From Arboricoccus pini (GTDB lineage Bacteria; Pseudomonadota; Alphaproteobacteria; Geminicoccales; Geminicoccaceae): a stretch of DNA of 64,000 nt. A program made the position numbers and the translations under genes. This document shows positions 1-64,000 of this stretch, piece after piece (positions within the stretch are counted from its first letter, which is position 1; each line of letters begins with the position of its first letter). Under the pieces are notes generated by a model. The model was not told the origin of the DNA, did no database searches, and saw only the letters and a program-made list of their open reading frames with translations. The stretch lies in the NCBI RefSeq assembly GCF_900187945.1, contig NZ_FYEH01000002.1, positions 186,001-250,000 of the forward strand. The letters run 5' to 3'.

Positions 1-70
1 TGAGCGCCGCCCGCAGCAGATCGCGGTCGCTGAAGCGATAGCCGATGATCGTTTCGATTTCTTGTGACAA
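1..70 (-). CDS. rnc: Ribonuclease III, N-terminal fragment (cut by window edge)
   Basis: Only about 23 codons are inside the window. The minus-strand translation contains I-I-G-Y-R-F-S-D-R-D-L-L-R-A-A-L, which fits the first helix of RNase III, the double-stranded RNA endonuclease that matures rRNA. No ATG lies in this frame nearby; the best start I can see is TTG at 70-68, giving L-S-Q-E-I-E before the conserved helix. The gene follows lepB on the same strand, the usual lepB-rnc order in alphaproteobacteria. Identity rests on this short motif plus the context. The exact start is uncertain. Confidence 0.6.
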   Translation of the reverse strand, partial: MSQEIETIIGYRFSDRDLLRAAL

Positions 71-154
71 GGGTCCGTTCGTCCGAAGCCCATCAGGGCA
101 AAATCGCCGCCGATGGCCTACCGGGACATATGACGGCGCTGGAGTTAAAGCTCG

Positions 155-907
155 CTAGCGAATAATCGAGAACAAACGATCATAGCGGATCGCGGTCGGC
201 CAGGTCCAGGGCATGAACAGATCAGCCGTGCCATCCACCGAGAAAAACAGAATATCGGCACGACCGATAAGATTCTCGATAGGAACGTAACCGACCTCGT
301 TGGTGCGCGAGTCCAAGGAATTGTCGCGATTGTCGCCCATGGCAAACACATGACCGGGCGGAACCTCGAAGACACCGGTATTGTCGAGCGGACCGTTCGG
401 CGTGATATCGAGAATATAGTGCTGACGGCCGTTGGGCAGTGTCTCGATAAGCCGCTGGGCCGTGATCGTCCGCCCGTCGATCGATTCGTCGAACGTGCCG
501 GCGGCCTGGAGTTCAACAGGCTTGCCGTTAATGTTGAGAACGCCGTTCAGCACCTGGATCTTGTCGCCGGGAAGTCCAACGATGCGCTTGATATAGTCCG
601 TCTTGCCATCGGACGGCAGCTTGAAGACGGCAACGTCACCGCGCTCCGGCACCCGTCCGAACAGGCGTCCTTGGAAAAGCGGCAGACTGAGCGGCAGAGA
701 GAAATGGCTATAGCCATAAGAAAATTTGGAAACGAACAGGTAGTCGCCCACGAGCAAAGTGGGCTTCATCGAACCTGAGGGGATATTGAAGGGCTCGTAG
801 GCCACCGTGCGCACGGCGAGCGCGATGATGATAGCATAGACGAGAGTCTTGACGGTTTCGAGCACACCGCCGCGTTTACGGTCGGCGACGCTTAGGGATT
901 TTTGCAT
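155..907 (-). CDS. lepB: Signal peptidase I
   Basis: A 250-residue type I signal peptidase that removes signal peptides from exported proteins at the outer face of the inner membrane. One N-terminal membrane segment (about residues 20-36) precedes box B, N-I-P-S-G-S-M-K-P-T, with catalytic Ser46. The general base is Lys107 in D-Y-I-K-R-I-V-G-L-P-G-D, and box E is G-D-N-R-D-N-S-L-D-S-R. The frame stays open upstream to 1036, but that extension has no conserved content, so I start at the ATG at 907, just before M-Q-K-S. It sits between acpS and rnc, all on the minus strand, and is probably cotranscribed with them. Confidence 0.95.
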   Translation of the reverse strand: MQKSLSVADRKRGGVLETVKTLVYAIIIALAVRTVAYEPFNIPSGSMKPTLLVGDYLFVSKFSYGYSHFSLPLSLPLFQGRLFGRVPERGDVAVFKLPSDGKTDYIKRIVGLPGDKIQVLNGVLNINGKPVELQAAGTFDESIDGRTITAQRLIETLPNGRQHYILDITPNGPLDNTGVFEVPPGHVFAMGDNRDNSLDSRTNEVGYVPIENLIGRADILFFSVDGTADLFMPWTWPTAIRYDRLFSIIR

Positions 908-1167
908 ACTGGTCGTACGTCCAACTACCACCGGGCCGGTAGGCGGTGCATCACCGCCGCGCGAAGAACCGGTTCCACATCGAGCATGACCTGTCACGAC
1001 CAGAGGCCGACGGCAAGCCGGCGGCCCGCGCGTCATCGGGGCGATGCGGAGATTAGATCACGCGCGATCGGCAAACAAGCAACCCAACCGGCGAGATTCC
1101 CGACTGGCTACACCATCGCGAGGCCGTCGGGTGCCTTCCCTCAGGGACCGGAGAGAGGCATGACGAC

Positions 1168-1566
1168 TCAAATCGGCAGTGCGCTGATGATGACGATGGC
1201 TTGTGCCAAGGGAGGCTCGTCCGTCAGCGTCAGCTCGATCGAGGCTCGCATGCCAGGCGGCGTCAGCGCTTCCAGGCGGGTCAGCGCGCCGCCGGTGAGG
1301 ACCAGGGTAGGTTTGCCGCCGGGCAAGTTGACGACCCCGATGTCACGCCAGAAAACGCCACGCGCCAAGCCGGTGCCCAGTGCCTTGGCACCGGCCTCCT
1401 TGGCAGCGTAGCGCTTGGCGTAGGATTCCGCCCGCGTCGCCCGTGCATCGCTCTTGGCCCTCTCGATATCGGTGAAGCACCGTAGCGTGAAACGTTCGCC
1501 GAACCGTGCAAGCGTCTGCTCGATCCGCCTGATGTCGACAAGATCGGTGCCGATGCCAATGATCAT
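1168..1566 (-). CDS. acpS: Holo-[acyl-carrier-protein] synthase
   Basis: A 132-residue phosphopantetheinyl transferase. It moves 4'-phosphopantetheine from CoA to the serine of apo-ACP and so activates fatty-acid synthesis. Both signature motifs are present: G-I-G-T-D-L-V-D near the N-terminus (Mg-binding Asp) and K-R-Y-A-A-K-E-A (catalytic Glu/Lys). Its length matches the family. It lies 18 bases after the comM stop. A 260-base spacer, in which I see no gene, separates it from lepB. The usual neighbour pdxJ is absent; comM takes its place upstream. Confidence 0.95.
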
Positions 1567-1584
1567 TAAGCAAATCCGCTTTGT

Positions 1585-3141
1585 TTAAGGTCGACCCAAC
1601 CCGGCTGAGCTGCGGCGAAAGCTGATGGCCTCGGCCAGATGCGCCTTACCAATATCTGGGGAGCCCGCAAGATCGGCAATCGTGCGGGCCACGCGCAAGA
1701 TCCGATGATAGCCGCGTGCCGAAAGATGCAATGTATCCGAGGCACGACGCAAAAGGAGGCGACAGTGTTCGTCGAGCATGGCGATGTTATCCAAGACTTG
1801 CCCTTCGGCTTCGCTGTTGGTGCGAAGCCGGGCGGCCCCCAGTGCCTGGAAGCGGTCGGCCTGGACGAGACGGGCTTTGAGCACGCGTGCCGCGATTTCG
1901 GCCGAACCTTCGGCGGGCGGCGGCAGATCGAGATCCGCGGATCCGACCGCCCGGACATCGACGCTGATGTCGAACCGGTCGAGAAGCGGACCCGAAATCC
2001 GAGCCTTATATTCACCGCCGCAGCGGGGCGCTTTCCGGCAAGCTTGCAGCGGATCGTCGAGATGGCCGCAGCGACAAGGATTCATGGCCGCCACAAGCTG
2101 GAAACGTGCGGGATACGTCACGTGGAGGTTCGCCCGCGCCACCGTTACCGAGCCCCTTTCGACGGGCTGACGGAGCGATTCCAACACCTGCCGGCTGAAT
2201 TCCGGCAGTTCGTCCAGGAAGAGAACACCCTTGTGCGCCAGGGAAACCTCCCCCGGCCGTGCATGCGCGCCGCCCCCCACCATAGCGGCCATCGAGGCCG
2301 CATGGTGGGGGGCTCGGAAGGGGCGGCGCTTGCTAAGCCGGCCATCCTTGAGCCGGCCGCCGACGCTGGCAATCATGCCGACCTCCAGCGCCTCGGCCGG
2401 ATCGAGCGGTGGCAGGATTCCGGCGATCCTCGCCGCCAGCATCGACTTACCGGCACCGGGAGGACCGCACATGAGCAGATTGTGACCGCCGGCGGCAGCG
2501 ATCTCGATCGCCCGCTTGGCCGATTCCTGTCCCTTGACGTCACGCATGTCGGCGATCTCGGCCTCACCCTCGCGGAGGCGGATCATTGGCGCCGCCAGTG
2601 GCTGCAAGCCCTTGATATGATTGACGAGAGCCGTCAGTGAAGGCACGGGCGTGACCGCGATGTCTTCAGCCAGCCATGCGGCCTCGCCAGCGGAGGCGGC
2701 CGGACAGATCAGGCCCATGTTTCGCTGCGAGGCTGCGATGGCGGCGGCCAGTACGCCAGCGACACCGCGCACGGTGCCGTCCAGGGCGAGTTCGCCCAAG
2801 ACGAGGCGACCCTCAACTGCAGCTGGCGGCACGATCCCCATGGCGACGAAAAGACCGAGGGCAATCGGCAGATCGTAGAGGCTGCCTTCCTTGGCAAGAT
2901 CAGCGGGTGCAAGATTGACGATGACCCGCCTGGGCGGCAGGGCCAGGCCCATGGCAGACAATGCCGCGCGTACCCGCTCCCGGCTTTCGGCCACCGCCTT
3001 ATCGGGCAGCCCGACAACCGCGAAAGCCGGCAGTCCCGGGCAGACTTGGACCTGGACGTCGACCTCTTCAATGTCGATGCCGACAAAGGCCACGCTTTTG
3101 ACTCGCGCGATCGCCAATGTCTCACTGCCCAACCTTGCCAT
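1585..3141 (-). CDS. comM: YifB/ComM family Mg-chelatase-like AAA+ ATPase
   Basis: A 518-residue protein of the YifB/ComM family. ComM is a hexameric helicase that promotes branch migration during natural transformation; the role in this organism is inferred from the family. An N-terminal Lon-protease-like fold domain (about 1-170; G-L-P-A-F-A-V-V-G-L-P near residue 40) precedes the AAA+ core. Walker A is G-P-P-G-A-G-K-S (226-233), Walker B is V-L-F-L-D-E (306-311), and a Cys-rich N-P-C-R-C-G-H stretch marks the C-terminal Mg-chelatase-like part. The ATG at 3141 agrees with the normal family N-terminus. It heads the acpS-lepB-rnc cluster. Confidence 0.93.
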   Translation of the reverse strand: MARLGSETLAIARVKSVAFVGIDIEEVDVQVQVCPGLPAFAVVGLPDKAVAESRERVRAALSAMGLALPPRRVIVNLAPADLAKEGSLYDLPIALGLFVAMGIVPPAAVEGRLVLGELALDGTVRGVAGVLAAAIAASQRNMGLICPAASAGEAAWLAEDIAVTPVPSLTALVNHIKGLQPLAAPMIRLREGEAEIADMRDVKGQESAKRAIEIAAAGGHNLLMCGPPGAGKSMLAARIAGILPPLDPAEALEVGMIASVGGRLKDGRLSKRRPFRAPHHAASMAAMVGGGAHARPGEVSLAHKGVLFLDELPEFSRQVLESLRQPVERGSVTVARANLHVTYPARFQLVAAMNPCRCGHLDDPLQACRKAPRCGGEYKARISGPLLDRFDISVDVRAVGSADLDLPPPAEGSAEIAARVLKARLVQADRFQALGAARLRTNSEAEGQVLDNIAMLDEHCRLLLRRASDTLHLSARGYHRILRVARTIADLAGSPDIGKAHLAEAISFRRSSAGLGRP

Positions 3142-3216
3142 TCGCCCTTCTCCATTGTCCCCGAGAAAGCCGGACCATGGAGAAACAAGGTAAACAATAG
3201 CTTACCGGCTCTCGGA

Positions 3217-3789
3217 CTAGCGCGCCACGTTGGGCTCGGCCCGCATCCGGCTGGCATGTCGCGCCTGGATCCGCAGGGCGCGTGCCTGCCGCACGGATCG
3301 GATGGCGTAGAAGACGGCAAAGTAGAAGACGGCGCCGACGATCGCCGCCAGCGGCAAGGAACCCACCAGCATGGGCAGCAAGACCGTCTCCAGGCGTGCC
3401 CACAGCTGAGCGAACGAAAAAAAGTCGGTCGTTGGAAGATGACCTGCGGCACGGCCCATAATCCGCTCGCCGAGCTCATAGGTCGAGGCCCAGATCAACG
3501 GCAGCGTCCATGGATTGGCCGCGGCGGTACCGATGACGGCCGCGATGATGTTACCGCGCAGAAGATAGGTTACCGTCACGGCGATGCCGACGTGAAAACC
3601 CAAAAGCGGCGTCATCGACGTGGCAGCGCCGAGGGCGAAGCCAATGGCGATCTGGTAGGGCGAACCCGACAGACGCTGGATACGGCGCCAATAATAGATG
3701 CCCATGCGGCGAAAACCGCAACTCGGCCAAAGATAGCTCCGCAAGCGCTGGCGCTTGCTCAAGGGTCGGCGTCGGCCGAACAAGCTCAT
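3217..3789 (-). CDS. DUF2062 membrane protein
   Basis: A 190-residue membrane protein. The central part contains the DUF2062 pattern: a W-R-R-I-Q-R-L-S-G-S-P-Y lead-in, a Gly/Ala-rich segment G-F-A-L-G-A-A-T-S-M-T-P, and a conserved A-A-A-N-P-W-T-L-P motif between membrane spans. Hydrophobic segments fall around residues 48-65, 70-95 and 135-160, and the C-terminal tail is basic. Function is unknown for the family. It lies between comM and rsh on the same strand with about 60-75 base spacers, so it may be cotranscribed with either. Confidence 0.85.
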   Translation of the reverse strand: MSLFGRRRPLSKRQRLRSYLWPSCGFRRMGIYYWRRIQRLSGSPYQIAIGFALGAATSMTPLLGFHVGIAVTVTYLLRGNIIAAVIGTAAANPWTLPLIWASTYELGERIMGRAAGHLPTTDFFSFAQLWARLETVLLPMLVGSLPLAAIVGAVFYFAVFYAIRSVRQARALRIQARHASRMRAEPNVAR

Positions 3790-3852
3790 GGTCGGATCAA
3801 ATCGTCGCTGTCGGCAGTCGTATGCCAGAATGGGGCGGTCGTCGGCTTCGCA

Positions 3853-6144
3853 TCAGGAACTCGATCTCTCGACCGAGCAAACGCCCTCCGTGCCGCGCAA
3901 AGCCGCCATGATGCGCGAGACATGCTCGAGGCTGGTCACCTCAACGTCGAGCGCGATCTCGAGAAGTTCGCCCGAGCGTCGCCCAAAGCGGACATCGAGG
4001 ATGTTGGCATCGAGCTTGCCGACTACGGTCGAAACCAGCCCCAGGGCGCCGGGCTTGTTCAGAAAGACCAGGGCCAGACGGGCCCGGGCACGGGTGGTTC
4101 GCGCGCCTTTGTCGTTCCAGCCGATATCGATCGCTCGCTCGACCAGCTCCTTATCCCTGCCAATGACGGCGCAATCCATACGGTGCACCGCGATGGAACG
4201 TCCGCTACGTACGATCCCAATGATCGCGTCGCCCGGAATTGGGTGGCAGCAGCCAGCATAGTGAAACGCCGTGCCAACAGGCAGGCCCAGGATCGGCGAC
4301 TGCTTCTTGTCGACCGGTTGGTCCTCGGTCTTGCGCCGGATCGGCACGACCTTTTGATCGACGTCCGGCAAAGCCGGCCGTTTCAACTCGGGATAAACGG
4401 CATCCAGGACCAGCTTGGGCCCAACCGTGCCCTCACCGATCGAGGCCAGCAGGTCATCAACCGTCTTCTGCGTGAAATTCGCAAGCGCCCGCTCGAGCAG
4501 CTTGTCAGTAATCGCCACATGCTCGGACTTGGCCAGCTTTTGCATAATATCGCGGCCTTGCGCCACGAAGTCTGAGCGCTGACGTACGCGCAGATAACGC
4601 CGAATCCTGGCCCGCGCCTTGCCCGTGACGACAAAGCGCTCCCAGGCCGCGGTGGGTGCCGCATTCTTGCTTGTGACGATCTCGACCTGATCGCCGTTCT
4701 GCAGCCGATAGCGCAATTGCACCATGCGGCCATCAACTTTGGCGCCGACACAATGATCGCCTACCTGGCTGTGCACGGCATACGCGAAGTCGACCGGCGT
4801 CGCGCCGCGCGGGAGGGCGATGAGGTCTCCCTTGGGCGAAAAGCAGAAGACTTGGTCCTCGTACATTTCGAGTTTGGTATTCTCGAGAAACTCCTCGGGC
4901 CCGTTTGCGTGCTCGAGGATGTCGAGCAACTCGCGTATCCACCGATAGCGTCGCCCTTCGGTGATCGCAGCATTGTCCTTGTAGGCCCAATGCGCGGCCA
5001 CACCCAGTTGCGCGAATTCGTGCATCTCAAGCGTGCGGATCTGCACCTCGATCTTACGCTTCTCGGGGCCGATGATCGTGGTGTGCAGCGAACGATAGCC
5101 GTTAGGCTTCGGCGTACTGATGAAATCCTTGAAGCGTCCGGGCAGCATCGCGTAGTGCCCGTGGATGATACCAAGCGCCGCGTAACAGTCAGCCACATCC
5201 GCAACCAGGACCCGAAAGGCCATGATGTCTGAGAGCTGCTCGAAGCTCATGTTCTTCCGTTCCATCTTGCGCCAGATGGAATAGGCGGCCTTTTCACGGC
5301 CGGAGACTTCGGCCGTTATATCGGCGGCCGCCAGCGTTTCAGTCAGTTCCACCGTGATACGCTGGACCAAGTCTACTTCGTCGCGACGCAATTGGCCCAG
5401 CCGGTGGCTGATACTGGCCTTCGCGTCCGGCCAGAGATGGCCAAACGCCAGATCCTCAAGCTCAGCCCTGACAGAATCCATGCCGATACGCTCGGCCAGG
5501 GGGGCATAGATCTCCATCGTCTCGATGGCGATCCGCCGGCGCTTCTCGTCTGTCTTGATGAAGTTGAGCGTTCGCATGTTGTGCAGCCGGTCTGCCAGCT
5601 TGACCAGCAGAACACGGATGTCATCCGACATGGCGAGAAGAAGCTTGCGAAAATTCTCCGCTTGAGCCGTCTGCGCCGATTGCAGTTCGAGCTTGTTGAG
5701 TTTTGTCACGCCATCGACAAGACGTGCGACCGTCGGGCCAAACAGCCTGTCGATCTCCTCGAGAGTCGCGCCCGTGTCTTCGACAGTGTCGTGAAGAAGC
5801 GCCGTGGCGATGGTGGCGCAATCGAGCCTGAAGCCGGTCAGGATTCCGGCCACCTCGACAGGATGATGAAAATAAGGGTCACCCGAGGCGCGCAACTGCG
5901 ACCCATGCGCCTTCATCGCGAAGACATAGGCACGATTGAGCAGATCCTCGTCGGCCTCGGGATCATATGCGCGGACGCGCTCCACGAGTTCGTATTGCCG
6001 CATGATCGGCCGCCGCTTGACGACGGCCGGTGTCGACGCGGGCATCGCCGCCGGAAACGATGCCGAGCCCGGAGGAACGGCTGGCCTGTCCAAAGCCGCA
6101 GATGCAGCTTCGTCCGCCCTCACCGCCGCCTCATCAAGCGCCAT
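3853..6144 (-). CDS. rsh: Bifunctional (p)ppGpp synthetase/hydrolase (RSH)
   Basis: A 763-residue RelA/SpoT homologue that makes and degrades the stringent-response alarmone. The HD hydrolase domain carries H-H (93-94) and L-L-H-D-T-V-E-D-T (117-124). The synthetase domain has R-F-K-D (337-340) followed by T-P-K-P-N-G-Y-R-S-L-H. R-x-K-D is the motif linked to bifunctional enzymes, as opposed to E-x-D-D in RelA. A TGS domain (about 430-500) and a C-terminal ACT domain (about 690-760) complete the long form. The start at 6144 is supported by GGAGG six bases upstream, which gives a roughly 45-residue Ala/Pro-rich extension before the usual M-R-Q-Y-E-L. It lies just downstream of rpoZ. Confidence 0.96.
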   Translation of the reverse strand: MALDEAAVRADEAASAALDRPAVPPGSASFPAAMPASTPAVVKRRPIMRQYELVERVRAYDPEADEDLLNRAYVFAMKAHGSQLRASGDPYFHHPVEVAGILTGFRLDCATIATALLHDTVEDTGATLEEIDRLFGPTVARLVDGVTKLNKLELQSAQTAQAENFRKLLLAMSDDIRVLLVKLADRLHNMRTLNFIKTDEKRRRIAIETMEIYAPLAERIGMDSVRAELEDLAFGHLWPDAKASISHRLGQLRRDEVDLVQRITVELTETLAAADITAEVSGREKAAYSIWRKMERKNMSFEQLSDIMAFRVLVADVADCYAALGIIHGHYAMLPGRFKDFISTPKPNGYRSLHTTIIGPEKRKIEVQIRTLEMHEFAQLGVAAHWAYKDNAAITEGRRYRWIRELLDILEHANGPEEFLENTKLEMYEDQVFCFSPKGDLIALPRGATPVDFAYAVHSQVGDHCVGAKVDGRMVQLRYRLQNGDQVEIVTSKNAAPTAAWERFVVTGKARARIRRYLRVRQRSDFVAQGRDIMQKLAKSEHVAITDKLLERALANFTQKTVDDLLASIGEGTVGPKLVLDAVYPELKRPALPDVDQKVVPIRRKTEDQPVDKKQSPILGLPVGTAFHYAGCCHPIPGDAIIGIVRSGRSIAVHRMDCAVIGRDKELVERAIDIGWNDKGARTTRARARLALVFLNKPGALGLVSTVVGKLDANILDVRFGRRSGELLEIALDVEVTSLEHVSRIMAALRGTEGVCSVERSSS

Positions 6145-6170
6145 TGAAGCCTCCGCCCAATCTCCTGAGC

Positions 6171-6530
6171 TCAGTCCTCGTCCGCCACCTCGTGCTCGCT
6201 GTAGCTGACGCCGCTCGGCATCGGCGCCACGATGCCTGCATCCTGCGGCGGGATGAGGGCTTCCAACTCCTGAGCAAGGTCCGAAGGCTCGTCGGTCTCG
6301 AGCTCGACGTGACGACGCAGACCATGCACCAGCTCATAGCGAAGGTGGTCGAAGTCGATCGTCTCGTCGGCGATCTCGCGCAACGCCACGACCGGGTTCT
6401 TGTCATTATCCCTGTCGACCGACAGTACCGAACCGGCTGCGATATCCCGCGCCCGCTGGGCTGCCAGCATGACCAGCTCGAACCTCGAGGGGACGCGTTC
6501 GATGCAATCCTCGACGGTGATGCGCGCCAT
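6171..6530 (-). CDS. rpoZ: RNA polymerase omega subunit
   Basis: A 119-residue omega subunit, which helps assemble beta' into RNA polymerase and forms part of a ppGpp-binding site. The N-terminal [10 protein letters not shown] and the following [13 protein letters not shown] are the canonical omega helices, followed by [10 protein letters not shown]. The C-terminal 50 residues are acidic and poorly conserved, as in many alphaproteobacteria. I start at the ATG at 6530, preceded by a purine-rich GAGGTTGGAG. The next gene, rsh, begins 26 bases downstream, the classical rpoZ-spoT arrangement. Confidence 0.95.
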
Positions 6531-6792
6531 GAACTCCAACCTCTGTGACAAAGCCTATAATCGGATCAAATTAGGCTAGGGAGTGGCAATTCGCAATCAC
6601 CCAGCTAGGATTTAGCTTGGCAGCGTTACCTGCGGGCTACGCAACGCGTTTTTGACCGTCTCATTTGCATGTGGCGGAAGCAATATTCCCGAGCGCCCAA
6701 AACGAGACGGAAACCATTGCCACTCCTGCGTATGTCAGATAGATATGATCGATTGATTTGCGCTACTAAATATTCTTCCGGAGCATTATAGT

Positions 6793-7425
6793 ATGGCAAG
6801 CGACGCTTTGCCTCTGGGGTTCAACCCGCAAGATCGTATCGCACTCTTTATTGATGGTGCAAATCTCTACCAAGCAGCACGCGCGCTGGCATTTGACATC
6901 GATTACAAGCGGCTGCTTGGTAATTTCACCCGGCAGGCCCGATTCGTTCGCGCCTACTATTACACTGCGCTTTTAGATGAGCAGGAATATTCACCCATAA
7001 GGCCGCTCGTCGACTGGCTCGACTATAACGGCTATTCCATGGTCACTAAACCCCTCAAGGAGTTCGCCCAGGCCGCAGGCCGGCGAAAGTTCAAGGGAAA
7101 CATGGATGTCGAAATTGCCGTCGACGTCATGGAGCTGTCGGCTAATCTCGACCATGTCGTCCTGATTTCAGGTGACGGCGATTTTCGCCGGCTGGTCGAG
7201 GCGGTCCAACGACGCGGCGTGCGCGTGACGGTCATTAGCACGATAAGAACGCAGCCGCCGATGATTGCCGACGAGTTGCGCCGCCAGGCCGATCAGTTTC
7301 TGGATCTCGTCGAGCTTCAGCCCTTCATCGCCCGCCAATCGAGTGCGCACGGCACCGAAGATGATGTCGACGATGACGGGTATGACGAAGAATTCGACGA
7401 CGAGTTCGACGACGAACAGAGCTAA
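6793..7425 (+). CDS. NYN (PIN-like) domain protein, LabA family
   Basis: A 210-residue protein with an NYN domain, a PIN-like fold expected to act as a metal-dependent RNase. The acidic constellation is visible: F-I-D-G-A-N (Asp21, Asn24), G-N-M-D-V-E-I-A-V-D (Asp105, Asp111) and S-G-D-G-D-F (Asp128, Asp130). The C-terminal 25 residues are an almost pure Asp/Glu tail. A GGAG lies about ten bases before the ATG. The 260-base spacer to rpoZ is AT-richer than its surroundings and must hold divergent promoters. A uracil-DNA glycosylase gene follows after 49 bases. RNA substrate and role are unknown. Confidence 0.9.
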   Translation: MASDALPLGFNPQDRIALFIDGANLYQAARALAFDIDYKRLLGNFTRQARFVRAYYYTALLDEQEYSPIRPLVDWLDYNGYSMVTKPLKEFAQAAGRRKFKGNMDVEIAVDVMELSANLDHVVLISGDGDFRRLVEAVQRRGVRVTVISTIRTQPPMIADELRRQADQFLDLVELQPFIARQSSAHGTEDDVDDDGYDEEFDDEFDDEQS

Positions 7426-7474
7426 CGGCAATACAATAGAGCAACTTGAACGCTGCTCTTGCATCTGGACGAAC

Positions 7475-8137
7475 ATGTTGGCAGAGCGCAGCGCGCCGCC
7501 GCCGGATTGCCCTCGATGCCCGCGCTTGGTCGCATACCGACAAACACTGCGCGCATTGCATCATGATTGGTTCAACGCCCCGGTTCCCTCTTTTGGACCG
7601 AGCGACGCCAGGCTGCTCGTCGTCGGTCTTGCACCGGGTGCATCGGGCGCCAATCGTACTGGCCGACCTTTTACAGGGGACTATGCGGGCGTGGTCCTCT
7701 ATCCGGCCTTAGCCTCCGCAGGGCTGGCCAATGAACGCTTCGATGCGAGGCTCGACGACGGGCTAGAACTGCAGGGGGCACGGATCACGAATGCGGTCCG
7801 CTGCGTCCCGCCCGCGAACAAGCCGACTCCCGAGGAGATCCGCAACTGTCGCGATTATCTGCGCGACGAGGTCAGCGCTCTTCCCGCCGACGGGGTGGTC
7901 CTGGCGCTCGGCCGCATCGCCCATGAATCAGTGCTAAAATGTCTGGGCCTAAAGCAGGCCCTCTATCCTTTTGTCCACGGCCAAGTACACCGCCCTCCGG
8001 GAGCTCCGCGTCTCATCGATACCTACCATACGTCACGCTACAACATGAACACAGGCCGGCTGACCCTGGCTATGGTCCAAGCCGTTGCGCGCACGATCCA
8101 GGTCGAGCTCACCAGGCAGGGTTCGGACGGACATTGA
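7475..8137 (+). CDS. Family 5 (UdgB-type) uracil-DNA glycosylase
   Basis: A 220-residue [4Fe-4S] uracil-DNA glycosylase that excises uracil, and often other deaminated bases, from DNA. Cluster ligands fit C-P-R-C (12, 15) and Cys110/Cys125. Motif 1, G-L-A-P-G-A-S-G-A-N-R-T-G-R-P-F-T-G-D (51-69), lacks the catalytic Asp/Asn of families 1-4 and matches family 5. The second motif, H-T-S-R-Y-N-M-N-T-G-R-L-T (185-197), is also family-like. The frame is open further upstream inside the NYN gene; I use the ATG at 7475 because conserved residues start right after it. It is probably cotranscribed with the NYN gene and ends 2 bases from the converging hydrolase. Confidence 0.9.
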   Translation: MLAERSAPPPDCPRCPRLVAYRQTLRALHHDWFNAPVPSFGPSDARLLVVGLAPGASGANRTGRPFTGDYAGVVLYPALASAGLANERFDARLDDGLELQGARITNAVRCVPPANKPTPEEIRNCRDYLRDEVSALPADGVVLALGRIAHESVLKCLGLKQALYPFVHGQVHRPPGAPRLIDTYHTSRYNMNTGRLTLAMVQAVARTIQVELTRQGSDGH

Positions 8138-8139
8138 GT

Positions 8140-9108
8140 TCAAGCGCCGGCGGCTATGGCGGAAAGGGAAGCGATCGGCGTCGGCCGGTTCGCCTCCAGC
8201 GCATCGAGAATGACACGAATTTCCCGCCAGAGACGATCGCGTACCGGCGCGACCTCCCAGAGCAGATCGTGCCTGGCACCAGCAAGATCGACATGACGCG
8301 CGAGTAGTCGTGCTGCCATAAGAGCCGCAGCTTGGTTGGAGACGATGCGGTCCTGCTCGCCGGTAAGCACCGTCATTGGCAGTTTCAGGCCCTCACCGTA
8401 CCCGGGCTGCCACGTCCAGGCGATCGAGCGAAAGGCAGCTCGCAACCAGCCATAGGTAACGCCGCCCACGCGATAGGCGTCATGATGAAGAAGAAGCTGG
8501 CGAAACGATTCGAAGAGTTCGGGATCCGAAGTCAGGGGATTGGACTCGAAACGCCGCCTTGCCGGATGGATCTCCTGTTGACCGGGCGCGTAGGCGCGGG
8601 CCAATCCAACGGCCGTGCCGAGGCCGGCGACGCCCCGAGCCAGCCAGCGAGGCAGGCCGATCCGGATATCGAACATCGGGGCGATGAAAATGGCGGCGGC
8701 GGCGCGCAGATCGCGCTCGACCAAGCCGCGCAAGACAAGATGGCCGCCCATGGAATGGCCGATGACGAGGTCTATCGTCTCCATGCCGCTTTGGCGCATC
8801 CAGCCGAGAACGCAATCGATATCGTCAAGATAGACGGCGAAATCGTCCACATGACCTTTCCGCGAATGCCGCTCGTCCCGCCATGAGCCGCCTTGTCCGC
8901 TCCAGTCCATGATCACGGCCGTATAGGACCAGCCGACCAGGATCTCGAGGCTCGATCTGTATTTCTCGATGAATTCGGCGCGTCCGTTCAAGATCAGGAT
9001 CGTGCCAAGCGATGGACTGGCTGGGCGCGCTATGCCGATCCTGAGCAAGCCTGCTTTGCCCTCGAGCATCCTGACCTCGAGGCGTCGGCTATCAGTCAGG
9101 GAGTCCAT
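8140..9108 (-). CDS. Alpha/beta hydrolase, lysophospholipase/monoacylglycerol lipase-like
   Basis: A 322-residue serine hydrolase resembling PldB/monoacylglycerol lipases, which cleave lysophospholipids or monoglycerides; the substrate here is not known. Visible features are the oxyanion-region motif L-N-G-R-A-E-F-I-E-K-Y, the nucleophile elbow G-H-S-M-G-G (Ser119), the acid in G-E-Q-D-R (Asp253) and His280 in G-A-R-H-D. I see no signal peptide. The frame is open back to 9237, but the ATG at 9108 fits the family N-terminus. It converges on the uracil-DNA glycosylase with a 2-base gap. Confidence 0.88.
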   Translation of the reverse strand: MDSLTDSRRLEVRMLEGKAGLLRIGIARPASPSLGTILILNGRAEFIEKYRSSLEILVGWSYTAVIMDWSGQGGSWRDERHSRKGHVDDFAVYLDDIDCVLGWMRQSGMETIDLVIGHSMGGHLVLRGLVERDLRAAAAIFIAPMFDIRIGLPRWLARGVAGLGTAVGLARAYAPGQQEIHPARRRFESNPLTSDPELFESFRQLLLHHDAYRVGGVTYGWLRAAFRSIAWTWQPGYGEGLKLPMTVLTGEQDRIVSNQAAALMAARLLARHVDLAGARHDLLWEVAPVRDRLWREIRVILDALEANRPTPIASLSAIAAGA

Positions 9109-9546
9109 GGTCTTCAGATCCGCCCTAAGGAACGCCACAGCGTTGGAATGATGCGCCGCTGACCAACCCCCGAAGCTTATGGCCCGGATGGCAAGCCACC
9201 GATCCAACGTCGACAATCGACGCGGCCCGATCGACATCGGACTTCCCGTCAGGCCTGCAGCTCGCAGCGAACGACAACTCGTGCGTCATGGGGTCTCCTG
9301 CCGTGGATTCCCCAAACGCCGCGAACGTCGGACGAATCAAAGATGACTGTTTCGGCGGCCGGCGTTGGCACGCATACCTTTCATGCATTCTCGGCCCCTC
9401 ATATCACGGCGGCCCTGAGGCCGCCGTATGGCAGAAACGGCCCTCAGACCTATTCGACATACAGGGATATGGCACGTTCTATGACAAGGGAGCGGATAGG
9501 CGATCCACGTCTTTGCCGCCTCCGCGCGGCAAAGACGTGACGATGC
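9109..9546. other. Spacer between hydrolase and metZ; no convincing gene
   Basis: About 440 bases. Short open frames exist on both strands (for example 9288-9581 plus), but none shows a recognisable motif, and they disagree with each other in frame. The spacer contains two clear hairpins: 9406-9427 (9-bp stem, 4-base loop) and 9506-9539 (14-bp stem, 6-base loop), the second directly after the metZ stop. The promoter for the hydrolase must lie in the left part. Confidence 0.6.
9506..9539 (-). terminator. Strong hairpin just downstream of metZ
   Basis: A perfect 14-bp inverted repeat, CACGTCTTTGCCGC (9506-9519) and its complement (9526-9539), with a 6-base loop. It starts 7 bases after the metZ stop codon in the direction of transcription. 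No U-run follows, so it may act as a 3' end stabiliser or a weak intrinsic terminator rather than a classical one. Confidence 0.6.
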
Positions 9547-10749
9547 TCAGGAACGCAGTGCCTGGTCGAGATCGGCCTTGAGATCTTCGACATCCTCCAG
9601 CCCCACGGAGAGACGAACCATTGACTCCGTTATACCAATTGCCAGCCGCTCGGCCTCGGCGATCTTCGAGTGCGTCGTTGTCATCGGGTGGGTGACCAGG
9701 CTGCGCACATCGCCCAGATTGTTGGAGATGGCGATGATTCGCAGCCGATTCATCACCTCGAACGTGCGCTCCTTGCTGCCCTTGACGTAGAAGCTCAGCA
9801 TCGGTCCACTGGCCGTCATCTGGCGACGAGCCAGATCATGCTGGGGATGACTCTCCAAGCCGGGATAAAGGACGCCCGCGACCGCGGGATGCGCCTCAAG
9901 GAAGCGAGCAAGATCCGCCGCGTTGCGACAATGCCGCTCGATGCGGAGGTCGAGTGTTTCCAGTCCCTTGGCCAGGACCCAGGCATTAAACGGACTGAGC
10001 GAGGGACCGACATTCTTGCACCAGGTCGACAGCACGTCGTTCTTGAAGGTGTGGTCGCTCAAGATGACCCCGCCCAGACACCTGCCCTGCCCGTCAATAT
10101 GCTTGGTCGCCGAGTAGACGACGACATCCGCGCCCAACCTCATGGGCTTTTGCAGGAGAGGTGTCGCAAAGACATTGTCAATCACGACCTTCGCACCGGC
10201 TGCATGCGCAAGCCGGCTCACGCCCTCGATGTCCACCATGGCCAGGGTCGGATTGCCGGGCGTCTCGAAGAAGGCAATCTTTGTAGGTTTCGCCAATGCC
10301 CTTGCCCAGGCATCGAGATCCGTCCCGTCGACGAGTTCAACCTCGATGCCAAAGCGCGGCAGCAACTCGGTGACGATCCAGTGGCAAGAGCCAAAGAGCA
10401 GATTGGAGGCCACAAGGCGATCGCCAGCGCGAAGTTGGGCCAAAAGCGCCGTGTGCACGGCCGCCATGCCGGTAGCGGTAGCTGTCGCGGCTTCAGCGCC
10501 TTCGAGGAGCGCCATCTTGCGCTCAAAGACCTCGACCGTCGGGTTGCTGACGCGGCTATACATGTAGCCGGGCTGCCGATCGGCGAAACGCGCCTCGGCG
10601 TCCTCGGCATGCTCATAGACGAACCCCGAGGTCAAAAAGAGCGCCTCGCTCGTCTCGCCAAAATTGGAGCGGATCCGGCCACCGTGGATCAAACGCGTGC
10701 TCTCGCCCACGCCGCCTGGCAGACCCGCCGTCGAATTATCCTCGCTCAT
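9547..10749 (-). CDS. metZ: O-succinylhomoserine sulfhydrylase
   Basis: A 400-residue Cys/Met-metabolism PLP enzyme that forms homocysteine from O-succinylhomoserine and sulfide. The N-terminal S-T-R-L-I-H-G-G and the G-E-T-S-E-A-L-F-L-T-S-G-F-V-Y stretch are typical of MetZ. The PLP lysine is Lys216 in Y-S-A-T-K-H-I-D-G-Q-G-R. The SAM-II riboswitch upstream supports a methionine-pathway role. Start choices are ATG 10749 and ATG 10758 (TTG 10773 also exists); GAAGGA lies 12 bases before the first and 3 before the second. I prefer 10749, which matches the usual M-S-x start. No other methionine gene is nearby. Confidence 0.93.
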   Translation of the reverse strand: MSEDNSTAGLPGGVGESTRLIHGGRIRSNFGETSEALFLTSGFVYEHAEDAEARFADRQPGYMYSRVSNPTVEVFERKMALLEGAEAATATATGMAAVHTALLAQLRAGDRLVASNLLFGSCHWIVTELLPRFGIEVELVDGTDLDAWARALAKPTKIAFFETPGNPTLAMVDIEGVSRLAHAAGAKVVIDNVFATPLLQKPMRLGADVVVYSATKHIDGQGRCLGGVILSDHTFKNDVLSTWCKNVGPSLSPFNAWVLAKGLETLDLRIERHCRNAADLARFLEAHPAVAGVLYPGLESHPQHDLARRQMTASGPMLSFYVKGSKERTFEVMNRLRIIAISNNLGDVRSLVTHPMTTTHSKIAEAERLAIGITESMVRLSVGLEDVEDLKADLDQALRS

Positions 10750-10770
10750 GGCGCACATCCATCCTTCGCC

Positions 10771-10815
10771 CAAAACACAAAAAGCCTCGAAGCCGACAAA
10801 GGCCCGAGGCTTTCC
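10771..10815 (-). terminator. Intrinsic terminator in the metZ leader, after the SAM-II aptamer
   Basis: On the minus strand, AAAGCCTCG (10813-10805) pairs with CGAGGCTTT (10789-10781) in a 9-bp stem, followed directly by a U-rich run, UUGUGUUUU. It lies between the aptamer and the metZ start. The loop contains GGCCUUU, which is complementary to AAAGGCC at the 3' edge of the aptamer, so terminator and aptamer could be coupled through alternative pairing. Confidence 0.75.
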
Positions 10816-10831
10816 ATCCGGAACGATCCCC

Positions 10832-10890
10832 GGCCTTTTAGCGGATTCTTTATAGTGGTCCGCAAGCCGACCGGCTCAAATCACCACTTC
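10832..10890 (-). promoter_or_regulatory. SAM-II riboswitch aptamer
   Basis: The minus-strand RNA has the SAM-II consensus in order: GUGGUGAUUUGAGCCGG, the loop-closing CCGG(U)CGGCUUGC, CCAC closing the first stem with GUGG, then AUAAAG and the conserved CGCUAAAAGGCC at the 3' edge, which forms the pseudoknot. This class binds S-adenosylmethionine and in alphaproteobacteria controls methionine genes such as metA, metX and metZ. It lies 42 bases from the pyrD stop and about 85 bases before the metZ start. Confidence 0.93.
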
Positions 10891-10899
10891 ACCTTCGAG

Positions 10900-10929
10900 G
10901 TCTTAGGCGCGTTACGCCGATAGGGTCAA
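10900..10929 (-). promoter_or_regulatory. Candidate sigma70 promoter for metZ
   Basis: TTGACC (10929-10924) overlaps the pyrD stop codon, and TAAGAC (10905-10900) follows after an 18-base spacer. Transcription would start near 10892, exactly at the 5' side of the SAM-II aptamer. The -35 is good and the -10 poor. Read-through from the pyrD operon is an alternative source of metZ mRNA. Confidence 0.4.
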
Positions 10930-11969
10930 GCATCAGCACCGATGGCTTCTGCCAGCCGCCCGATCGAACGTTCGTCCAGCAGCCGGTCCAGGTCCCTTAC
11001 CAGACGGCGCACCAAGCCCGGCCCCTCGTAGACGAGGCCAGAGTAAAGCTGGACGGCAGTGGCACCCGCCAGGATCTTCGCCAGTACATCCTCCGCCTTG
11101 AAAATGCCGCCAATGCCGATCAACGGCAGACTCTTGCCAATCCCGCGGCGAACTTCGCGCAAGAGGGCTGTAGAAGGCTGCATCAAGGGCTTGCCGCTCA
11201 AGCCGCCGGTTTCGACTCGCGCGGGCGAGCTCAGGGTCGCCGGGCGGTCGATCGTAGTATTGCTGATCATCAACGCGTCGATGCCAAGGTCCCGGGCAAG
11301 CTCGGCTATGGCCAGCGCTTCGTCGATCGAGAGGTCGGGCGCTATCTTGAGGAACACCGGCAATCGACGGGCGAGGTCACGGGCGAGCTCGGCGCGTCGC
11401 TCGAGAACAGGTCGGAGGAGGTCGCGCAGGCGGTCCACCTGCTGAAGCGCGCGCAGACCCGGCGTATTGGGCGATGAAACATTCAAGGTGATATAGTCGG
11501 CTAACGAAGACAGGGCATTCATCCCTGTCAGATAGTCAGGCAGCGCCTCCCGGCTATCTTTGTTCATGCCGATATTGATGCCCAGTGGCACGGGTCTGCT
11601 GCCGAGCGCGCGCAGCCTTTTCCCGACGGTCGCGACGCCGTCATTGTTGAACCCCAAGCGGTTGATGATCGCCGCGTCTGTCTCCAGGCGAAAGAGACGT
11701 GGTCTCGGATTGCCCACCTGGGGTCTAGGCGTCACCGTACCAACCTCGACATAGGCAAAACCGAGGCCGGCAAATCCGCGCACCGCCGTCGCATTCTTGT
11801 CGAATCCGGCCGCAAGACCGATCGGATGGGGAAGATTCATGCCGGCCAGGGCCGTTTCCAGCCGCGGGGACGCGTTGGCCGGTCGGGATGGCAGCAGGTT
11901 CAGGAGCTTGAGGCCGACGCCATGCGCGCGCTCGGCATCAAGCGCAAAGAGGGCTCGATGCAGCACCAT
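10926..11969 (-). CDS. pyrD: Dihydroorotate dehydrogenase (quinone), class 2
   Basis: A 347-residue FMN enzyme that oxidises dihydroorotate to orotate and passes electrons to quinone at the inner membrane. Class 2 features are visible: an N-terminal helix region before I-G-L-A-A-G-F-D-K-N-A (FMN binding), catalytic Ser in N-V-S-S-P-N-T-P-G-L-R (163-173), and S-N-T-T-I further on. The frame is open to 12107, overlapping cysQ, but conserved sequence starts at the ATG at 11969. It begins 8 bases after the cysQ stop, so the two are cotranscribed. Confidence 0.95.
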   Translation of the reverse strand: MVLHRALFALDAERAHGVGLKLLNLLPSRPANASPRLETALAGMNLPHPIGLAAGFDKNATAVRGFAGLGFAYVEVGTVTPRPQVGNPRPRLFRLETDAAIINRLGFNNDGVATVGKRLRALGSRPVPLGINIGMNKDSREALPDYLTGMNALSSLADYITLNVSSPNTPGLRALQQVDRLRDLLRPVLERRAELARDLARRLPVFLKIAPDLSIDEALAIAELARDLGIDALMISNTTIDRPATLSSPARVETGGLSGKPLMQPSTALLREVRRGIGKSLPLIGIGGIFKAEDVLAKILAGATAVQLYSGLVYEGPGLVRRLVRDLDRLLDERSIGRLAEAIGADA

Positions 11970-11977
11970 GCAGGCCG

Positions 11978-12739
11978 TCAGGCGCCGGCGGCAAGGAAGC
12001 TTGGATTGCGAAACCCAGCCTTGCCATAGAGTAGCGGGCCGCCGGCACGAGTTGAAACCCTGCCGCCCGCGGCGCGAAGCACGGCATGGCCAGCCGCCGT
12101 GTCCCATTCCATGGTTGGCGCGAAGCGCGGATAAACGTCCGCCTCGCCTTGCGCCACCAAACAGAATTTGAGCGAACTGCCTGCGGAGATCGTCTTCGTA
12201 ATCCCTTCCTCGGCCAGAAAGGCGTCGGTATCAGCGTCCCGATGCGACCGGCTGGCCACTGCCACCGCGTCCATATCCGGTCGCGGTCGTACCTGAATGA
12301 CGTGCACGCCCTGCTCGTCCCGACGCACGGCCCCCTGCCCCACGGCCCCCCACCAGACGATGCCCCTGGCCGGTGCGGCGACCACGCCCAGGATAGGCAG
12401 CCCCGCATGGACGAGACCGATATTGACCGTGAACTCGCCGTTCCTGGAGATAAACTCTTTCGTTCCGTCCAGCGGATCGACCAGCCAGAACGGCTCTTGG
12501 CCGACGTCGGGGATCTTGCCGGCCGATACCTCTTCCTCGGCGACTATGGCAAAATTCGGGGTCAGCGCACGCAATTCCTTAACGATGAGCGCCTCAGCGG
12601 CCTCGTCGGCCAGTGTGACGGGCGAGGCGTCCTCCTTGCGGGCTACGTCGAAGTCGCTCGCATAGATCTCAAGGACGATCGCGCTCGCACGGTCAATGAG
12701 GCTGACGAGCTTGGGCATCAGCAATGCGGGCGCGATCAT
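11978..12739 (-). CDS. cysQ: 3'(2'),5'-bisphosphate nucleotidase
   Basis: A 253-residue Mg-dependent phosphatase of the inositol monophosphatase superfamily. CysQ hydrolyses 3'-phosphoadenosine 5'-phosphate, a by-product of sulfate assimilation. Metal-binding motifs are visible: V-T-L-A-D-E-A-A, A-E-E-E-V, D-P-L-D-G-T-K-E-F, and W-D-T-A-A-G near the C-terminus. D-P-L-D-G-T-K-E-F is typical of CysQ rather than plain inositol phosphatases. GGAG six bases before the ATG at 12739 supports this start over 12859. Its neighbours pyrD and the dehydratase are on the same strand with short gaps. Confidence 0.9.
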   Translation of the reverse strand: MIAPALLMPKLVSLIDRASAIVLEIYASDFDVARKEDASPVTLADEAAEALIVKELRALTPNFAIVAEEEVSAGKIPDVGQEPFWLVDPLDGTKEFISRNGEFTVNIGLVHAGLPILGVVAAPARGIVWWGAVGQGAVRRDEQGVHVIQVRPRPDMDAVAVASRSHRDADTDAFLAEEGITKTISAGSSLKFCLVAQGEADVYPRFAPTMEWDTAAGHAVLRAAGGRVSTRAGGPLLYGKAGFRNPSFLAAGA

Positions 12740-12770
12740 CGAGTTCTCCAAATGACGAGATGGCCGGCCG

Positions 12771-13757
12771 TCAGTCGCCAGCGAGAATTGCGGCAAAGGT
12801 GCCAGGATCGACATTCCCGCCAGAGAGCACGACCGCGACGACGCGGCCTTTAGCATCAAATGCCCCTGACATTAAGGCCGCGAGCGCAATGGCGCCCCCC
12901 GGCTCGACCGTGACCTTCAAGGCGCTGAAGGCAAAGCGCATTGCCGAGCGCACCGCATCCTCGGAAGCGGTAAGACCACCTTTGAGAAGACGGCGATTGA
13001 CCTGGAAGGTCAAAAGCCCAGGCTCCGGCGACATCAAGGCATCGCAGATCGAGACGCGGCCCGGCGGATTGGCCAGACGCTCTCCCGCCTGAAGGGATCG
13101 GGCCGTATCGTCGAACGCCTCCGGTTCGGCTGAGAAGACCTCAATGCCAGGCACTTGGCGGGTAAGAGCAGTCGACGTGCCGGCGATGAGCCCGCCGCCA
13201 CCACAGCAGACGATCGCCGCGTCCGGCCGCAGGTCCCGTGCTGCCGCCTGTGCTACGATCTCAAGACCGATCGTGCCTTGGCCCGCCATGACCCGGGGAT
13301 CGTCGTAGGGACGGATAAGCTCGGCTCCGGTTTCTTCCGAAACCCTGGCACCGATCGCCTCGCGGTTCTCCCCAAACCGATCATAAAGGATGACCTCTGC
13401 GCCAAGCGCACGCGTATTATCCAGTTTCAGCCGGGGCGCGTCGGCGGGCATGATGATCGTGGCCTTGCGGCCGAGGAGTCGCGCCGCTGCTGCCACGCCT
13501 TGGGCGTGGTTGCCCGAGGAAAAAGCAACCACGGCCCGGGCTTCGGTCTGCGCGATGGCGTTATAAGCACCGCGAAATTTGAAGGAGCCGGTGCGCTGGA
13601 GAGGCTCGGCCTTGACGAGGACCCGACCACCGGTCAGCTCATTCAGGACATCGTTTTCGATAAGCGGCGTACAGACAGCTACACCGCGCAGTCGGGTCGC
13701 GGCCGCCTCGACATCTTCATACGCGACCGGCAATGGCTCAGGATCGGTTATCATCAT
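12771..13757 (-). CDS. Threonine/serine dehydratase (PLP, fold type II)
   Basis: A 328-residue PLP enzyme of the TdcB/serine racemase-like group that deaminates threonine or serine to the 2-oxo acid and ammonia. The PLP lysine is Lys60 in G-S-F-K-F-R-G-A-Y-N-A. The substrate loop S-S-G-N-H-A-Q-G and the Gly-rich phosphate-binding C-G-G-G-G-L follow. It lacks the C-terminal ACT-like regulatory domain of biosynthetic IlvA, so a catabolic role or serine/hydroxyamino acid activity is likely. The start overlaps the end of the transglycosylase gene by 20 bases, implying cotranscription. Confidence 0.88.
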   Translation of the reverse strand: MMITDPEPLPVAYEDVEAAATRLRGVAVCTPLIENDVLNELTGGRVLVKAEPLQRTGSFKFRGAYNAIAQTEARAVVAFSSGNHAQGVAAAARLLGRKATIIMPADAPRLKLDNTRALGAEVILYDRFGENREAIGARVSEETGAELIRPYDDPRVMAGQGTIGLEIVAQAAARDLRPDAAIVCCGGGGLIAGTSTALTRQVPGIEVFSAEPEAFDDTARSLQAGERLANPPGRVSICDALMSPEPGLLTFQVNRRLLKGGLTASEDAVRSAMRFAFSALKVTVEPGGAIALAALMSGAFDAKGRVVAVVLSGGNVDPGTFAAILAGD

Positions 13758-15462
13758 CGCTCGCTACTAAGGCTGGGACGGGCGCCTCGGTGCCTGGTAC
13801 GGGCCGTCGTGCCCCCGATAACGGAACGAGGCGACCGCCGCCCTCGCGGAGCAAGATGCTATAGACTGTCTCCGCCTCGCTAACGCGCTGGACATAATTG
13901 CGGGTCTCGTTGAAGGGAATCGATTCGATCCAGTCGATCATCGTATGCGCGTCGCCTCCACGGGGATCGCCATAGCGATCGAGCCACTGCTGCACCCGCG
14001 CGGGACCGGCATTGTAGGCTGCAAAGGCAAGCGGGCCGGTCCCGCCGAAACGGTCCAGCTGCGTTGCCAGATATTGGCTGCCCAACTGAACATTATATTC
14101 CGGCTCGTCCGTCAGCGCAGCCCGATCGTAGGGCACGCCTAGGCCGACAGCCACAGTGCGCGCCGTGCTGGGCATTATCTGGATCAGACCCATGGCGCCC
14201 GCTGGGGAGACGACGCGACTGTCGAACTGGCTCTCCTGACGGGCAATACCCAACAGCGTTGCCGATCCGGGCAGGCCCGGCCCCGGACTTAACAGGCTTG
14301 CGACGTCGGGAACGGGGAAGCTCGAGAGCGGATCGCCGCCTTTTTGCACCGCCAGCTTTCCGACCACCACGATCAGATCCGGGCGGGCGCACCGCCTAGC
14401 CAAGTCGTAGACCATCTCCAGCATTTGCGGATCGCTCGCCAGATCGGCACCAAGCTTGCGAATGAACGGGGCAGCCTCCCGGTCGAGGCCGCTGGCGCAA
14501 AACAGGCTGGACAAGCCGGCAAGATCTTGCGCCTCGAACCGGCGCCTTCGATCGCGCCCCGGCTGGGATAAGTTTTTGGGCGTGATGGCAGGCTTCTCGC
14601 CAAGTTCGATTGCGGCCATCTGACCGTAGAAGGTCGTGGGGTTGGCTGCGGCGCGCGCATAGAATACGCGGGCATCGGCGCCGCGCCCCAGAGCAGAAGC
14701 GGCACGGCCACTCCAATAGGCGCCGCGAGCGACGCTGATGGGCGCGGTCACGGCGGCCGAAAGACGCTGGAAATGACCGAGAGCGGTGCCCGGGTCGTTC
14801 AGAAAGCGGAGTGCGATCCAGCCCGCCAGCCACTCCCCTTCGGCGAAGGCGACGCCTTCCGACTGCCCATGGCCTGCCGCAAGCGCATAGGCCCGACGAT
14901 AGTCACCTTTGTCCAAAGCTTCGCGCGAGGCGCGCTGCCGCTGGTTCCAATCAGCTGAAGGGCTGGGCAGACGGCTCAAGGGAACCAGAATATTGGCCGC
15001 CTCGTCGGTACGGCCGACAGCGCTGAGCGCCTCCGCCATGCGCTCGCGCCCGTCGCGCGTACGCGGCGGGTGCGTGGCGAACCAGCGCAGGCGTCGCGCC
15101 GGATCGACATCCGGTCCCATCACGGCCTCGGCATTGGCCTCGAGCTTGGCACGATCAGGCCATTGCGGATGTTGATCGAGGAAGGTTTCATAGCTGGCGA
15201 AGTCGTTGAGCGCGCTGTCACGCAGAGACTGCCAGGCGACCCAGTCCCGGAGCAGCGGATTGGGAGCGGCCAGAGAGGCAGCCTGGGCATAGTTCCTCTG
15301 GCCCACGGCAGCCGCAATGGCCCGGACGGCTGCCGCGTTGCGGCCTAGTGCGAAACCTTCATCGCCCTGCGCAAGGGCGGGCGGGCTCGATTGCGCGAGG
15401 ACCAGCGCGAGGAGAACACTCAATCGCAGGGCGTTCCACTTTCTCCAGCAGATCTTTTGCAT
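13738..15462 (-). CDS. Soluble-type lytic murein transglycosylase (SLT family)
   Basis: A 574-residue periplasmic enzyme that cleaves peptidoglycan glycan strands to 1,6-anhydro-muropeptides. An N-terminal signal peptide ends near S-S-P-P-A-L-A-Q (about residue 32). A long alpha-helical TPR-like region precedes the C-terminal SLT domain, recognised by A-R-Q-E-S-Q-F-D-S-R (catalytic Glu), G-A-M-G-L-I-Q-I-M-P and A-Y-N-A-G-P-A-R-V. The final I-P-F-N-E-T-R-N-Y-V motif is typical of Slt70-like enzymes. It heads a probable operon with the dehydratase, cysQ and pyrD, and is divergent from dapA across about 200 bases. Confidence 0.92.
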   Translation of the reverse strand: MQKICWRKWNALRLSVLLALVLAQSSPPALAQGDEGFALGRNAAAVRAIAAAVGQRNYAQAASLAAPNPLLRDWVAWQSLRDSALNDFASYETFLDQHPQWPDRAKLEANAEAVMGPDVDPARRLRWFATHPPRTRDGRERMAEALSAVGRTDEAANILVPLSRLPSPSADWNQRQRASREALDKGDYRRAYALAAGHGQSEGVAFAEGEWLAGWIALRFLNDPGTALGHFQRLSAAVTAPISVARGAYWSGRAASALGRGADARVFYARAAANPTTFYGQMAAIELGEKPAITPKNLSQPGRDRRRRFEAQDLAGLSSLFCASGLDREAAPFIRKLGADLASDPQMLEMVYDLARRCARPDLIVVVGKLAVQKGGDPLSSFPVPDVASLLSPGPGLPGSATLLGIARQESQFDSRVVSPAGAMGLIQIMPSTARTVAVGLGVPYDRAALTDEPEYNVQLGSQYLATQLDRFGGTGPLAFAAYNAGPARVQQWLDRYGDPRGGDAHTMIDWIESIPFNETRNYVQRVSEAETVYSILLREGGGRLVPLSGARRPVPGTEAPVPALVASDDDNRS

Positions 15463-15658
15463 CCGGCCCCTTTCCGCCTGCCACGAACGCTCTGGTTAAC
15501 GGATCGACGCCCGCGGCGAAAGTCGCTTGCAGCGGCGTAACGCCTCTTCAGTGCCTTGCTGGCCTGTCATTCCCTCATTAAGTTCGCCGATCCCGACCAT
15601 ATTACGATCGGGAGCGCGGCCAAGGATCGTCGCGTCAGTCGTCAATCGAGAGGCCGGC

Positions 15659-16540
15659 ATGTTCAAGGGGTCCATCGTAGCCCTCGTTACTCCCTTCAAT
15701 AAGGATGGATCGGTCGACGCCGGAGCCTTCAAGGATCTGATCGAGTGGCATCTGCAGGAGGGTACGGACGGCTTCGTGCCCGTCGGCACCACGGGCGAAA
15801 GCCCGACGCTCAGCCACGAGGAGCATGGCCGCGTCATTGAGCTCTGCGTCGAGGCCACGGCCGGACGGGCACCCGTCATCGCGGGTGCGGGGTCGAATGC
15901 GACACGGGAGGCGATCAGCCTGACCCGGCACGCCAAAGACGTGGGCGCCGACGCCGCCTTGATCGTGACACCCTATTACAACAAGCCGTCTCAAGAAGGT
16001 CTCTACCGCCACTACAGCGCCATAGCCGAAGCCGTCGACCTGCCTATCCTGATCTACAATATTCCCGGCCGCAGTGTGATCGACATGTCGCCGCAGACCA
16101 TGGGACGCTTGGCGAAGTTGCACGGTATCGTGGGCGTGAAAGATGCCAGTGCCGACATCGTCCGACCGCTATTGACGAGTGCGGCGTGCGGGCCGGATTT
16201 TTGCCAGCTTTCCGGCGAGGATGCCAATATCGTGGCGTTCCTGGCGCACGGTGGCCATGGCTGCATCTCGGTCACCGCCAACGTCGCCCCCGGCCTTTGC
16301 GCCGCCTTGCACGACGCCTGGGCCGCGGGACGACCGGAGGAAGCCTTGGCCATCCATCGGCGTCTCCTGCCACTGCACAGGAGTCTCTTTTGCGAACCCA
16401 GTCCATCGCCGGCCAAATATGCGCTATCGAAACTGGGCAAGCTTGGCCCGGGCGTGCGCCTGCCGCTCGTCGAGGCCAGCCTCGCTGCTCAAGGCGAAAT
16501 CGATGCCGCCATGGCGGCGGCAGGCATCCTCGCGAGATAA
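15659..16540 (+). CDS. dapA: 4-hydroxy-tetrahydrodipicolinate synthase
   Basis: A 293-residue aldolase-type enzyme that condenses pyruvate with aspartate semialdehyde in lysine and meso-diaminopimelate synthesis. Catalytic residues are visible: G-T-T-G-E-S with Thr44/45, Tyr133 in I-Y-N-I-P-G-R, and the Schiff-base Lys161 in G-V-K-D-A-S. The start ATG 15659 is preceded by GAGG and matches [13 protein letters not shown]. An upstream in-frame ATG (15527) adds unconserved residues and is rejected. smpB follows on the same strand, a common alphaproteobacterial pairing. Confidence 0.95.
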
Positions 16541-16689
16541 GCCGGCCGGGGGTGTTGCATGACGACACGCGGCCCCTCGCCTCATCCAGCCCGCCGGGTG
16601 ACATTGCCTTCGTGGACCCCGATCTAACATAAACTAGGAAAGAGCCGGCCCGGGATCGGGGCCATGCTCCAGGTCGAACGGACGAATAG

Positions 16690-17166
16690 ATGGCCAAGGA
16701 CAGCGCGCACCGGCAGATCGCGCAGAACCGCAAGGCGTTTCACGACTATTTCATCGAAGAACGGGTCGAGGCCGGCATCATCCTGATGGGCAGCGAGGTC
16801 AAGTCGATTCGCGAAGGCCGGGCCACCATCAGCGAGGCGCACGCCGCCGAGATGGAGGGCGAGCTCTGGCTCTTCAACGCCTACATCCCCGAATACGGCA
16901 AGGCCAACCGATTCAATCACGAGGTTCGCCGGCCGCGCAAACTCCTGGTGACGAAGCGCGAACGCGACCGGCTCGTGGGTGCTGTGCAACGCAAGGGCAT
17001 GACGATCGTGCCGCTCAGCCTCTATTTCGGCAAACGCGGCTGGGCCAAGCTCGAAATCGGCCTCGCGAAGGGCAAACAGAGCCATGACAAGCGTGCAGCG
17101 CAAAAAGACCGCGACTGGTCACGCGACAAGCAGCGCATCATGCGGGGCAATGGCCGGGGCGAGTAG
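16690..17166 (+). CDS. smpB: SsrA-binding protein (trans-translation)
   Basis: A 158-residue small basic protein that binds tmRNA and delivers it to stalled ribosomes. Conserved stretches include [24 protein letters not shown], and [15 protein letters not shown] near the C-terminus, followed by the basic tail. It lies 149 bases after dapA. I looked for ssrA in the spacers on both sides and found nothing resembling it. A 97-base gap leads to motA. Confidence 0.95.
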
Positions 17167-17263
17167 GCAGGCCGGCGGGGCGATCATCGCCGGGAGGTAC
17201 TTACGAAATATTAACACCTGAGATCGTAGATAGGTCCCTGATGAGAGTACGGGACATTGAGAC

Positions 17264-18151
17264 ATGTTTTCGATCTTCGGCTTCCTGGTTGTGCCAGCGA
17301 TGGTCTTCGGCTCGTTCTATCTGGCGGGCGGCCACTTCCAGATCCTGATCGAAGCCATGCCGTTGGAGTTGATGACGATTGGCGGAGCCTCCATTGGCAT
17401 CTTCCTGATCGCCAATGACAAACATATCGTCTTGGGCGCGCTCAAGGATATCGGCCGCGTCTTCAAGGGCGCGCGCTGGGTACAAAGTGATTATCGCGAC
17501 GTGCTGACCTTGATGTTCACCCTGATCAAGCTCATCCGCACCAAGGGTTTGCTCATCCTCGAGAGCCATCTTGAAAAGCCGGAGGACAGCGCGATCTTCC
17601 AGCGCTATCCGAAAATCCTGGGCGATCACTTCGCGCTCGACTTCATCACCGATACGCTGCGCATGATGGTCATGAGCATCGAGGATCCGTTCGAGGTCAG
17701 CGAATGCATGCAGCGACAAATTGAAAAGCACGAGGCCGAGCTTGAGACGCGGGGTGCCGCCCTGCAAAACCTGGCGGACAGCCTGCCGGCCCTTGGCATC
17801 GTGGCGGCAGTGCTGGGCGTCGTGAAGACGATGGCCTCGATCAACCAGCCGGTTGAGATACTGGGCGCGATGATCGGGGGCGCATTGGTCGGCACCTTTC
17901 TGGGGATCCTCCTTTCCTATGGCTTTGTCGGGCCGATGGCGGCGAAGATGCGGGCTACCTATCATGAAGACGGCCATTTCTACGCCGTCATCAAGGACTG
18001 CCTGATCGGTTCGCTACAGGGCCACCCGGCTCCTGTTGCCTGCGAACTGGCACGCGGCAACGTGCCGACGACGAGCCAGCCTTCGTTCAAGGAAATGGAG
18101 GAGATGTTCGAGGCCCTGCCTGCCGATCCCCTGGCGCCCAGCGCGATCTGA
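17264..18151 (+). CDS. motA: Flagellar motor stator protein MotA
   Basis: A 295-residue inner-membrane protein of the proton-driven flagellar stator. Membrane spans fall near residues 2-20, 33-52, 170-190 and 200-222; the large cytoplasmic loop between spans 2 and 3 contains R-T-K-G-L-L-I-L-E-S-H. The Pro-containing P-A-L-G-I-V-A-A-V-L-G-V-V and G-A-L-V-G-T-F-L-G-I-L-L-S-Y-G-F motifs are canonical. It is followed after 14 bases by motB. No other flagellar gene is in the window, so the stator operon stands alone here. Confidence 0.95.
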   Translation: MFSIFGFLVVPAMVFGSFYLAGGHFQILIEAMPLELMTIGGASIGIFLIANDKHIVLGALKDIGRVFKGARWVQSDYRDVLTLMFTLIKLIRTKGLLILESHLEKPEDSAIFQRYPKILGDHFALDFITDTLRMMVMSIEDPFEVSECMQRQIEKHEAELETRGAALQNLADSLPALGIVAAVLGVVKTMASINQPVEILGAMIGGALVGTFLGILLSYGFVGPMAAKMRATYHEDGHFYAVIKDCLIGSLQGHPAPVACELARGNVPTTSQPSFKEMEEMFEALPADPLAPSAI

Positions 18152-18165
18152 TCCGGAGCCCTGCC

Positions 18166-19065
18166 ATGGCCGCGCGCAACGATCGTCGCATCATCATCAT
18201 CAAGCGAGGTGGCAGCCATGGCGGTCATCATGGCAGTTCGGCCTGGAAGATCGCCTATGCCGATTTCGTGACGGCCATGATGGCGTTCTTCCTCCTTCTC
18301 TGGCTGATCACCTCGGCCAACAAGGCAACGCTGCAAGGTCTCTCGGAATATTTCACCGATGCCGCTGTGAGCGGTCATCCGATGTCGAACAGCATCATGG
18401 ACGATCAGAGCACCGACGGGCCGCCCAACATCATCAAGCGCTCGCCGCTGGGGCTGATCATCGAGCGTCCCATGCCGCCGCCCGATCGCCCGGAAAATCC
18501 CGATGCGAACGACTATATGGCGATCGCCGACTCGCGAGCCTCGCCGATGAGCGATGCCAACTTGCGGCAGGAATTGCAGGAGCGTGAGACGCTTGATTTT
18601 CAGCGGACGCAGGCAGCGATTCTCAAGAGCGTTGAGGAGGACCCGCAACTGGCTAGCTTCTCGGACAATCTTCTATTCTCACAAAGTCCCGAGGGGCTGG
18701 AAGTGCAGATCATCGATCGTGACAATGCGCCGATGTTCCCCCTGGGCAGCGACGTCATGTATCCACTTGCCGGCAAGCTCCTGGGTGTTGTCGCCAAGGC
18801 GATAACCAAGCTCCCCAATGCGATCTCCATTCGCGGCCACACGGATGACCGACCCTATGGTGCGGGCTCGGGCTATGATAATTGGCGTCTCTCGAGCGAC
18901 CGTGCCAACGCCGCCCGCATCGCCATGGTGCAACAGGGGCTGTCACCAGAGCGGGTCGCCGATGTCATCGGCAAGGCAGCGGGCCAGCCGCTTGCCGACA
19001 CCTTGCCCGACAATCCACGCAACCGCCGCCTCTCGATCATCCTCCTGCGTGAACAAAACAACTGA
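18166..19065 (+). CDS. motB: Flagellar motor stator protein MotB
   Basis: A 299-residue partner of MotA that anchors the stator to peptidoglycan and carries protons. A basic, His/Gly-rich N-terminus precedes the single membrane span A-Y-A-D-F-V-T-A-M-M-A-F-F-L-L-L-W; Asp33 is the expected proton-accepting residue. The plug and linker follow. The C-terminal OmpA-like peptidoglycan-binding domain contains I-R-G-H-T-D-D-R-P and W-R-L-S-S-D-R-A-N-A-A-R. It shares an operon with motA (14-base gap). Confidence 0.95.
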   Translation: MAARNDRRIIIIKRGGSHGGHHGSSAWKIAYADFVTAMMAFFLLLWLITSANKATLQGLSEYFTDAAVSGHPMSNSIMDDQSTDGPPNIIKRSPLGLIIERPMPPPDRPENPDANDYMAIADSRASPMSDANLRQELQERETLDFQRTQAAILKSVEEDPQLASFSDNLLFSQSPEGLEVQIIDRDNAPMFPLGSDVMYPLAGKLLGVVAKAITKLPNAISIRGHTDDRPYGAGSGYDNWRLSSDRANAARIAMVQQGLSPERVADVIGKAAGQPLADTLPDNPRNRRLSIILLREQNN

Positions 19066-19863
19066 TCATCACTTGCGCCGGCAAAGATCTGGTGCGGCTC
19101 GACGACGAAGCCGACCATGCTGACAGCTCCCAGGCTCGGACGTGCTTGGTGACGGGCGAGAAGACCCTGGCCGCGCACCAGCGCGCCCGACCAAGTTTGC
19201 GAGGGCCAGCGCGCAATAAGGGATGGGCTCGGACGGGTTGACGGTGATCGGCTGCTTCATCACGAGGATGCGACAGTAGCCGTCCTTGCCGGGCACGAAC
19301 GTCTCATCGAGAGCGCCATGCTTCTCAACGAACCTTCAATGAAGCTCACACTACAGCATAGACCGTCTTCGCGAGCAGATCCGTTTCTCGGCGGAGGCCG
19401 TCAAGGCTAGTCAGCACACCTCGCCGCCAAGTCGCACTCTGCATGCGCACTCTGTCGGCCTGCAGCTACGCGCGAGGGACAGACCTCGCCAATCCTGGGT
19501 CCGGGCGTCGAAGGATTTCAAGACGGCACTCACGCCTGGATCTTGCGAATCGCGGACCCGCGAGGCGAAACCGTCGGTTCACCTCATTCGAGCTTGGGAA
19601 AAGGCGGCCATTTCGAGCCCGTTATCGCGATCGTTCAGAGGATTGGCCGTTTATGCAATACCTTGGGGTGCGATTCGGGGTGTTTCTCTGCCCGCTCATA
19701 GGTGGACGTCGCCTAACCGGAGGTACTATAGAGCGATCGAATGAATCGAGCGGCTTTCGACCAGCGATAAAGATTGACGCGAATTTTAGCTAAATGTAGC
19801 TCTGGGTCGTCATCAGAAAACGGGAACAGTCGCGCTGACCGCGACCACTCGGAGCAGACGAGA
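19066..19863. other. Gene-poor stretch between motB and the XRE regulator
   Basis: About 800 bases without a convincing intact gene. On the minus strand, around 19150-19335, one frame reads E-K-H-G-A-L-D-E-T-F-V-P-G-K-D-G-Y-C-R-I, then L-V-M-K-Q-P-I-T-V-N-P-S-E-P. It looks coding but does not extend into a full gene; protein-like sequence nearby sits in another frame (around 19069-19140). I read this as a possible decayed gene of unknown identity. The rest (19340-19770) shows nothing recognisable. The right end contains a candidate promoter for the XRE gene. Confidence 0.4.
19774..19802 (+). promoter_or_regulatory. Candidate promoter with palindrome upstream of the XRE regulator
   Basis: TTGACG (19774-19779) and TAGCTC (19797-19802) are 17 bases apart, and between them lies a perfect 10-base palindrome, TTTAGCTAAA (19785-19794). 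A palindrome between -35 and -10 is a plausible autoregulatory operator for the XRE-type protein encoded 62 bases downstream. The -10 is weak, so this is an inference. Confidence 0.35.
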
Positions 19864-20298
19864 ATGGATCAAGGCGTGGAAAGCACAGCGACTCGTACTC
19901 AGACCGGCCGCGGCCGCGCGATCGATGCAGACCATCTGGTGAGCCTGCGCATTCGCCAGCGCCGGATCATGCTGGGGTTGACGCAGCAGCACATGGCGGA
20001 ACTGATCGGCGTGACCTATCAGCAGGCGCATAAGTACGAGACCGGCATCAACCGGATATCGGCCGGCCGGCTCTATCAGATCGCTCAAGCGCTGGGCGTC
20101 GAGGTGAATTACTTTTTCGAGGACCTGGACGCCTCCGGAGGCAAGCGCCAACCGCCCGAGATGATGCCGCAGCAGCGTATGCTTCTCGAGCTAGCGCGGA
20201 ATTTCGCCAATATTCCGAGCCGCAAACACCAGGAAGCGCTTTGCAACATGGCCCGTGTCCTGGCCGACACCGTCGAAAAGAAGGATACAGCTCACTAG
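19864..20298 (+). CDS. XRE-family helix-turn-helix transcriptional regulator
   Basis: A 144-residue DNA-binding protein. The HTH_XRE domain spans about residues 25-80, with L-R-I-R-Q-R-R-I-M-L-G-L-T-Q-Q-H-M-A and Y-Q-Q-A-H-K-Y-E-T-G-I-N-R-I as the two halves. The C-terminal part ends with S-R-K-H-Q-E-A-L-C-N-M-A-R-V, as in the SinR/PraR-like regulators common in alphaproteobacteria. I chose the ATG at 19864 because upstream residues in the frame (to 19774) are low-complexity. Target genes are unknown. It is flanked by unusually long gene-poor stretches on both sides. Confidence 0.88.
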   Translation: MDQGVESTATRTQTGRGRAIDADHLVSLRIRQRRIMLGLTQQHMAELIGVTYQQAHKYETGINRISAGRLYQIAQALGVEVNYFFEDLDASGGKRQPPEMMPQQRMLLELARNFANIPSRKHQEALCNMARVLADTVEKKDTAH

Positions 20299-20889
20299 CC
20301 TGAGACGCATACGCCTCGGGGGGCGCCGCCAACCCCAGGCAGAAGACCGCGCTTGGTGGTGAGGCGCACGACTGGCGATGATAGCCCTCGGTGTCGCAGC
20401 GAGTGGGCCGCACGTGAACGACGGGACCGGCTTAACAGCGTCAGATACGCCTTTGTCTGGCTGCTGCCTTCGAGCAGCGCCTTACGGAGCGATCTGGCAA
20501 GACGCCCTTTGCGGCAATGCAGGCCGATCTCGTCAGCCGCCTCACTAGGCCGTCCTAGCTGCTCCACGCGAAACGGGACCGACGCTCCACCCGCTATCGG
20601 ACGCCGTCATTTCCGGAACGGTCGTCTTCGACATCCAGTTTCGCGAACGCCTATGGCGGTTGGGGCAGTCTTGGCTCGCGGGACGAAGGAGCGTGATCCC
20701 GACAGGCCCGGCAGGCTCGCCTCATCGAATCAAATGGATCAAGCGAGCCGGTTCGAGCGGTGGCGTTTCGCGACCAGATAGCCTCCTGGTTCAAGGGACC
20801 TTGCGGCGTAGCGATTCCGATCGCTTGGCTCGATCACTACCATGCTGAGGAAGCATCGCCGTGTCCGCACGAACGGCGGACGCTCGGGC
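20299..20889. other. Gene-poor stretch between the XRE regulator and the FIST gene
   Basis: About 590 bases. Open frames on both strands (the longest at 20353-20781 plus) show no known motif and no obvious ribosome-binding site. A small hairpin, GCTGCT...AGCAGC, lies near 20460-20480. I find no tRNA fold despite T-loop-like GGTTCGAGC and GGTTCAAGG strings near 20750-20800. The content is unassigned. Confidence 0.4.
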
Positions 20890-21993
20890 TCAGGCGATGA
20901 TCAAGGCGACCGAGGTCAGGCTCTCAAGCTGAGTATCTACGATGGTCTGATCGACAACAACGCCAATCGACGGCGGCATGCCCAACATCTCCCGCATACT
21001 GCCGACTTCATCGAAACACGGCCCCAGGAGATACTGCTGGCGATCGCGAGGCACGTAATAGATGAGCGCCTGCGGGAAGCGATCACCTAGCCTGCGACGC
21101 GCCTGCGCTGCCGCGTCCTTTAGAGCCGCCTGAGCGGAGGCACCATCGCGGCGGAGCAGATAAACGTGATCCGTGGGCGGCAGATCGCGATCAAGGATCA
21201 AGCCCCCCGATCCCTCGTCGATGCCGACGACACGGGCAACGGTGCGCACACCCTCGCCCGTATTGCCCACTCCGATCGAGATCTGCTGGGCCACGAGCGA
21301 TGGTCGATGCCTCAGAAGATCGCCAGCGCGTTCCAGAGCCACGGTCAACGCCGGGCTTCCATCAAGGCGCGTGAGTGTCCGATTGAGGCGCCCATCAAGA
21401 CGGCAGGCGGCGCCAAGATTGACACCGGCGCGGACGACGATCGGCACGAGTGCTAAGTCTTCGGTGAAGCACACCCCGGTGATACCTCCCTCACTCAAGC
21501 AGCCGGCGACGGCAAGAGGCAGGATCGATCGATGCGTCGTGCCACCCATGGACCAAAAAGCGCAGTTTCGCGCTAGCTCCTCCAAACGGCCGCCCGCCTG
21601 CTCAAGATCTGCCGCTACGTGCAGGAGGGCCACGTGACCGGGCGGCCCAGCCGGATAAGCTTCGGCGTCGAAAAGGCGTGAGCTGCGCTCAGGCAGGCGA
21701 CCCGCCAAGACCGCCAGCCCCTGACCCAAAGCTTCTCGCATGCCTTGGCGATGGACGGCGGCGGCAGCTGTGCCGACCCAGCGCTCGATGCCGGTACCTT
21801 GGCGCAGACCATTGAGGATCGCGTCCGCGTCACTGGCCAGCGCTTCGCTCAGGAAGACGAAGCCAATATTTCCGCCGGCTGGCAGGGGATCGAGTTGTGC
21901 CAGACAGGCCGCCAAGGCGCGAGACCAGTCCGAACCGGGGGCACTGGCGGCACGAAAGCTAGGAAATGCCGCTTCGCCGGCAGGCGAACTCAT
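20890..21993 (-). CDS. FIST-domain (FIST_N/FIST_C) sensory protein
   Basis: A 367-residue soluble protein with the FIST_N plus FIST_C arrangement, a putative small-ligand (amino-acid) sensing module. The N-terminal half contains the family-like V-F-L-S-E-A-L, G-T-A-A-A-A-V and the G-G-T-T-H-R-S turn; the C-terminal half has D-Q-T-I-V-D-T and F-D-E-V-G-S-M-R-E-M-L-G. It carries no fused kinase or cyclase output domain, so any signalling partner would be encoded elsewhere. A YbhN-like membrane protein gene lies 29 bases upstream on the same strand, and the two are likely cotranscribed. Confidence 0.78.
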   Translation of the reverse strand: MSSPAGEAAFPSFRAASAPGSDWSRALAACLAQLDPLPAGGNIGFVFLSEALASDADAILNGLRQGTGIERWVGTAAAAVHRQGMREALGQGLAVLAGRLPERSSRLFDAEAYPAGPPGHVALLHVAADLEQAGGRLEELARNCAFWSMGGTTHRSILPLAVAGCLSEGGITGVCFTEDLALVPIVVRAGVNLGAACRLDGRLNRTLTRLDGSPALTVALERAGDLLRHRPSLVAQQISIGVGNTGEGVRTVARVVGIDEGSGGLILDRDLPPTDHVYLLRRDGASAQAALKDAAAQARRRLGDRFPQALIYYVPRDRQQYLLGPCFDEVGSMREMLGMPPSIGVVVDQTIVDTQLESLTSVALIIA

Positions 21994-22022
21994 CGCATTC
22001 CTCGCTGCAACGTCGAGCCCAT

Positions 22023-23129
22023 TCAGCCGAGCGAGGCGCGACGCTTGTCGCGGGCATGGCTGAGGCCACGACGCAGCTCAATGACGCCCAGCGTCAGCGA
22101 ACCCACCACCAGTGGCAGCATGTAATAGATGGCGCGAAAGGCGATAAGGGCGCCGATCAGCGGCGCGGTCAATTCGGGTGAGGGTTGGATCATCAAGATG
22201 ACGGCGGATTCGAAGACGCCCAGACTGCCGGGCACATGGCTGATGAGGCCGACCGTCAAGGCGGCGGCAAAAATGCCCAAAAGCTCGAAATAATCGATGT
22301 TGAAGCCCGCCGGCATCAGGACGTACAGCGCCGCCGCGACCGAGGCCAGATCGGCTATTCCTAGAAAAATCTGCAGGAGCGTGATCTTCGGCCCCGGCAA
22401 TGCCAGGACCTGTCCCATGATCTTGACCGGCCGATCGAACCAGAACTCGAAGAGGATGAAGCCTAGTACGATCGCCAGAAGGACGACGCCGATGGCGCGC
22501 CAGACGGGCACCTCAATCGTAGTGGCGAGCGCCAGGGGCGCAGGCTCGATCACAAAGGCAATACCGATGAGCGTCGTGGCACCGAGGCCGAATGTCGTTG
22601 TAAAGAAAACCTGGATCTTGGCGACATCGATGATGTTGAAGCCATGCAAGCTGTAGAGTTTGTAGCGGATCGTGGCGCCAACGAAGATCGCAAAACCGAC
22701 CGCGTGCGCCACGGCCTGGGTCACGAAAGAATAGATTGCAATCTGCTTCAAGGGCAGTTTGCGATGTACATAGCGTACGGCGTAGTACTCATAGCCGACC
22801 AGGGCGACGAAGCTGAGCGCGGTAAAAAAAAGCGCCAGGACGAACTGCATGAGGCTAATTCGGACAAGCTCGGTACCCAGCTGATCCAAACTGACATTCG
22901 ATGCCCAGCGATGCAGAACCCAGAGGGAGATCAGGAAAAGTCCTAGACCGACTGCGATGGAAAGAAGCGACTTCAGACGCGAGTGCCCTTTCATCACCGC
23001 CATCACGGCACCGCCGCTGCCAACCGCCGGACGTGATGCCTGATCGTCCGACTTGGGCGTGCTCCTGGTCGGCCCATCGATCGCATCGTCATCTTCAACA
23101 TCGACGTCGTCGTGTGGAGCGATCGCCAT
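22023..23129 (-). CDS. YbhN/UPF0104 (LPG synthase transmembrane-like) integral membrane protein
   Basis: A 368-residue polytopic membrane protein. An acidic, disordered N-terminal 50 residues precedes about eight hydrophobic spans. Signature-like features are Y-E-Y-Y-A-V-R-Y near residue 115, the G-F-A-I-F-V-G-A-T-I-R-Y-K-L-Y motif, and the conserved S-H-V-P-G-S-L-G-V-F-E-S in the C-terminal half. The family is the flippase-like N-terminal domain of MprF/lysylphosphatidylglycerol synthases, here without the aminoacyl-transfer domain; lipid transport is the usual guess. It is upstream of the FIST gene on the same strand. Confidence 0.8.
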   Translation of the reverse strand: MAIAPHDDVDVEDDDAIDGPTRSTPKSDDQASRPAVGSGGAVMAVMKGHSRLKSLLSIAVGLGLFLISLWVLHRWASNVSLDQLGTELVRISLMQFVLALFFTALSFVALVGYEYYAVRYVHRKLPLKQIAIYSFVTQAVAHAVGFAIFVGATIRYKLYSLHGFNIIDVAKIQVFFTTTFGLGATTLIGIAFVIEPAPLALATTIEVPVWRAIGVVLLAIVLGFILFEFWFDRPVKIMGQVLALPGPKITLLQIFLGIADLASVAAALYVLMPAGFNIDYFELLGIFAAALTVGLISHVPGSLGVFESAVILMIQPSPELTAPLIGALIAFRAIYYMLPLVVGSLTLGVIELRRGLSHARDKRRASLG

Positions 23130-23274
23130 CAGTCTTCCCAGCTACCTCGCCCGCGCGAGCGTTATCATTCACCGTACCCGATCGCGTATATCCTGGTAGA
23201 GCTAAGCTCCTTATTCCATCGGTCGACCAGTCACGAACGTAAAACCGTGCGACGTCCACTCCGGCGGCATTAGC

Positions 23275-23670
23275 TCAAGAGCCAGGACGCTTCGGCCCGC
23301 TCATTGAGACGACGACCGGATTCTGGCTTTTCCTGACACTGAAATAGCGTGTGGCCTCCCCCTGGCAGACCAGTTCCTGCGATGGCTGAAGACGCTGTTC
23401 ATAACTGTACTTGGCCCACATTTGCAGCGCCTGTGCCTGCGGTAGGCTGCTCAAGACGCGCTGCTCGTCCATCATAACGATATGCGGATTGGTGCAACCG
23501 GGCTCGCTCTCGGCGGCATTGGCGTTGTAGTAGGTTGTGAAGGCGGTGATGTAGCGCGGATCGTTCGCGATCCGGCCACCCTGAAAAATGCTGCACCCCG
23601 CCAGCGCCGCGAGCGCAAGGACGAAAGCGGCCGAGAGGAGACGATGCGCTGGGCGCGACGGAAGGCACAT
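23275..23670 (-). CDS. Small predicted lipoprotein, function unknown
   Basis: A 131-residue protein with a basic N-terminus, a hydrophobic segment and a lipobox A-L-A-G-C (Cys near residue 26), so it should be lipidated and attached to a membrane. The mature part contains only one further pair of Cys residues (in P-G-C-T-N-P and L-V-C-Q-G) that could form a disulfide. I do not recognise the family. Its ATG (23670-23668) overlaps head-to-head with the apparent TTG start of dacB, so its promoter would have to lie inside dacB. Confidence 0.7.
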   Translation of the reverse strand: MCLPSRPAHRLLSAAFVLALAALAGCSIFQGGRIANDPRYITAFTTYYNANAAESEPGCTNPHIVMMDEQRVLSSLPQAQALQMWAKYSYEQRLQPSQELVCQGEATRYFSVRKSQNPVVVSMSGPKRPGS

Positions 23671-25220
23671 TGAGGGCGAATCTCAGTTTGGGTCTAAAGA
23701 ACAGGCCAGACCCTACCCCTCCGGACAAGGCGCGGGCAAGCTGCTGGCGGCTCGACGTCCACCTGCTCGGCCTGATCCCTATTTACCTTATTGCCCTCCT
23801 GATCGCCGTCGGCTCTGCCGGCGTCGCCAACGCGGAGGATGCGAGGTCAATTTCGGCCGGCGCCGCGGCCCTGCAATCCGGGCAGATCGGCTTCGTCCTT
23901 CTCGACCCGCAAACCAATCAAGTGCTCGAAAGCCAGGCGAGCGGGCAATCTTTCATCCCAGCCTCCACGGTCAAGCTGCTGACCGCCTGGATGGCGCTCA
24001 AGGTGCTGGGGCCGGCGTACCGTTTCGAGACGCGGCTGACCACAAACGGGCCGATTGTCGACGGAACGCTCCATGGTGATCTCTGCATCGTCGGTACCGG
24101 CGATCCCAGGCTCGTGATGGACGACATCCGAGCTCTAGTCGCCAACCTTGGGTCGCTGGGCATCAAGCGGGTCGAGGGCAGGCTTCTGGTCGATGACGGC
24201 GCCCTGCCCTTGCTGCTGCGACTCGATCCTACCCAGCCCGCGCAATCCCCCACGAATGCCGGGGTAGGCGCGCTTTCGTCGGAATTCAACAGGGTGACGG
24301 TAGGCTGGGCACAGCGCGGCAAAGGGAAAGGCAAGACCGTCTCCACCTGGATCAGTCCGGAAGCCGACAATCTGCGTGCCACCGTCGTCAAGCCGGGCAT
24401 CCTGCCAAGGGATGCGATCAACCCCATGGTCGATTCGCACGGCGGCACCACGTTCGAGTTGGCGGCGGATCGCTCGACTAGCGGGGCTCTAGCGTTTCCC
24501 GTGGCGGACCCGGGCCTGCAGACGGGTGCGCTTTTCAAAACAGCTTCGCGCGAGGCCGGCATCCAGATGCCCGAGCCAACACGCGGCACGCTCGTGGGCG
24601 GGCGCGTGCTCGTCGTGCACGACAGCCCGCCCTTGAGCGAACTCGTCACCGACATGCTCCATTACAGCAATAACCAGATGGCCGAACTTCTGGGCCTGGC
24701 AACGGCGCAACGACTGGCCGGCCAGCCTAGCTCCCTACAAGCCGCGGCTCAGGTGGTGAGTGAAGCCCTGGCCCGCGACGTCCCGGTGTTTGCCGGCAAA
24801 AGCGCCTTCCTGGCCAATCTTTCCGGACTTTCCGCCCGCTCGCGCCTCACGCCACTGCAACTGGCCTCGCTGCTGGAGATGGCGGCCAGACAGCCCGAGG
24901 GCAACGCATTCATGGCGATGCTGGCCGAGGGAGGTCTGAGCGGCACGTTGCGTGGTCGCCTCAAGGGCCCGGCCATGGCGGGACGCGTGCACGCCAAGAC
25001 GGGAACCATGGCTTATGTCAGCGCACTTGCCGGCTATGCTCAGACCCAGAGCGGCCGAACCCTGGTCTTTGCCATCATGTGCCTTGATGCGGGCAAGCGA
25101 GCCGCCTACGACGCCGCCGCGGGCGATCGCAAGCCGCTGGATGGCCCGGCACTCCGCTGGATCGAGAACGCGAAGGCCGTTCAGGACAGCCTCGTCTCCC
25201 GGTGGATACAGGCTTATTGA
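23670..25220 (+). CDS. dacB: D-alanyl-D-alanine carboxypeptidase/endopeptidase (PBP4 family)
   Basis: A 516-residue periplasmic penicillin-binding protein (class C, peptidase S13) that trims peptidoglycan stem peptides or opens cross-links. A long N-terminus leads to a signal peptide ending near G-V-A-N-A-E (about residue 55). The active-site motifs are S-T-V-K (99-102), S-N-N (333-335) and K-T-G (443-445). No ATG exists before the signal peptide. The two candidates are TTG 23670, with GGAAGG four bases upstream, and TTG 23688. It is divergent from the lipoprotein gene with zero spacing. Confidence 0.92.
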   Translation: MRANLSLGLKNRPDPTPPDKARASCWRLDVHLLGLIPIYLIALLIAVGSAGVANAEDARSISAGAAALQSGQIGFVLLDPQTNQVLESQASGQSFIPASTVKLLTAWMALKVLGPAYRFETRLTTNGPIVDGTLHGDLCIVGTGDPRLVMDDIRALVANLGSLGIKRVEGRLLVDDGALPLLLRLDPTQPAQSPTNAGVGALSSEFNRVTVGWAQRGKGKGKTVSTWISPEADNLRATVVKPGILPRDAINPMVDSHGGTTFELAADRSTSGALAFPVADPGLQTGALFKTASREAGIQMPEPTRGTLVGGRVLVVHDSPPLSELVTDMLHYSNNQMAELLGLATAQRLAGQPSSLQAAAQVVSEALARDVPVFAGKSAFLANLSGLSARSRLTPLQLASLLEMAARQPEGNAFMAMLAEGGLSGTLRGRLKGPAMAGRVHAKTGTMAYVSALAGYAQTQSGRTLVFAIMCLDAGKRAAYDAAAGDRKPLDGPALRWIENAKAVQDSLVSRWIQAY

Positions 25221-25229
25221 GGCCATCTT

Positions 25230-25643
25230 CTAGCCGGCTGGTCCGTCTTCCTCGTGGCGCGGCAAGCGGTCCGCGATCTCGAACCAGGAAACGCTGCTGG
25301 CCGTCCAGCTATGATGCGACGGAGCGATCTCGCCCGGATCGTCCAGGGCAAGGATGTTGATCTCGACAATCCGGGGGGCCCGCTCATCCATATAGCCGAT
25401 CGAGGCGCCGCATTGTTCGCAGAACCAGCGCCGTCCATGCGCCGAGGAGGCAAAGACGCGCGGGTGCTGCTTGCTTGTGAATCGGAAGCGTTGGACATCC
25501 CAGTCGCCCCAGACGGTGACGGGTGCACCAGTGGTGCGCTGGCAGATGCGGCAATGACAGTAGCCGACATTGCTCGCCTGACCACTGGCGACAAATCGGA
25601 CGGCGCCGCACTGGCAACCGCCTCGATGAATAGCGCCGGTCAT
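25230..25643 (-). CDS. GFA-family (CENP-V/GFA fold) zinc-binding protein
   Basis: A 137-residue protein of the glutathione-dependent formaldehyde-activating-enzyme-like family. Zinc ligands are visible: G-G-C-Q-C-G-A-V-R-F near the N-terminus, C-H-C-R-I-C-Q-R, and C-E-Q-C-G-A-S. Biochemical function is rarely known for these small homologues, so I do not assign formaldehyde metabolism. The ATG at 25643 overlaps the xth stop by 4 bases (ATGA), so the two are translationally coupled. A much longer open frame upstream, inside xth, is rejected. Confidence 0.88.
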   Translation of the reverse strand: MTGAIHRGGCQCGAVRFVASGQASNVGYCHCRICQRTTGAPVTVWGDWDVQRFRFTSKQHPRVFASSAHGRRWFCEQCGASIGYMDERAPRIVEINILALDDPGEIAPSHHSWTASSVSWFEIADRLPRHEEDGPAG

Positions 25644-26413
25644 GGACGCAACTCCAACATGATGGGCGTGTGGTCCGAAGCCTTGGGCTCGAGCCTTGGC
25701 GCTTTGTCGATGCCACAGCTCACTAGTCGATCCAGCGCCTGCGGGGAAAGGAGGAGATGATCGATGCGGATCCCATCGTCTCGCTGCAACGCGCCTCTTT
25801 GGTAGTCCCAGAACGTATAGGCGCGCCTTGCCTCCGGATGGAGGGAGCGGAAGGCATCGTAGTAGCCGAGATGCAAAAGGGCGCGAAAGGCACGCCGGCT
25901 TTGCGGCTGAAAGAGAGCATCGTCCTGCCACTCAGCCGGGTTCTCGCAATCCACCGGTTCCGGGATGACATTGTAATCGCCGCCCAGAACGACCGGCCCC
26001 CCTGTCTTGAGCAAATCGGCTGCCCGAGTGTGCAGGCGCGTCATCCAGGCTAGCTTGTAGTCAAATTTGTGGGTCGCGATCGGATTGCCATTGGGCAGAT
26101 AGATCGCCGCGACGCGCACGCCCTGGATGGTCGCTTCGAGATAGCGAGCCTGCGCATCCTCGCTATCGCCAGGCAGGCCTTCGAGGACGTCCTCGATCGA
26201 ATGACGTGAGAGAATGGCCACGCCATTATAGCTCTTCTGGCCAAGCGCCCTTGCCTGGTAGCCCAGCGTCTCGAACGCCAGCGTGGGGAAGGCCTCGGTC
26301 TGGCATTTGATTTCCTGGAGCAAGACTATATCCGGGCCGACAGCCTCCAGCCACTGGGTCAGGTTGCCAAGACGTGCATTGATCGAATTGACGTTAAAAG
26401 TCGCTATCTTCAT
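25640..26413 (-). CDS. xth: Exodeoxyribonuclease III
   Basis: A 257-residue AP endonuclease/3'-5' exonuclease of base-excision repair. The N-terminal M-K-I-A-T-F-N-V-N-S-I-N-A-R is diagnostic, followed by L-Q-E-I-K-C (metal-binding Glu), G-D-Y-N-V-I-P (catalytic Asp/Asn) and S-D-H-T-P near the C-terminus. The ATG at 26413 matches the family; an upstream in-frame ATG at 26425 adds four residues. It is coupled to the downstream GFA gene. pccA ends 63 bases upstream on the same strand. Confidence 0.95.
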   Translation of the reverse strand: MKIATFNVNSINARLGNLTQWLEAVGPDIVLLQEIKCQTEAFPTLAFETLGYQARALGQKSYNGVAILSRHSIEDVLEGLPGDSEDAQARYLEATIQGVRVAAIYLPNGNPIATHKFDYKLAWMTRLHTRAADLLKTGGPVVLGGDYNVIPEPVDCENPAEWQDDALFQPQSRRAFRALLHLGYYDAFRSLHPEARRAYTFWDYQRGALQRDDGIRIDHLLLSPQALDRLVSCGIDKAPRLEPKASDHTPIMLELRP

Positions 26414-26476
26414 GCACACTCGCATAGACCGCCGGATGGAGCTTGCCCAGTGCCCCCGCCCGGACTGTTCCGGAAG

Positions 26477-28456
26477 TCAGGCGAAGGTGATGAGCACCTG
26501 GTCCGCGCTCACGACCTCCGCCGCCTGGACCAGCACCTCGCCAACCACCCCATCCTCCTCTGCTAGCAGCACGTTCTCCATCTTCATGGCCTCCAGAACG
26601 AGGATTTCCTCGCCGACCTTGATCTCCTGGCCGGCCTGGACACTGACCTTGATGATCAACCCCGGCATTGGCGATTTCAGCTGATGCGCCTTCTCGGCCC
26701 TTTCCTTAGCCGGCGTACGTGCCAGGAAATTCGCTGCGCGCAGGGTGCGGACAATGAGCGTCATCTCCGCCCCGGCATGCCTTAGGACATAGCCCTCACG
26801 GACCGGCCTTACCTGCAAGGCCAGCGTCGTGCCCTCCTTGAAGGTCGCGCGCGCCAACCGGAGACCAGGTCGCCAGTCGAGGACAAGGCTGATTTCGCTC
26901 TCATTGACGCGCATCGTGGCATGGCGACCATCGAGGCTAGCGGCATCGACGGAAAGACCCGCTCCGGCGCCCTCCACGACCCAGGCGGTCTCCACTCTTG
27001 GCGGCATGAAGGGCGCGGCCGGGACCGCCCGAGCCGCCTCGATGAGACGCATGGCGACAACGACCGCCGCCAACTTCTCCAACCGATCCGCAGGCAATTC
27101 GACACTGCCGAAGCGCTCGCCGAACTCCTCGGCGATGAAGCCCGTCGTCAGACGTCCAGCCGCGAAGCGAGGATGCGCCAGCAAGGCCGAGAGGAACGCC
27201 ACGTTATGGCGGGGACCGTCGATGACGAACATGTCGAGAGCCTGCCGTAACAGGTCGATTGCCGATTGGCGGCTTGCCCCATGGCCAACAATCTTGGCGA
27301 TCATGGGATCATAGAACATGGAAACCTCCCCGCCCTCGACGACGCCGCTGTCAATTCGCAGGCCTTCCAAGCCCGGCTCTTCGTAGCGGACAAGCCGGCC
27401 GATCGAGGGGAGGAAACCGCGGGCCGGCTCTTCCGCATAGATCCGGGCCTCGACGGCCCAACCCTGAGGAACGAGTTCCTGCTGCCGCAGCTTCAGCTTC
27501 TGGCCGGCAGCAATCTTTATCATCTCCTCGACCAGGTCGACGCCATAGACCATCTCGGTGACGGGATGCTCGACCTGCAGGCGGGTATTCATCTCGAGGA
27601 AATAGAAATTCCGATCGCCATCGACGATGAACTCGACTGTGCCCGCCGAATGGTAATCGACGGCGCGCGCAAGGCTGATCGCCTGGGCACCCATGGCAGC
27701 CCGGGTCGCCTCGTCGAGGAAAGGCGATGGTGCCTCCTCGATCACCTTTTGATGCCGCCGCTGGATCGAGCATTCGCGCTCGCCCAGATGGAGAATGGTG
27801 CCGTGCCGGTCACCCAGGACCTGGATCTCGATGTGGCGAGGGTCGGTGATGAATTTTTCGATGAAGACGCGATCGTCACCGAAGGAGGAACGGGCCTCCG
27901 AACGGGCGCGCTCCAGGCCATCGGCCAGCCCGGCCGCTTCCTTGACGACGCGCATGCCCTTGCCGCCGCCGCCAGCCGATGCCTTGACCATCAAGGGATA
28001 GCCGATTTCGCTGGCGATGCGCAGTGCTTCCTCGGCATCCTCGATCGGCTCCAGCGTGCCCTGGACGGTGCTCACGCCGGCGGCACGCGCCAGGCGCTTG
28101 CTTTCGATCTTGTCGCCCATGGCCTCGATGGCTGCCACTGGCGGGCCGATGAAGGTGATCCCTTCCGCCTCGAGCGCCTGGGCAAAGGCTGCGCGCTCGG
28201 AGAGAAATCCATAGCCCGGATGCACGGCATCGGCCCCTGTTTGCCGGCAGGCCTCGATGATGGCCTCGATGCGAAGATAGCTCTCGGCCGCAGGCGAGGT
28301 GCCGATCGCCACGCGCTCGCCCGCCATGCGGACGAAAAGTGCCTGGGCGTCCGCTTCGGAATAGACGGCGACCGTCGGGATACCCAACTGATCGCAGGTG
28401 CGGATGATGCGACAGGCGATCTCGCCGCGATTGGCGATCAGGATCTTCTTGAACAT
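26477..28456 (-). CDS. pccA: Propionyl-CoA carboxylase alpha subunit (biotin carboxylase + BCCP)
   Basis: A 659-residue subunit that carboxylates biotin and passes it to the beta subunit, making methylmalonyl-CoA from propionyl-CoA. The biotin carboxylase domain (about 1-445) contains K-A-S-A-G-G-G-G-K-G-M-R, E-R-E-C-S-I-Q-R-R-H-Q-K and E-M-N-T-R-L-Q-V-E-H. A linker region precedes the C-terminal biotinyl domain with E-A-M-K-M (Lys625 would carry biotin). Length and domain order fit PccA; the closely related methylcrotonyl-CoA carboxylase is the alternative. pccB lies 7 bases upstream in the same operon. Confidence 0.9.
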   Translation of the reverse strand: MFKKILIANRGEIACRIIRTCDQLGIPTVAVYSEADAQALFVRMAGERVAIGTSPAAESYLRIEAIIEACRQTGADAVHPGYGFLSERAAFAQALEAEGITFIGPPVAAIEAMGDKIESKRLARAAGVSTVQGTLEPIEDAEEALRIASEIGYPLMVKASAGGGGKGMRVVKEAAGLADGLERARSEARSSFGDDRVFIEKFITDPRHIEIQVLGDRHGTILHLGERECSIQRRHQKVIEEAPSPFLDEATRAAMGAQAISLARAVDYHSAGTVEFIVDGDRNFYFLEMNTRLQVEHPVTEMVYGVDLVEEMIKIAAGQKLKLRQQELVPQGWAVEARIYAEEPARGFLPSIGRLVRYEEPGLEGLRIDSGVVEGGEVSMFYDPMIAKIVGHGASRQSAIDLLRQALDMFVIDGPRHNVAFLSALLAHPRFAAGRLTTGFIAEEFGERFGSVELPADRLEKLAAVVVAMRLIEAARAVPAAPFMPPRVETAWVVEGAGAGLSVDAASLDGRHATMRVNESEISLVLDWRPGLRLARATFKEGTTLALQVRPVREGYVLRHAGAEMTLIVRTLRAANFLARTPAKERAEKAHQLKSPMPGLIIKVSVQAGQEIKVGEEILVLEAMKMENVLLAEEDGVVGEVLVQAAEVVSADQVLITFA

Positions 28457-28463
28457 TCTTGCC

Positions 28464-29996
28464 TCAAAGCGGCACGTTGCCGTGCTTCTTCTTTGGATTT
28501 TCTAGCGTTTTGGTTCGCAGCCAGCGCAGCGACTGGGCGACGCGACGCCGCGTGCCATGAGGCATGATCACGTCGTCGACGAAGCCCCGCCTTGCTGCGA
28601 CGAACGGGTTGGCGAAGCGTTTCTTGTAATCCTGCGTGCGGGCCTCGATCTTGGCCGTGTCATCGATGTCCGCGCGAAAGATGATCTCCACGGCCCCTTT
28701 GGCCCCCATCACCGCGATCTCCGCCGTCGGCCAGGCGAAATTCACATCGCCGCGCAGATGTTTGGACGACATGACGTCATAGGCCCCGCCATAGGCCTTG
28801 CGCGTGATGACCGTGACCTTGGGGACAGTCGCCTCCGCATAGGCATAGAGCAGTTTTGCGCCATGCTTGATGATGCCGCCATATTCCTGCGCCGTACCAG
28901 GGAGGAAGCCCGGCACGTCGACCAAGGTCAGGATCGGGATATTGAAGCAGTCGCAAAAGCGCACGAAGCGCGCTGCCTTGCGCGAACTATCAATGTCGAG
29001 ACAGCCCGCCAGCACCATGGGCTGGTTGGCGACGACGCCGACGGTAGTGCCATCGATGCGGCCCAGGCCTATCACGATGTTACGGGCAAAATCGGGCTGG
29101 AGCTCGAAGAAGTCGCTCTCGTCTACGATCTTCTCGATCAGCTCCATCATGTCATAGGGCTTGTTCGGATTGAGCGGCACCAGGGTGTCGAGCGAGGGAT
29201 CGTCGCGCTCGACCGGATCGAGACAAGACCTGGATGGCGGCGGCTCACGATTCGAAGACGGCAGAAAGTCGATGAAGCGTCGCGCCTGATCCAGCGCCTG
29301 CGCATCATTGTCGAAGGCGACATCGGCGACGCCGGAGCGGGCCGCGTGGGTGAAGGCGCCGCCCAGTTCCTCGGCCGTCACCACCTCGTTCGTCACGGTT
29401 CGGACAACCTCGGGCCCGGTGACGAACATGTAGGAGCTGTCCTTAACCATGAAGATGAAATCGGTCATGGCCGGCGAATAGACCGCACCGCCCGCGCACG
29501 GTCCCATGATCAAGGAAAGCTGCGGTACGACGCCTGAGGCCATGACGTTGCGCAGGAAGACATCCGCATAGCCGGCCAGGCTGGCTACGCCCTCCTGGAT
29601 GCGGGCGCCGCCGGAATCGTTGAGGCCGATGACGGGTGCCCCCACGGCGACCGCGCGATCCATGACCTTACAGATCTTTTCCGCATGTGCCTCGGAAAGA
29701 GCGCCGCCAAAGACGGTGAAGTCCTGCGCAAAGACGAAGACGAGCCGGCCGTTGATGGTGCCTTGGCCGGTCACGACGCCATCGCCCGGGATCTTCTGGT
29801 CGGGCATGCCGAAATCGATGCAGCGATGCTCGACGAACATGTCGGTCTCTTCGAAGGAGCCGGGATCGAGCAAGAGTTCCAGCCTCTCCCGCGCCGTCAG
29901 CTTGCCGCGACTATGCTGGGCCGTGACCCGCTTCTCGCCGCCGCCGGAACGAGCTCCTTGCCGCATCGTCTCGAGCTGCGCGATGATATCCTGCAA
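28464..29996 (-). CDS. pccB: Propionyl-CoA carboxylase beta subunit
   Basis: A 510-residue carboxyltransferase that moves the carboxyl group from biotin to propionyl-CoA. Family sequence is continuous: [23 protein letters not shown], the oxyanion-type G-G-A-R-I-Q-E-G, and [12 protein letters not shown] in the C-terminal half. These favour PccB over the methylcrotonyl or acetyl-CoA subunits. The start is TTG at 29996, supported by GAGGAG about nine bases upstream. It is transcribed with pccA and lies 76 bases after the ATP12 gene. Confidence 0.92.
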
Positions 29997-30072
29997 GGCT
30001 GTTTTCTCCTCGCCCGATGGCTCCCTGATAGCATGCGCGTAGCATGCCCCCGGACCATCGTCGACCGGACGG

Positions 30073-30768
30073 TCAGCCGAGAGCGGCGAGGAAAGCCGAG
30101 ACCGCTTCGAGATCGCGTCGCAGCCGAGCGTGACGTTGGAGCAGATCGGCTTCCTCGCCCCAACGCTCCATCTCGTAGAGCTCGTCCAGAACCGCCGCCT
30201 CGAATCCCTCGGCCGGCGTCAGCGCGCCTCGCTGCAGGGCCAGTCCCAGGATGATCGATCCCATAAGGGACGTTGCCGCATGGAGTGCTGTGAGCCGCCA
30301 GTCGTCCAGAGCCTTAACGGCGCGCTTGAGCCCACACAGCGCCCCCTCGTCCTGTTGGATCGCCGCGATACCGGTCGTCGTGACGAGACGTGAATCCAGA
30401 TGCAGATGCGCCCAGTCCAGCCATTTTTGCCAGGCCTCGGCCTGGCGCGCCGCGAGATCTTGAGGATGCGCGGCGCGGTAGCAGAGCAGGTCGGTCTCTC
30501 CATAGCCCAAAATTTCCGCCTCCGCGTCGGTACGACGCGTCGGCATGAGATCCAGCACCGTCGTCGCCAGACGGGTGAGTGGCATGGAATCGGGCACGAT
30601 CTCCTTAGCCTGCGCCGCCCATTCCTCTGCAACGAGGTCGGCCAGCGCCCTGGTCGGCAGGATCAGCACCCGACGCACGGGCGTGCGCAGGGGCCGGCCA
30701 TCCAGGAGGATCGCGAAGCCATCCTCCGCCGCGCTGGCCTGAACATCCTTATAGAACCGCTTCGCCAT
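30073..30768 (-). CDS. ATP12-family F1-ATPase assembly chaperone
   Basis: A 231-residue protein of the ATP12 family, which binds the F1 alpha subunit during assembly of ATP synthase; the family is found mainly in alphaproteobacteria and mitochondria. Conserved features include the N-terminal K-R-F-Y-K-D, the L-D-G-R-P-L-R-T-P motif, [18 protein letters not shown], and E-T-D-L-L-C-Y-R-A. In many alphaproteobacteria rluC, a HAD phosphatase and ATP12 are neighbours. Here the same three are in that order but are separated by two plus-strand genes. Confidence 0.9.
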
Positions 30769-30896
30769 GGACTTCCGCTCAACTGCAGGCCGACCGAGCG
30801 CTACACGCTTGCTCGCGCCGCTGCAACGGCTGGCTTCAAAGGATTGTTTTCCTGGTAAATAGGCATATAGTCTTATTTAGACACCAGCCGAGATTA

Positions 30897-31514
30897 ATGA
30901 TGCTCAATGACCATGTCGTGCGAAGCCTCTATCCGAAGGCCCCGGCCAGCCATGCGGAAGGCTTTGCCGAACGGGCCGCCCGGGCGTTTGCCGTCCATGG
31001 CTTGAGCGGCAGCGCCATCCTCTATTTCCTCGCGACGATCGGCCATGAGACGCAAGGCCTGACGCGCTTTGAGGAAAATCTGAACTACCGCGCGAGCCGT
31101 TTACTGCAGGTTTGGCCGGCGCGCTTTCGCAGTCTCGAGGTCGCCGCAAAATTCGAGGGCGCACCGGTCAAGCTAGCCAATCTCGTCTATGCGGCAAGGA
31201 TGGGCAATGGTGACGAGGCCTCGGGCGACGGCTACCGCTATCGCGGTCGCGGCTACATTCAACTGACGGGCCGGTCCAGCTATCTGGCGATCGGGAAGGA
31301 GGTCGGGCTGGATCTGGTGGGTCAGCCGGACCTCGTCGCCGCGCCCGAGCATGCACTGGACATCGCGACCGCTTATTGGCGCTCGCAAGGCCTCCTTGCG
31401 ATCTCGAGCTTCGAGGGGGTGTGTCGGCGGATCAATGGTGGTGCGATCGGCCTCGATGACCGCCGAAATTGGCTAAAGCGCGTCACCGCCATCCTCGCCA
31501 GCGAGGGAGACTAG
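30897..31514 (+). CDS. Glycoside hydrolase family 19 (endolysin/chitinase-like)
   Basis: A 205-residue protein made of a single GH19 catalytic domain, which hydrolyses chitin or, in phage-type members, peptidoglycan. The catalytic region is G-H-E-T-Q-G-L-T-R-F-E-E-N-L-N-Y (Glu51 and Glu60 as acid/base candidates), and R-Y-R-G-R-G-Y-I-Q-L-T-G-R is the substrate-groove motif. There is no signal peptide or binding domain, so secretion would need a holin-like or other route. No phage gene is nearby. It overlaps the end of the converging HAD gene by 4 bases. Confidence 0.87.
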   Translation: MMLNDHVVRSLYPKAPASHAEGFAERAARAFAVHGLSGSAILYFLATIGHETQGLTRFEENLNYRASRLLQVWPARFRSLEVAAKFEGAPVKLANLVYAARMGNGDEASGDGYRYRGRGYIQLTGRSSYLAIGKEVGLDLVGQPDLVAAPEHALDIATAYWRSQGLLAISSFEGVCRRINGGAIGLDDRRNWLKRVTAILASEGD

Positions 31515-32176
31515 GTCGCCGCCATGTGCAGGCCGAGCGCTGGCGTCAATTCTTGCCAATTGCTCAGGATCGAGACGGCCCCAGCCTGGAGCAGGTCTGA
31601 ACGGTCATGATTTCCCCAATCGACGCCGATGGGCCGCACGCCTGCGGCCTTGGCCATCTCCATGTCATAGCTGGTATCACCGATCATCGCCGTCTGTTCA
31701 GGCGCAACTCCAGTCTCGGCCATGGCCTCGATAAGCATCGATGGGTGCGGTTTCGAGGGATGACCGTCGGCAGCCTGCAACGTTGTGAAGAAACCGCCTA
31801 GATCGTGTGTCGTCAGCATGCTGTGGACGCCGCGCATCGATTTGCCGGTAGCGACACCCATGATCAGTCCCCGCCTGGAAAGATCCTCCAGCATCGCACG
31901 CGAGCCGGGGAACAGCGGTTCCTGGAGAGTGGGATCATTGCGTCGTATCTGGAAGGCTGCGCGATAGCCTTCGGCGATCCTCGCGGCCAGAACCGGATCG
32001 CTGCGCCCGAGAAGAACCTCCATCGCCTTGACGAGCGACAGGCCAATGATGCGGCGGATGGCCTGGGCGGGCGGCGGCTCCAGCCCTTCGGCCGCAAAGC
32101 CGCTGCGTGTGCAGGCAACGATCGTCGCCTGACTGTCGACGAGCGTACCGTCCAGATCGAAAATAATGAGTCGCAT
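31511..32176 (-). CDS. HAD-family phosphatase, phosphoglycolate phosphatase-like
   Basis: A 221-residue haloacid dehalogenase-type phosphatase. Motif 1 is I-F-D-L-D-G-T-L-V-D-S (nucleophile Asp7, Asp9), motif 2 is the V-A-T-G-K-S stretch, and motif 4 is I-G-D-T-S-Y-D-M-E-M-A. The cap inserted after motif 1 places it in the Gph/PGMB-like subgroup, but the substrate is not predictable. The start is either 32176 or 32185 (an ATG three codons upstream). It is downstream of rluC in orientation, with the AI-2E transporter gene between them on the other strand. Confidence 0.85.
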   Translation of the reverse strand: MRLIIFDLDGTLVDSQATIVACTRSGFAAEGLEPPPAQAIRRIIGLSLVKAMEVLLGRSDPVLAARIAEGYRAAFQIRRNDPTLQEPLFPGSRAMLEDLSRRGLIMGVATGKSMRGVHSMLTTHDLGGFFTTLQAADGHPSKPHPSMLIEAMAETGVAPEQTAMIGDTSYDMEMAKAAGVRPIGVDWGNHDRSDLLQAGAVSILSNWQELTPALGLHMAAT

Positions 32177-32296
32177 GTGCGCCATGTGCCACTAGGGCCG
32201 GCATCAAGGCAAGAGCGGGGGCCCCGCTATAGTCTTCAATGTTGCGAAGCGCGTGCGGCGATGCAACTTGAAGCCACCATTACTGTTTGAGCCGGT

Positions 32297-33412
32297 ATGA
32301 GCACGCAAGAACCTGAATATCTTCCCCCCAAGGTCACCGATCGTCTGCCCGCCCGGCCCTCTGCCGGGCATGTGGAGGTCGATCAGCACAGGGGACCGAT
32401 CGCGGCGGTGTGGCTGGCACTGGGCGTCGTCGGGTTCGTACTCCTCCTTTATCTGCTGGAGCATGTCGTGCTCCTGGGATTTGCTGCCATTCTCCTGTCG
32501 GTCTTCCTGGGGGGCATGTCGCGACGCCTCGCCAAGGCAACCGGGCTCAATCGTCGGGTGGCGCTTGCGGTCGTTACGATCGGCCTCCTCGTCGTTGTCC
32601 TGGGTTTCGTGGCGCTGGTTGCACCGGCCATCGCCGAGCAGAGCGTGGAACTCTGGCACCAATTGCCGGCAGCCTGGGAGTCGCTGACCCAGTGGCTCAG
32701 GCATTATAGCTGGATGCAACAATATACCCGCGACCTGCCGAGCCGCCTTGAGAGCATTGGCAACGAGATGTTCAGCACGGCCTCATCGGGCCTGCTCGGT
32801 GCCGCCTCCTCGACGGTCAACGCCGTGACCGAAACCGCCATCGTCATTGTCCTTGCGATCTACATGGCAGCGGAACCGCAGCCCTACATCTCGGGCTTCG
32901 TGCAACTTTTTCCCAAGCACCGGCGGACGCGCACGTACCAGATCATGCGTGCCATGGCCAAGAATCTCTGGCGCTGGCTGCTAGGCCAGTTTGCCTCGAT
33001 GGCGATCATCGGCGCCACGACGGGCGTGGGCTTGTGGATTTTGGGAATCCCCCTGGCCCTGACGCTGGGCCTCCTGGCCGGGCTTTTCACCTTCATCCCG
33101 ACATTAGGTCCGCTTTTGGCCCTGTTGCCTGCTCTGGCCATCGCCTCCCTGCAGGGTTTCTCGACCGTCATCACGGTACTGGTGCTCTATCTCGGCATTC
33201 AGGCCGTCGAGAGCAATCTCGTCACGCCGATGATCCAGCGACGCGCCGTCGAACTGCCCCCTGCTCTGATCCTGGTGGCGCAAATCGTAGCCGGCGTTTT
33301 CTTCGGCCTGTTCGGATTAGCGCTGGCGACACCGCTTACGGCCGCCATTATCGTCCTGGTCCGCAAGGCCTATATCGAGGACGTCCTCGACGACAAACGC
33401 AAGCTGCGCTAG
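32297..33412 (+). CDS. AI-2E family transporter (PerM/TqsA-like membrane protein)
   Basis: A 371-residue polytopic membrane protein of the AI-2 exporter-like superfamily. Hydrophobic spans occur near residues 35-60, 65-80, 90-115 and in a C-terminal cluster from about 215 to 350. Family-type sequence includes V-Y-M-A-A-E-P-Like spacing after the central domain, L-G-I-P-L-A-L-T-L-G-L-L-A-G-L-F-T-F-I-P-T-L-G-P and V-E-S-N-L-V-T-P-M-I-Q-R-R-A-V. Substrates vary across the family, so autoinducer export should not be assumed. It lies between HAD and rluC on the opposite strand and converges on rluC. Confidence 0.85.
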   Translation: MSTQEPEYLPPKVTDRLPARPSAGHVEVDQHRGPIAAVWLALGVVGFVLLLYLLEHVVLLGFAAILLSVFLGGMSRRLAKATGLNRRVALAVVTIGLLVVVLGFVALVAPAIAEQSVELWHQLPAAWESLTQWLRHYSWMQQYTRDLPSRLESIGNEMFSTASSGLLGAASSTVNAVTETAIVIVLAIYMAAEPQPYISGFVQLFPKHRRTRTYQIMRAMAKNLWRWLLGQFASMAIIGATTGVGLWILGIPLALTLGLLAGLFTFIPTLGPLLALLPALAIASLQGFSTVITVLVLYLGIQAVESNLVTPMIQRRAVELPPALILVAQIVAGVFFGLFGLALATPLTAAIIVLVRKAYIEDVLDDKRKLR

Positions 33413-33431
33413 GCATCAAAGTAGCCTGCGG

Positions 33432-34433
33432 CTAGCGTCCCTCTGTCGGCCACTCGGCGAGCGTCGCCCCGGGCAATTCCGGCTCACCCAGGCCCAGCCA
33501 ATTCAGTGCTTGGCGAAAATCGAGGGGTGGCGGAGCCTCGATCAGGAGGCGACCTTTGGTCGGATGCGGCAACTCGAGTTCGCGCGCATGCAGCATCAAC
33601 CCTTTTGGCGCTCCATCAGGATGGGCCACCTTGCCGCCGTATTTGCCGTCACCCAGGATGGGCGTGCCGATCGCGTTCATATGCGCACGCAGTTGATGCG
33701 TCCGGCCGGTATGCGGCTGTAGCGCAACCCAGGCACCCACTTTGCCGGCCCGAGCCAGGATCTTAAACGAAGTGCGGGCAAACTGGCCGCCTTCCTCTGG
33801 ATCGACCTCCATGCGCTCGCGCCCGGACGGCCCGGCCTTGGCGAGCGGCAGATCGATGCGGCCTTCATTGCGGGTGGGCGCACCAACGAGCACGGCCCAA
33901 TAGAGCTTACGAACGCGATGCTGCTGAAAGGCGAAGACGAGTTCGCGCGCCGCAGAACCGCTGCGCGCCAGGACGAGGATCCCGCTCGTGTCGCGATCCA
34001 GCCGATGCACCAGGCGTGGTCGCTGGCCATCGCGCCCGACAAAAGCATCAAGCATGCCATCGACATGCCGGTACGTCTTGCTGCCACCCTGGACGGCTAG
34101 GCCCGCCGGCTTGTCGATGGCGATCAGATGCTCGTCTTCGTACAGCACCAGCGAGCGAATGAATTTGGCATCAGCGGTAGACACCGTACGCGGTGCCTTG
34201 ACCGCCGGTCCCGCTGCCTCGCCGTCCGCGACGGGCAATGGCGGAATGCGCACCACCTGGCCCGGCTGCAACCGGGCAGCAGCATCGAGCCGCCGGCCGT
34301 CCAGACGAAACTGGCCGGTGCGCAGGAGGCGCTGCATCTGGCCGAACGCCAGATGTGGAAAATGCTTCTTGCACCAGCGGTCGAAGCGCCAATCTGCCTC
34401 GTCCGCGGCGATGGTCATCTGCGCGACGCTCAT
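33432..34433 (-). CDS. rluC: Large-subunit rRNA pseudouridine synthase (RluC/RluD type)
   Basis: A 333-residue RNA-modifying enzyme that isomerises uridines in 23S rRNA. An N-terminal S4-like RNA-binding domain (about residues 12-65; R-L-L-R-T-G-Q-F-R-L-D-G) precedes the catalytic core. The catalytic Asp146 lies in V-H-R-L-D-R-D-T-S-G-I-L-V. P-H-T-G-R-T-H-Q-L-R-A-H-M and G-D-G-K-Y-G-G-K complete the RluA-superfamily motifs. The C-terminal section is typical of RluC. An inositol-phosphatase-family gene is just upstream (6-base gap) and likely cotranscribed. Confidence 0.92.
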   Translation of the reverse strand: MSVAQMTIAADEADWRFDRWCKKHFPHLAFGQMQRLLRTGQFRLDGRRLDAAARLQPGQVVRIPPLPVADGEAAGPAVKAPRTVSTADAKFIRSLVLYEDEHLIAIDKPAGLAVQGGSKTYRHVDGMLDAFVGRDGQRPRLVHRLDRDTSGILVLARSGSAARELVFAFQQHRVRKLYWAVLVGAPTRNEGRIDLPLAKAGPSGRERMEVDPEEGGQFARTSFKILARAGKVGAWVALQPHTGRTHQLRAHMNAIGTPILGDGKYGGKVAHPDGAPKGLMLHARELELPHPTKGRLLIEAPPPLDFRQALNWLGLGEPELPGATLAEWPTEGR

Positions 34434-34439
34434 GCTCTT

Positions 34440-35288
34440 CTATCGGTGGCCGCGAAGATGCCCATAGGCCTTGGCGGTGGTATCGAGGACGGCTTGATGG
34501 AGGGCTGGGCCGCCAGCTATCAAGCCCTCGTGCCACGGCTCGGCCCGGTTGAGCAAGATCGGCTGGCCGTCGGGCGTACTGATCAAGCCCCCAGCCTCCT
34601 CCAAAACGAGGACCGCCGCTGCAATATCCCAATCGTGCGTTCGCCGCCAAGTGAGATAGCCGTCATAGCGGCCGGCGGCGACGAGGCAGAGCTTGTAGGC
34701 GAGCGAGCCGATCGTCGTCAGGTTGGCACCGGGCATGTAGTCGGCAAAGTGCCGGCTCTTATTCTCGCTCGAGCTGACGACGATGTTGGCGCCTTCCAAC
34801 GACTGTCGCCACGTCGCATGGAGCGGCCGGCCATTGAGCTTGGCACCCTGCCCGGCCGTGGCCTCGAAGAAATCGCCATTGGCAGGGTTGAAGACGAATC
34901 CCAGAACCGGATGTCCGTCGACCAGGAGGCCGACACTAATCGTGAATTCCGGCAGGCCGGCGGCAAAGGAGCGCGTGCCGTCGATCGGGTCGACGACCCA
35001 GACCCGGCGACGATCCAGCCTCTTATGATCGTCTGGCGTCTCTTCGGAAAGCCAGCCATCACCGTTGGCCTCGTCAACCAGCGCCTCATGCAGGAACCGG
35101 TCGATTGCGATGTCGGCATCGGTCACGATCTGCCCCGGGCTCTTCTCCCAGTGATCGAAACGCTGGCGGAAATAGGTCATGGCGATCCGCCCGGCATCCT
35201 GCACGGCTAGCCGGGCTTTGTCTTTGACCCGATTGATCTCGACCCCGTCTTTCGACCTGTCACGTCCCTCGTCGATAATGGTCACCAT
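34440..35288 (-). CDS. Inositol monophosphatase/CysQ-superfamily phosphatase
   Basis: A 282-residue Mg-dependent phosphatase, the second of this superfamily in the window. Motifs are I-V-T-D-A-D, L-S-E-E-T, D-P-I-D-G-T-R-S-F-A and D-W-D-I-A-A-A at the C-terminal end. D-P-I-D-G-T with the later W-D-I-A-A fits inositol monophosphatase or 3'(2'),5'-bisphosphatase enzymes; histidinol phosphatase is a third option. It is translationally close to ubiD (the ubiD stop and this start are adjacent) and to rluC (6 bases). Confidence 0.85.
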   Translation of the reverse strand: MVTIIDEGRDRSKDGVEINRVKDKARLAVQDAGRIAMTYFRQRFDHWEKSPGQIVTDADIAIDRFLHEALVDEANGDGWLSEETPDDHKRLDRRRVWVVDPIDGTRSFAAGLPEFTISVGLLVDGHPVLGFVFNPANGDFFEATAGQGAKLNGRPLHATWRQSLEGANIVVSSSENKSRHFADYMPGANLTTIGSLAYKLCLVAAGRYDGYLTWRRTHDWDIAAAVLVLEEAGGLISTPDGQPILLNRAEPWHEGLIAGGPALHQAVLDTTAKAYGHLRGHR

Positions 35289-36782
35289 CTATTTCCAGAT
35301 CGGCTTGCCTTGTCCTGGCAGGCCATAATCTTCCCATCGTTTTGTTACCAATTCGATAACGTCGTCCGCCATCTTCAGCTTCTTTCCCCACTCACGGTGG
35401 GTTTCGCCCGGCCATTTGTCGGTGGCATCGATGCCGAGCTTCCCGCCAAGGCCGGATTCCGGCGAAGCGAAATCGAGATAGTCGATCGGCGTATTCTCGA
35501 TCACCGTCAGATCGCGACCAGGATCGACACGGGTGCTGATCGCCCAGATGACGTCCTGCCAGTCGCGCGCGTTGATATCATCGTCCACCACAATGACGAA
35601 TTTGGTGTAGATGAACTGTCTTAAAAAGGACCACACACCCATCATTATACGCTTTGCATGGCCGGGATACGCTTTACGCATGGAGACCACGGCCACGCGA
35701 TAGGAACAGCCCTCCGGCGGCAGCCAGAAATCGACGATCTCGGGAAATTGCTGGCGAAAGAGCGGCAGGAATACATCGTTCAGCGCTTCGCCCAGGATTG
35801 AGGGCTCGTCCGGAGGGCGACCTGTGAATGTCGTAAGGTAGATGGGCTTACGGCGCATCGTCATGGCTGTGATCGTGAAGACCGGGAAACTCTCGACGGA
35901 GTTGTAGTAGCCCGTATGGTCGCCATAAGGGCCCTCGTCGCCATATTCGTCGAGGCTGACATAGCCCTCCAGGACGATCTCCGCCTGGGCCGGCACCTTG
36001 AGAGGCTGGCTGACGCAATCGACGAGTTCGACCTTGCGGCCGCGCAGGAGGCCAGCGAACTGATATTCAGACATCGTATCCGGTACCGGCGTCACGGCGG
36101 CCAGGATCGTGCCTGGATCGGCACCGATGACAGCCGCGGCAGGCAGCGGCTCATGCTTCGTCTGCTTCCATCGCGCATGATGCTGGGCGCCGCCGCGCTG
36201 CTTCAGCCAGCGCATCAAGGTTCGGTCGCGCCCGAGCACCTGCATGCGATAGATGCCAAGATTGAAGCGATCCTCAGCCCCTGTGCCCGGCCCTTTGGTG
36301 ACCACCAACGGCCATGTGATCAGGGGTGCGGGCTCGCCTGGCCAACAGCTTTGGATCGGCAGGCGGCCGAGATCGATCTCCTCACCGCGCAGGATCACCT
36401 CCTGGCAGGGTGCCCGCGAGACGGTCTTAGGCTTCATGGCCAAGGCCAGTTTGGCAATCGGCAGCATCTCCCAGGCTTCGCGCAGGCTTTCCGGCGGCTG
36501 CGGCTGCTTCAGGAAGGCCAGGAGTTCGCCCAGTTCACGCAGTTGATGCGGCTCGCGATCCATGCCCCAGGCCACCCGCTCGACGGTGCCGAAAAGATTC
36601 GTCATCACCGGCGTGTCGAAGCCTTGGACGTTCTCAAAGATCACCGCCGGCCCCTGCTCAGCCAGAAGGCGGGTGTGGATCTCGGTGATTTCGAGCATCG
36701 GCGAGACCGGCGCTGTCACGCGAACGAGCCGCCCCCTCTTTTCAAGGAGATCGATGAAGTCGCGGAGCGATTCGAAGGGCAT
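35289..36782 (-). CDS. ubiD: UbiD-family decarboxylase (4-hydroxy-3-polyprenylbenzoate decarboxylase)
   Basis: A 497-residue prenylated-FMN-dependent decarboxylase. In the ubiquinone pathway it removes the carboxyl group of 4-hydroxy-3-polyprenylbenzoate. Full-length family sequence is present: [13 protein letters not shown] near the start, [10 protein letters not shown] with the active-site loop, and [15 protein letters not shown] towards the end. The start at 36782 is normal. The usual flavin prenyltransferase ubiX is not in the window. It precedes the inositol-phosphatase gene without a gap. Confidence 0.92.
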
Positions 36783-36785
36783 GAA

Positions 36786-37115
36786 TTAATGGATGACCGT
36801 CTTAGAGAACAGGTTGACCACGATGACACCTGCAACGATGAGCGCCAATCCAAGAAGAGCCGGCACGTCCGGATGCTGGTCGAAGAAGAGATAGCCGATG
36901 AGAGTGATGAACACGATGCCCACGCCTGACCAGATCGCATAGGCGATGCCCATGGGCATGCCGCGCAGAACGAGTGCGAGGAAGATAAAGGCCACAGCAT
37001 AGCCGAGGACGACGCCGATCAAAGGCTGCCAATGCCTGAAGCCCTGCGTGGCATTGAGAGCGCTGGTACCGACGATCTCGCCGCAGATCGCCAGGAAAAG
37101 ATAGAGATAGGTCAT
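36786..37115 (-). CDS. Small multidrug resistance (SMR/EmrE-type) transporter
   Basis: A 109-residue, four-span proton antiporter of the small multidrug resistance family. The essential membrane glutamate is Glu13 in C-G-E-I-V-G-T-S-A-L. Y-A-I-W-S-G-V-G-I-V and G-V-I-V-V-N-L-F-S at the C-terminus are typical of EmrE/QacE rather than the SugE branch. It exports cationic compounds and works as a dimer. It lies 3 bases upstream of ubiD and 20 bases after the redoxin gene, all on the minus strand. Confidence 0.92.
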   Translation of the reverse strand: MTYLYLFLAICGEIVGTSALNATQGFRHWQPLIGVVLGYAVAFIFLALVLRGMPMGIAYAIWSGVGIVFITLIGYLFFDQHPDVPALLGLALIVAGVIVVNLFSKTVIH

Positions 37116-37135
37116 GCGCCCTCGGCGTCACAGCG

Positions 37136-37690
37136 TCAGGCCGCATTCTTCCACTTGATGCTGCAGCCGATGGAAGGGGTCTGCTCCCTCGGCCCCTCTC
37201 CAGTCAACGCGACCTCGCGCATGGCCAGTACGAGTTCCCGCTTAGCACCGGGTTTACCGGCCTTCCCGGAGGCGTCGAGACGCCCACGATACTGTAATTC
37301 CAAACGGGCATTGTAGCCGAAGAAGTCGGGCGTGCAGATGGCGCCGTAATGCCGTGCTACCTCCTGGCTCTCATCGTGCAGATAAGCAAACGGGAATTCC
37401 TTCCGGCGCGCCAACTCCGCCATCTGCTCGAAGCCATCCTCGGGATGGCTTGCTGCGTCGTTGGAGCAGATGGCGATCGTCGTAACGCCGATGCCGGCCA
37501 GATCGCGCGCGTCCTGGATCAGGCTGTCCAGGATCGCCTGCACATAGGGGCAGTGGTTACAGATGAAGGCGATCACCGTACCCTTCGGGCCCTTGAGGTC
37601 GTCGAGACCGTGGATCAGACCGTCCGTTCCCTTGAGATGGAAGTCCGGGGCCTTCAGGCCAAAATCGCAGACAGGGGGTATCGCAGCCAT
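37136..37690 (-). CDS. Thioredoxin-fold redoxin (AhpC/TSA-like)
   Basis: A 184-residue thioredoxin-fold protein. The active-site motif is C-N-H-C-P-Y-V (Cys44, Cys47), the NHCP motif of a peroxiredoxin-like group often annotated as thioredoxin family protein. T-P-D-F-F-G-Y contributes the cis-Pro region. No signal peptide is seen, so it should be cytoplasmic. AGGAG seven bases before the ATG at 37690 fixes the start; an upstream in-frame start at 37708 is rejected. It is divergent from the MFS gene (about 107 bases). Confidence 0.88.
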   Translation of the reverse strand: MAAIPPVCDFGLKAPDFHLKGTDGLIHGLDDLKGPKGTVIAFICNHCPYVQAILDSLIQDARDLAGIGVTTIAICSNDAASHPEDGFEQMAELARRKEFPFAYLHDESQEVARHYGAICTPDFFGYNARLELQYRGRLDASGKAGKPGAKRELVLAMREVALTGEGPREQTPSIGCSIKWKNAA

Positions 37691-37797
37691 TGATCGCTCC
37701 TTTGCCAATCAGGGGTTAGGACATGGTACCGGCCTCGGCTTGCCCCTTTTCGCCGAGTTGGCCTAAAGCCGCTTTTGCCGATCTTGAGGAGAAGTAT

Positions 37798-39108
37798 GTG
37801 CAGTCCGTCCCCCCGTCCATCGGCAGCACCGTCGCAGGCCCGGCGAATAAGGGCCTGATCGCGTGGATCGTCTATGACTGGGCCATCTCCCCTTTCTATT
37901 CCGTGATCGTTACTTTCGTCTTCGCCTCCTATTTCACCCAGGCGGTGGCCCCCGACGACGTGACCGGTACGGCTGTCTGGGGCTGGGCCACGACCGCGGC
38001 TGCCGTGATCATCGCCATCTTGAGCCCCATCTTCGGTGCGATTGCCGACGTCAGTGGCAGACGAAAGCCGTGGCTTGGCGTCTTTACCGTCATCTGCGCC
38101 CTGGCGGCCGCGTCCCTCTGGTGGATCAAGGCGGACCCGGCCTTCGTCGTGCCGGCACTCCTTCTCGTCATGACCGGCAATATCGCGGGCGAGATCGGTC
38201 AATCCTTCTACAACGCCATGCTGCCCGATCTCGCCCCACGCAATCGCATCGGCAGATGGTCGGGCTGGGGTTGGGGTATGGGTTATCTCTCGGGCATCGT
38301 CGTCCTTCTCCTCATCCTCTGGCTTTTCATCCTGGCCGATCCTCCAGCGCTGGGTCTGAGCAAAGCCAGTCATGAGAATATCCGCATTGCGGGCCCGATC
38401 GTCTGCCTCTGGCTCCTGCTTTTCTCCCTGCCGCTTTTTCTGCACACGCCCGATACGCCGAGCCGCGGCATCTCCTTTGCCGATGCCACAAGGCAGGGAT
38501 GCCACGGCCTGACCCGCTCGCTGCGAGAGATCTGGCAGGAGAAGAACATCGTCCTCTTCCTGATCTCGCGGCTGATCTACAATGACGGATTGAACACGCT
38601 CTTCGCGTTCGGTGGCATCTATGCCGCCGGCACGTTCGGCATGAAGACTTCGGAGATCATCCTCTTCGGCGTGGCGCTCAACCTCGCAGCCGGCATCGGC
38701 GCCTTCGGCTTTGCCTGGATCGATGACCGCATCGGCTCGAAACGGACGATCCTCATCGCCGTCGCCGGCTTGTCGGCAGCCGGTATCGCCGCCCTCCTGG
38801 TCACCGAGAAGAACCTCTTTTGGGCAACCGCGCTAGCGCTTGGCATCTTCATTGGTCCGGCTCAGTCGGCCAGCCGCACGCTGATGGCGAGGCTGAGCCC
38901 GCCCGAGAAGATGACCGAAATGTTCGGTATCTACGCGCTGACGGGTAAGGTGACAGCTTTCATCGGACCCTTTCTCTTCGGCACCGCCACCTGGCTCTTC
39001 TCGACCCAGCGGGCCGGCATGGCGACGATCCTCGTCATGTTTCTCATCGGCGGCCTCATGTTGACCCGCGTCAGGGAGCCGCCTCGCGACATCAAGCCAC
39101 GGCCCTAG
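37798..39108 (+). CDS. MFS transporter, UMF1/Atg22-like family
   Basis: A 436-residue twelve-span permease of the UMF1 (vacuole-effluxer Atg22-like) branch of the major facilitator superfamily. The first span begins after G-L-I-A-W-I-V-Y-D-W-A, the hallmark N-terminal W-x-Y-D-W-A motif. G-A-I-A-D-V-S-G-R-R-K-P falls in the loop between spans 2 and 3. The substrate is unknown. I start at GTG 37798 because GAGGAG lies seven bases upstream; an ATG at 37723 would add a Pro-rich, unlike-family leader. Confidence 0.85.
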   Translation: MQSVPPSIGSTVAGPANKGLIAWIVYDWAISPFYSVIVTFVFASYFTQAVAPDDVTGTAVWGWATTAAAVIIAILSPIFGAIADVSGRRKPWLGVFTVICALAAASLWWIKADPAFVVPALLLVMTGNIAGEIGQSFYNAMLPDLAPRNRIGRWSGWGWGMGYLSGIVVLLLILWLFILADPPALGLSKASHENIRIAGPIVCLWLLLFSLPLFLHTPDTPSRGISFADATRQGCHGLTRSLREIWQEKNIVLFLISRLIYNDGLNTLFAFGGIYAAGTFGMKTSEIILFGVALNLAAGIGAFGFAWIDDRIGSKRTILIAVAGLSAAGIAALLVTEKNLFWATALALGIFIGPAQSASRTLMARLSPPEKMTEMFGIYALTGKVTAFIGPFLFGTATWLFSTQRAGMATILVMFLIGGLMLTRVREPPRDIKPRP

Positions 39109-39382
39109 CCCCGAGCAGCCAAGGCCGGTGGTTGCAACATGCCCGGCCAGGGCCGGAGGCCTTCCGCCTATCAAGCACTGGCCGCGTGCCCGCCTCACCG
39201 TCGGTCTCAGCGGCCAGACGGAATCGCTGGTCTCGCCTGCCCGGTCACCTCAAGCCGTCGCGTTTCGCGTCCGGCATGCGACTTTGCGAGGTTGTCACTT
39301 CCTGAACGCACGGCACCTTGAAGGATCGTTGCCGTTGGCATCGCCATCGGCCGACATCGAACAGGGGAGCGACGAACAGTTG

Positions 39383-40333
39383 ATGGCCAAGGATCCTTCA
39401 AACAGGCGTCTTCGCCTGGTCATCAATGGCGAAGGTGGCGCGGCGCAGGCAAAGGGTGGCGCGGATCGACTTAAAGCGGAGCTCGAACGGCTCTCGCGAG
39501 AGGCGGCTCTCGACTGCACGGTCGTGATGACCGACGGTCCTTCGATGCCCGGGACGCTTAAGGAAGCGCTCACGGCTGCGCGAGCCGGAACGCTTGATGC
39601 GGTCGTCGTCGGCGGTGGCGATGGCACGATCGCGGCGGCTGCCGGCATCTTCGCCGACACGGGTGTGCCTCTGGGTGCGCTTCCCTTAGGCACGGTCAAT
39701 CACTTCGCCAAGGATGTCGGCATGCCGACATCGCTCGATGACGCCTTGAGAGCTCTTGCAATGGCCGAGATCGCGAAGGTCGATCTGGGCGAGGTCAATG
39801 GACGGGTCTTCACCAACAACGCCGTCCTGGGAGTCCATCCCTTCATGGTGGCAGAGCGTGATAAGCGACAACGCAGCCACGGCTGGAGCAAGTGGCCGGC
39901 GATGGGCTGGGCTTTCCTCAAGCTGCTGAAACATCTGCCCAGCCGGCGGCTGACCCTTCATGTGGACGGAACAAGCCGGAACCTACGGACTCCACTAGTC
40001 TTCGTGGGCGTCAATGACTACCGGATCGAATCCATGGATCTGCGCCGTTCGGAGGGCATGGCGAACGGCAATCTTTGGCTGCTCATCGCACGCCACGACC
40101 GGCCGTCAGCATTTGTCGGCTTCGCGCTCCGCGCCCTGCTCACAGGCTTCGACTGGGAAGGTGATTTCGAGGTAGTGCGGGCGCGCGAGCTCAAGGTCGA
40201 ATGCCGCAGGCACCATCTGCCCGTCACCTATAATGGCGAACTCGAACGTCTTGAGATGCCGCTGGAATTCAAGTTACGCCCGCTGGCGCTCACGATCCTG
40301 AAACCGCTGCCCGCGCCTGCTGGCGAGCGCTAA
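39383..40333 (+). CDS. Diacylglycerol kinase family protein (lipid kinase-like)
   Basis: A 316-residue protein of the DAGK catalytic-domain family. The nucleotide-binding motif G-G-G-D-G-T (77-82) and P-L-G-T-V-N-H-F-A-K-D are diagnostic. The substrate could be diacylglycerol, a related lipid, or something else, as in many bacterial homologues. The frame is open to 39128, but the upstream residues are unconserved; ATG 39383 has AGGGGAG twelve bases before it. The gene ends 4 bases into the converging sthA stop region. Confidence 0.85.
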   Translation: MAKDPSNRRLRLVINGEGGAAQAKGGADRLKAELERLSREAALDCTVVMTDGPSMPGTLKEALTAARAGTLDAVVVGGGDGTIAAAAGIFADTGVPLGALPLGTVNHFAKDVGMPTSLDDALRALAMAEIAKVDLGEVNGRVFTNNAVLGVHPFMVAERDKRQRSHGWSKWPAMGWAFLKLLKHLPSRRLTLHVDGTSRNLRTPLVFVGVNDYRIESMDLRRSEGMANGNLWLLIARHDRPSAFVGFALRALLTGFDWEGDFEVVRARELKVECRRHHLPVTYNGELERLEMPLEFKLRPLALTILKPLPAPAGER

Positions 40334-41724
40334 CGCGTCATACGGTTCCAGGCATCCAGGGCAGCGATCTTATAAGCCTCGGCCAGGGTTGGATAGTTGA
40401 AGGTGTTCTGCACGAAATAATCGACCGTGCCCTTCAGGTTGATCACAGCTTGGCCGATATGGATGAGCTCCGTCGCCCCCTCGCCGACGATGTGCACGCC
40501 CAGGACACGGCGATCCTCGAGCGAGACGATCATTTTCATCATGCCCGAGGTCAGTCCCATGATATGGCCGCGCGACGTTTCGCGCAGTCGGGCGACCCCG
40601 CATTCATAGGCAATCCCCTGCTTGATCACGTCCTGCTCCGAGAGGCCCACCGTCGAGATTTCGGGCACAGCATAAATGCCGTAGGGGAAGTGCTCGGCGT
40701 CGGGCGTCGCGGTCGGATGGCCGAAGGCATGGAGCGCAGCGATCCGCCCCTGCTCCAGCGCCGTCGAGGCCAGGGAAGGAAAGCCGATCACGTCCCCTGC
40801 CGCGTAGATCCCCGGCACCGAGGTCTCGAAGCTGGCCCGATCGACGGTGACCCGCCCGCGCGCATCCGTATCGAGGCCTATGGCCTCGAGATTGAGCGTG
40901 TCGGTGGCGCCCACCCGGCCGGCAGTATAGAGGATCATCTCGGTCGAGATAGCCCGGCCATTGACCATGCGCACGAGGCAATGATCATCAGCCCGCTCGA
41001 TGGTCTGCACCGGTACGCCCATTCGTAGTGCGACGCCGCGATCGCGCAGATCGTAGATGAAATCGTCGACGATCTCGCGGTCGACGAAATCGAGCATCGT
41101 CGTCCTGGGCTCGATCAGCGTGACCGGTACGTCGAGAGCACTGAAGATGGTCGCGTACTCGACGCCAATGACACCCGCACCAACCACAGCCAGTGAACGC
41201 GGCAGGGTGGCGATTTCGAGAATCTCGTCGCTGTCGATGATTCGCTTGCCGTCAAATGGCACATTGGTCGGCCTGTAGGGCCGCGTGCCGACCGCCAGGA
41301 GATATTTGCCAGCCGTGAGCTCGTGTCGCTCACCCGCTTCCATCTCGACTTCGATCCGCTGCGGATCGAGGAAGCGCGCCGTCGCCCGCAGGCTCTCGAC
41401 CCGGTTGCGGGCAAATTGCTGCTCGAGCACCTCGACCTCGTGATTGAGCGTGATCAGCAAGCGATCACGCAGATCCCGGGCCGCGATGTCCTTCTTCACC
41501 CGATAGGATCGGCCATAAAAGCCGCGCTCGCGCCACCCGGACAGATTAAGGACGGTCTCGCGCAGCGTCTTGCTCGGGATGGTGCCGGTATGGACGGAGA
41601 CGCCACCCACCCTACGACCTTTATCGACGACCAGAACCGACTTGCCGAGCTTGGCTGCCTGCACCGCCGCGCGCCTGCCCGCCGGACCGCTACCGATCAC
41701 GATGAAATCGTAATGTGCCTGCAC
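40330..41724 (-). CDS. sthA: Soluble pyridine nucleotide transhydrogenase
   Basis: A 464-residue FAD flavoprotein that exchanges reducing equivalents between NADPH and NAD. The N-terminal FAD motif is G-S-G-P-A-G-R-R-A-A, and the NAD-domain motif is V-V-G-A-G-V-I-G-V-E-Y. In place of the redox C-x4-C of dihydrolipoamide dehydrogenases it has V-S-V-H-T-G-T-I-P-S-K, as SthA does. The two in-frame starts are TTG 41727 and GTG 41724, with AGGAG 6 or 9 bases upstream; I take GTG. It converges on the diacylglycerol-kinase-like gene. Confidence 0.93.
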   Translation of the reverse strand: MQAHYDFIVIGSGPAGRRAAVQAAKLGKSVLVVDKGRRVGGVSVHTGTIPSKTLRETVLNLSGWRERGFYGRSYRVKKDIAARDLRDRLLITLNHEVEVLEQQFARNRVESLRATARFLDPQRIEVEMEAGERHELTAGKYLLAVGTRPYRPTNVPFDGKRIIDSDEILEIATLPRSLAVVGAGVIGVEYATIFSALDVPVTLIEPRTTMLDFVDREIVDDFIYDLRDRGVALRMGVPVQTIERADDHCLVRMVNGRAISTEMILYTAGRVGATDTLNLEAIGLDTDARGRVTVDRASFETSVPGIYAAGDVIGFPSLASTALEQGRIAALHAFGHPTATPDAEHFPYGIYAVPEISTVGLSEQDVIKQGIAYECGVARLRETSRGHIMGLTSGMMKMIVSLEDRRVLGVHIVGEGATELIHIGQAVINLKGTVDYFVQNTFNYPTLAEAYKIAALDAWNRMTR

Positions 41725-41833
41725 CAATAGCGGCTCCTGCGTTGATTTTGGCCTAGGCCGGCGCTCAAGCGTATGGCGTAATGAGTACGCCCCGCATGTA
41801 AGGGTTCAGTGTCTTGCGACACGCGACGATGGA

Positions 41834-43519
<1,686 letters not shown>

Positions 43520-43524
43520 TTAAA

Positions 43525-45315
43525 GTGTCGGACGGCAAGAAACGGCTGCGCTCGCAGGATTGGTGGCTCGATTATCACGAGCCCGATATGACCGCCCTTT
43601 ATCTGGAGCGATATCTCAATTTCGGGCTGACGCGCGAGGAATTGCAGTCCGGCCGCCCAATCATCGGGATCGCCCAGACCGGATCGGACTTGGCACCTTG
43701 TAATCGTCACCATATCGACCTTGCCCACCGGGTCAGGGACGGCATTCGTGACGCTGGCGGCATTCCCTTCGAATTTCCGTGCCACCCGGTGCAGGAGACC
43801 GGCAAGCGGCCGACGGCCATGCTGGATCGTAACCTGCAATATCTGGCGCTCGTCGAGGTGCTCTATGGCTATCCCCTGGATGGCGTGGTTCTGACGACCG
43901 GCTGCGACAAGACCGTGGGTGCGCTCGTCATGGCGGCCGCCACGGTCGATCTACCAGCGATTGTCCTCTCAGGCGGGCCGATGCTGAACGGCTACCATAA
44001 AGGTGGCCTTGCCGGCTCGGGCACGATCGTCTGGCATGCAAGGCAGCTTCTGGCCAAGGAAGAGATCGACCTTGCCGAGTTCATGGACATGGTCTGTGCC
44101 TCGGCCCCGTCGGTTGGCCACTGCAATACGATGGGCACGGCGAGTTCGATGAATGCCATGGCCGAGGCGCTGGGCATGAGTCTTCCGGGCTGCTCGGCAA
44201 TTCCAGCCCCCTATCGCGAGCGGCCGCAGATGGCCTATCTCACAGGCAAGCGCATCGTCGACATGGTGCGTGAGGATCTGAAGCCCTCGAAGATCCTGAC
44301 CCGCAAGGCTTTCGAGAACGCGATCAGCGTCGCCGCCGCCGCCGGCGCCTCGACCAACTGCCCCCCACACGTGATTGGCATCGCCCGTCACATGGGCGTC
44401 GAGCTCGACATCAAGGACTGGGAGATGGGACGCGACATCCCGCTCCTCGTCAACATGCAGCCGGCCGGCGAGTATCTGGGCGAGGAATTCCATCGTGCGG
44501 GCGGCGTACCTGCCGTAATCAAGGAACTGATCAAGGCAGGCCGCTTCCATACCGATGCCCTGACATGCACGGGCAAGACGATGGGCGAGAACCATGAGGC
44601 GATCCCCTTCTCGGCCGACCGCAACGTCATCCGTCCCTACGAGGATCCGCTGAAACCGGAAGCCGGCTTCGTCATCATGAGCGGCAACATTTTCGATTCG
44701 GCCGTCATGAAGACCTCGGTCATCACGCCCGAGTTCAAGGCGAAATATCTCGAGCACTCGGATCATCCGGGCCTTTTCGAGGGCCGGGCGGTCGTCTTCG
44801 AAGGGCCGGAGGATTATCATAACCGCATCGACAGCGACGAGATCGACATTGACGAGGACTGCTTCCTCTTCATCCGCAATGTCGGCCCGGTCGGCTATCC
44901 GGGTGCACCCGAGGTGGTCAACATGCGGCCGCCCGCCAAGCTGATCGAGAAGGGCATCAAGGCGCTGCCGACGATCGGCGATGGCCGGCAGTCGGGGACA
45001 TCGGAGAGCCCCTCGATCCTGAACGCCTCGCCGGAATCGGCCGTGGGCGGCAATCTCGCCATCATCCAGACGGGCGACAAGGTCCGCCTAGACATGGAGA
45101 AAGGCCGGCTTGACGTACTGATCGATGCCGAGGAGATCGAACGCCGCAAAGAGGCATGGCGGCGCAATCCGCCCAAGATGCCGCCTTCACAGACCCCCTG
45201 GCAGGAGATCTACCGCCGCGATGTCGGCCAACTGGCGACCGGCGCATGCCTGGAGCCGGCCGTTCTCCATCTCAAGGTGATTGAGACCCACGGTACGCCA
45301 AGGCGCAACCACTGA
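43525..45315 (+). CDS. Sugar-acid dehydratase, IlvD/Edd family (L-arabinonate dehydratase-like)
   Basis: A 596-residue Fe-S dehydratase. It resembles pentonate/arabinonate dehydratases more than dihydroxy-acid dehydratase: [26 protein letters not shown], and [11 protein letters not shown]. Cluster cysteines fit D-L-A-P-C-N, T-T-G-C-D-K-T and P-G-C-S. The start is GTG with a perfect AGGAGG at 43511-43516. An SDR gene overlaps its stop by one base, so the pair probably dehydrates and oxidises sugar acids together. The exact substrate is not determined. Confidence 0.87.
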
Positions 45316-46055
45316 TGAGCAAGGTTGCGATCGTCACCGGCGCATCCGCAGGGATTGGCCGGGCCGCGGCCGTCAAGCTGGCCAAGGCGGGGTGGTCGGT
45401 CGTCCTCAGCGGCCGTCGTCAGGCCGAGCTCGAGGCCACCGCCGCCGAAGCCGGCGGCACGACGCTGGTAGTGGCCGGCGACCTTGCCGACCCGGAGGCG
45501 GTGGAAACCCTCTTTGCCAGGACCAAGGCGGCTTTCGACCGCCTGGACCTGCTCTTCAACAATGCGGGCATGGGCGCCCCAGGCATCCCGCTCGAGGATC
45601 TGACGCTGGCCCAGTGGCAGGCGGTCGTGAACATCAATCTCACGGCCCCCTTCCTCTGCACCCAGGCCGCTTTCAGGATCATGAAGGACCAAGATCCTCG
45701 CGGCGGCCGGATCATCAATAACGGCTCCATCTCGGCGCATGCGCCAAGGCCGCTCTCGTCGCCCTACACGGCAACCAAGCACGCGATCACGGGGCTGACG
45801 AAATCGACGGCGCTGGATGGGCGCGCCTATGACATCGCCTGTGGCCAGATCGACATCGGCAATGCCGACACGTCCATGGGCGGCAAGATGAAGGATGGCG
45901 TGCCGCAAGCGGACGGCAGCAACCGCCCCGAGCCGGTAATGGATGTGCAGCACGTGGCCGATGCCGTCCTGCACATGGCAAGCCTGCCACTGGATGCCAA
46001 CATCCTCTTCATGACGGTGATGGCTACCAAGATGCCGCTCGTCGGCCGCGGCTGA
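45315..46055 (+). CDS. SDR-family oxidoreductase, coupled to the sugar-acid dehydratase
   Basis: A 246-residue classical short-chain dehydrogenase. The NAD(P)-binding motif is T-G-A-S-A-G-I-G (8-15), N-N-A-G follows, and the catalytic S-Y-K triad fits N-G-S-I-S-A, S-P-Y-T-A-T-K. Its ATG overlaps the dehydratase stop (TGATG), so translation is coupled. A sugar or sugar-lactone dehydrogenase role is likely from context, but the substrate cannot be read from the sequence. A GC-rich hairpin (46072-46089) follows between it and the converging SDR gene. Confidence 0.88.
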
Positions 46056-46071
46056 TATGGTGCTCCGGGAC

Positions 46072-46089
46072 GGGCGGCGCTGCCCGCCC
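46072..46089. terminator. GC-rich hairpin between converging SDR genes
   Basis: GGGCGG pairs with CCGCCC across a 6-base loop, between two converging genes (stops at 46055 and 46104). It could serve both strands. The plus-strand copy is followed by GGGCCCTATTT with only a weak U-run, so this is a candidate only. Confidence 0.4.
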
Positions 46090-46103
46090 GGGCCCTATTT
46101 CTC

Positions 46104-46946
46104 CTAGGCGGGAAAATCGGTATCCACGCCGACTTGGCGCCAGCGCTCGATCTGGTCGAGAGATGCTTTCAGTTTGCTGGTGACCGCGTCGACGCCGAAG
46201 GCACCCAGGACAAGATGAAGCGGCGTCTCCTCGCCCACAACCGCATCGATGATCGCCTGCGAGGCGCGCACCGGATCGCCGGCCTGCTTGCCGCTGATTC
46301 CAGCCGTCGCCGCCATGCGCGCGGCCGCTGTGTCCTTGTAGTCCTCTATCTTTGAGAGGGTCTGCTTCAGCGAGCGCCCGGCCCAGTCGGTCCGGAAGGG
46401 GCCGGGCTCGACGCACATGACCTTGATGCCCAATGGCGAGACTTCCTTGTCCAGGGCGTCGGAGATGGCGTTCACGGCATGCTTGCTGGCGGCGTAATAG
46501 CCAGAACCGGGAAAGCCGATGAAGCCAGCCACCGACGAGATGTTCACGACATGGCCCTGACGTCGCTCGCGCATGCCGGGCAGGACGGCCCGCGTCATGG
46601 CGGCCAGCCCAAAGACGTTGGCATCGAACATCGCCTTGATCTCATCGGCGATGCCTTCCTCGATCGAGGACTGGTAGCCATAGCCGGCATTGTTGACGAG
46701 AACGTCAAGCCGGCCGAAGCGAGCTTCGGTGGCCGTCACAGCGGCATCGACCTGATCCTGCTTCGTGACGTCCAGGGCAAGAGCGAGCGCGTTGTCCTTG
46801 CCATCGACCAGGGGCTTCAGCTTGCCGACATCGCGCGCCGTGACGACGGTCGGATAGCCTGCATCGATGAGCAGCCGGCCGAGCTCGAAGCCAAAGCCGG
46901 TCGAACAGCCGGTAATGAACCATACGGGCGGGGTTGCGTAGGCCAT
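46104..46946 (-). CDS. SDR-family oxidoreductase
   Basis: A 280-residue short-chain dehydrogenase. The cofactor motif is T-G-C-S-T-G-F-G, with N-N-A-G-Y-G-Y and the catalytic Y-Y-A-A-S-K. The C-terminal half continues with V-M-C-V-E-P-G-P-F-R-T-D-W-A-G, as in the 17-beta-hydroxysteroid-dehydrogenase-like SDRs. The substrate is unknown. GGAG five bases before the ATG at 46946 supports the start. It stands alone on the minus strand; the spacer to the next gene (46947-47155) shows nothing notable. Confidence 0.88.
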   Translation of the reverse strand: MAYATPPVWFITGCSTGFGFELGRLLIDAGYPTVVTARDVGKLKPLVDGKDNALALALDVTKQDQVDAAVTATEARFGRLDVLVNNAGYGYQSSIEEGIADEIKAMFDANVFGLAAMTRAVLPGMRERRQGHVVNISSVAGFIGFPGSGYYAASKHAVNAISDALDKEVSPLGIKVMCVEPGPFRTDWAGRSLKQTLSKIEDYKDTAAARMAATAGISGKQAGDPVRASQAIIDAVVGEETPLHLVLGAFGVDAVTSKLKASLDQIERWRQVGVDTDFPA

Positions 46947-47155
46947 GAGATCTCCAGAGAACTGCGAGTCGCGTACGGGCTACTGCCGGCGACGAGGTGA
47001 GAAAGGGGTTATATCCCGATCGTCAGGTCGCCAACCCGAAATGTTCGACGAACGCCGATTAATGCTACGGCGCCAATCATCGCGCCATCCGCCTCGATCA
47101 CGCCGGCTGGGCTGACGGGAAACCTTAGTGGGACGGCGGTGGTTGCGATCGAACC

Positions 47156-48859
47156 CTAGCGCCCGGCCTTGAGCGCCTCGGCCCGGATCTCGCTGAGGCT
47201 GGCACGCGGTGTCAGCGCATCCGGGTCGAGCTTGAGCTCGATCAGGCATGGCTGGCCGGAGGCCAATGCCGCCTCGAAAGCGGGCGCGAAATCGTCCGTT
47301 TGCGTCACCGTCCAGCCATTTGCCCCATAAGCGCGGGCAAGGGCGGCGAAGTCCGGATTGCACAGGTCGGTGCCGGATACGCGAGTTGGGAACTCACGCT
47401 CCTGATGCATGCGGATCGTGCCGTACATGCCATTATTGACGACGATGACAATGAGCGCCACCTCGTGCTGCACGGCCGTGGCCAACTCCTGCCCCGTCAT
47501 CATGAAGCACCCATCGCCAGCAAAGCAGACGACCGCTCGGTCCGGATGGACGAGCTTGGCCGCCAGCGCTGCCGGCAACCCATAGCCCATCGACCCGGAA
47601 GTCGGCGCGAGCTGACTCCTAAATTGCCGATAGCTGTAGCCGCGATTGACCCAAACGCAGTAATTGCCGGCGCCGTTGGTGACGATCGCGTCAGCGGGCA
47701 GCGTCGTACGCAAGTAGCGAACGATCTCGGCCATCTGCACGTGGCCGGGCCCCGGCCTTGGATCCCGCCAGGCCAGATAGCTCGCGCGCTGAGCCGCATT
47801 CAGGGACGCCCAGGGACGGTTGGCGACGGTTAGGCGCGCCAAGCCTGCGGCGATCGCGGGCATCGTTGCATGAATGGGCAGATCGGCCTCATAGACGCGT
47901 CCCAGTTCGGCCACGTCATTGTGGATATGAACAAAGTGCTGGGCGGGACGCGGGATATCGAAGAGCGCGTAGCCTTGCGTCGTCATCTCCGAGAGACGGG
48001 TGCCGATGGCGACGACCAGGTCGGCCTCCTTAATCCGCCGCACGAGGTCGGGATTGGGACCGATCGCGATATCGCCCATGTAGAGCGGATGCTCGTTGTC
48101 GAGGAGATCCTGGCGCCTGAAGCCACAGGCGACCGGCAGGTCGTTCGCCTCGACGAAATGGCGGATGGCCTGCACCGCCTCCGGGGTCCAGCCGCCGCCG
48201 CCCAGGATGACGAAAGGACGGCGGGCGCGCGACAGATAGGCCTCGAGCCTGGCCAGATCCGCCGGGTCGGGATGGCTCTCGACACGCCGCCAGGGCCGGG
48301 CATCCACGACCTCGCTCCGTCGCAGCAGCATGTCCTCCGGCAGTGCCAGGACGACCGGGCCCGGACGCCCGCTCGTGGCCGTCATGAAGGCGCGATGCAC
48401 GAATTCTGGAATACGCGCGGCTTCCTCGATCTCGGCCACCCACTTGGCCATGCCGCCAAACATCTGCCGGTAGTCGACCTCCTGGAACGCGTCCCGCTCA
48501 CGCGTGGCGCTGGCGATCTGGCCGACGAAGAGGATGAGCGGCGTCGAATCCTGCTGGGCCACATGAACGCCGGACGCGGCGTTCGTCGCCCCCGGGCCAC
48601 GGGTCACGAAGGCGATGCCGGGCCGGCCGGTCAGCTTGCCATAGGCCTCGGCCGCCATCGCCACCCCGCCTTCCTGGCGGCAAATGACGTAACGCAGATC
48701 TTCCTGGTCGTAGAACGCATCGAGGACGGCCAGATAGCTTTCGCCCGGGACACCGAAGCAGAGCTCGACACCATGCAGGCGCAGCTGGTCGACCAGGATC
48801 TGGCCGCCCGTTCGAGTATTGGCCAAAGCGCCCTCCCTGTCCTTGCTCAACGGCCGCAT
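47156..48859 (-). CDS. Thiamine-diphosphate-dependent enzyme, acetolactate-synthase-like
   Basis: A 567-residue ThDP enzyme with the three-domain layout of acetolactate synthase, glyoxylate carboligase and benzoylformate decarboxylase. The catalytic Glu lies in C-R-Q-E-G-G-V-A-M-A-A-E-A-Y-G. The ThDP/Mg motif is G-D-G-C-F-M-M-T-G-Q-E-L and ends in V-N-N-G. No regulatory subunit is beside it, which argues against biosynthetic IlvB; the true reaction is open. The TTG at 48826 has GGGAGG five bases upstream and may be the real start. It is divergent from larA across a 159-base spacer. Confidence 0.82.
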   Translation of the reverse strand: MRPLSKDREGALANTRTGGQILVDQLRLHGVELCFGVPGESYLAVLDAFYDQEDLRYVICRQEGGVAMAAEAYGKLTGRPGIAFVTRGPGATNAASGVHVAQQDSTPLILFVGQIASATRERDAFQEVDYRQMFGGMAKWVAEIEEAARIPEFVHRAFMTATSGRPGPVVLALPEDMLLRRSEVVDARPWRRVESHPDPADLARLEAYLSRARRPFVILGGGGWTPEAVQAIRHFVEANDLPVACGFRRQDLLDNEHPLYMGDIAIGPNPDLVRRIKEADLVVAIGTRLSEMTTQGYALFDIPRPAQHFVHIHNDVAELGRVYEADLPIHATMPAIAAGLARLTVANRPWASLNAAQRASYLAWRDPRPGPGHVQMAEIVRYLRTTLPADAIVTNGAGNYCVWVNRGYSYRQFRSQLAPTSGSMGYGLPAALAAKLVHPDRAVVCFAGDGCFMMTGQELATAVQHEVALIVIVVNNGMYGTIRMHQEREFPTRVSGTDLCNPDFAALARAYGANGWTVTQTDDFAPAFEAALASGQPCLIELKLDPDALTPRASLSEIRAEALKAGR

Positions 48860-49018
48860 TTATGCCGGCCGGAATGCCCCGGACGGCAAGCTAGGCGCAA
48901 GGATGGCCGGCCTTCAACCCCGCCCGTCCGTCCAGCGCCAGGGATGAGCATGGGCCGACCCTGTCAAGGTTGCGCAAACGGGCTAGAATGGGCCGGCAAG
49001 GCATGAGGAACAGAGCGC

Positions 49019-50305
49019 ATGACGACCATCGATCTCCTCTACGGCAAGGGGACTAAACGGGTAACCCCCCCGCCCCAGGCCCGTCCCTACGTCATCAAGA
49101 AGCGGCAAATGCCCATCCTAGAGGATCCGGTCCTGGCCATTCGCCAGGCGCTCGAGGCTCCCTTGGGCGCGCCGCCGCTGGAGACGCTGGCAAGGGGCCG
49201 TGCCACCGCCTGCATCCTGATCTGCGACATCACGCGGCCCGTGCCCAACGGGCTTTTTCTCCGTCCCCTAATCGAGACCCTCATGCGTGCCGGCCTGAGG
49301 CCGTCCAACATTAAGGTGCTGGTGGCAACCGGCCTGCATCGGCCGAACGAGGGCCAGGAGCTGGATGAGCTCGTGGGCGACCCCTGGGTCACCCAAACGG
49401 TCGAGGTCTTGAACCATTTCGCCGAGCGCGACGAGGACCATGTCGACCTCGGCCGGACCCCTGTCCGTGGCACCGTCGTGCGGATCGACAAGCGTTTCGT
49501 TACGGCCGACATCAAGATCGCGACCGGTCTGGTCGAGCCCCATTTCATGGCGGGCTGGTCTGGCGGACGGAAGGTCATCGCACCCGGCATCGCGCATGCC
49601 GAGACGATCACCACGTTTCACAACTCGACCTTCATGGCGCATCCGCGCGCGGCCAATTGCGTGCTCGAAGGCAATCCCCTGCACGAGGAACAGCTGGAGA
49701 TCGTCAAGCTCCTGGGCGGGGCCCTGGCCCTCAACACGGTGATCGACGAGGAGCGCCGGCTGGCTTTCGTCAATTTCGGCGAGATCGTCCAGAGCCACCT
49801 GGCCGCCGTCGACTTCGTGCGCAACTACGCCGCCGTCGAGGTTCCGCGGAAATTCAAGACGGTCGTCACGAGCGCTGCCGGCTACCCCCTCGACAAGACC
49901 TATTACCAGACCGTCAAGGGCATGGTCGGCCCCATGGATATCCTCGAGCCGGGCGGCGACCTGATCATCGCCTCGGCCTGCTCGGAGGGCATCGGCTCGC
50001 GTCATTTCGCCGAGGCCCAGCGGCGCCTGGTCGAGCTCGGGGTCGATGGCTTCTGGCAGAGCATCGCCAAGAAATCGCATGCCGCGATCGACGAATGGCA
50101 GACGCAGATGCAGCTCAAGCCGATGCGCATCGGCCAGGTGCAGCTCTTCACCGACGGGCTGGCGAAGGACGATCTGGCGCTGACAGGTGTGGAGGTAGTG
50201 GACGATCTGGACGCCGCGATCGCGCGCAGCATCGAGCGCCAAGGCTCGCCGGACGTGGCTATCGTGCCTGAGGGACCCTATGTCGTGCCGGTCACGGCCG
50301 CTTGA
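49019..50305 (+). CDS. larA: LarA-family nickel-pincer 2-hydroxyacid racemase/epimerase
   Basis: A 428-residue enzyme of the lactate racemase family, which uses the nickel-pincer nucleotide cofactor. The key residues of Lactobacillus LarA have visible counterparts: D-I-T-R-P (Asp70, Arg73), H107, H175 in E-P-H-F-M-A-G-W, the cofactor-tethering Lys185 in S-G-G-R-K, H201 in T-F-H-N-S-T-F, and Q297/K300. The family also includes malate, gluconate and other hydroxyacid epimerases, so lactate is not certain. The gene leads larE (13-base gap) and larB. Confidence 0.9.
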   Translation: MTTIDLLYGKGTKRVTPPPQARPYVIKKRQMPILEDPVLAIRQALEAPLGAPPLETLARGRATACILICDITRPVPNGLFLRPLIETLMRAGLRPSNIKVLVATGLHRPNEGQELDELVGDPWVTQTVEVLNHFAERDEDHVDLGRTPVRGTVVRIDKRFVTADIKIATGLVEPHFMAGWSGGRKVIAPGIAHAETITTFHNSTFMAHPRAANCVLEGNPLHEEQLEIVKLLGGALALNTVIDEERRLAFVNFGEIVQSHLAAVDFVRNYAAVEVPRKFKTVVTSAAGYPLDKTYYQTVKGMVGPMDILEPGGDLIIASACSEGIGSRHFAEAQRRLVELGVDGFWQSIAKKSHAAIDEWQTQMQLKPMRIGQVQLFTDGLAKDDLALTGVEVVDDLDAAIARSIERQGSPDVAIVPEGPYVVPVTAA

Positions 50306-50318
50306 CCATGGCAACGCC

Positions 50319-51134
50319 ATGACCCACGAGCTTGCGGATGCCCAGCTTCGTCTCGAGGCAGCATTGCGCCGGGAGGGGCCGCTGGCGATTGCTGTCAGCG
50401 GCGGCGTCGACAGCATGACGCTGGCCTATCTGGCGCACCGCGTCGACCCAAAGGCAACGCTGATGGTCCATGCCGTCTCGGCCGCTGTGCCGGGCGAGGC
50501 CACCCGTCGCGTCGAAGTCTATGCCGCCAGATGGGGCTGGACGTTGCGCCTTATCGATGCCGGCGAGTTCGCCGATCCTGACTATCTGCGCAACCCGGTC
50601 AATCGCTGCTTCTTTTGCAAGCGCAACCTCTATGGAGCGATCGCCGCCGTCGCAAGGCGGCGTATCATGGCCGGAACCAATCTGGATGATCTTGGCGATT
50701 ACCGGCCGGGGCTCGAGGCCGCCAGCCAGCACGATGTGCGCCACCCCTATGTCGAGGCGGGGATCGACAAGAAAGGCGTGCGGGCGCTGGCGACGGCGCA
50801 TGGGCTGGACGATCTGGCCGAATTGCCGGCGGCACCCTGTCTTGCCAGTCGGCTCGAGACAGGCATCGCCGTCACGCCATTGAGCCTGCGGCTGATCGAG
50901 GCAATCGAGACCCGCCTTAAGCGTAACCATCCTGGCCACACGCTGCGCGCGAGGCTGCGGGCAGGCGGTCTGGTCGTCGAGCTCGATCATCGCCTCGATC
51001 CGATGGCTATCGAGAATGCGCTTGGCCAGGAGATCGCCGACATGGCACGTGGCTTCGACGAAAGACGGCCCATTCGCTATGAACGCTATCGGATGGGCTC
51101 GGCATTCGTCGGCCGCAAGGACGGGGTTGCGTGA
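50319..51134 (+). CDS. larE: LarE-family sulfur transferase for nickel-pincer cofactor synthesis
   Basis: A 271-residue PP-loop ATPase that adenylates the pyridinium carboxylates and inserts sulfur in cofactor synthesis. The PP-loop is S-G-G-V-D-S (27-32). It carries a C-F-F-C pair (Cys97, Cys100) and a third cysteine in A-P-C-L-A-S-R (Cys174). Three-cysteine LarE homologues are thought to hold a [4Fe-4S] cluster and act catalytically, whereas single-cysteine LarE sacrifices its own sulfur. I use the ATG at 50319. Its stop overlaps the larB start (GTGA). Confidence 0.9.
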   Translation: MTHELADAQLRLEAALRREGPLAIAVSGGVDSMTLAYLAHRVDPKATLMVHAVSAAVPGEATRRVEVYAARWGWTLRLIDAGEFADPDYLRNPVNRCFFCKRNLYGAIAAVARRRIMAGTNLDDLGDYRPGLEAASQHDVRHPYVEAGIDKKGVRALATAHGLDDLAELPAAPCLASRLETGIAVTPLSLRLIEAIETRLKRNHPGHTLRARLRAGGLVVELDHRLDPMAIENALGQEIADMARGFDERRPIRYERYRMGSAFVGRKDGVA

Positions 51135-51805
51135 GCGCCTTCGTGCACGACGCGGATCGTCTCGCACGCCTCGGCCTGACCGAAGCCATTTTCTGCGGCA
51201 GCAAGAGCGCGGCCCAGATCGAGCATATCCTGGATAGCGTCGGCCCGACGCTGCCGCTGCTCCTTACCCGGCTGGAGCCAATAAAATTCGACGAGCTTCC
51301 GGCCCGGCTGCGCCACCAGCTCGATTATGACCGCCTCTCGCATACGGCCATTCTGGCGGGGCCGCCACCGCCCACGGGCGACGCCGCGATCGCGATCGTC
51401 TCGGGCGGAACCAGTGATGCGCCCGTCGCCCAGGAAGCGGGGCGAACCCTGGCCTTCCATGGCCATGCCTGCACGATGATCGAGGATGTGGGCGTGGCCG
51501 GACTATGGCGGCTCTTGGAGCGGCAAGCCCTTATCGGCCGCCACCGGATCATCATCGCCGTGGCCGGCATGGAGGGCGCCCTCTTTTCCGTATTGGGCGG
51601 TCTGGTGGCCCTTCCCATCATCGCCGTGCCGACATCGACCGGCTACGGCGTGACTACGGGAGGCATGACTGCCTTGCATTCGGCGCTCGGCAGCTGCGCA
51701 CCGGGCCTTACGGTCGTCAATATCGACAATGGCTACGGCGCTGCCTGTGCCGCCATCAGGATCCTGAACAGCCAACGGGCGCGCAAGGGTGATGGTCAGG
51801 GCTGA
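51131..51805 (+). CDS. larB: LarB-family pyridinium carboxylase/hydrolase for nickel-pincer cofactor
   Basis: A 224-residue PurE-like enzyme that carboxylates nicotinic acid adenine dinucleotide in the first step of the nickel-pincer pathway. The core begins at A-I-V-S-G-G-T-S-D, and P-T-S-T-G-Y-G-V-T-T-G-G-M and V-N-I-D-N-G-Y-G-A-A match LarB rather than true PurE. The N-terminal part is slightly shorter than in some homologues. The start is GTG inside the larE stop. No larC (nickel-insertion protein) follows; the next 340 bases on this strand contain no gene. Confidence 0.9.
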   Translation: MSAFVHDADRLARLGLTEAIFCGSKSAAQIEHILDSVGPTLPLLLTRLEPIKFDELPARLRHQLDYDRLSHTAILAGPPPPTGDAAIAIVSGGTSDAPVAQEAGRTLAFHGHACTMIEDVGVAGLWRLLERQALIGRHRIIIAVAGMEGALFSVLGGLVALPIIAVPTSTGYGVTTGGMTALHSALGSCAPGLTVVNIDNGYGAACAAIRILNSQRARKGDGQG

Positions 51806-51879
51806 CCACTGGCCCGATTTCGCTACGTCCCCAGCAACCGGCCGAATTGGGCTGGCGCGCTAGCAAATAAAGGTCGCTA

Positions 51880-51918
51880 AAAGGCCGAAGGGCCGCTCCC
51901 TTGCGAGAGCGACCCTTC
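51880..51918 (-). terminator. Strong hairpin terminator of the 51.9-52.1 kb minus-strand unit
   Basis: GAAGGGTCGCTC (51918-51907) pairs with GAGCGGCCCTTC (51898-51887) in a 12-bp stem with one G-U pair and an 8-base loop. It is followed by GGCC and then UUUU. The U-run sits on the minus strand only, so it ends transcripts coming from the 52.1 kb side rather than from larB. Confidence 0.7.
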
Positions 51919-51985
51919 CATTGCCTGACCGCAGGTCTCTCGACCCTGTCCTAGAAGGACATAACGGACTTCCCGGCTACGTGCG

Positions 51986-52057
51986 TCAGGACGCGATGCC
52001 GCCGAAAGTGGAAATCCAGGTCGAGACTGTCCCCTGCGGGACCAAACAATGAGACAC
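51986..52057 (-). CDS. Candidate 23-residue peptide with extreme Shine-Dalgarno
   Basis: A GTG-started frame of 23 codons ending in TGA. The peptide contains one Cys, one Trp and a Gly-Gly near the C-terminus (T-V-S-T-W-I-S-T-F-G-G-I). The upstream sequence GAAAGGAGGTGATCCAG runs right into the start codon and complements the alphaproteobacterial 16S rRNA 3' end over 17 bases; AGGAGG itself is 7 bases before GTG. A small structured tail and a strong terminator hairpin follow. I do not recognise the peptide. It could be a leader or a small protein, or the frame may be incidental. Confidence 0.45.
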   Translation of the reverse strand: MSHCLVPQGTVSTWISTFGGIAS

Positions 52058-52058
52058 T

Positions 52059-52073
52059 GGATCACCTCCTTTC
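52059..52073 (-). promoter_or_regulatory. Extended ribosome-binding site/anti-16S-tail sequence
   Basis: The minus strand reads GAAAGGAGGTGATCC, the complement of the 16S 3' tail GGATCACCUCCUUUC; the match extends to 17 bases if CAG up to position 52057 is counted. Normal sites use 4-7 bases. Read on the plus strand the same stretch is a copy of the 16S tail, so a 16S-like remnant or an anti-SD-type RNA is the alternative reading. Confidence 0.6.
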
Positions 52074-52145
52074 AATCTTGTTGCTGCCACGCACAAAAGG
52101 TGGCGGCTAACAGACTGTCGCACAAGCCCTAAAGCGGCTTGCTCG

Positions 52146-53387
52146 TTATTTTTCCGCCACGACGCGCCAGATCGTGTCGCCGGCATCGTCGGCGACCAGC
52201 AGGGAGCCGTCCGGCAGCTCGAGCAGACCGCACGGGCGGCCATGCACGCTGTTGGGATCATCCTGCTTCGTGAAGCCCGTCAGGAAAGGTTCCAGGGCTC
52301 CGCTCGGCCGGCCGCCCGAAAACGGCACGAAGGCAACCTGATAGCCCGAGAGCTCTGCCCGATTCCAGGAGCCGTGCTGGCCGATGAACATGCCGCCGCG
52401 ATAGCGCTCCGGGAAGGCCTGGCCCCTATAGAAGAGCAGGCCCAGGGAGGCGGTGTGCGAGCCCACCGCGAGATCGGGACGGATGGACCGCGCCACGAGG
52501 TCCGGACGCTGTCCGGCCAGGCGTGGATCCTCGATGCTGCCGAAATAGCTATAGGGCCAGCCGTAGAAGCCACCCTCCTGAACGGTCGTCACATAGTCTG
52601 GAACCAGCTCGTCACCCAGTTCGTCGCGCTCATTGACAGCCGTCCAGGGCTGACCGCTCACCGGCTCGAAATCGAGGCCGACGGGATTGCGCAGGCCGCT
52701 CGCATAGAGCCGCTCATTTCCGCCATCGAGGTCAATCTGGAGGATGCAGGCGCGGCGATGCTCCTCCTCGATACCGTACTCGGCGACGTTGCTGGCCGAG
52801 CCCACCGTAACGAAAAGGCTCTTGCCGTCCGGGGCCGCCACGACGTTGCGCGTCCAATGATTGTTGTAGCCGCCAGCCGGCAGCTCAAGGATCTTCCGGC
52901 CCGGTCCTCTCAGCGAGGTTGCACCCTGCTGATAGTCGAAGACGACCACGCCATCCGTATTGCCGACGAAAAACTTTTCCCCGACGAGCGCCATGCCCAA
53001 AGGCTGGTTCAGGCCGCCAAGGAAAAGGCTGCGGGTCTCGTAGATGCCGTCGCCGTCAGCGTCACGGAACAGCGTGATGCGATCAGCGCTCTTGCCCAGC
53101 GAGCGAGCGCGGATCTGGCCCTCGACGCCCGGATCCTTGGGATCGTGACGAGGGAGCAACTTGGTGCGCGACTCGGCAATGAGAACGTCGCCGTTGGGCA
53201 GAAGGTGAAACCAGCGCGGATAGTCGAGGCCGGTTGCCCATTTCGTCACCTTGAAGCCCGAGGGAGCCTTGGGCGACAGGCCCTCCGGCCAGCCGGTGAC
53301 GGTGGCGAAATTCACGACCGAGGGGGTGGCATAGGGGGCAGGCAGATCCGGCATGGCCGGCGCCGCGAATGACTGGGTCTCGCTCAT
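52146..53387 (-). CDS. Sorbosone dehydrogenase/PQQ-type glucose dehydrogenase-like protein
   Basis: A 413-residue six-bladed beta-propeller of the Glu/sorbosone dehydrogenase family. The family motifs are L-N-Q-P-L-G-M, N-N-H-W-T-R-N, G-L-R-N-P-V-G-L and Q-H-G-S-W-N-R. Members usually oxidise sugars or aldehydes in the periplasm with PQQ, but I see no clear signal peptide here, and substrate and cofactor are unproven. The start ATG 53387 is preferred to the GTG just upstream. It ends next to the structured spacer at 52.1 kb. Confidence 0.85.
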   Translation of the reverse strand: MSETQSFAAPAMPDLPAPYATPSVVNFATVTGWPEGLSPKAPSGFKVTKWATGLDYPRWFHLLPNGDVLIAESRTKLLPRHDPKDPGVEGQIRARSLGKSADRITLFRDADGDGIYETRSLFLGGLNQPLGMALVGEKFFVGNTDGVVVFDYQQGATSLRGPGRKILELPAGGYNNHWTRNVVAAPDGKSLFVTVGSASNVAEYGIEEEHRRACILQIDLDGGNERLYASGLRNPVGLDFEPVSGQPWTAVNERDELGDELVPDYVTTVQEGGFYGWPYSYFGSIEDPRLAGQRPDLVARSIRPDLAVGSHTASLGLLFYRGQAFPERYRGGMFIGQHGSWNRAELSGYQVAFVPFSGGRPSGALEPFLTGFTKQDDPNSVHGRPCGLLELPDGSLLVADDAGDTIWRVVAEK

Positions 53388-53455
53388 CACGCATCCCGTT
53401 ATGCTTGGGTGGCGCTACGAGTAGCGGTAAAATTTCGTCTTGTCGAAGGCGCCCC

Positions 53456-54586
53456 TCAAAGATGGCCGGGAAAGCGCGGTATGATCGTTTCGCGCTGCGC
53501 GTCGACTGCCAAGGTGAGCCCGAAGCCCATGAGGACGGTCAACATGGCCGTGCCGCCATAGGAGACCATGGGCAAAGGGATGCCCACGACCGGGACGAGG
53601 CCCGTCACCATCGCCACGTTGATGCTGACATAAAGGGCGAGGTTGCAGCCCATGCCCATCGCCACCAGCCGCCCGAACTGGCTTTGCGAGCGGATCGCTA
53701 TGCGAAGTGTAAGGAAGAGCATCAAGAGGAAAAGCGACAGCACGACGACGCAGCCGACGAAGCCCACCTCCTCGCCCATCATCGTGAAGGCAAAGTCAGT
53801 CTGCTTTTCAGGCAGAAAATTCAGCTGTGCCTGACTGCCATTCAGATAGCCCTTGCCCCAGAACCCGCCCGAGCCCAGCGCAATCTTGGATTGGATGATG
53901 TGGTAGCCCGTGCCAAGTGGGTCTTCCTCGGGGTTGAGAAAGGTCAAGACGCGCTGGCGCTGATAATCGTGCAAGCGCGACCAAAGGATTGGCAGGGCCG
54001 CCGCCCCCGCCGCCCCCACCAGGAGGAATTGCCAGATCGGTACGCCCGCCAGGAAGAGAAGGGCCGTGCCGGCTCCAGCCAGCATCGCGGCCGTGCCGAG
54101 ATCGGGCTGAAGCAGCACGAGAACGACCGGCGCGGCGATCATCAAGAGCGGTGCGATGAGAACCAAAGGACGCCTGACATCCTCGATCCGTCGGCCGTGG
54201 AACCAGCGCGCCAGTGCCATGATCAACGCCAACTTCATGAGCTCGGAAGGTTGGATCTGGATGATGCCCAGATCGATCCAGCGCTGTGCGCCTTTACTGA
54301 TCTCGCCCATCACGTCAACGCCCAAGAGCAGCGCAAGGACGATGGCATAGAAGGGAAAGGCCAGATTGAAGAGCCAGCGAATATCGGTAACCGCGATCAT
54401 CAGCATGATGACGACCCCGACGCCAAGGCGCATGGCGTGCCGCCAGGCCCAAGGATCGTTGCTGCCGCCCGCCGCCGAATAGAGCACGCCGTAACCGACC
54501 AGCCCCATGAGGACGATGAGGCCGATCAGCGGCCAATGCAGGCCGGAGAACCGAGCACCCAGCGATGGTAGCGGCGGCCGGATCAC
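53456..54586 (-). CDS. rodA: Rod shape-determining glycosyltransferase RodA
   Basis: A 376-residue SEDS-family polymerase that builds glycan strands from lipid II in the elongasome. Multiple membrane spans run through the whole length. The SEDS motifs are K-G-A-Q-R-W-I-D-L-G-I-I-Q-I-Q-P-S-E-L near residue 95, and G-I-P-L-P-M-V-S-Y-G-G-T near the C-terminus. The start is GTG 54586, overlapping the mrdA stop (GTGA), so translation is coupled. The frame is open for 950 bases upstream but lies over mrdA and is rejected as coding there. Confidence 0.95.
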   Translation of the reverse strand: MIRPPLPSLGARFSGLHWPLIGLIVLMGLVGYGVLYSAAGGSNDPWAWRHAMRLGVGVVIMLMIAVTDIRWLFNLAFPFYAIVLALLLGVDVMGEISKGAQRWIDLGIIQIQPSELMKLALIMALARWFHGRRIEDVRRPLVLIAPLLMIAAPVVLVLLQPDLGTAAMLAGAGTALLFLAGVPIWQFLLVGAAGAAALPILWSRLHDYQRQRVLTFLNPEEDPLGTGYHIIQSKIALGSGGFWGKGYLNGSQAQLNFLPEKQTDFAFTMMGEEVGFVGCVVVLSLFLLMLFLTLRIAIRSQSQFGRLVAMGMGCNLALYVSINVAMVTGLVPVVGIPLPMVSYGGTAMLTVLMGFGLTLAVDAQRETIIPRFPGHL

Positions 54587-56472
54587 GCGGGCTCGTCCGT
54601 CTTGCGACCGGCGGTTGTCAAAGGCCCATTTAAATGGTCGAGCTCGATTGCCTTCATGATCAGGTCGCGTGCCACCGGGCCCGCCACCTTGGCGCCGCCC
54701 TCGCCATGCTCGACGATGACGCCGGCCGCGTATTTGGGGTCGTCGAAAGGAGCAAAGGCGACGAACAGTGCATGGTCGAGCTCTTCCCAGGGTCGATTCT
54801 TGCGCTTGTAGGCACCGCTCAGGCGCGAGGCCATGCTGATGCGCCGCACCTGGGCGGTGCCGCTCTTGCCGGCGAGGCGTATGCCCTGAAAGATGCCGTT
54901 CTGGGGAATGGCGGCTCCCCTGCCCGTGCCGTAGTTGGCGTTGACGACATCGAACATGCCCTGCAGCACAAGCTTCAAATTCTCGGGCTTGAGGCCGAGC
55001 GAGTTCGCGTTCCCGCCAGTTCCTTCGGCCACATGGGCATCCTTGCCCCTGACCAGCCAGGGATGAACCTCGCGGCCGCCATTGGCGAGACGCGCCGTCA
55101 TGACGGCGAGTTGCAAGGGAGTCGTCAGCATGTAGCCCTGACCGATGCCGGTGATCAGTGTCTCGCCTCGCTGCCAGGCCTGGCCAAAGCGCTTCTTCTT
55201 CCAGGCGACCGTCGGAACAATACCACCCTGCTCGCCCGGCAAATCGATGCCCAGTGGCGCACCCAGGCCAAAGCGATGCGAGGTCTGTGCTAGCGTGTCG
55301 ACACCTACGCGCCGCGCCATCTCGTAGAAGAACACGTCGCAGGAATGGGCGATCGCCTGCACTATGTTCAAGCTGCCATGGCCGCCCTTGCGCCAGCAAT
55401 GGAAGGTCAGATTGCCCAATTGCATCGAGCCCGGGCAATTCACACGCGTCTGCGGCGTCACGACGCCGGCCTCCAGCGCGGCCAGTGCCGTCATCATCTT
55501 GAAGGTAGAGCCCGGCGGGTATTGTCCGCGAACACATTTATTGATCAGCGGATGGGCCGGATCGTCCCGCAAGGCCGCCCAGACATCGGGGGGCAGCGGA
55601 TTGGTGAAGGTGCCGGGGTCATAGCTTGGCACTGAGGCCATGCAACGCACGGCGCCCGTCGCGATCTCGACGATGACGGCTGCCGCCGCGCGATGCTCGG
55701 AAAGCCTTTCAAAGGCGTAACGTTGTAGGTCGAGATCGATGCTGAGCGTGAGGTCGTCACCCGAATCGCCCTCGATATTATCCAGCTCACGGATCTCGCG
55801 GCCGATCGCGTTGACCTCCAGGCGCTCGATACCGGCCTTGCCGCGCAGTTCGGCGTCATAGGCGCGCTCGATGCCGGCCTTGCCGGTGCGAAAATCAGGC
55901 AGCCGAAAAAGGGGATCGGTCTCTCGCTCGATATCGTCGCGCGAGGCCGGCCCGGTATAGCCCAGGACATGGGAGAAAAGATCACCCGCCGGATAGGAGC
56001 GCAGGAGGCCCTGATCGAGGAGGACGCCGGGCAGCTCGGGCGAGTTGACGGCGATCTTGGCCACCTCGTCGAAGGTCAGGTCGTTACGAACCTCCGTCGG
56101 CAGGAAGGCGCGCTGACGCGCGGCCCTGGCAACGATCTCATCGATATGCGCTTGGTCCAGGGCAATGAACCGGGCAAGATTGGCAAGGACCGCCTTCAGA
56201 TCGCGCGCCTGCTCGCGCACAACCCGGACGCGGTAGGTCGGGATGTTTTGCGCCAGCGGCCGGCCGCGCAGATCGAGAATCCGGCCGCGCGGGGGCACAA
56301 TCAGGCGCTCGTTCGCCCGGTTATTCTCGGCCAGCAGGCGATATTGCTCGTTCTCCTTCACCTGCAGTTGCCAGAGGCGACCGGAGAGCATGCCGAACAG
56401 GCCGAGCTCGGCGGCACCTACCAGGCAGGCCCGGCGCGTGAAGCTGCGCGCGCGCTCAGTTTCCTGTCGCAT
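54583..56472 (-). CDS. mrdA: Penicillin-binding protein 2 (elongasome transpeptidase)
   Basis: A 629-residue class B PBP that cross-links new peptidoglycan with RodA during rod elongation. An N-terminal membrane anchor (about residues 20-40) precedes the pedestal domain with R-G-R-I-L-D-L-R-G-R-P-L-A. The transpeptidase has the active-site S-T-F-K, the S-C-D variant of the second motif (H-S-C-D-V-F-F), and K-S-G-T. The start ATG 56472 is within the 3' end of mreD (17-base overlap). It lies in the mreB-mreC-mreD-mrdA-rodA operon. Confidence 0.95.
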   Translation of the reverse strand: MRQETERARSFTRRACLVGAAELGLFGMLSGRLWQLQVKENEQYRLLAENNRANERLIVPPRGRILDLRGRPLAQNIPTYRVRVVREQARDLKAVLANLARFIALDQAHIDEIVARAARQRAFLPTEVRNDLTFDEVAKIAVNSPELPGVLLDQGLLRSYPAGDLFSHVLGYTGPASRDDIERETDPLFRLPDFRTGKAGIERAYDAELRGKAGIERLEVNAIGREIRELDNIEGDSGDDLTLSIDLDLQRYAFERLSEHRAAAAVIVEIATGAVRCMASVPSYDPGTFTNPLPPDVWAALRDDPAHPLINKCVRGQYPPGSTFKMMTALAALEAGVVTPQTRVNCPGSMQLGNLTFHCWRKGGHGSLNIVQAIAHSCDVFFYEMARRVGVDTLAQTSHRFGLGAPLGIDLPGEQGGIVPTVAWKKKRFGQAWQRGETLITGIGQGYMLTTPLQLAVMTARLANGGREVHPWLVRGKDAHVAEGTGGNANSLGLKPENLKLVLQGMFDVVNANYGTGRGAAIPQNGIFQGIRLAGKSGTAQVRRISMASRLSGAYKRKNRPWEELDHALFVAFAPFDDPKYAAGVIVEHGEGGAKVAGPVARDLIMKAIELDHLNGPLTTAGRKTDEPA

Positions 56473-56983
56473 GACGCTTCTCATCGATCTCGACATTGGC
56501 ACGGCCCAAGAGCAGGGCCACGGGCGGGTAGCACAGAATGGTCAGGACGCTCGAAACGAGGACAGTGTCGATGGGAAAGACGTGCAGGGCATAGAGGCAG
56601 GCCAGAAACCAACGCAGGAATTGCACGCTGAGTGTGACGAGCGCAAGGCCGAGCCAGCCACCCAAGAAGGAGCGCGCCAGGACGATCCGCTGCGGCACCA
56701 TGACCATCGCACGGATGCAGAGCAACATGAGCGCGGTCATGCCGATGGGCATCCCGGCAACGGCGTCGGCTACGAGTCCCAGTAGAAAAAGGACGATCGA
56801 TCCTAGTAGATCGGGGCGATAGAGCGTCCAGAAATAGACGGCCACGATCGTCAGCGAGGGCCGCACGGCATCCGAGGCCAGGGTCGTGAGCGGCAAAAGA
56901 TCGAAAAGGAGCGTGATCGCCACTGTAAGGAAAGGCAGAATGCGACGGGCCAGATGGTCGAGCGTCTGGACGACCACTTGCAT
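56456..56983 (-). CDS. mreD: Rod shape-determining protein MreD
   Basis: A 175-residue integral membrane protein of the elongasome. It is almost entirely hydrophobic, with about five or six spans. Weak family conservation is visible in R-P-S-L-T-I-V-A-V-Y-F-W-T-L-Y-R-P and G-L-V-A-D-A-V-A-G-M-P-I-G. The position between mreC and mrdA is the main evidence. It overlaps mrdA by 17 bases and follows mreC after 5. Confidence 0.9.
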   Translation of the reverse strand: MQVVVQTLDHLARRILPFLTVAITLLFDLLPLTTLASDAVRPSLTIVAVYFWTLYRPDLLGSIVLFLLGLVADAVAGMPIGMTALMLLCIRAMVMVPQRIVLARSFLGGWLGLALVTLSVQFLRWFLACLYALHVFPIDTVLVSSVLTILCYPPVALLLGRANVEIDEKRHATGN

Positions 56984-56988
56984 GGCCG

Positions 56989-57987
56989 CTATTCCGCCCT
57001 GCCGCCCGTCCGCGCGGCCGGTCCGCTTTGCCCGCGCGTTGGCGCCCGCTCGACCGGCTTGGCTACACCCGCCGCCGGCGCAGAGACAGCCGCGTCACTG
57101 GCCGGCAGCGGCAGTTCCTCCGGCGTCGGTAAAGGCTGGCGCACCAGCACCGCCACATAATCGAGCCGGTCCCAGTCGACATAAGGCGTGACGACGACAT
57201 GCTGGTCGCGGATCTCGCTGATCTTACCGATGCGCAGGCCCTGCGGCAGGACGCCGTCGCGCCCCGATGTCAGCACCTGATCGCCCACCTTGAAGCTGGG
57301 GTTCATCGGCAAGAAGCGAAGCTCCGGCTGGCGTCCGTTGGTGCCCTCCAGTACGGCCTCGTCGTGCGAGCGATCGATCAGGACGGGAATGCGGGAATTG
57401 AGGTCGGTCAGCATCAAGATGCGGGCACTCCTGGCGCCCACGTCGACGATACGGCCTACAAGGCCGTGATCGTCGACGACCGCCATGCCGTTTTGCACCC
57501 CGGCATCGGCACCGGCGTCGATCAGGGCTGTGTTGACGAAAGGACCGCCCGGGTCGGCGACGACGCGAGCAGTGAGCCACAAAGGGGCGCCCGGATGCGG
57601 GGGCATCTTCAGGCTGCGGCGCAGCGCGTCGTTCTCGACGGCTAGCCGCGTGGCCTCGGCCTGCCAGACGAGAAGCCGCCGGTTATCCTCGCGCAGACGC
57701 TGGTTTTCCTCGCGTAGCGCCAGAATCGACCCCATGGCATTGGCCATGTCACGCAGGGTCGAGAGTGGCTCCTTCAAGGTGGCCAACGCAGGTGCGGCGA
57801 TGTCGCCGGCACGCCGGACGATGGTGTCGTAGATCTTGACGTCCGCCTTGCCGAGCACGATCAGTCCGAGCGACAGGGCCATGAGCACCACAACGCCATA
57901 GCGCACGGCCAAGGCGCGTGCCGCCAGGACCATCTTGCCCCATTCGCTCGAAAGGCTGTCGCCGCGCCTCACGGTACCGCTGCGCAA
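56989..57987 (-). CDS. mreC: Rod shape-determining protein MreC
   Basis: A 332-residue periplasmic scaffold that activates PBP2/RodA. A single N-terminal membrane span is followed by a coiled-coil-like region L-R-E-E-N-Q-R-L-R-E-D-N-R-R-L-L, then the beta-domain with G-L-V-G-R-I-V-D-V-G and D-L-N-S-R-I-P-V. The C-terminal 60 residues are Pro/Ala-rich and poorly conserved. The start is uncertain: TTG 57987 has GGAGGAG about ten bases upstream, while GTG 57972 lacks a site. It begins 48 bases after mreB. Confidence 0.9.
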   Translation of the reverse strand: MRSGTVRRGDSLSSEWGKMVLAARALAVRYGVVVLMALSLGLIVLGKADVKIYDTIVRRAGDIAAPALATLKEPLSTLRDMANAMGSILALREENQRLREDNRRLLVWQAEATRLAVENDALRRSLKMPPHPGAPLWLTARVVADPGGPFVNTALIDAGADAGVQNGMAVVDDHGLVGRIVDVGARSARILMLTDLNSRIPVLIDRSHDEAVLEGTNGRQPELRFLPMNPSFKVGDQVLTSGRDGVLPQGLRIGKISEIRDQHVVVTPYVDWDRLDYVAVLVRQPLPTPEELPLPASDAAVSAPAAGVAKPVERAPTRGQSGPAARTGGRAE

Positions 57988-58035
57988 GACACTGTTTCTC
58001 CTCCATCATCGCCCTAACCTGCAACAAGGCGGCCG

Positions 58036-59133
<1,098 letters not shown>

Positions 59134-59274
59134 TTACCATTCGCATAGACGGCAAGGCCATGTACTGCCTTGCATCGCCGCCCGCAACGCCCATGCGGTA
59201 CATAGTAGGCCAGATCTCGGGGCGAGCCCAGAAAACAACCTTGAGTTAGGTTGACGGCTCTTGTTTTAATCTTG

Positions 59275-59313
59275 GATCGATCGCGCCGCGGGCCGTCCCA
59301 GGCGCGATCGATC
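59275..59313 (-). terminator. Long perfect hairpin after leuA
   Basis: A perfect 13-bp inverted repeat, GATCGATCGCGCC (59275-59287) and its complement (59301-59313), with a 13-base loop. It starts 9 bases after the leuA stop codon in the direction of transcription. No U-run follows on the minus strand, so it resembles the metZ 3' hairpin: terminator-like but not classical. Confidence 0.5.
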
Positions 59314-59322
59314 TGGCTGGAG

Positions 59323-60909
59323 TCAGGCAGAGAGGGCGGCTGGAGCCGTGCGTTCGCGCTTCACCAACAGCTTGTTCAAGGCCGCGACATAAGCCTTGAT
59401 CGAGGCGACGACGATATCCGTGTCGGCCGCTTGGCCGACCACGCTCTTGCCGCCCTCGGCCAAGCGGACCGTCACCGTCGCCTGGGCGTCGATGCCCTCG
59501 GTGATAGCGTTGATGGTGAAGACCTCGAGCTCCGCCTTGTGGGCAACGATCGACTGGACGCAGCGAAAGGCCGAATCGACGGGGCCGTCGCCGTCAGCAC
59601 TGGCGACATGATCCTGACCGTCGACCTCGAGCACGATCTCGGCATGCGGCCGGCGCTTCGTACCGCAGACAATATCCAGATCCTTGATGCGGATGCGCTG
59701 GCTCTCGCCGGCGATCTCGTCGTCGACGAGGGCCACGATGTCCTCGTCGAACACTTCCTTCTTCTTGTCCGCCAGCGCCTTGAAGCGAATGAAGGCCTCG
59801 TTGAGGGCATTGTCGCCCAAAACATAGCCCAACTCTTCCAGCTTCTTCTTGAAGGCATGCCGTCCGGAATGCTTGCCCATGACGAGGCTGGTCTTAATGA
59901 GGCCCACATCCTCGGGCTTCATGATCTCGTAGGTCGCGGCATTCTTGAGCACGCCATCTTGGTGGATGCCGCTCTCGTGGCTGAACGCGTTGGCACCGAC
60001 GATGGCCTTGTTGGGCTGCACCTTGAAGCCGGTGATCGCCGAAACCAACCGCGAGGCCTTCATGATGTCCTGGCTGACGATCCGGCTCTTGAAGGGCAGG
60101 AGGTCGCCGCGCGTCTTGAAGGCCATGACGACCTCCTCCAGCGCGGTGTTGCCGGCCCGCTCGCCGATACCGTTGATCGTGCACTCGATCTGGCGGGCAC
60201 CCGCCTTGACCGCCAGGATGGAGTTGGCGGTCGCCAGACCCAGATCGTTGTGGCAATGGACCGAGAGGACCGCTTTGTCGATATTGGGCACGTTGTTCAA
60301 AATGGCCCGGATGAGATCGGCGAACTCCTCAGGATAGGCATAGCCCACCGTGTCCGGGATGTTGATGGTCGTGGCACCGCAATTGATCGCGGTCTCGACG
60401 CAGCGAAAAAGATAGTCGTGCTCGGTGCGCGATGCATCCATGCCGCTCCACTCGACATCGTCCGTGTAGCGTCTGGCGCGCGACACGCTGTCGATTATGC
60501 GCTGATGTACCTGCTCCTTATCGAGTTGGAGCTGGAACTCGCGATGCAAGGGAGAGGTACCGATAAAAGTGTGGATGCGCCGGCGCGCGGCGGGCTTCAG
60601 CGCCTCAGCCGCCCGGTCGATATCGCCGGCGGCCGCGCGCGCCAGCCCGCAGACCACGCTTTCCTTGATGCGCTTAGAGATCTCGTTAACCGCCTCGAAA
60701 TCGCCCTCGCTGGCGATCGGAAAGCCCGCCTCGATGACGTCGACGCGCATGGCCTCGAGCGTCTCGGCGACGCGGATCTTCTCAGGCGTCGTCATCGAGC
60801 AGCCGGGCGACTGCTCCCCATCGCGCAGCGTCGTATCGAAGATGACGACATTGTCGTCGATGGCCTCACGGATGGAGGCAGCGGGATGGGCCTGGGTCTG
60901 GTTGGACAT
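59323..60909 (-). CDS. leuA: 2-isopropylmalate synthase
   Basis: A 528-residue enzyme that condenses acetyl-CoA with 2-oxoisovalerate, the first step of leucine synthesis. The catalytic-domain motifs are [11 protein letters not shown] and V-H-C-H-N-D-L-G (metal-binding His pair); the C-terminal half carries the LeuA allosteric domain, where leucine binds. Length fits full-length bacterial LeuA. The ATG at 60909 begins M-S-N-Q-T. A Leu-rich short frame and a nested stem-loop lie in the 320-base leader, suggesting attenuation. Other leu genes are not in the window. Confidence 0.95.
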
Positions 60910-60955
60910 TTGGGTAGTTCCGTCAGATGCAAAATCGGGAAGAGCGAACGACGAA

Positions 60956-61006
60956 CCCCTGAACGACGTCGCACGATCCTTGATCGTGCCGAGCGAGGCT
61001 CAGGGG
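60956..61006 (-). promoter_or_regulatory. Candidate attenuator stem-loop in the leuA leader
   Basis: An inner 8-bp hairpin (GCACGATC at 60971-60978 with its complement at 60982-60989, 3-base loop) sits inside an outer 7-bp pairing, CCCCTGA (60956-60962) with TCAGGGG (61000-61006). The outer 3' partner contains the stop codon of the Leu-rich leader ORF, so a ribosome at the stop would open the outer pairing. No clear U-run follows, so the exact mechanism is open. Confidence 0.45.
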
Positions 61007-61113
61007 CCGATAAGTCGAAGCTCTAGGAGCGCGGAGCGGATGCGAAGGGCAGCAAGGTTCAGGACCGCTTCGGCCCCTTCCCATCCCTGCCCCGTCCGCA
61101 CCGGCATCGTCAT
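61000..61113 (-). CDS. Candidate leucine-rich leader peptide of leuA
   Basis: A 37-residue frame, starting ATG 61113 (a second ATG two codons on), ending TGA at 61002-61000. Residues 18-34 contain seven leucines (V-L-N-L-A-A-L-R-I-R-S-A-L-L-E-L-R-L), using codons CUG, CUU, CUC and CUA, the classic composition of an attenuation leader such as enterobacterial leuL. It ends about 90 bases before leuA inside a stem-forming region. The ribosome-binding site is poor. Leu-rich by chance in GC-rich sequence is possible, but the placement argues for function. Confidence 0.45.
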   Translation of the reverse strand: MTMPVRTGQGWEGAEAVLNLAALRIRSALLELRLIGP

Positions 61114-61203
61114 CGCGCCAACATCACCCTTGCATCCGCCCTTTCGACCGACGTCGACAACGCGATGTCCGACTGAAGGCTTCCTTGAGGTACTGTTCCG
61201 TAT

Positions 61204-61241
61204 GCACGATTATCGTGCTCTTGCCAAGCCTATTGCTTGGC
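61204..61241 (-). terminator. Tandem hairpins at the end of the glycosyltransferase gene
   Basis: GCCAAGC pairs with GCTTGGC (61223-61229 and 61235-61241, overlapping the stop codon), and just beyond it GCACGAT pairs with ATCGTGC (61204-61210 and 61212-61218). Two adjacent hairpins with no long U-run are a plausible but unproven end for the glycosyltransferase transcript and separate it from the leuA leader. Confidence 0.4.
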
Positions 61242-62285
61242 ACCCTGCAGCACCGGGCGCTTCTCCTCGATCAACCGGCGATAGACCTCGAGATAGTCCT
61301 CTGCCATGCGCTTGGCCGAGAAGCGTTCCTCGAAGCGCTTCCTTATCTGCGACCGTGGCGGCAACTGGTCGAGCTTCTTGACGGCGGCGGTCGCGGCTTC
61401 GACACCGGTGGCGATGTAGCCGGTCAGTCCGTCTTCCAGGACCTCGGGCACCGAGCCCGCCTTGTAGGCCACGGTCGGAATGCCGCAGGCCATGGCCTCG
61501 ATCATCACGAGACCGAAGGGTTCCGGCCAGTAAATCGGCATCAAGAGCGCCTTGGCGCCGCTCAGGAACTCGGCTTTCTGGTGGTCGGCAATCTCGCCGA
61601 TATACTCAACATGCGGCCGCTTGAAATGCTCGGCCACCTGTTCCTCGTAATAAGTGCGATCTGCCCGATCTATCTTGGCGGCGATCTTGAGCTTCATGCC
61701 GGCGCGATCGGCGATCTCGATCGCCTCGATGACGTTCTTCTCCGGCGCGATGCGCCCAAGGAAGGCCAGATAGTCTTGCGACTTCTCCACGGGCCTGAGC
61801 AGATCGAGAGGCAGGCCGTGGAGGACGGTGGCGACAAAGTTGGCCTGCGGCAGGGGTATCCGCTGCGAATTCGAGATCGAAACGATCGGCACGTCATTGA
61901 AGATCGTGTAGACAGGTTGCAGTTCCTCGAGATCGAGCCTGCCGTGCAAGGTGGTGATGAAGGGAACGTCCTGGCGCCCGAAAAGGGAAAAAGGCAGATA
62001 GTCCAAGTGGAAATGCAGGATGTCGAACTCGTGAGCGCGTCGATAGACCTGCTCGAAAAGATAGGCATGCGGTGCGTTCTGGTCGCCCACCTGCGAGAGA
62101 CGCAGCGCCTGGGGCCACATGGGCTCGAGCTTGGCCTTGGTCTTCGAATCGGCACTGGCAAAAAGGGTGACATCGTGGCCCAGGGCCACCATCTCCTCGG
62201 TCAGGAACGACACGACCCGCTCCGTTCCGCCATAGAATTTGGGCGGCACAGCCTCGTAGAGCGGGGCTATCTGAGCGATCTTCAT
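61230..62285 (-). CDS. GT4-family glycosyltransferase
   Basis: A 351-residue retaining glycosyltransferase with two Rossmann-like domains. The N-terminus has M-K-I-A-Q-I-A-P-L and the F-Y-G-G-T-E-R-V-V acceptor-site motif; the C-terminal domain has the E-P-F-G-L-V-M-I-E-A-M-A-C-G-I-P motif (E-x7-E), characteristic of GT4. The donor and acceptor are unknown, as is the polymer. I start at ATG 62285, where conservation begins; a longer frame back to 62528 is rejected. It is divergent from the ABC exporter gene. Confidence 0.88.
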   Translation of the reverse strand: MKIAQIAPLYEAVPPKFYGGTERVVSFLTEEMVALGHDVTLFASADSKTKAKLEPMWPQALRLSQVGDQNAPHAYLFEQVYRRAHEFDILHFHLDYLPFSLFGRQDVPFITTLHGRLDLEELQPVYTIFNDVPIVSISNSQRIPLPQANFVATVLHGLPLDLLRPVEKSQDYLAFLGRIAPEKNVIEAIEIADRAGMKLKIAAKIDRADRTYYEEQVAEHFKRPHVEYIGEIADHQKAEFLSGAKALLMPIYWPEPFGLVMIEAMACGIPTVAYKAGSVPEVLEDGLTGYIATGVEAATAAVKKLDQLPPRSQIRKRFEERFSAKRMAEDYLEVYRRLIEEKRPVLQGAKQ

Positions 62286-62636
62286 CCGTTTGCGTTCCCT
62301 TTGCGTGAGCGATCGTTGCCGGCTGGGCCCCATGTGCCGGACACCCTGCCATGGCGCAAGATATCCGCAACGTTTGAGGCGCGCGCTGGTTGCCAATACC
62401 GGGCGCAAGGGGATCGGGCGCCGCACTTGGCGAAAAGAAGTGTACAAAAACCTATCGAGATCACACCTGGCGAAGACACCATGGTGACGGATGGATTGCG
62501 AACCTGTAGCTAACAGGATCGATCTCAACGATGCGTTTTTGTGGTGGAGCCTTGGCTTGCCGATGATCGTTGGGTTCTGTGGTGAACCGGGTTCGGTTCC
62601 ATCGCACGTCGTTGTTGATGAAGGAGCGACTCACGG
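62286..62636. other. Divergent promoter region between glycosyltransferase and ABC exporter
   Basis: About 350 bases separating two divergent starts. No conserved ORF. The region near 62420-62470 is relatively AT-rich (GAAAAGAAGTGTACAAAAACC) and could hold promoter elements, but I cannot assign a -10/-35 pair with confidence. Confidence 0.5.
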
Positions 62637-64000
62637 ATGATTGGCGGCGAGGACCGGCCCACCCAGGGTCGCCGGAGCGATGACCGCGCCGACGCAAGCG
62701 GGACGGATCTAACCCAGTTCGCCGGCCATCCCCTGCGCTTCATGCTCCATTATGTTCGCCGGCGGCCACGGGCGCATTTCTTCGTCTTGCTCGCGGTCCT
62801 GGCAGCGGTCGGCTGCTCGGTCGGCTCGCAATACGCCATCAAGACCCTGGTCGACGTGCTCTCGAGCCCGGATGCCAAGAGCCTGATCTGGTGGGCCTTC
62901 GTCTTCCTGGCCCTCTTGATCGCCGCCGACAATCTGCTCTGGCGCGTGGCCGGATGGATCGGCGCATCGATGTTCCCGGCCGTGACCGGTGATCTTAGGC
63001 GCGATCTCTTTGACCACCTCACGGGGCACAGCCCCCGCTATTTTGCCGACCGCTTGCCCGGCACCCTGGCCAGTCGCATCACGGCCACCTCGAACGCGGT
63101 CTTCCAGGTCGAGAACATGTTCTGCTGGAACGTGCTGCCGCCCTGTGTGGCCGTGATCGGCGCCATCCTGATCCTCGTCTCCGTCAACCCGCTCATGGGC
63201 CTGGGCTTGGTGGCGATCTCGGCCGCCATGGCGTTCATCATCGCCCGCCTCGCCATCAAGGGCGGCGGCATGCATCACGAATTCGCCGCCAAGGCCGCGG
63301 CCGTCGATGGCGAACTCATTGACGTCATCGGCAACATGTCGCTGGTCCGCGCCTTCGGCGCGATCGGTCGTGAGCGCCGGCGTTTCAGCCAGACGGTCGA
63401 GATGGAGGTGGGCGCCCGCGAGCGCAGCCTCAAATACCTGGAAAAGCTTCGCCTTCTGCATGCGATCATGACGGCAGGCCTCACCGCCGTCGTCCTCGCC
63501 TGGTCGATCATTCTCTGGGAGGCCGGCAAGGTGACGACCGGCGACGTCGTCCTGACCTGCACGCTGGGCTTTACGATCATGCACGGCACGCGCGACCTTG
63601 CCGTGGCCCTGGTCGACGTCACGCAGCATGTGGCAAGGCTGGCCGAGGCGGTCACGACGCTGCTTGTCCCGCACGACCTGCCAGACCATCCAAAAGCCAC
63701 CGTTCTGGCCTCGAGGCGAGGCCAGGTGACGTTCGATCACGTCACCTTCAATTATCCGAACGGCGGCGAGGTCATGCGGGACTTCTGCCTCGACATCCCG
63801 GCCGGCCAGAAAGTGGGCCTGATCGGCCGCTCGGGTGCCGGCAAGTCGACGGTCATCGCCCTCCTACAGCGCTTCTACGATGTCGATGGTGGCCGAATCA
63901 TGATCGATGGCCAGGAGATCAAGCTGGCAACGCAGGAGAGCCTGCGCGCGACGATCGCCATCGTGCCGCAGGACGTTTCACTCTTTCAGCGCTCGATCAT
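62637..64000 (+). CDS. ABC-type exporter, fused membrane and ATPase domains (3' end cut by window)
   Basis: The first 454 codons of an ABC exporter with the MsbA/LmrA-like half-transporter layout: six predicted membrane spans (about residues 45-330), then the nucleotide-binding domain. Walker A is G-R-S-G-A-G-K-S-T, and the Q-loop region V-P-Q-D-V-S-L-F-Q-R-S is reached just before the edge; signature and Walker B lie outside. The substrate cannot be told from this part. AAGGAG ten bases before the ATG at 62637 supports the start. It is divergent from the glycosyltransferase. Confidence 0.88.
   Translation, partial: MIGGEDRPTQGRRSDDRADASGTDLTQFAGHPLRFMLHYVRRRPRAHFFVLLAVLAAVGCSVGSQYAIKTLVDVLSSPDAKSLIWWAFVFLALLIAADNLLWRVAGWIGASMFPAVTGDLRRDLFDHLTGHSPRYFADRLPGTLASRITATSNAVFQVENMFCWNVLPPCVAVIGAILILVSVNPLMGLGLVAISAAMAFIIARLAIKGGGMHHEFAAKAAAVDGELIDVIGNMSLVRAFGAIGRERRRFSQTVEMEVGARERSLKYLEKLRLLHAIMTAGLTAVVLAWSIILWEAGKVTTGDVVLTCTLGFTIMHGTRDLAVALVDVTQHVARLAEAVTTLLVPHDLPDHPKATVLASRRGQVTFDHVTFNYPNGGEVMRDFCLDIPAGQKVGLIGRSGAGKSTVIALLQRFYDVDGGRIMIDGQEIKLATQESLRATIAIVPQDVSLFQRSI

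Follow-up and report, generated by a model that had tools for sequence, protein, structure and literature searches.

The minus strand of the analysed stretch (the window, 64,000 nucleotides of the Arboricoccus pini genome) carries at 51889-52081 a full-length match to the Rfam family RF01867 (CC2171, "Caulobacter sRNA"), a family said to go back to Landt et al. in 2008. The match covers model positions 1-159 and is the sole RF01867 copy of the genome; its 75.3 bits stand barely above the gathering score of 75. An earlier note had described at this place a 17-base match to the 16S 3' tail, a 23-codon frame and a terminator without recognising the family, and all three are real and located where it put them. 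The terminator has the U-rich end described there, although its stem is 14 bp rather than 12 bp long, and what had been read as two small hairpins are, in the predicted structure, parts of one long enclosing fold (219-nt stretch; -102.6 kcal/mol, z = -4.83). The features of the unit, whose transcript would end at about 52091 and 51879, are as follows.

52098..52126, minus strand: possible promoter, read by eye and weak (CTTGTG at 52121-52126, a 17-nt spacer, CCACCT at 52098-52103).
51889..52081, minus strand: whole RNA unit, the full-length RF01867 match (75.3 bits against 75).
52059..52073, minus strand: 15-nt leader GAAAGGAGGTGATCC, complement of the single-stranded 16S tail (from the sequence, the pairing kept in relatives and the 16S tail of three relatives).
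51986..52057, minus strand: 23-codon ORF from GTG (52055-52057) to TGA (51986-51988), MSHCLVPQGTVSTWISTFGGIAS (from the sequence; start, frame and stop maintained in relatives, amino acids not).
52033..52051, minus strand: 5' strand of the helix P1, CAUUGUUUGG at 52042-52051 with the extension CCGCAGG at 52033-52039 (predicted fold, family covariation).
51919..51935, minus strand: 3' strand of P1, UCAGGCAAUG at 51919-51928 with the extension CCUGCGG at 51929-51935 (predicted fold, family covariation).
51879..51918, minus strand: terminator, a 14-bp stem with a GCAA loop, then GGCCUUUU (sequence and predicted fold).

The promoter offsets were taken from weak -35/-10-like conservation in relatives, a YATNHT-like -10 element being present in just 21 of 74 relatives of type 1, one of the lineage types of this RNA. 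Past the terminator, the next gene (51131-51805, plus strand) encodes an AIR carboxylase-domain protein and is convergent with the unit; as no same-strand gene directly follows the terminator, we rejected a leader-peptide attenuator. The other neighbour, previously called a PQQ-type sugar dehydrogenase, is more correctly a GSDH-domain protein, and a link to it was rejected after clustering the 849 flanking ORFs of the 175-RNA set, in which no neighbour recurred widely and no family was common to the lineage types in more than 4 loci (flanking ORF calls are noisy in GC-rich DNA). PqqA has conserved Glu and Tyr residues; as had been pointed out, neither occurs in the 23-codon peptide, and this identity was rejected as well. 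Each of three Bradyrhizobium loci (L092, L102 and L110) has an opposite-strand tRNA gene ~150-300 bases away from the copy.

The sequence GAAAGGAGGTGATCCAG at 52057-52073 (minus strand) is an exact 17-base complement of the 16S tail. Only one other 17-mer site was found in the window with up to 3 mismatches (36390-36406, minus strand, 3 mismatches, GCCAGGAGGTGATCCTG); shuffled sequences gave on average 0.18 matches at this threshold, and in none of 100 was a match with 2 mismatches reached. The 4.07 Mb genome has a single occurrence of the core AAGGAGGTGATCC (reversed control, 0), so that other genes do not use such a leader. Comparison with relatives reduces the 17-base match to a 15-nt family leader, GAAAGGAGGUGAUCC, complementary to the single-stranded 16S tail: position 16 is variable, and with position 17 the start codon has already begun. 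Because a search of the genome did not find its own 16S 3' end, the tail was checked in relatives, and in the 3 of 16 genomes with a match (G005, of the same family, G388 and G690) it reads GGCTGGATCACCTCCTTTCT in every case. The tail after helix 45 is described as 13 bases long in E. coli and as GAUCACCUCCUUUCU in B. subtilis (PMC6107228, in the part of the text available); if it ends here as in B. subtilis, the leader covers 14 of the 15 tail bases and the preceding base. In L059 and other Rhodobacterales-type loci the 3' part of the RNA can carry an anti-SD copy, e.g., ACCTCCTTTC, which could mask the RNA's own leader.

An RNA with this leader is found throughout the class. At E <= 0.01, RF01867 had matches in 25 of the 60 relatives and in 96 of the 385 class genomes, but only 3/60 and 14/385 reached the cut-off; the Rfam model catches only part of the class-wide family at that score. 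The sequence GGAGGTGATCCNDTGTC was present in 65/385 class genomes, with one match each (reversed control, 0), and the full leader with up to two mismatches in 102/385 (reversed control, 4 matches) and in 60 of the 101 genomes of one family, presumably Rhizobiaceae (reversed control, 1 match). In a draw from the whole phylum, GGAGGTGATCCNNTGTC, a pattern that allows a CUG start, matched 44 of 86 class genomes, all with an ATG or GTG start, and 6 of 213 genomes outside the class, five with CTG and one with TTG (86 and 213 being counts of result rows). A scan of named genomes gave at least 119 loci with a pattern that fixed the 15-mer, an A/G/T-TG start and the TC of codon 2; evidence on these fixed features comes from the loci found through Rfam, the GGAGGTGATCCNNTGTC draw (for the start codon) and the mismatch searches. 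Among the matches listed, 103 loci with an order-level origin came from Acetobacterales, Caulobacterales, Hyphomicrobiales, Hyphomonadales, Rhodobacterales, Rhodospirillales and Sphingomonadales. Two short matches were seen in plasmid records, and one family member (L057) lies on a contig titled as a Gemmatimonadetes MAG, where misbinning or transfer is possible.

This distribution bears on the suggestion that the stretch is a piece of a 16S gene, random or decayed. The only identity is to the complement of the 16S tail, and that is what such a reading has in its favour; the remainder of the unit matches RF01867, the Rfam matches in the window include no rRNA family, and the frequency of the leader pattern in the class compares with 4 matches for the reversed control. 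We see virtually no chance that it is correct. Of the two findings that the earlier note had named as fatal to its proposal, an origin from degraded 16S was thus not borne out, and neither was a lack of conservation in relatives, the element being conserved across the class.

Altogether, 317 of 326 loci yielded an RNA, giving a compared set of 280 distinct RNAs that includes the window copy. The comparisons of ORFs, near pairs, dN/dS (large set), motif, P1 and folding required a terminator-like hairpin; no search pattern specified ORF length, stop, P1 or peptide, while P1 and the leader belong to the Rfam model.

Substitutions within the leader tend to preserve its pairing with 16S. At positions 2-15, 44 of the 53 substitutions counted in two surveys keep the pairing through G·U: 23 of 31 at the level of families (a class search with 103 matches in 54 genome families, three rows dropped), with 8 breaking it, and 21 of 22 at the level of genera (the search of 101 genomes of one family, two matches dropped), with 1 breaking it. 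Any p-values for these counts are rough, as families or genera are treated as independent. Among transitions alone 44 keep the pairing and 1 breaks it, and the figures are 26 and 1 at positions 11-15, beyond the classical core. Positions 3-11 are exact in 100 of 103 class matches, and transversions at position 15 account for most of the pair-breaking changes (6 families, 1 genus). The outermost base, position 1, is free to vary, every change there being pair-breaking (12/100 class rows; 2/60 rows in the one-family search), and was excluded from the counts. In G690 the leader ends in GATCT and the 16S is unchanged, so that this pair would be a wobble. The Rfam model draws the leader as a 2-bp hairpin, and a short hairpin of this kind could explain the changes at C15, but not those at A12, A2 and A3. 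Single-sequence folding made the leader about as accessible as it is in shuffled context (0.416 against 0.408, n = 134). As judged from these sequence comparisons, the complementarity to 16S is both present and maintained, and the pairing itself would presumably form in the cell. Of the two readings offered previously, we favour selection of the RNA for binding to the 16S tail over a highly translated peptide, the G·U-retaining substitutions supporting selection to keep the pairing.

Another shared element is the covarying helix P1: from codon 2 onwards it encloses the ORF, and its 3' strand adjoins the terminator. It is already included in the Rfam model, and an enclosing helix after the start triplet is present here, as membership in RF01867 entails, in the Rfam alignment and by family covariation; in the accessible part of PMC11701678, RF01867 is one of the families for which Rfam 15 lists a single additional covarying pair. 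We compared pairing between codons 2-8 and the 23 nt at the terminator foot within and across RNAs: within the same RNA it amounted to -14.15 kcal/mol, against -9.27 (sd 0.23) when partners were permuted (300 permutations, n = 154), and a control segment upstream gave no pairing signal in this test. Type 1, the MSS type and the mixed rest each reached 0/300 permutations; the signal was weaker in the Sphingomonadales (8/300) and Rhodobacterales (26/300) types, and the Bradyrhizobium type gave no clear P1 (n = 4). From +8 on, each position shows several pair types. The U of codon 2 finds a partner (A or G) in 111/154 RNAs and the C (G) in 114/154, so that the conserved UC may be a feature of the RNA. 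When sequences were folded singly, the probability of P1 exceeded 0.5 in only 72 of 134 RNAs.

The ORF begins one base past the leader and usually spans 14-36 codons across the family. Start codons are AUG, GUG or UUG, and stop codons swap in place. All 175 distinct RNAs have a frame-0 stop upstream of the terminator; in 154 RNAs less than 80% alike it falls at codons 14-36 in 150, later in 4 and earlier in 0, whereas in the two alternative frames a stop occurs before codon 14 in 64 and 72 of them; the frames are not independent, because the conserved letters near the start contain out-of-frame stops. Among 67 near pairs, 49 have ORFs of equal length and 54 have aligned stops, 18 of the latter with different stop codons. 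No ORF gap occurs in the 22 closest pairs, 18 of which are gapped beyond the stop. When the 67 pairs are taken together, multiples of three do not predominate among the gaps (32/144 in ORFs, 57/283 after ORFs), perhaps because divergent pairs align badly. Two loci have longer frames, L123 (Azospirillum) with 59 codons and L174 with 56, and the L123 peptide resembles a signal peptide with a low-complexity tail.

Constraint on the amino acids was not apparent. Over 76 same-length pairs, dN/dS was 1.02 (0.90-1.17), against 0.89 and 0.98 in the other two frames, and thus gave no sign of purifying selection on the peptide, in a measure that may be blurred since RNA pairing can depress synonymous change. 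A smaller run gave 1.3 (41 pairs), and the four larger lineage types, under a wider cut-off and with the first two codons skipped, 0.83-2.07. The raised value of the Sphingomonadales type (1.93; 1.18-5.2) may reflect constraint on codons or on structure. No excess at third positions appeared in codon-position entropy, a result of little weight in GC-rich genomes.

An inner motif similar to GGAGCAGCC lies mostly 49-57 nt past the start, and MSS-type RNAs read it in three frames (47, 11 and 4 RNAs), translating it as EQP or RSSL among others; in several Rhodobacterales-type RNAs, a similar GGGCAGCCC is found at or beyond the stop. In type 1, TGG (Trp) is in frame in 29 of the 31 RNAs with the motif (53 examined), which hints at some constraint on the peptide.

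One reading, a small mRNA whose product is the peptide and whose long SD just maximises expression, would account for the maintained start, frame and stop, for the in-frame Trp of type 1 and for the lineage-specific peptides that recur. As regards the earlier proposal of a highly translated tiny peptide, the frame is maintained; the dN/dS near one and the change of frame relative to the GGAGCAGCC motif in some relatives leave a functional peptide product unsupported, and the single occurrence of AAGGAGGTGATCC in the genome also speaks against it. We consider this reading unlikely. Somewhat less likely still is an ordinary sRNA that acts in trans by base pairing and uses its 3' part to regulate mRNAs, the SD and ORF serving mainly for protection by ribosomes; such an RNA would fit the near-constant place of the inner motif whatever the frame, as well as the terminator and the lone transcription unit, but the region past the stop is strongly variable in length and sequence among near pairs.

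We place at the same low level a non-coding RNA that binds the 16S tail untranslated, as a 30S decoy or in a hibernation-like role. The whole-tail complement kept by G·U pairing and the helix directly after the start codon are what one would look for in it. Against it, the starts are AUG, GUG or UUG, with CUG in 0 of 280 RNAs (partly fixed by the search pattern) and likewise in none of the 44 class matches (44/44 without CUG) under the pattern that allows it, and stops are maintained in near pairs. The frame is maintained across the family, as expected of a translated small mRNA or dual-function sRNA, which makes a purely non-coding decoy unlikely; the ORF is, by this pattern, probably translated. 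That start, length and stop are kept while the amino acids drift suggests that being translated matters more than the peptide.

The explanation that we prefer, tentatively and at somewhat less than an even chance, is that the unit is transcribed on its own as a small RNA of ~210 nt and belongs to the class-wide family; a 30S subunit would dock on it by tail pairing while the helix blocks the mRNA channel, until translation of nearly any peptide opens the fold. P1 leaves the leader and start codon just outside and contains the stretch that has to enter the mRNA channel. The 15-base leader would pair with the single-stranded 16S tail, and P1 should keep the RNA out of the mRNA channel. In the standby model of initiation, long tail pairing is expected if a 30S subunit must wait on a folded RNA; since P1 would bar the channel, the long pairing most likely keeps the 30S on standby for as long as P1 stays closed. 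The short ORF would then be translated, and passage of the ribosome would open P1 and free its 3' strand. As the stop is kept and the residues are not, ribosome passage would itself be the selected event; it seems to be the loading and passage of ribosomes, and not the peptide, that selection acts on. A regulatory output is probable, exerted through RNA stability or exposure of the 3' part. Counted against this explanation were the low single-sequence probability of P1, a leader no more open than its shuffled counterparts, ORF gaps that are not mostly multiples of three, the in-frame Trp, and a P1 that is unclear in the Bradyrhizobium type and weak in the Rhodobacterales type. Profiling in Caulobacter is described as finding two former ncRNAs translated and most intergenic ncRNA regions untranslated (PMC4117421, in the part available), and the latter finding was also counted against this explanation.

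A more far-reaching version, which we regard as very unlikely, is that the class-wide RNA meters mature free 30S subunits: it would dock only on the complete, released 16S tail, and peptide-indifferent translation would flip its fold and couple ribosome supply to the fate of the RNA. As part of this version, leader docking would overlap the GAUCACCUCC site reportedly recognised by Era, a recognition known here from a paper title in two reference lists.

The unit is akin to several described systems and differs from each. It shares with RF01867 the full-length match, the leader, the P1 helix and the terminator; that family is filed as an sRNA gene, and the available part of the Rfam entry text has no maintained ORF, selected 16S pairing or wide distribution. 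In S. aureus, extended Shine-Dalgarno sites likewise lengthen the SD pairing toward the start codon, and are reported in the accessible text for ~30% of initiation sites, on ordinary mRNAs (PMC13009471); the element described here is instead a single-copy complement of the whole tail, on a structured small RNA of Alphaproteobacteria. The dual-function sRNA rnTrpL of Sinorhizobium is also a small RNA with a very short ORF, yet it is described as attenuator-derived with a functional peptide (PMC10117765, in part), whereas our unit has no downstream same-strand gene and no sign of peptide selection.

The literature on CC2171, RF01867 and sRNAs with GGAGGUGAUCC, in the portion accessible to our search, makes no mention of an ORF or of 16S pairing for this family, and as many subscription papers lay outside that search, prior publication is possible. 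A family filed as a Caulobacter sRNA spans at least seven alphaproteobacterial orders with a maintained 16S-tail complement and a maintained frame whose residues drift. Confirmation would make it a clear example from nature of translation being conserved as an act while the peptide is not, and would provide a natural experiment on the permissible length of an SD helix; the standby model of initiation becomes testable on one compact RNA.

Some reported transcripts and peptides may belong to the same family. A 215-nt sequenced transcript of Mesorhizobium huakuii carries the label CC2171 in the accessible text of PMC5596092. The S. meliloti peptide SEP1 (23 aa, pI 4.18) is given in PMC10117765, as far as available, as having the top translation efficiency of 54 high-confidence candidates, and its length and acidity, the two properties compared, fit some Rhizobiaceae-like members, e.g., L241 (23 aa, pI 4.37), which makes it a lead only. 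BjsR3 of Bradyrhizobium could be a homologue, judging by its distribution as described in the part available. Elsewhere in the window, a SAM_alpha riboswitch (Rfam RF00521) lies at 10818-10897 on the minus strand, with 63 bits against a cut-off of 36.
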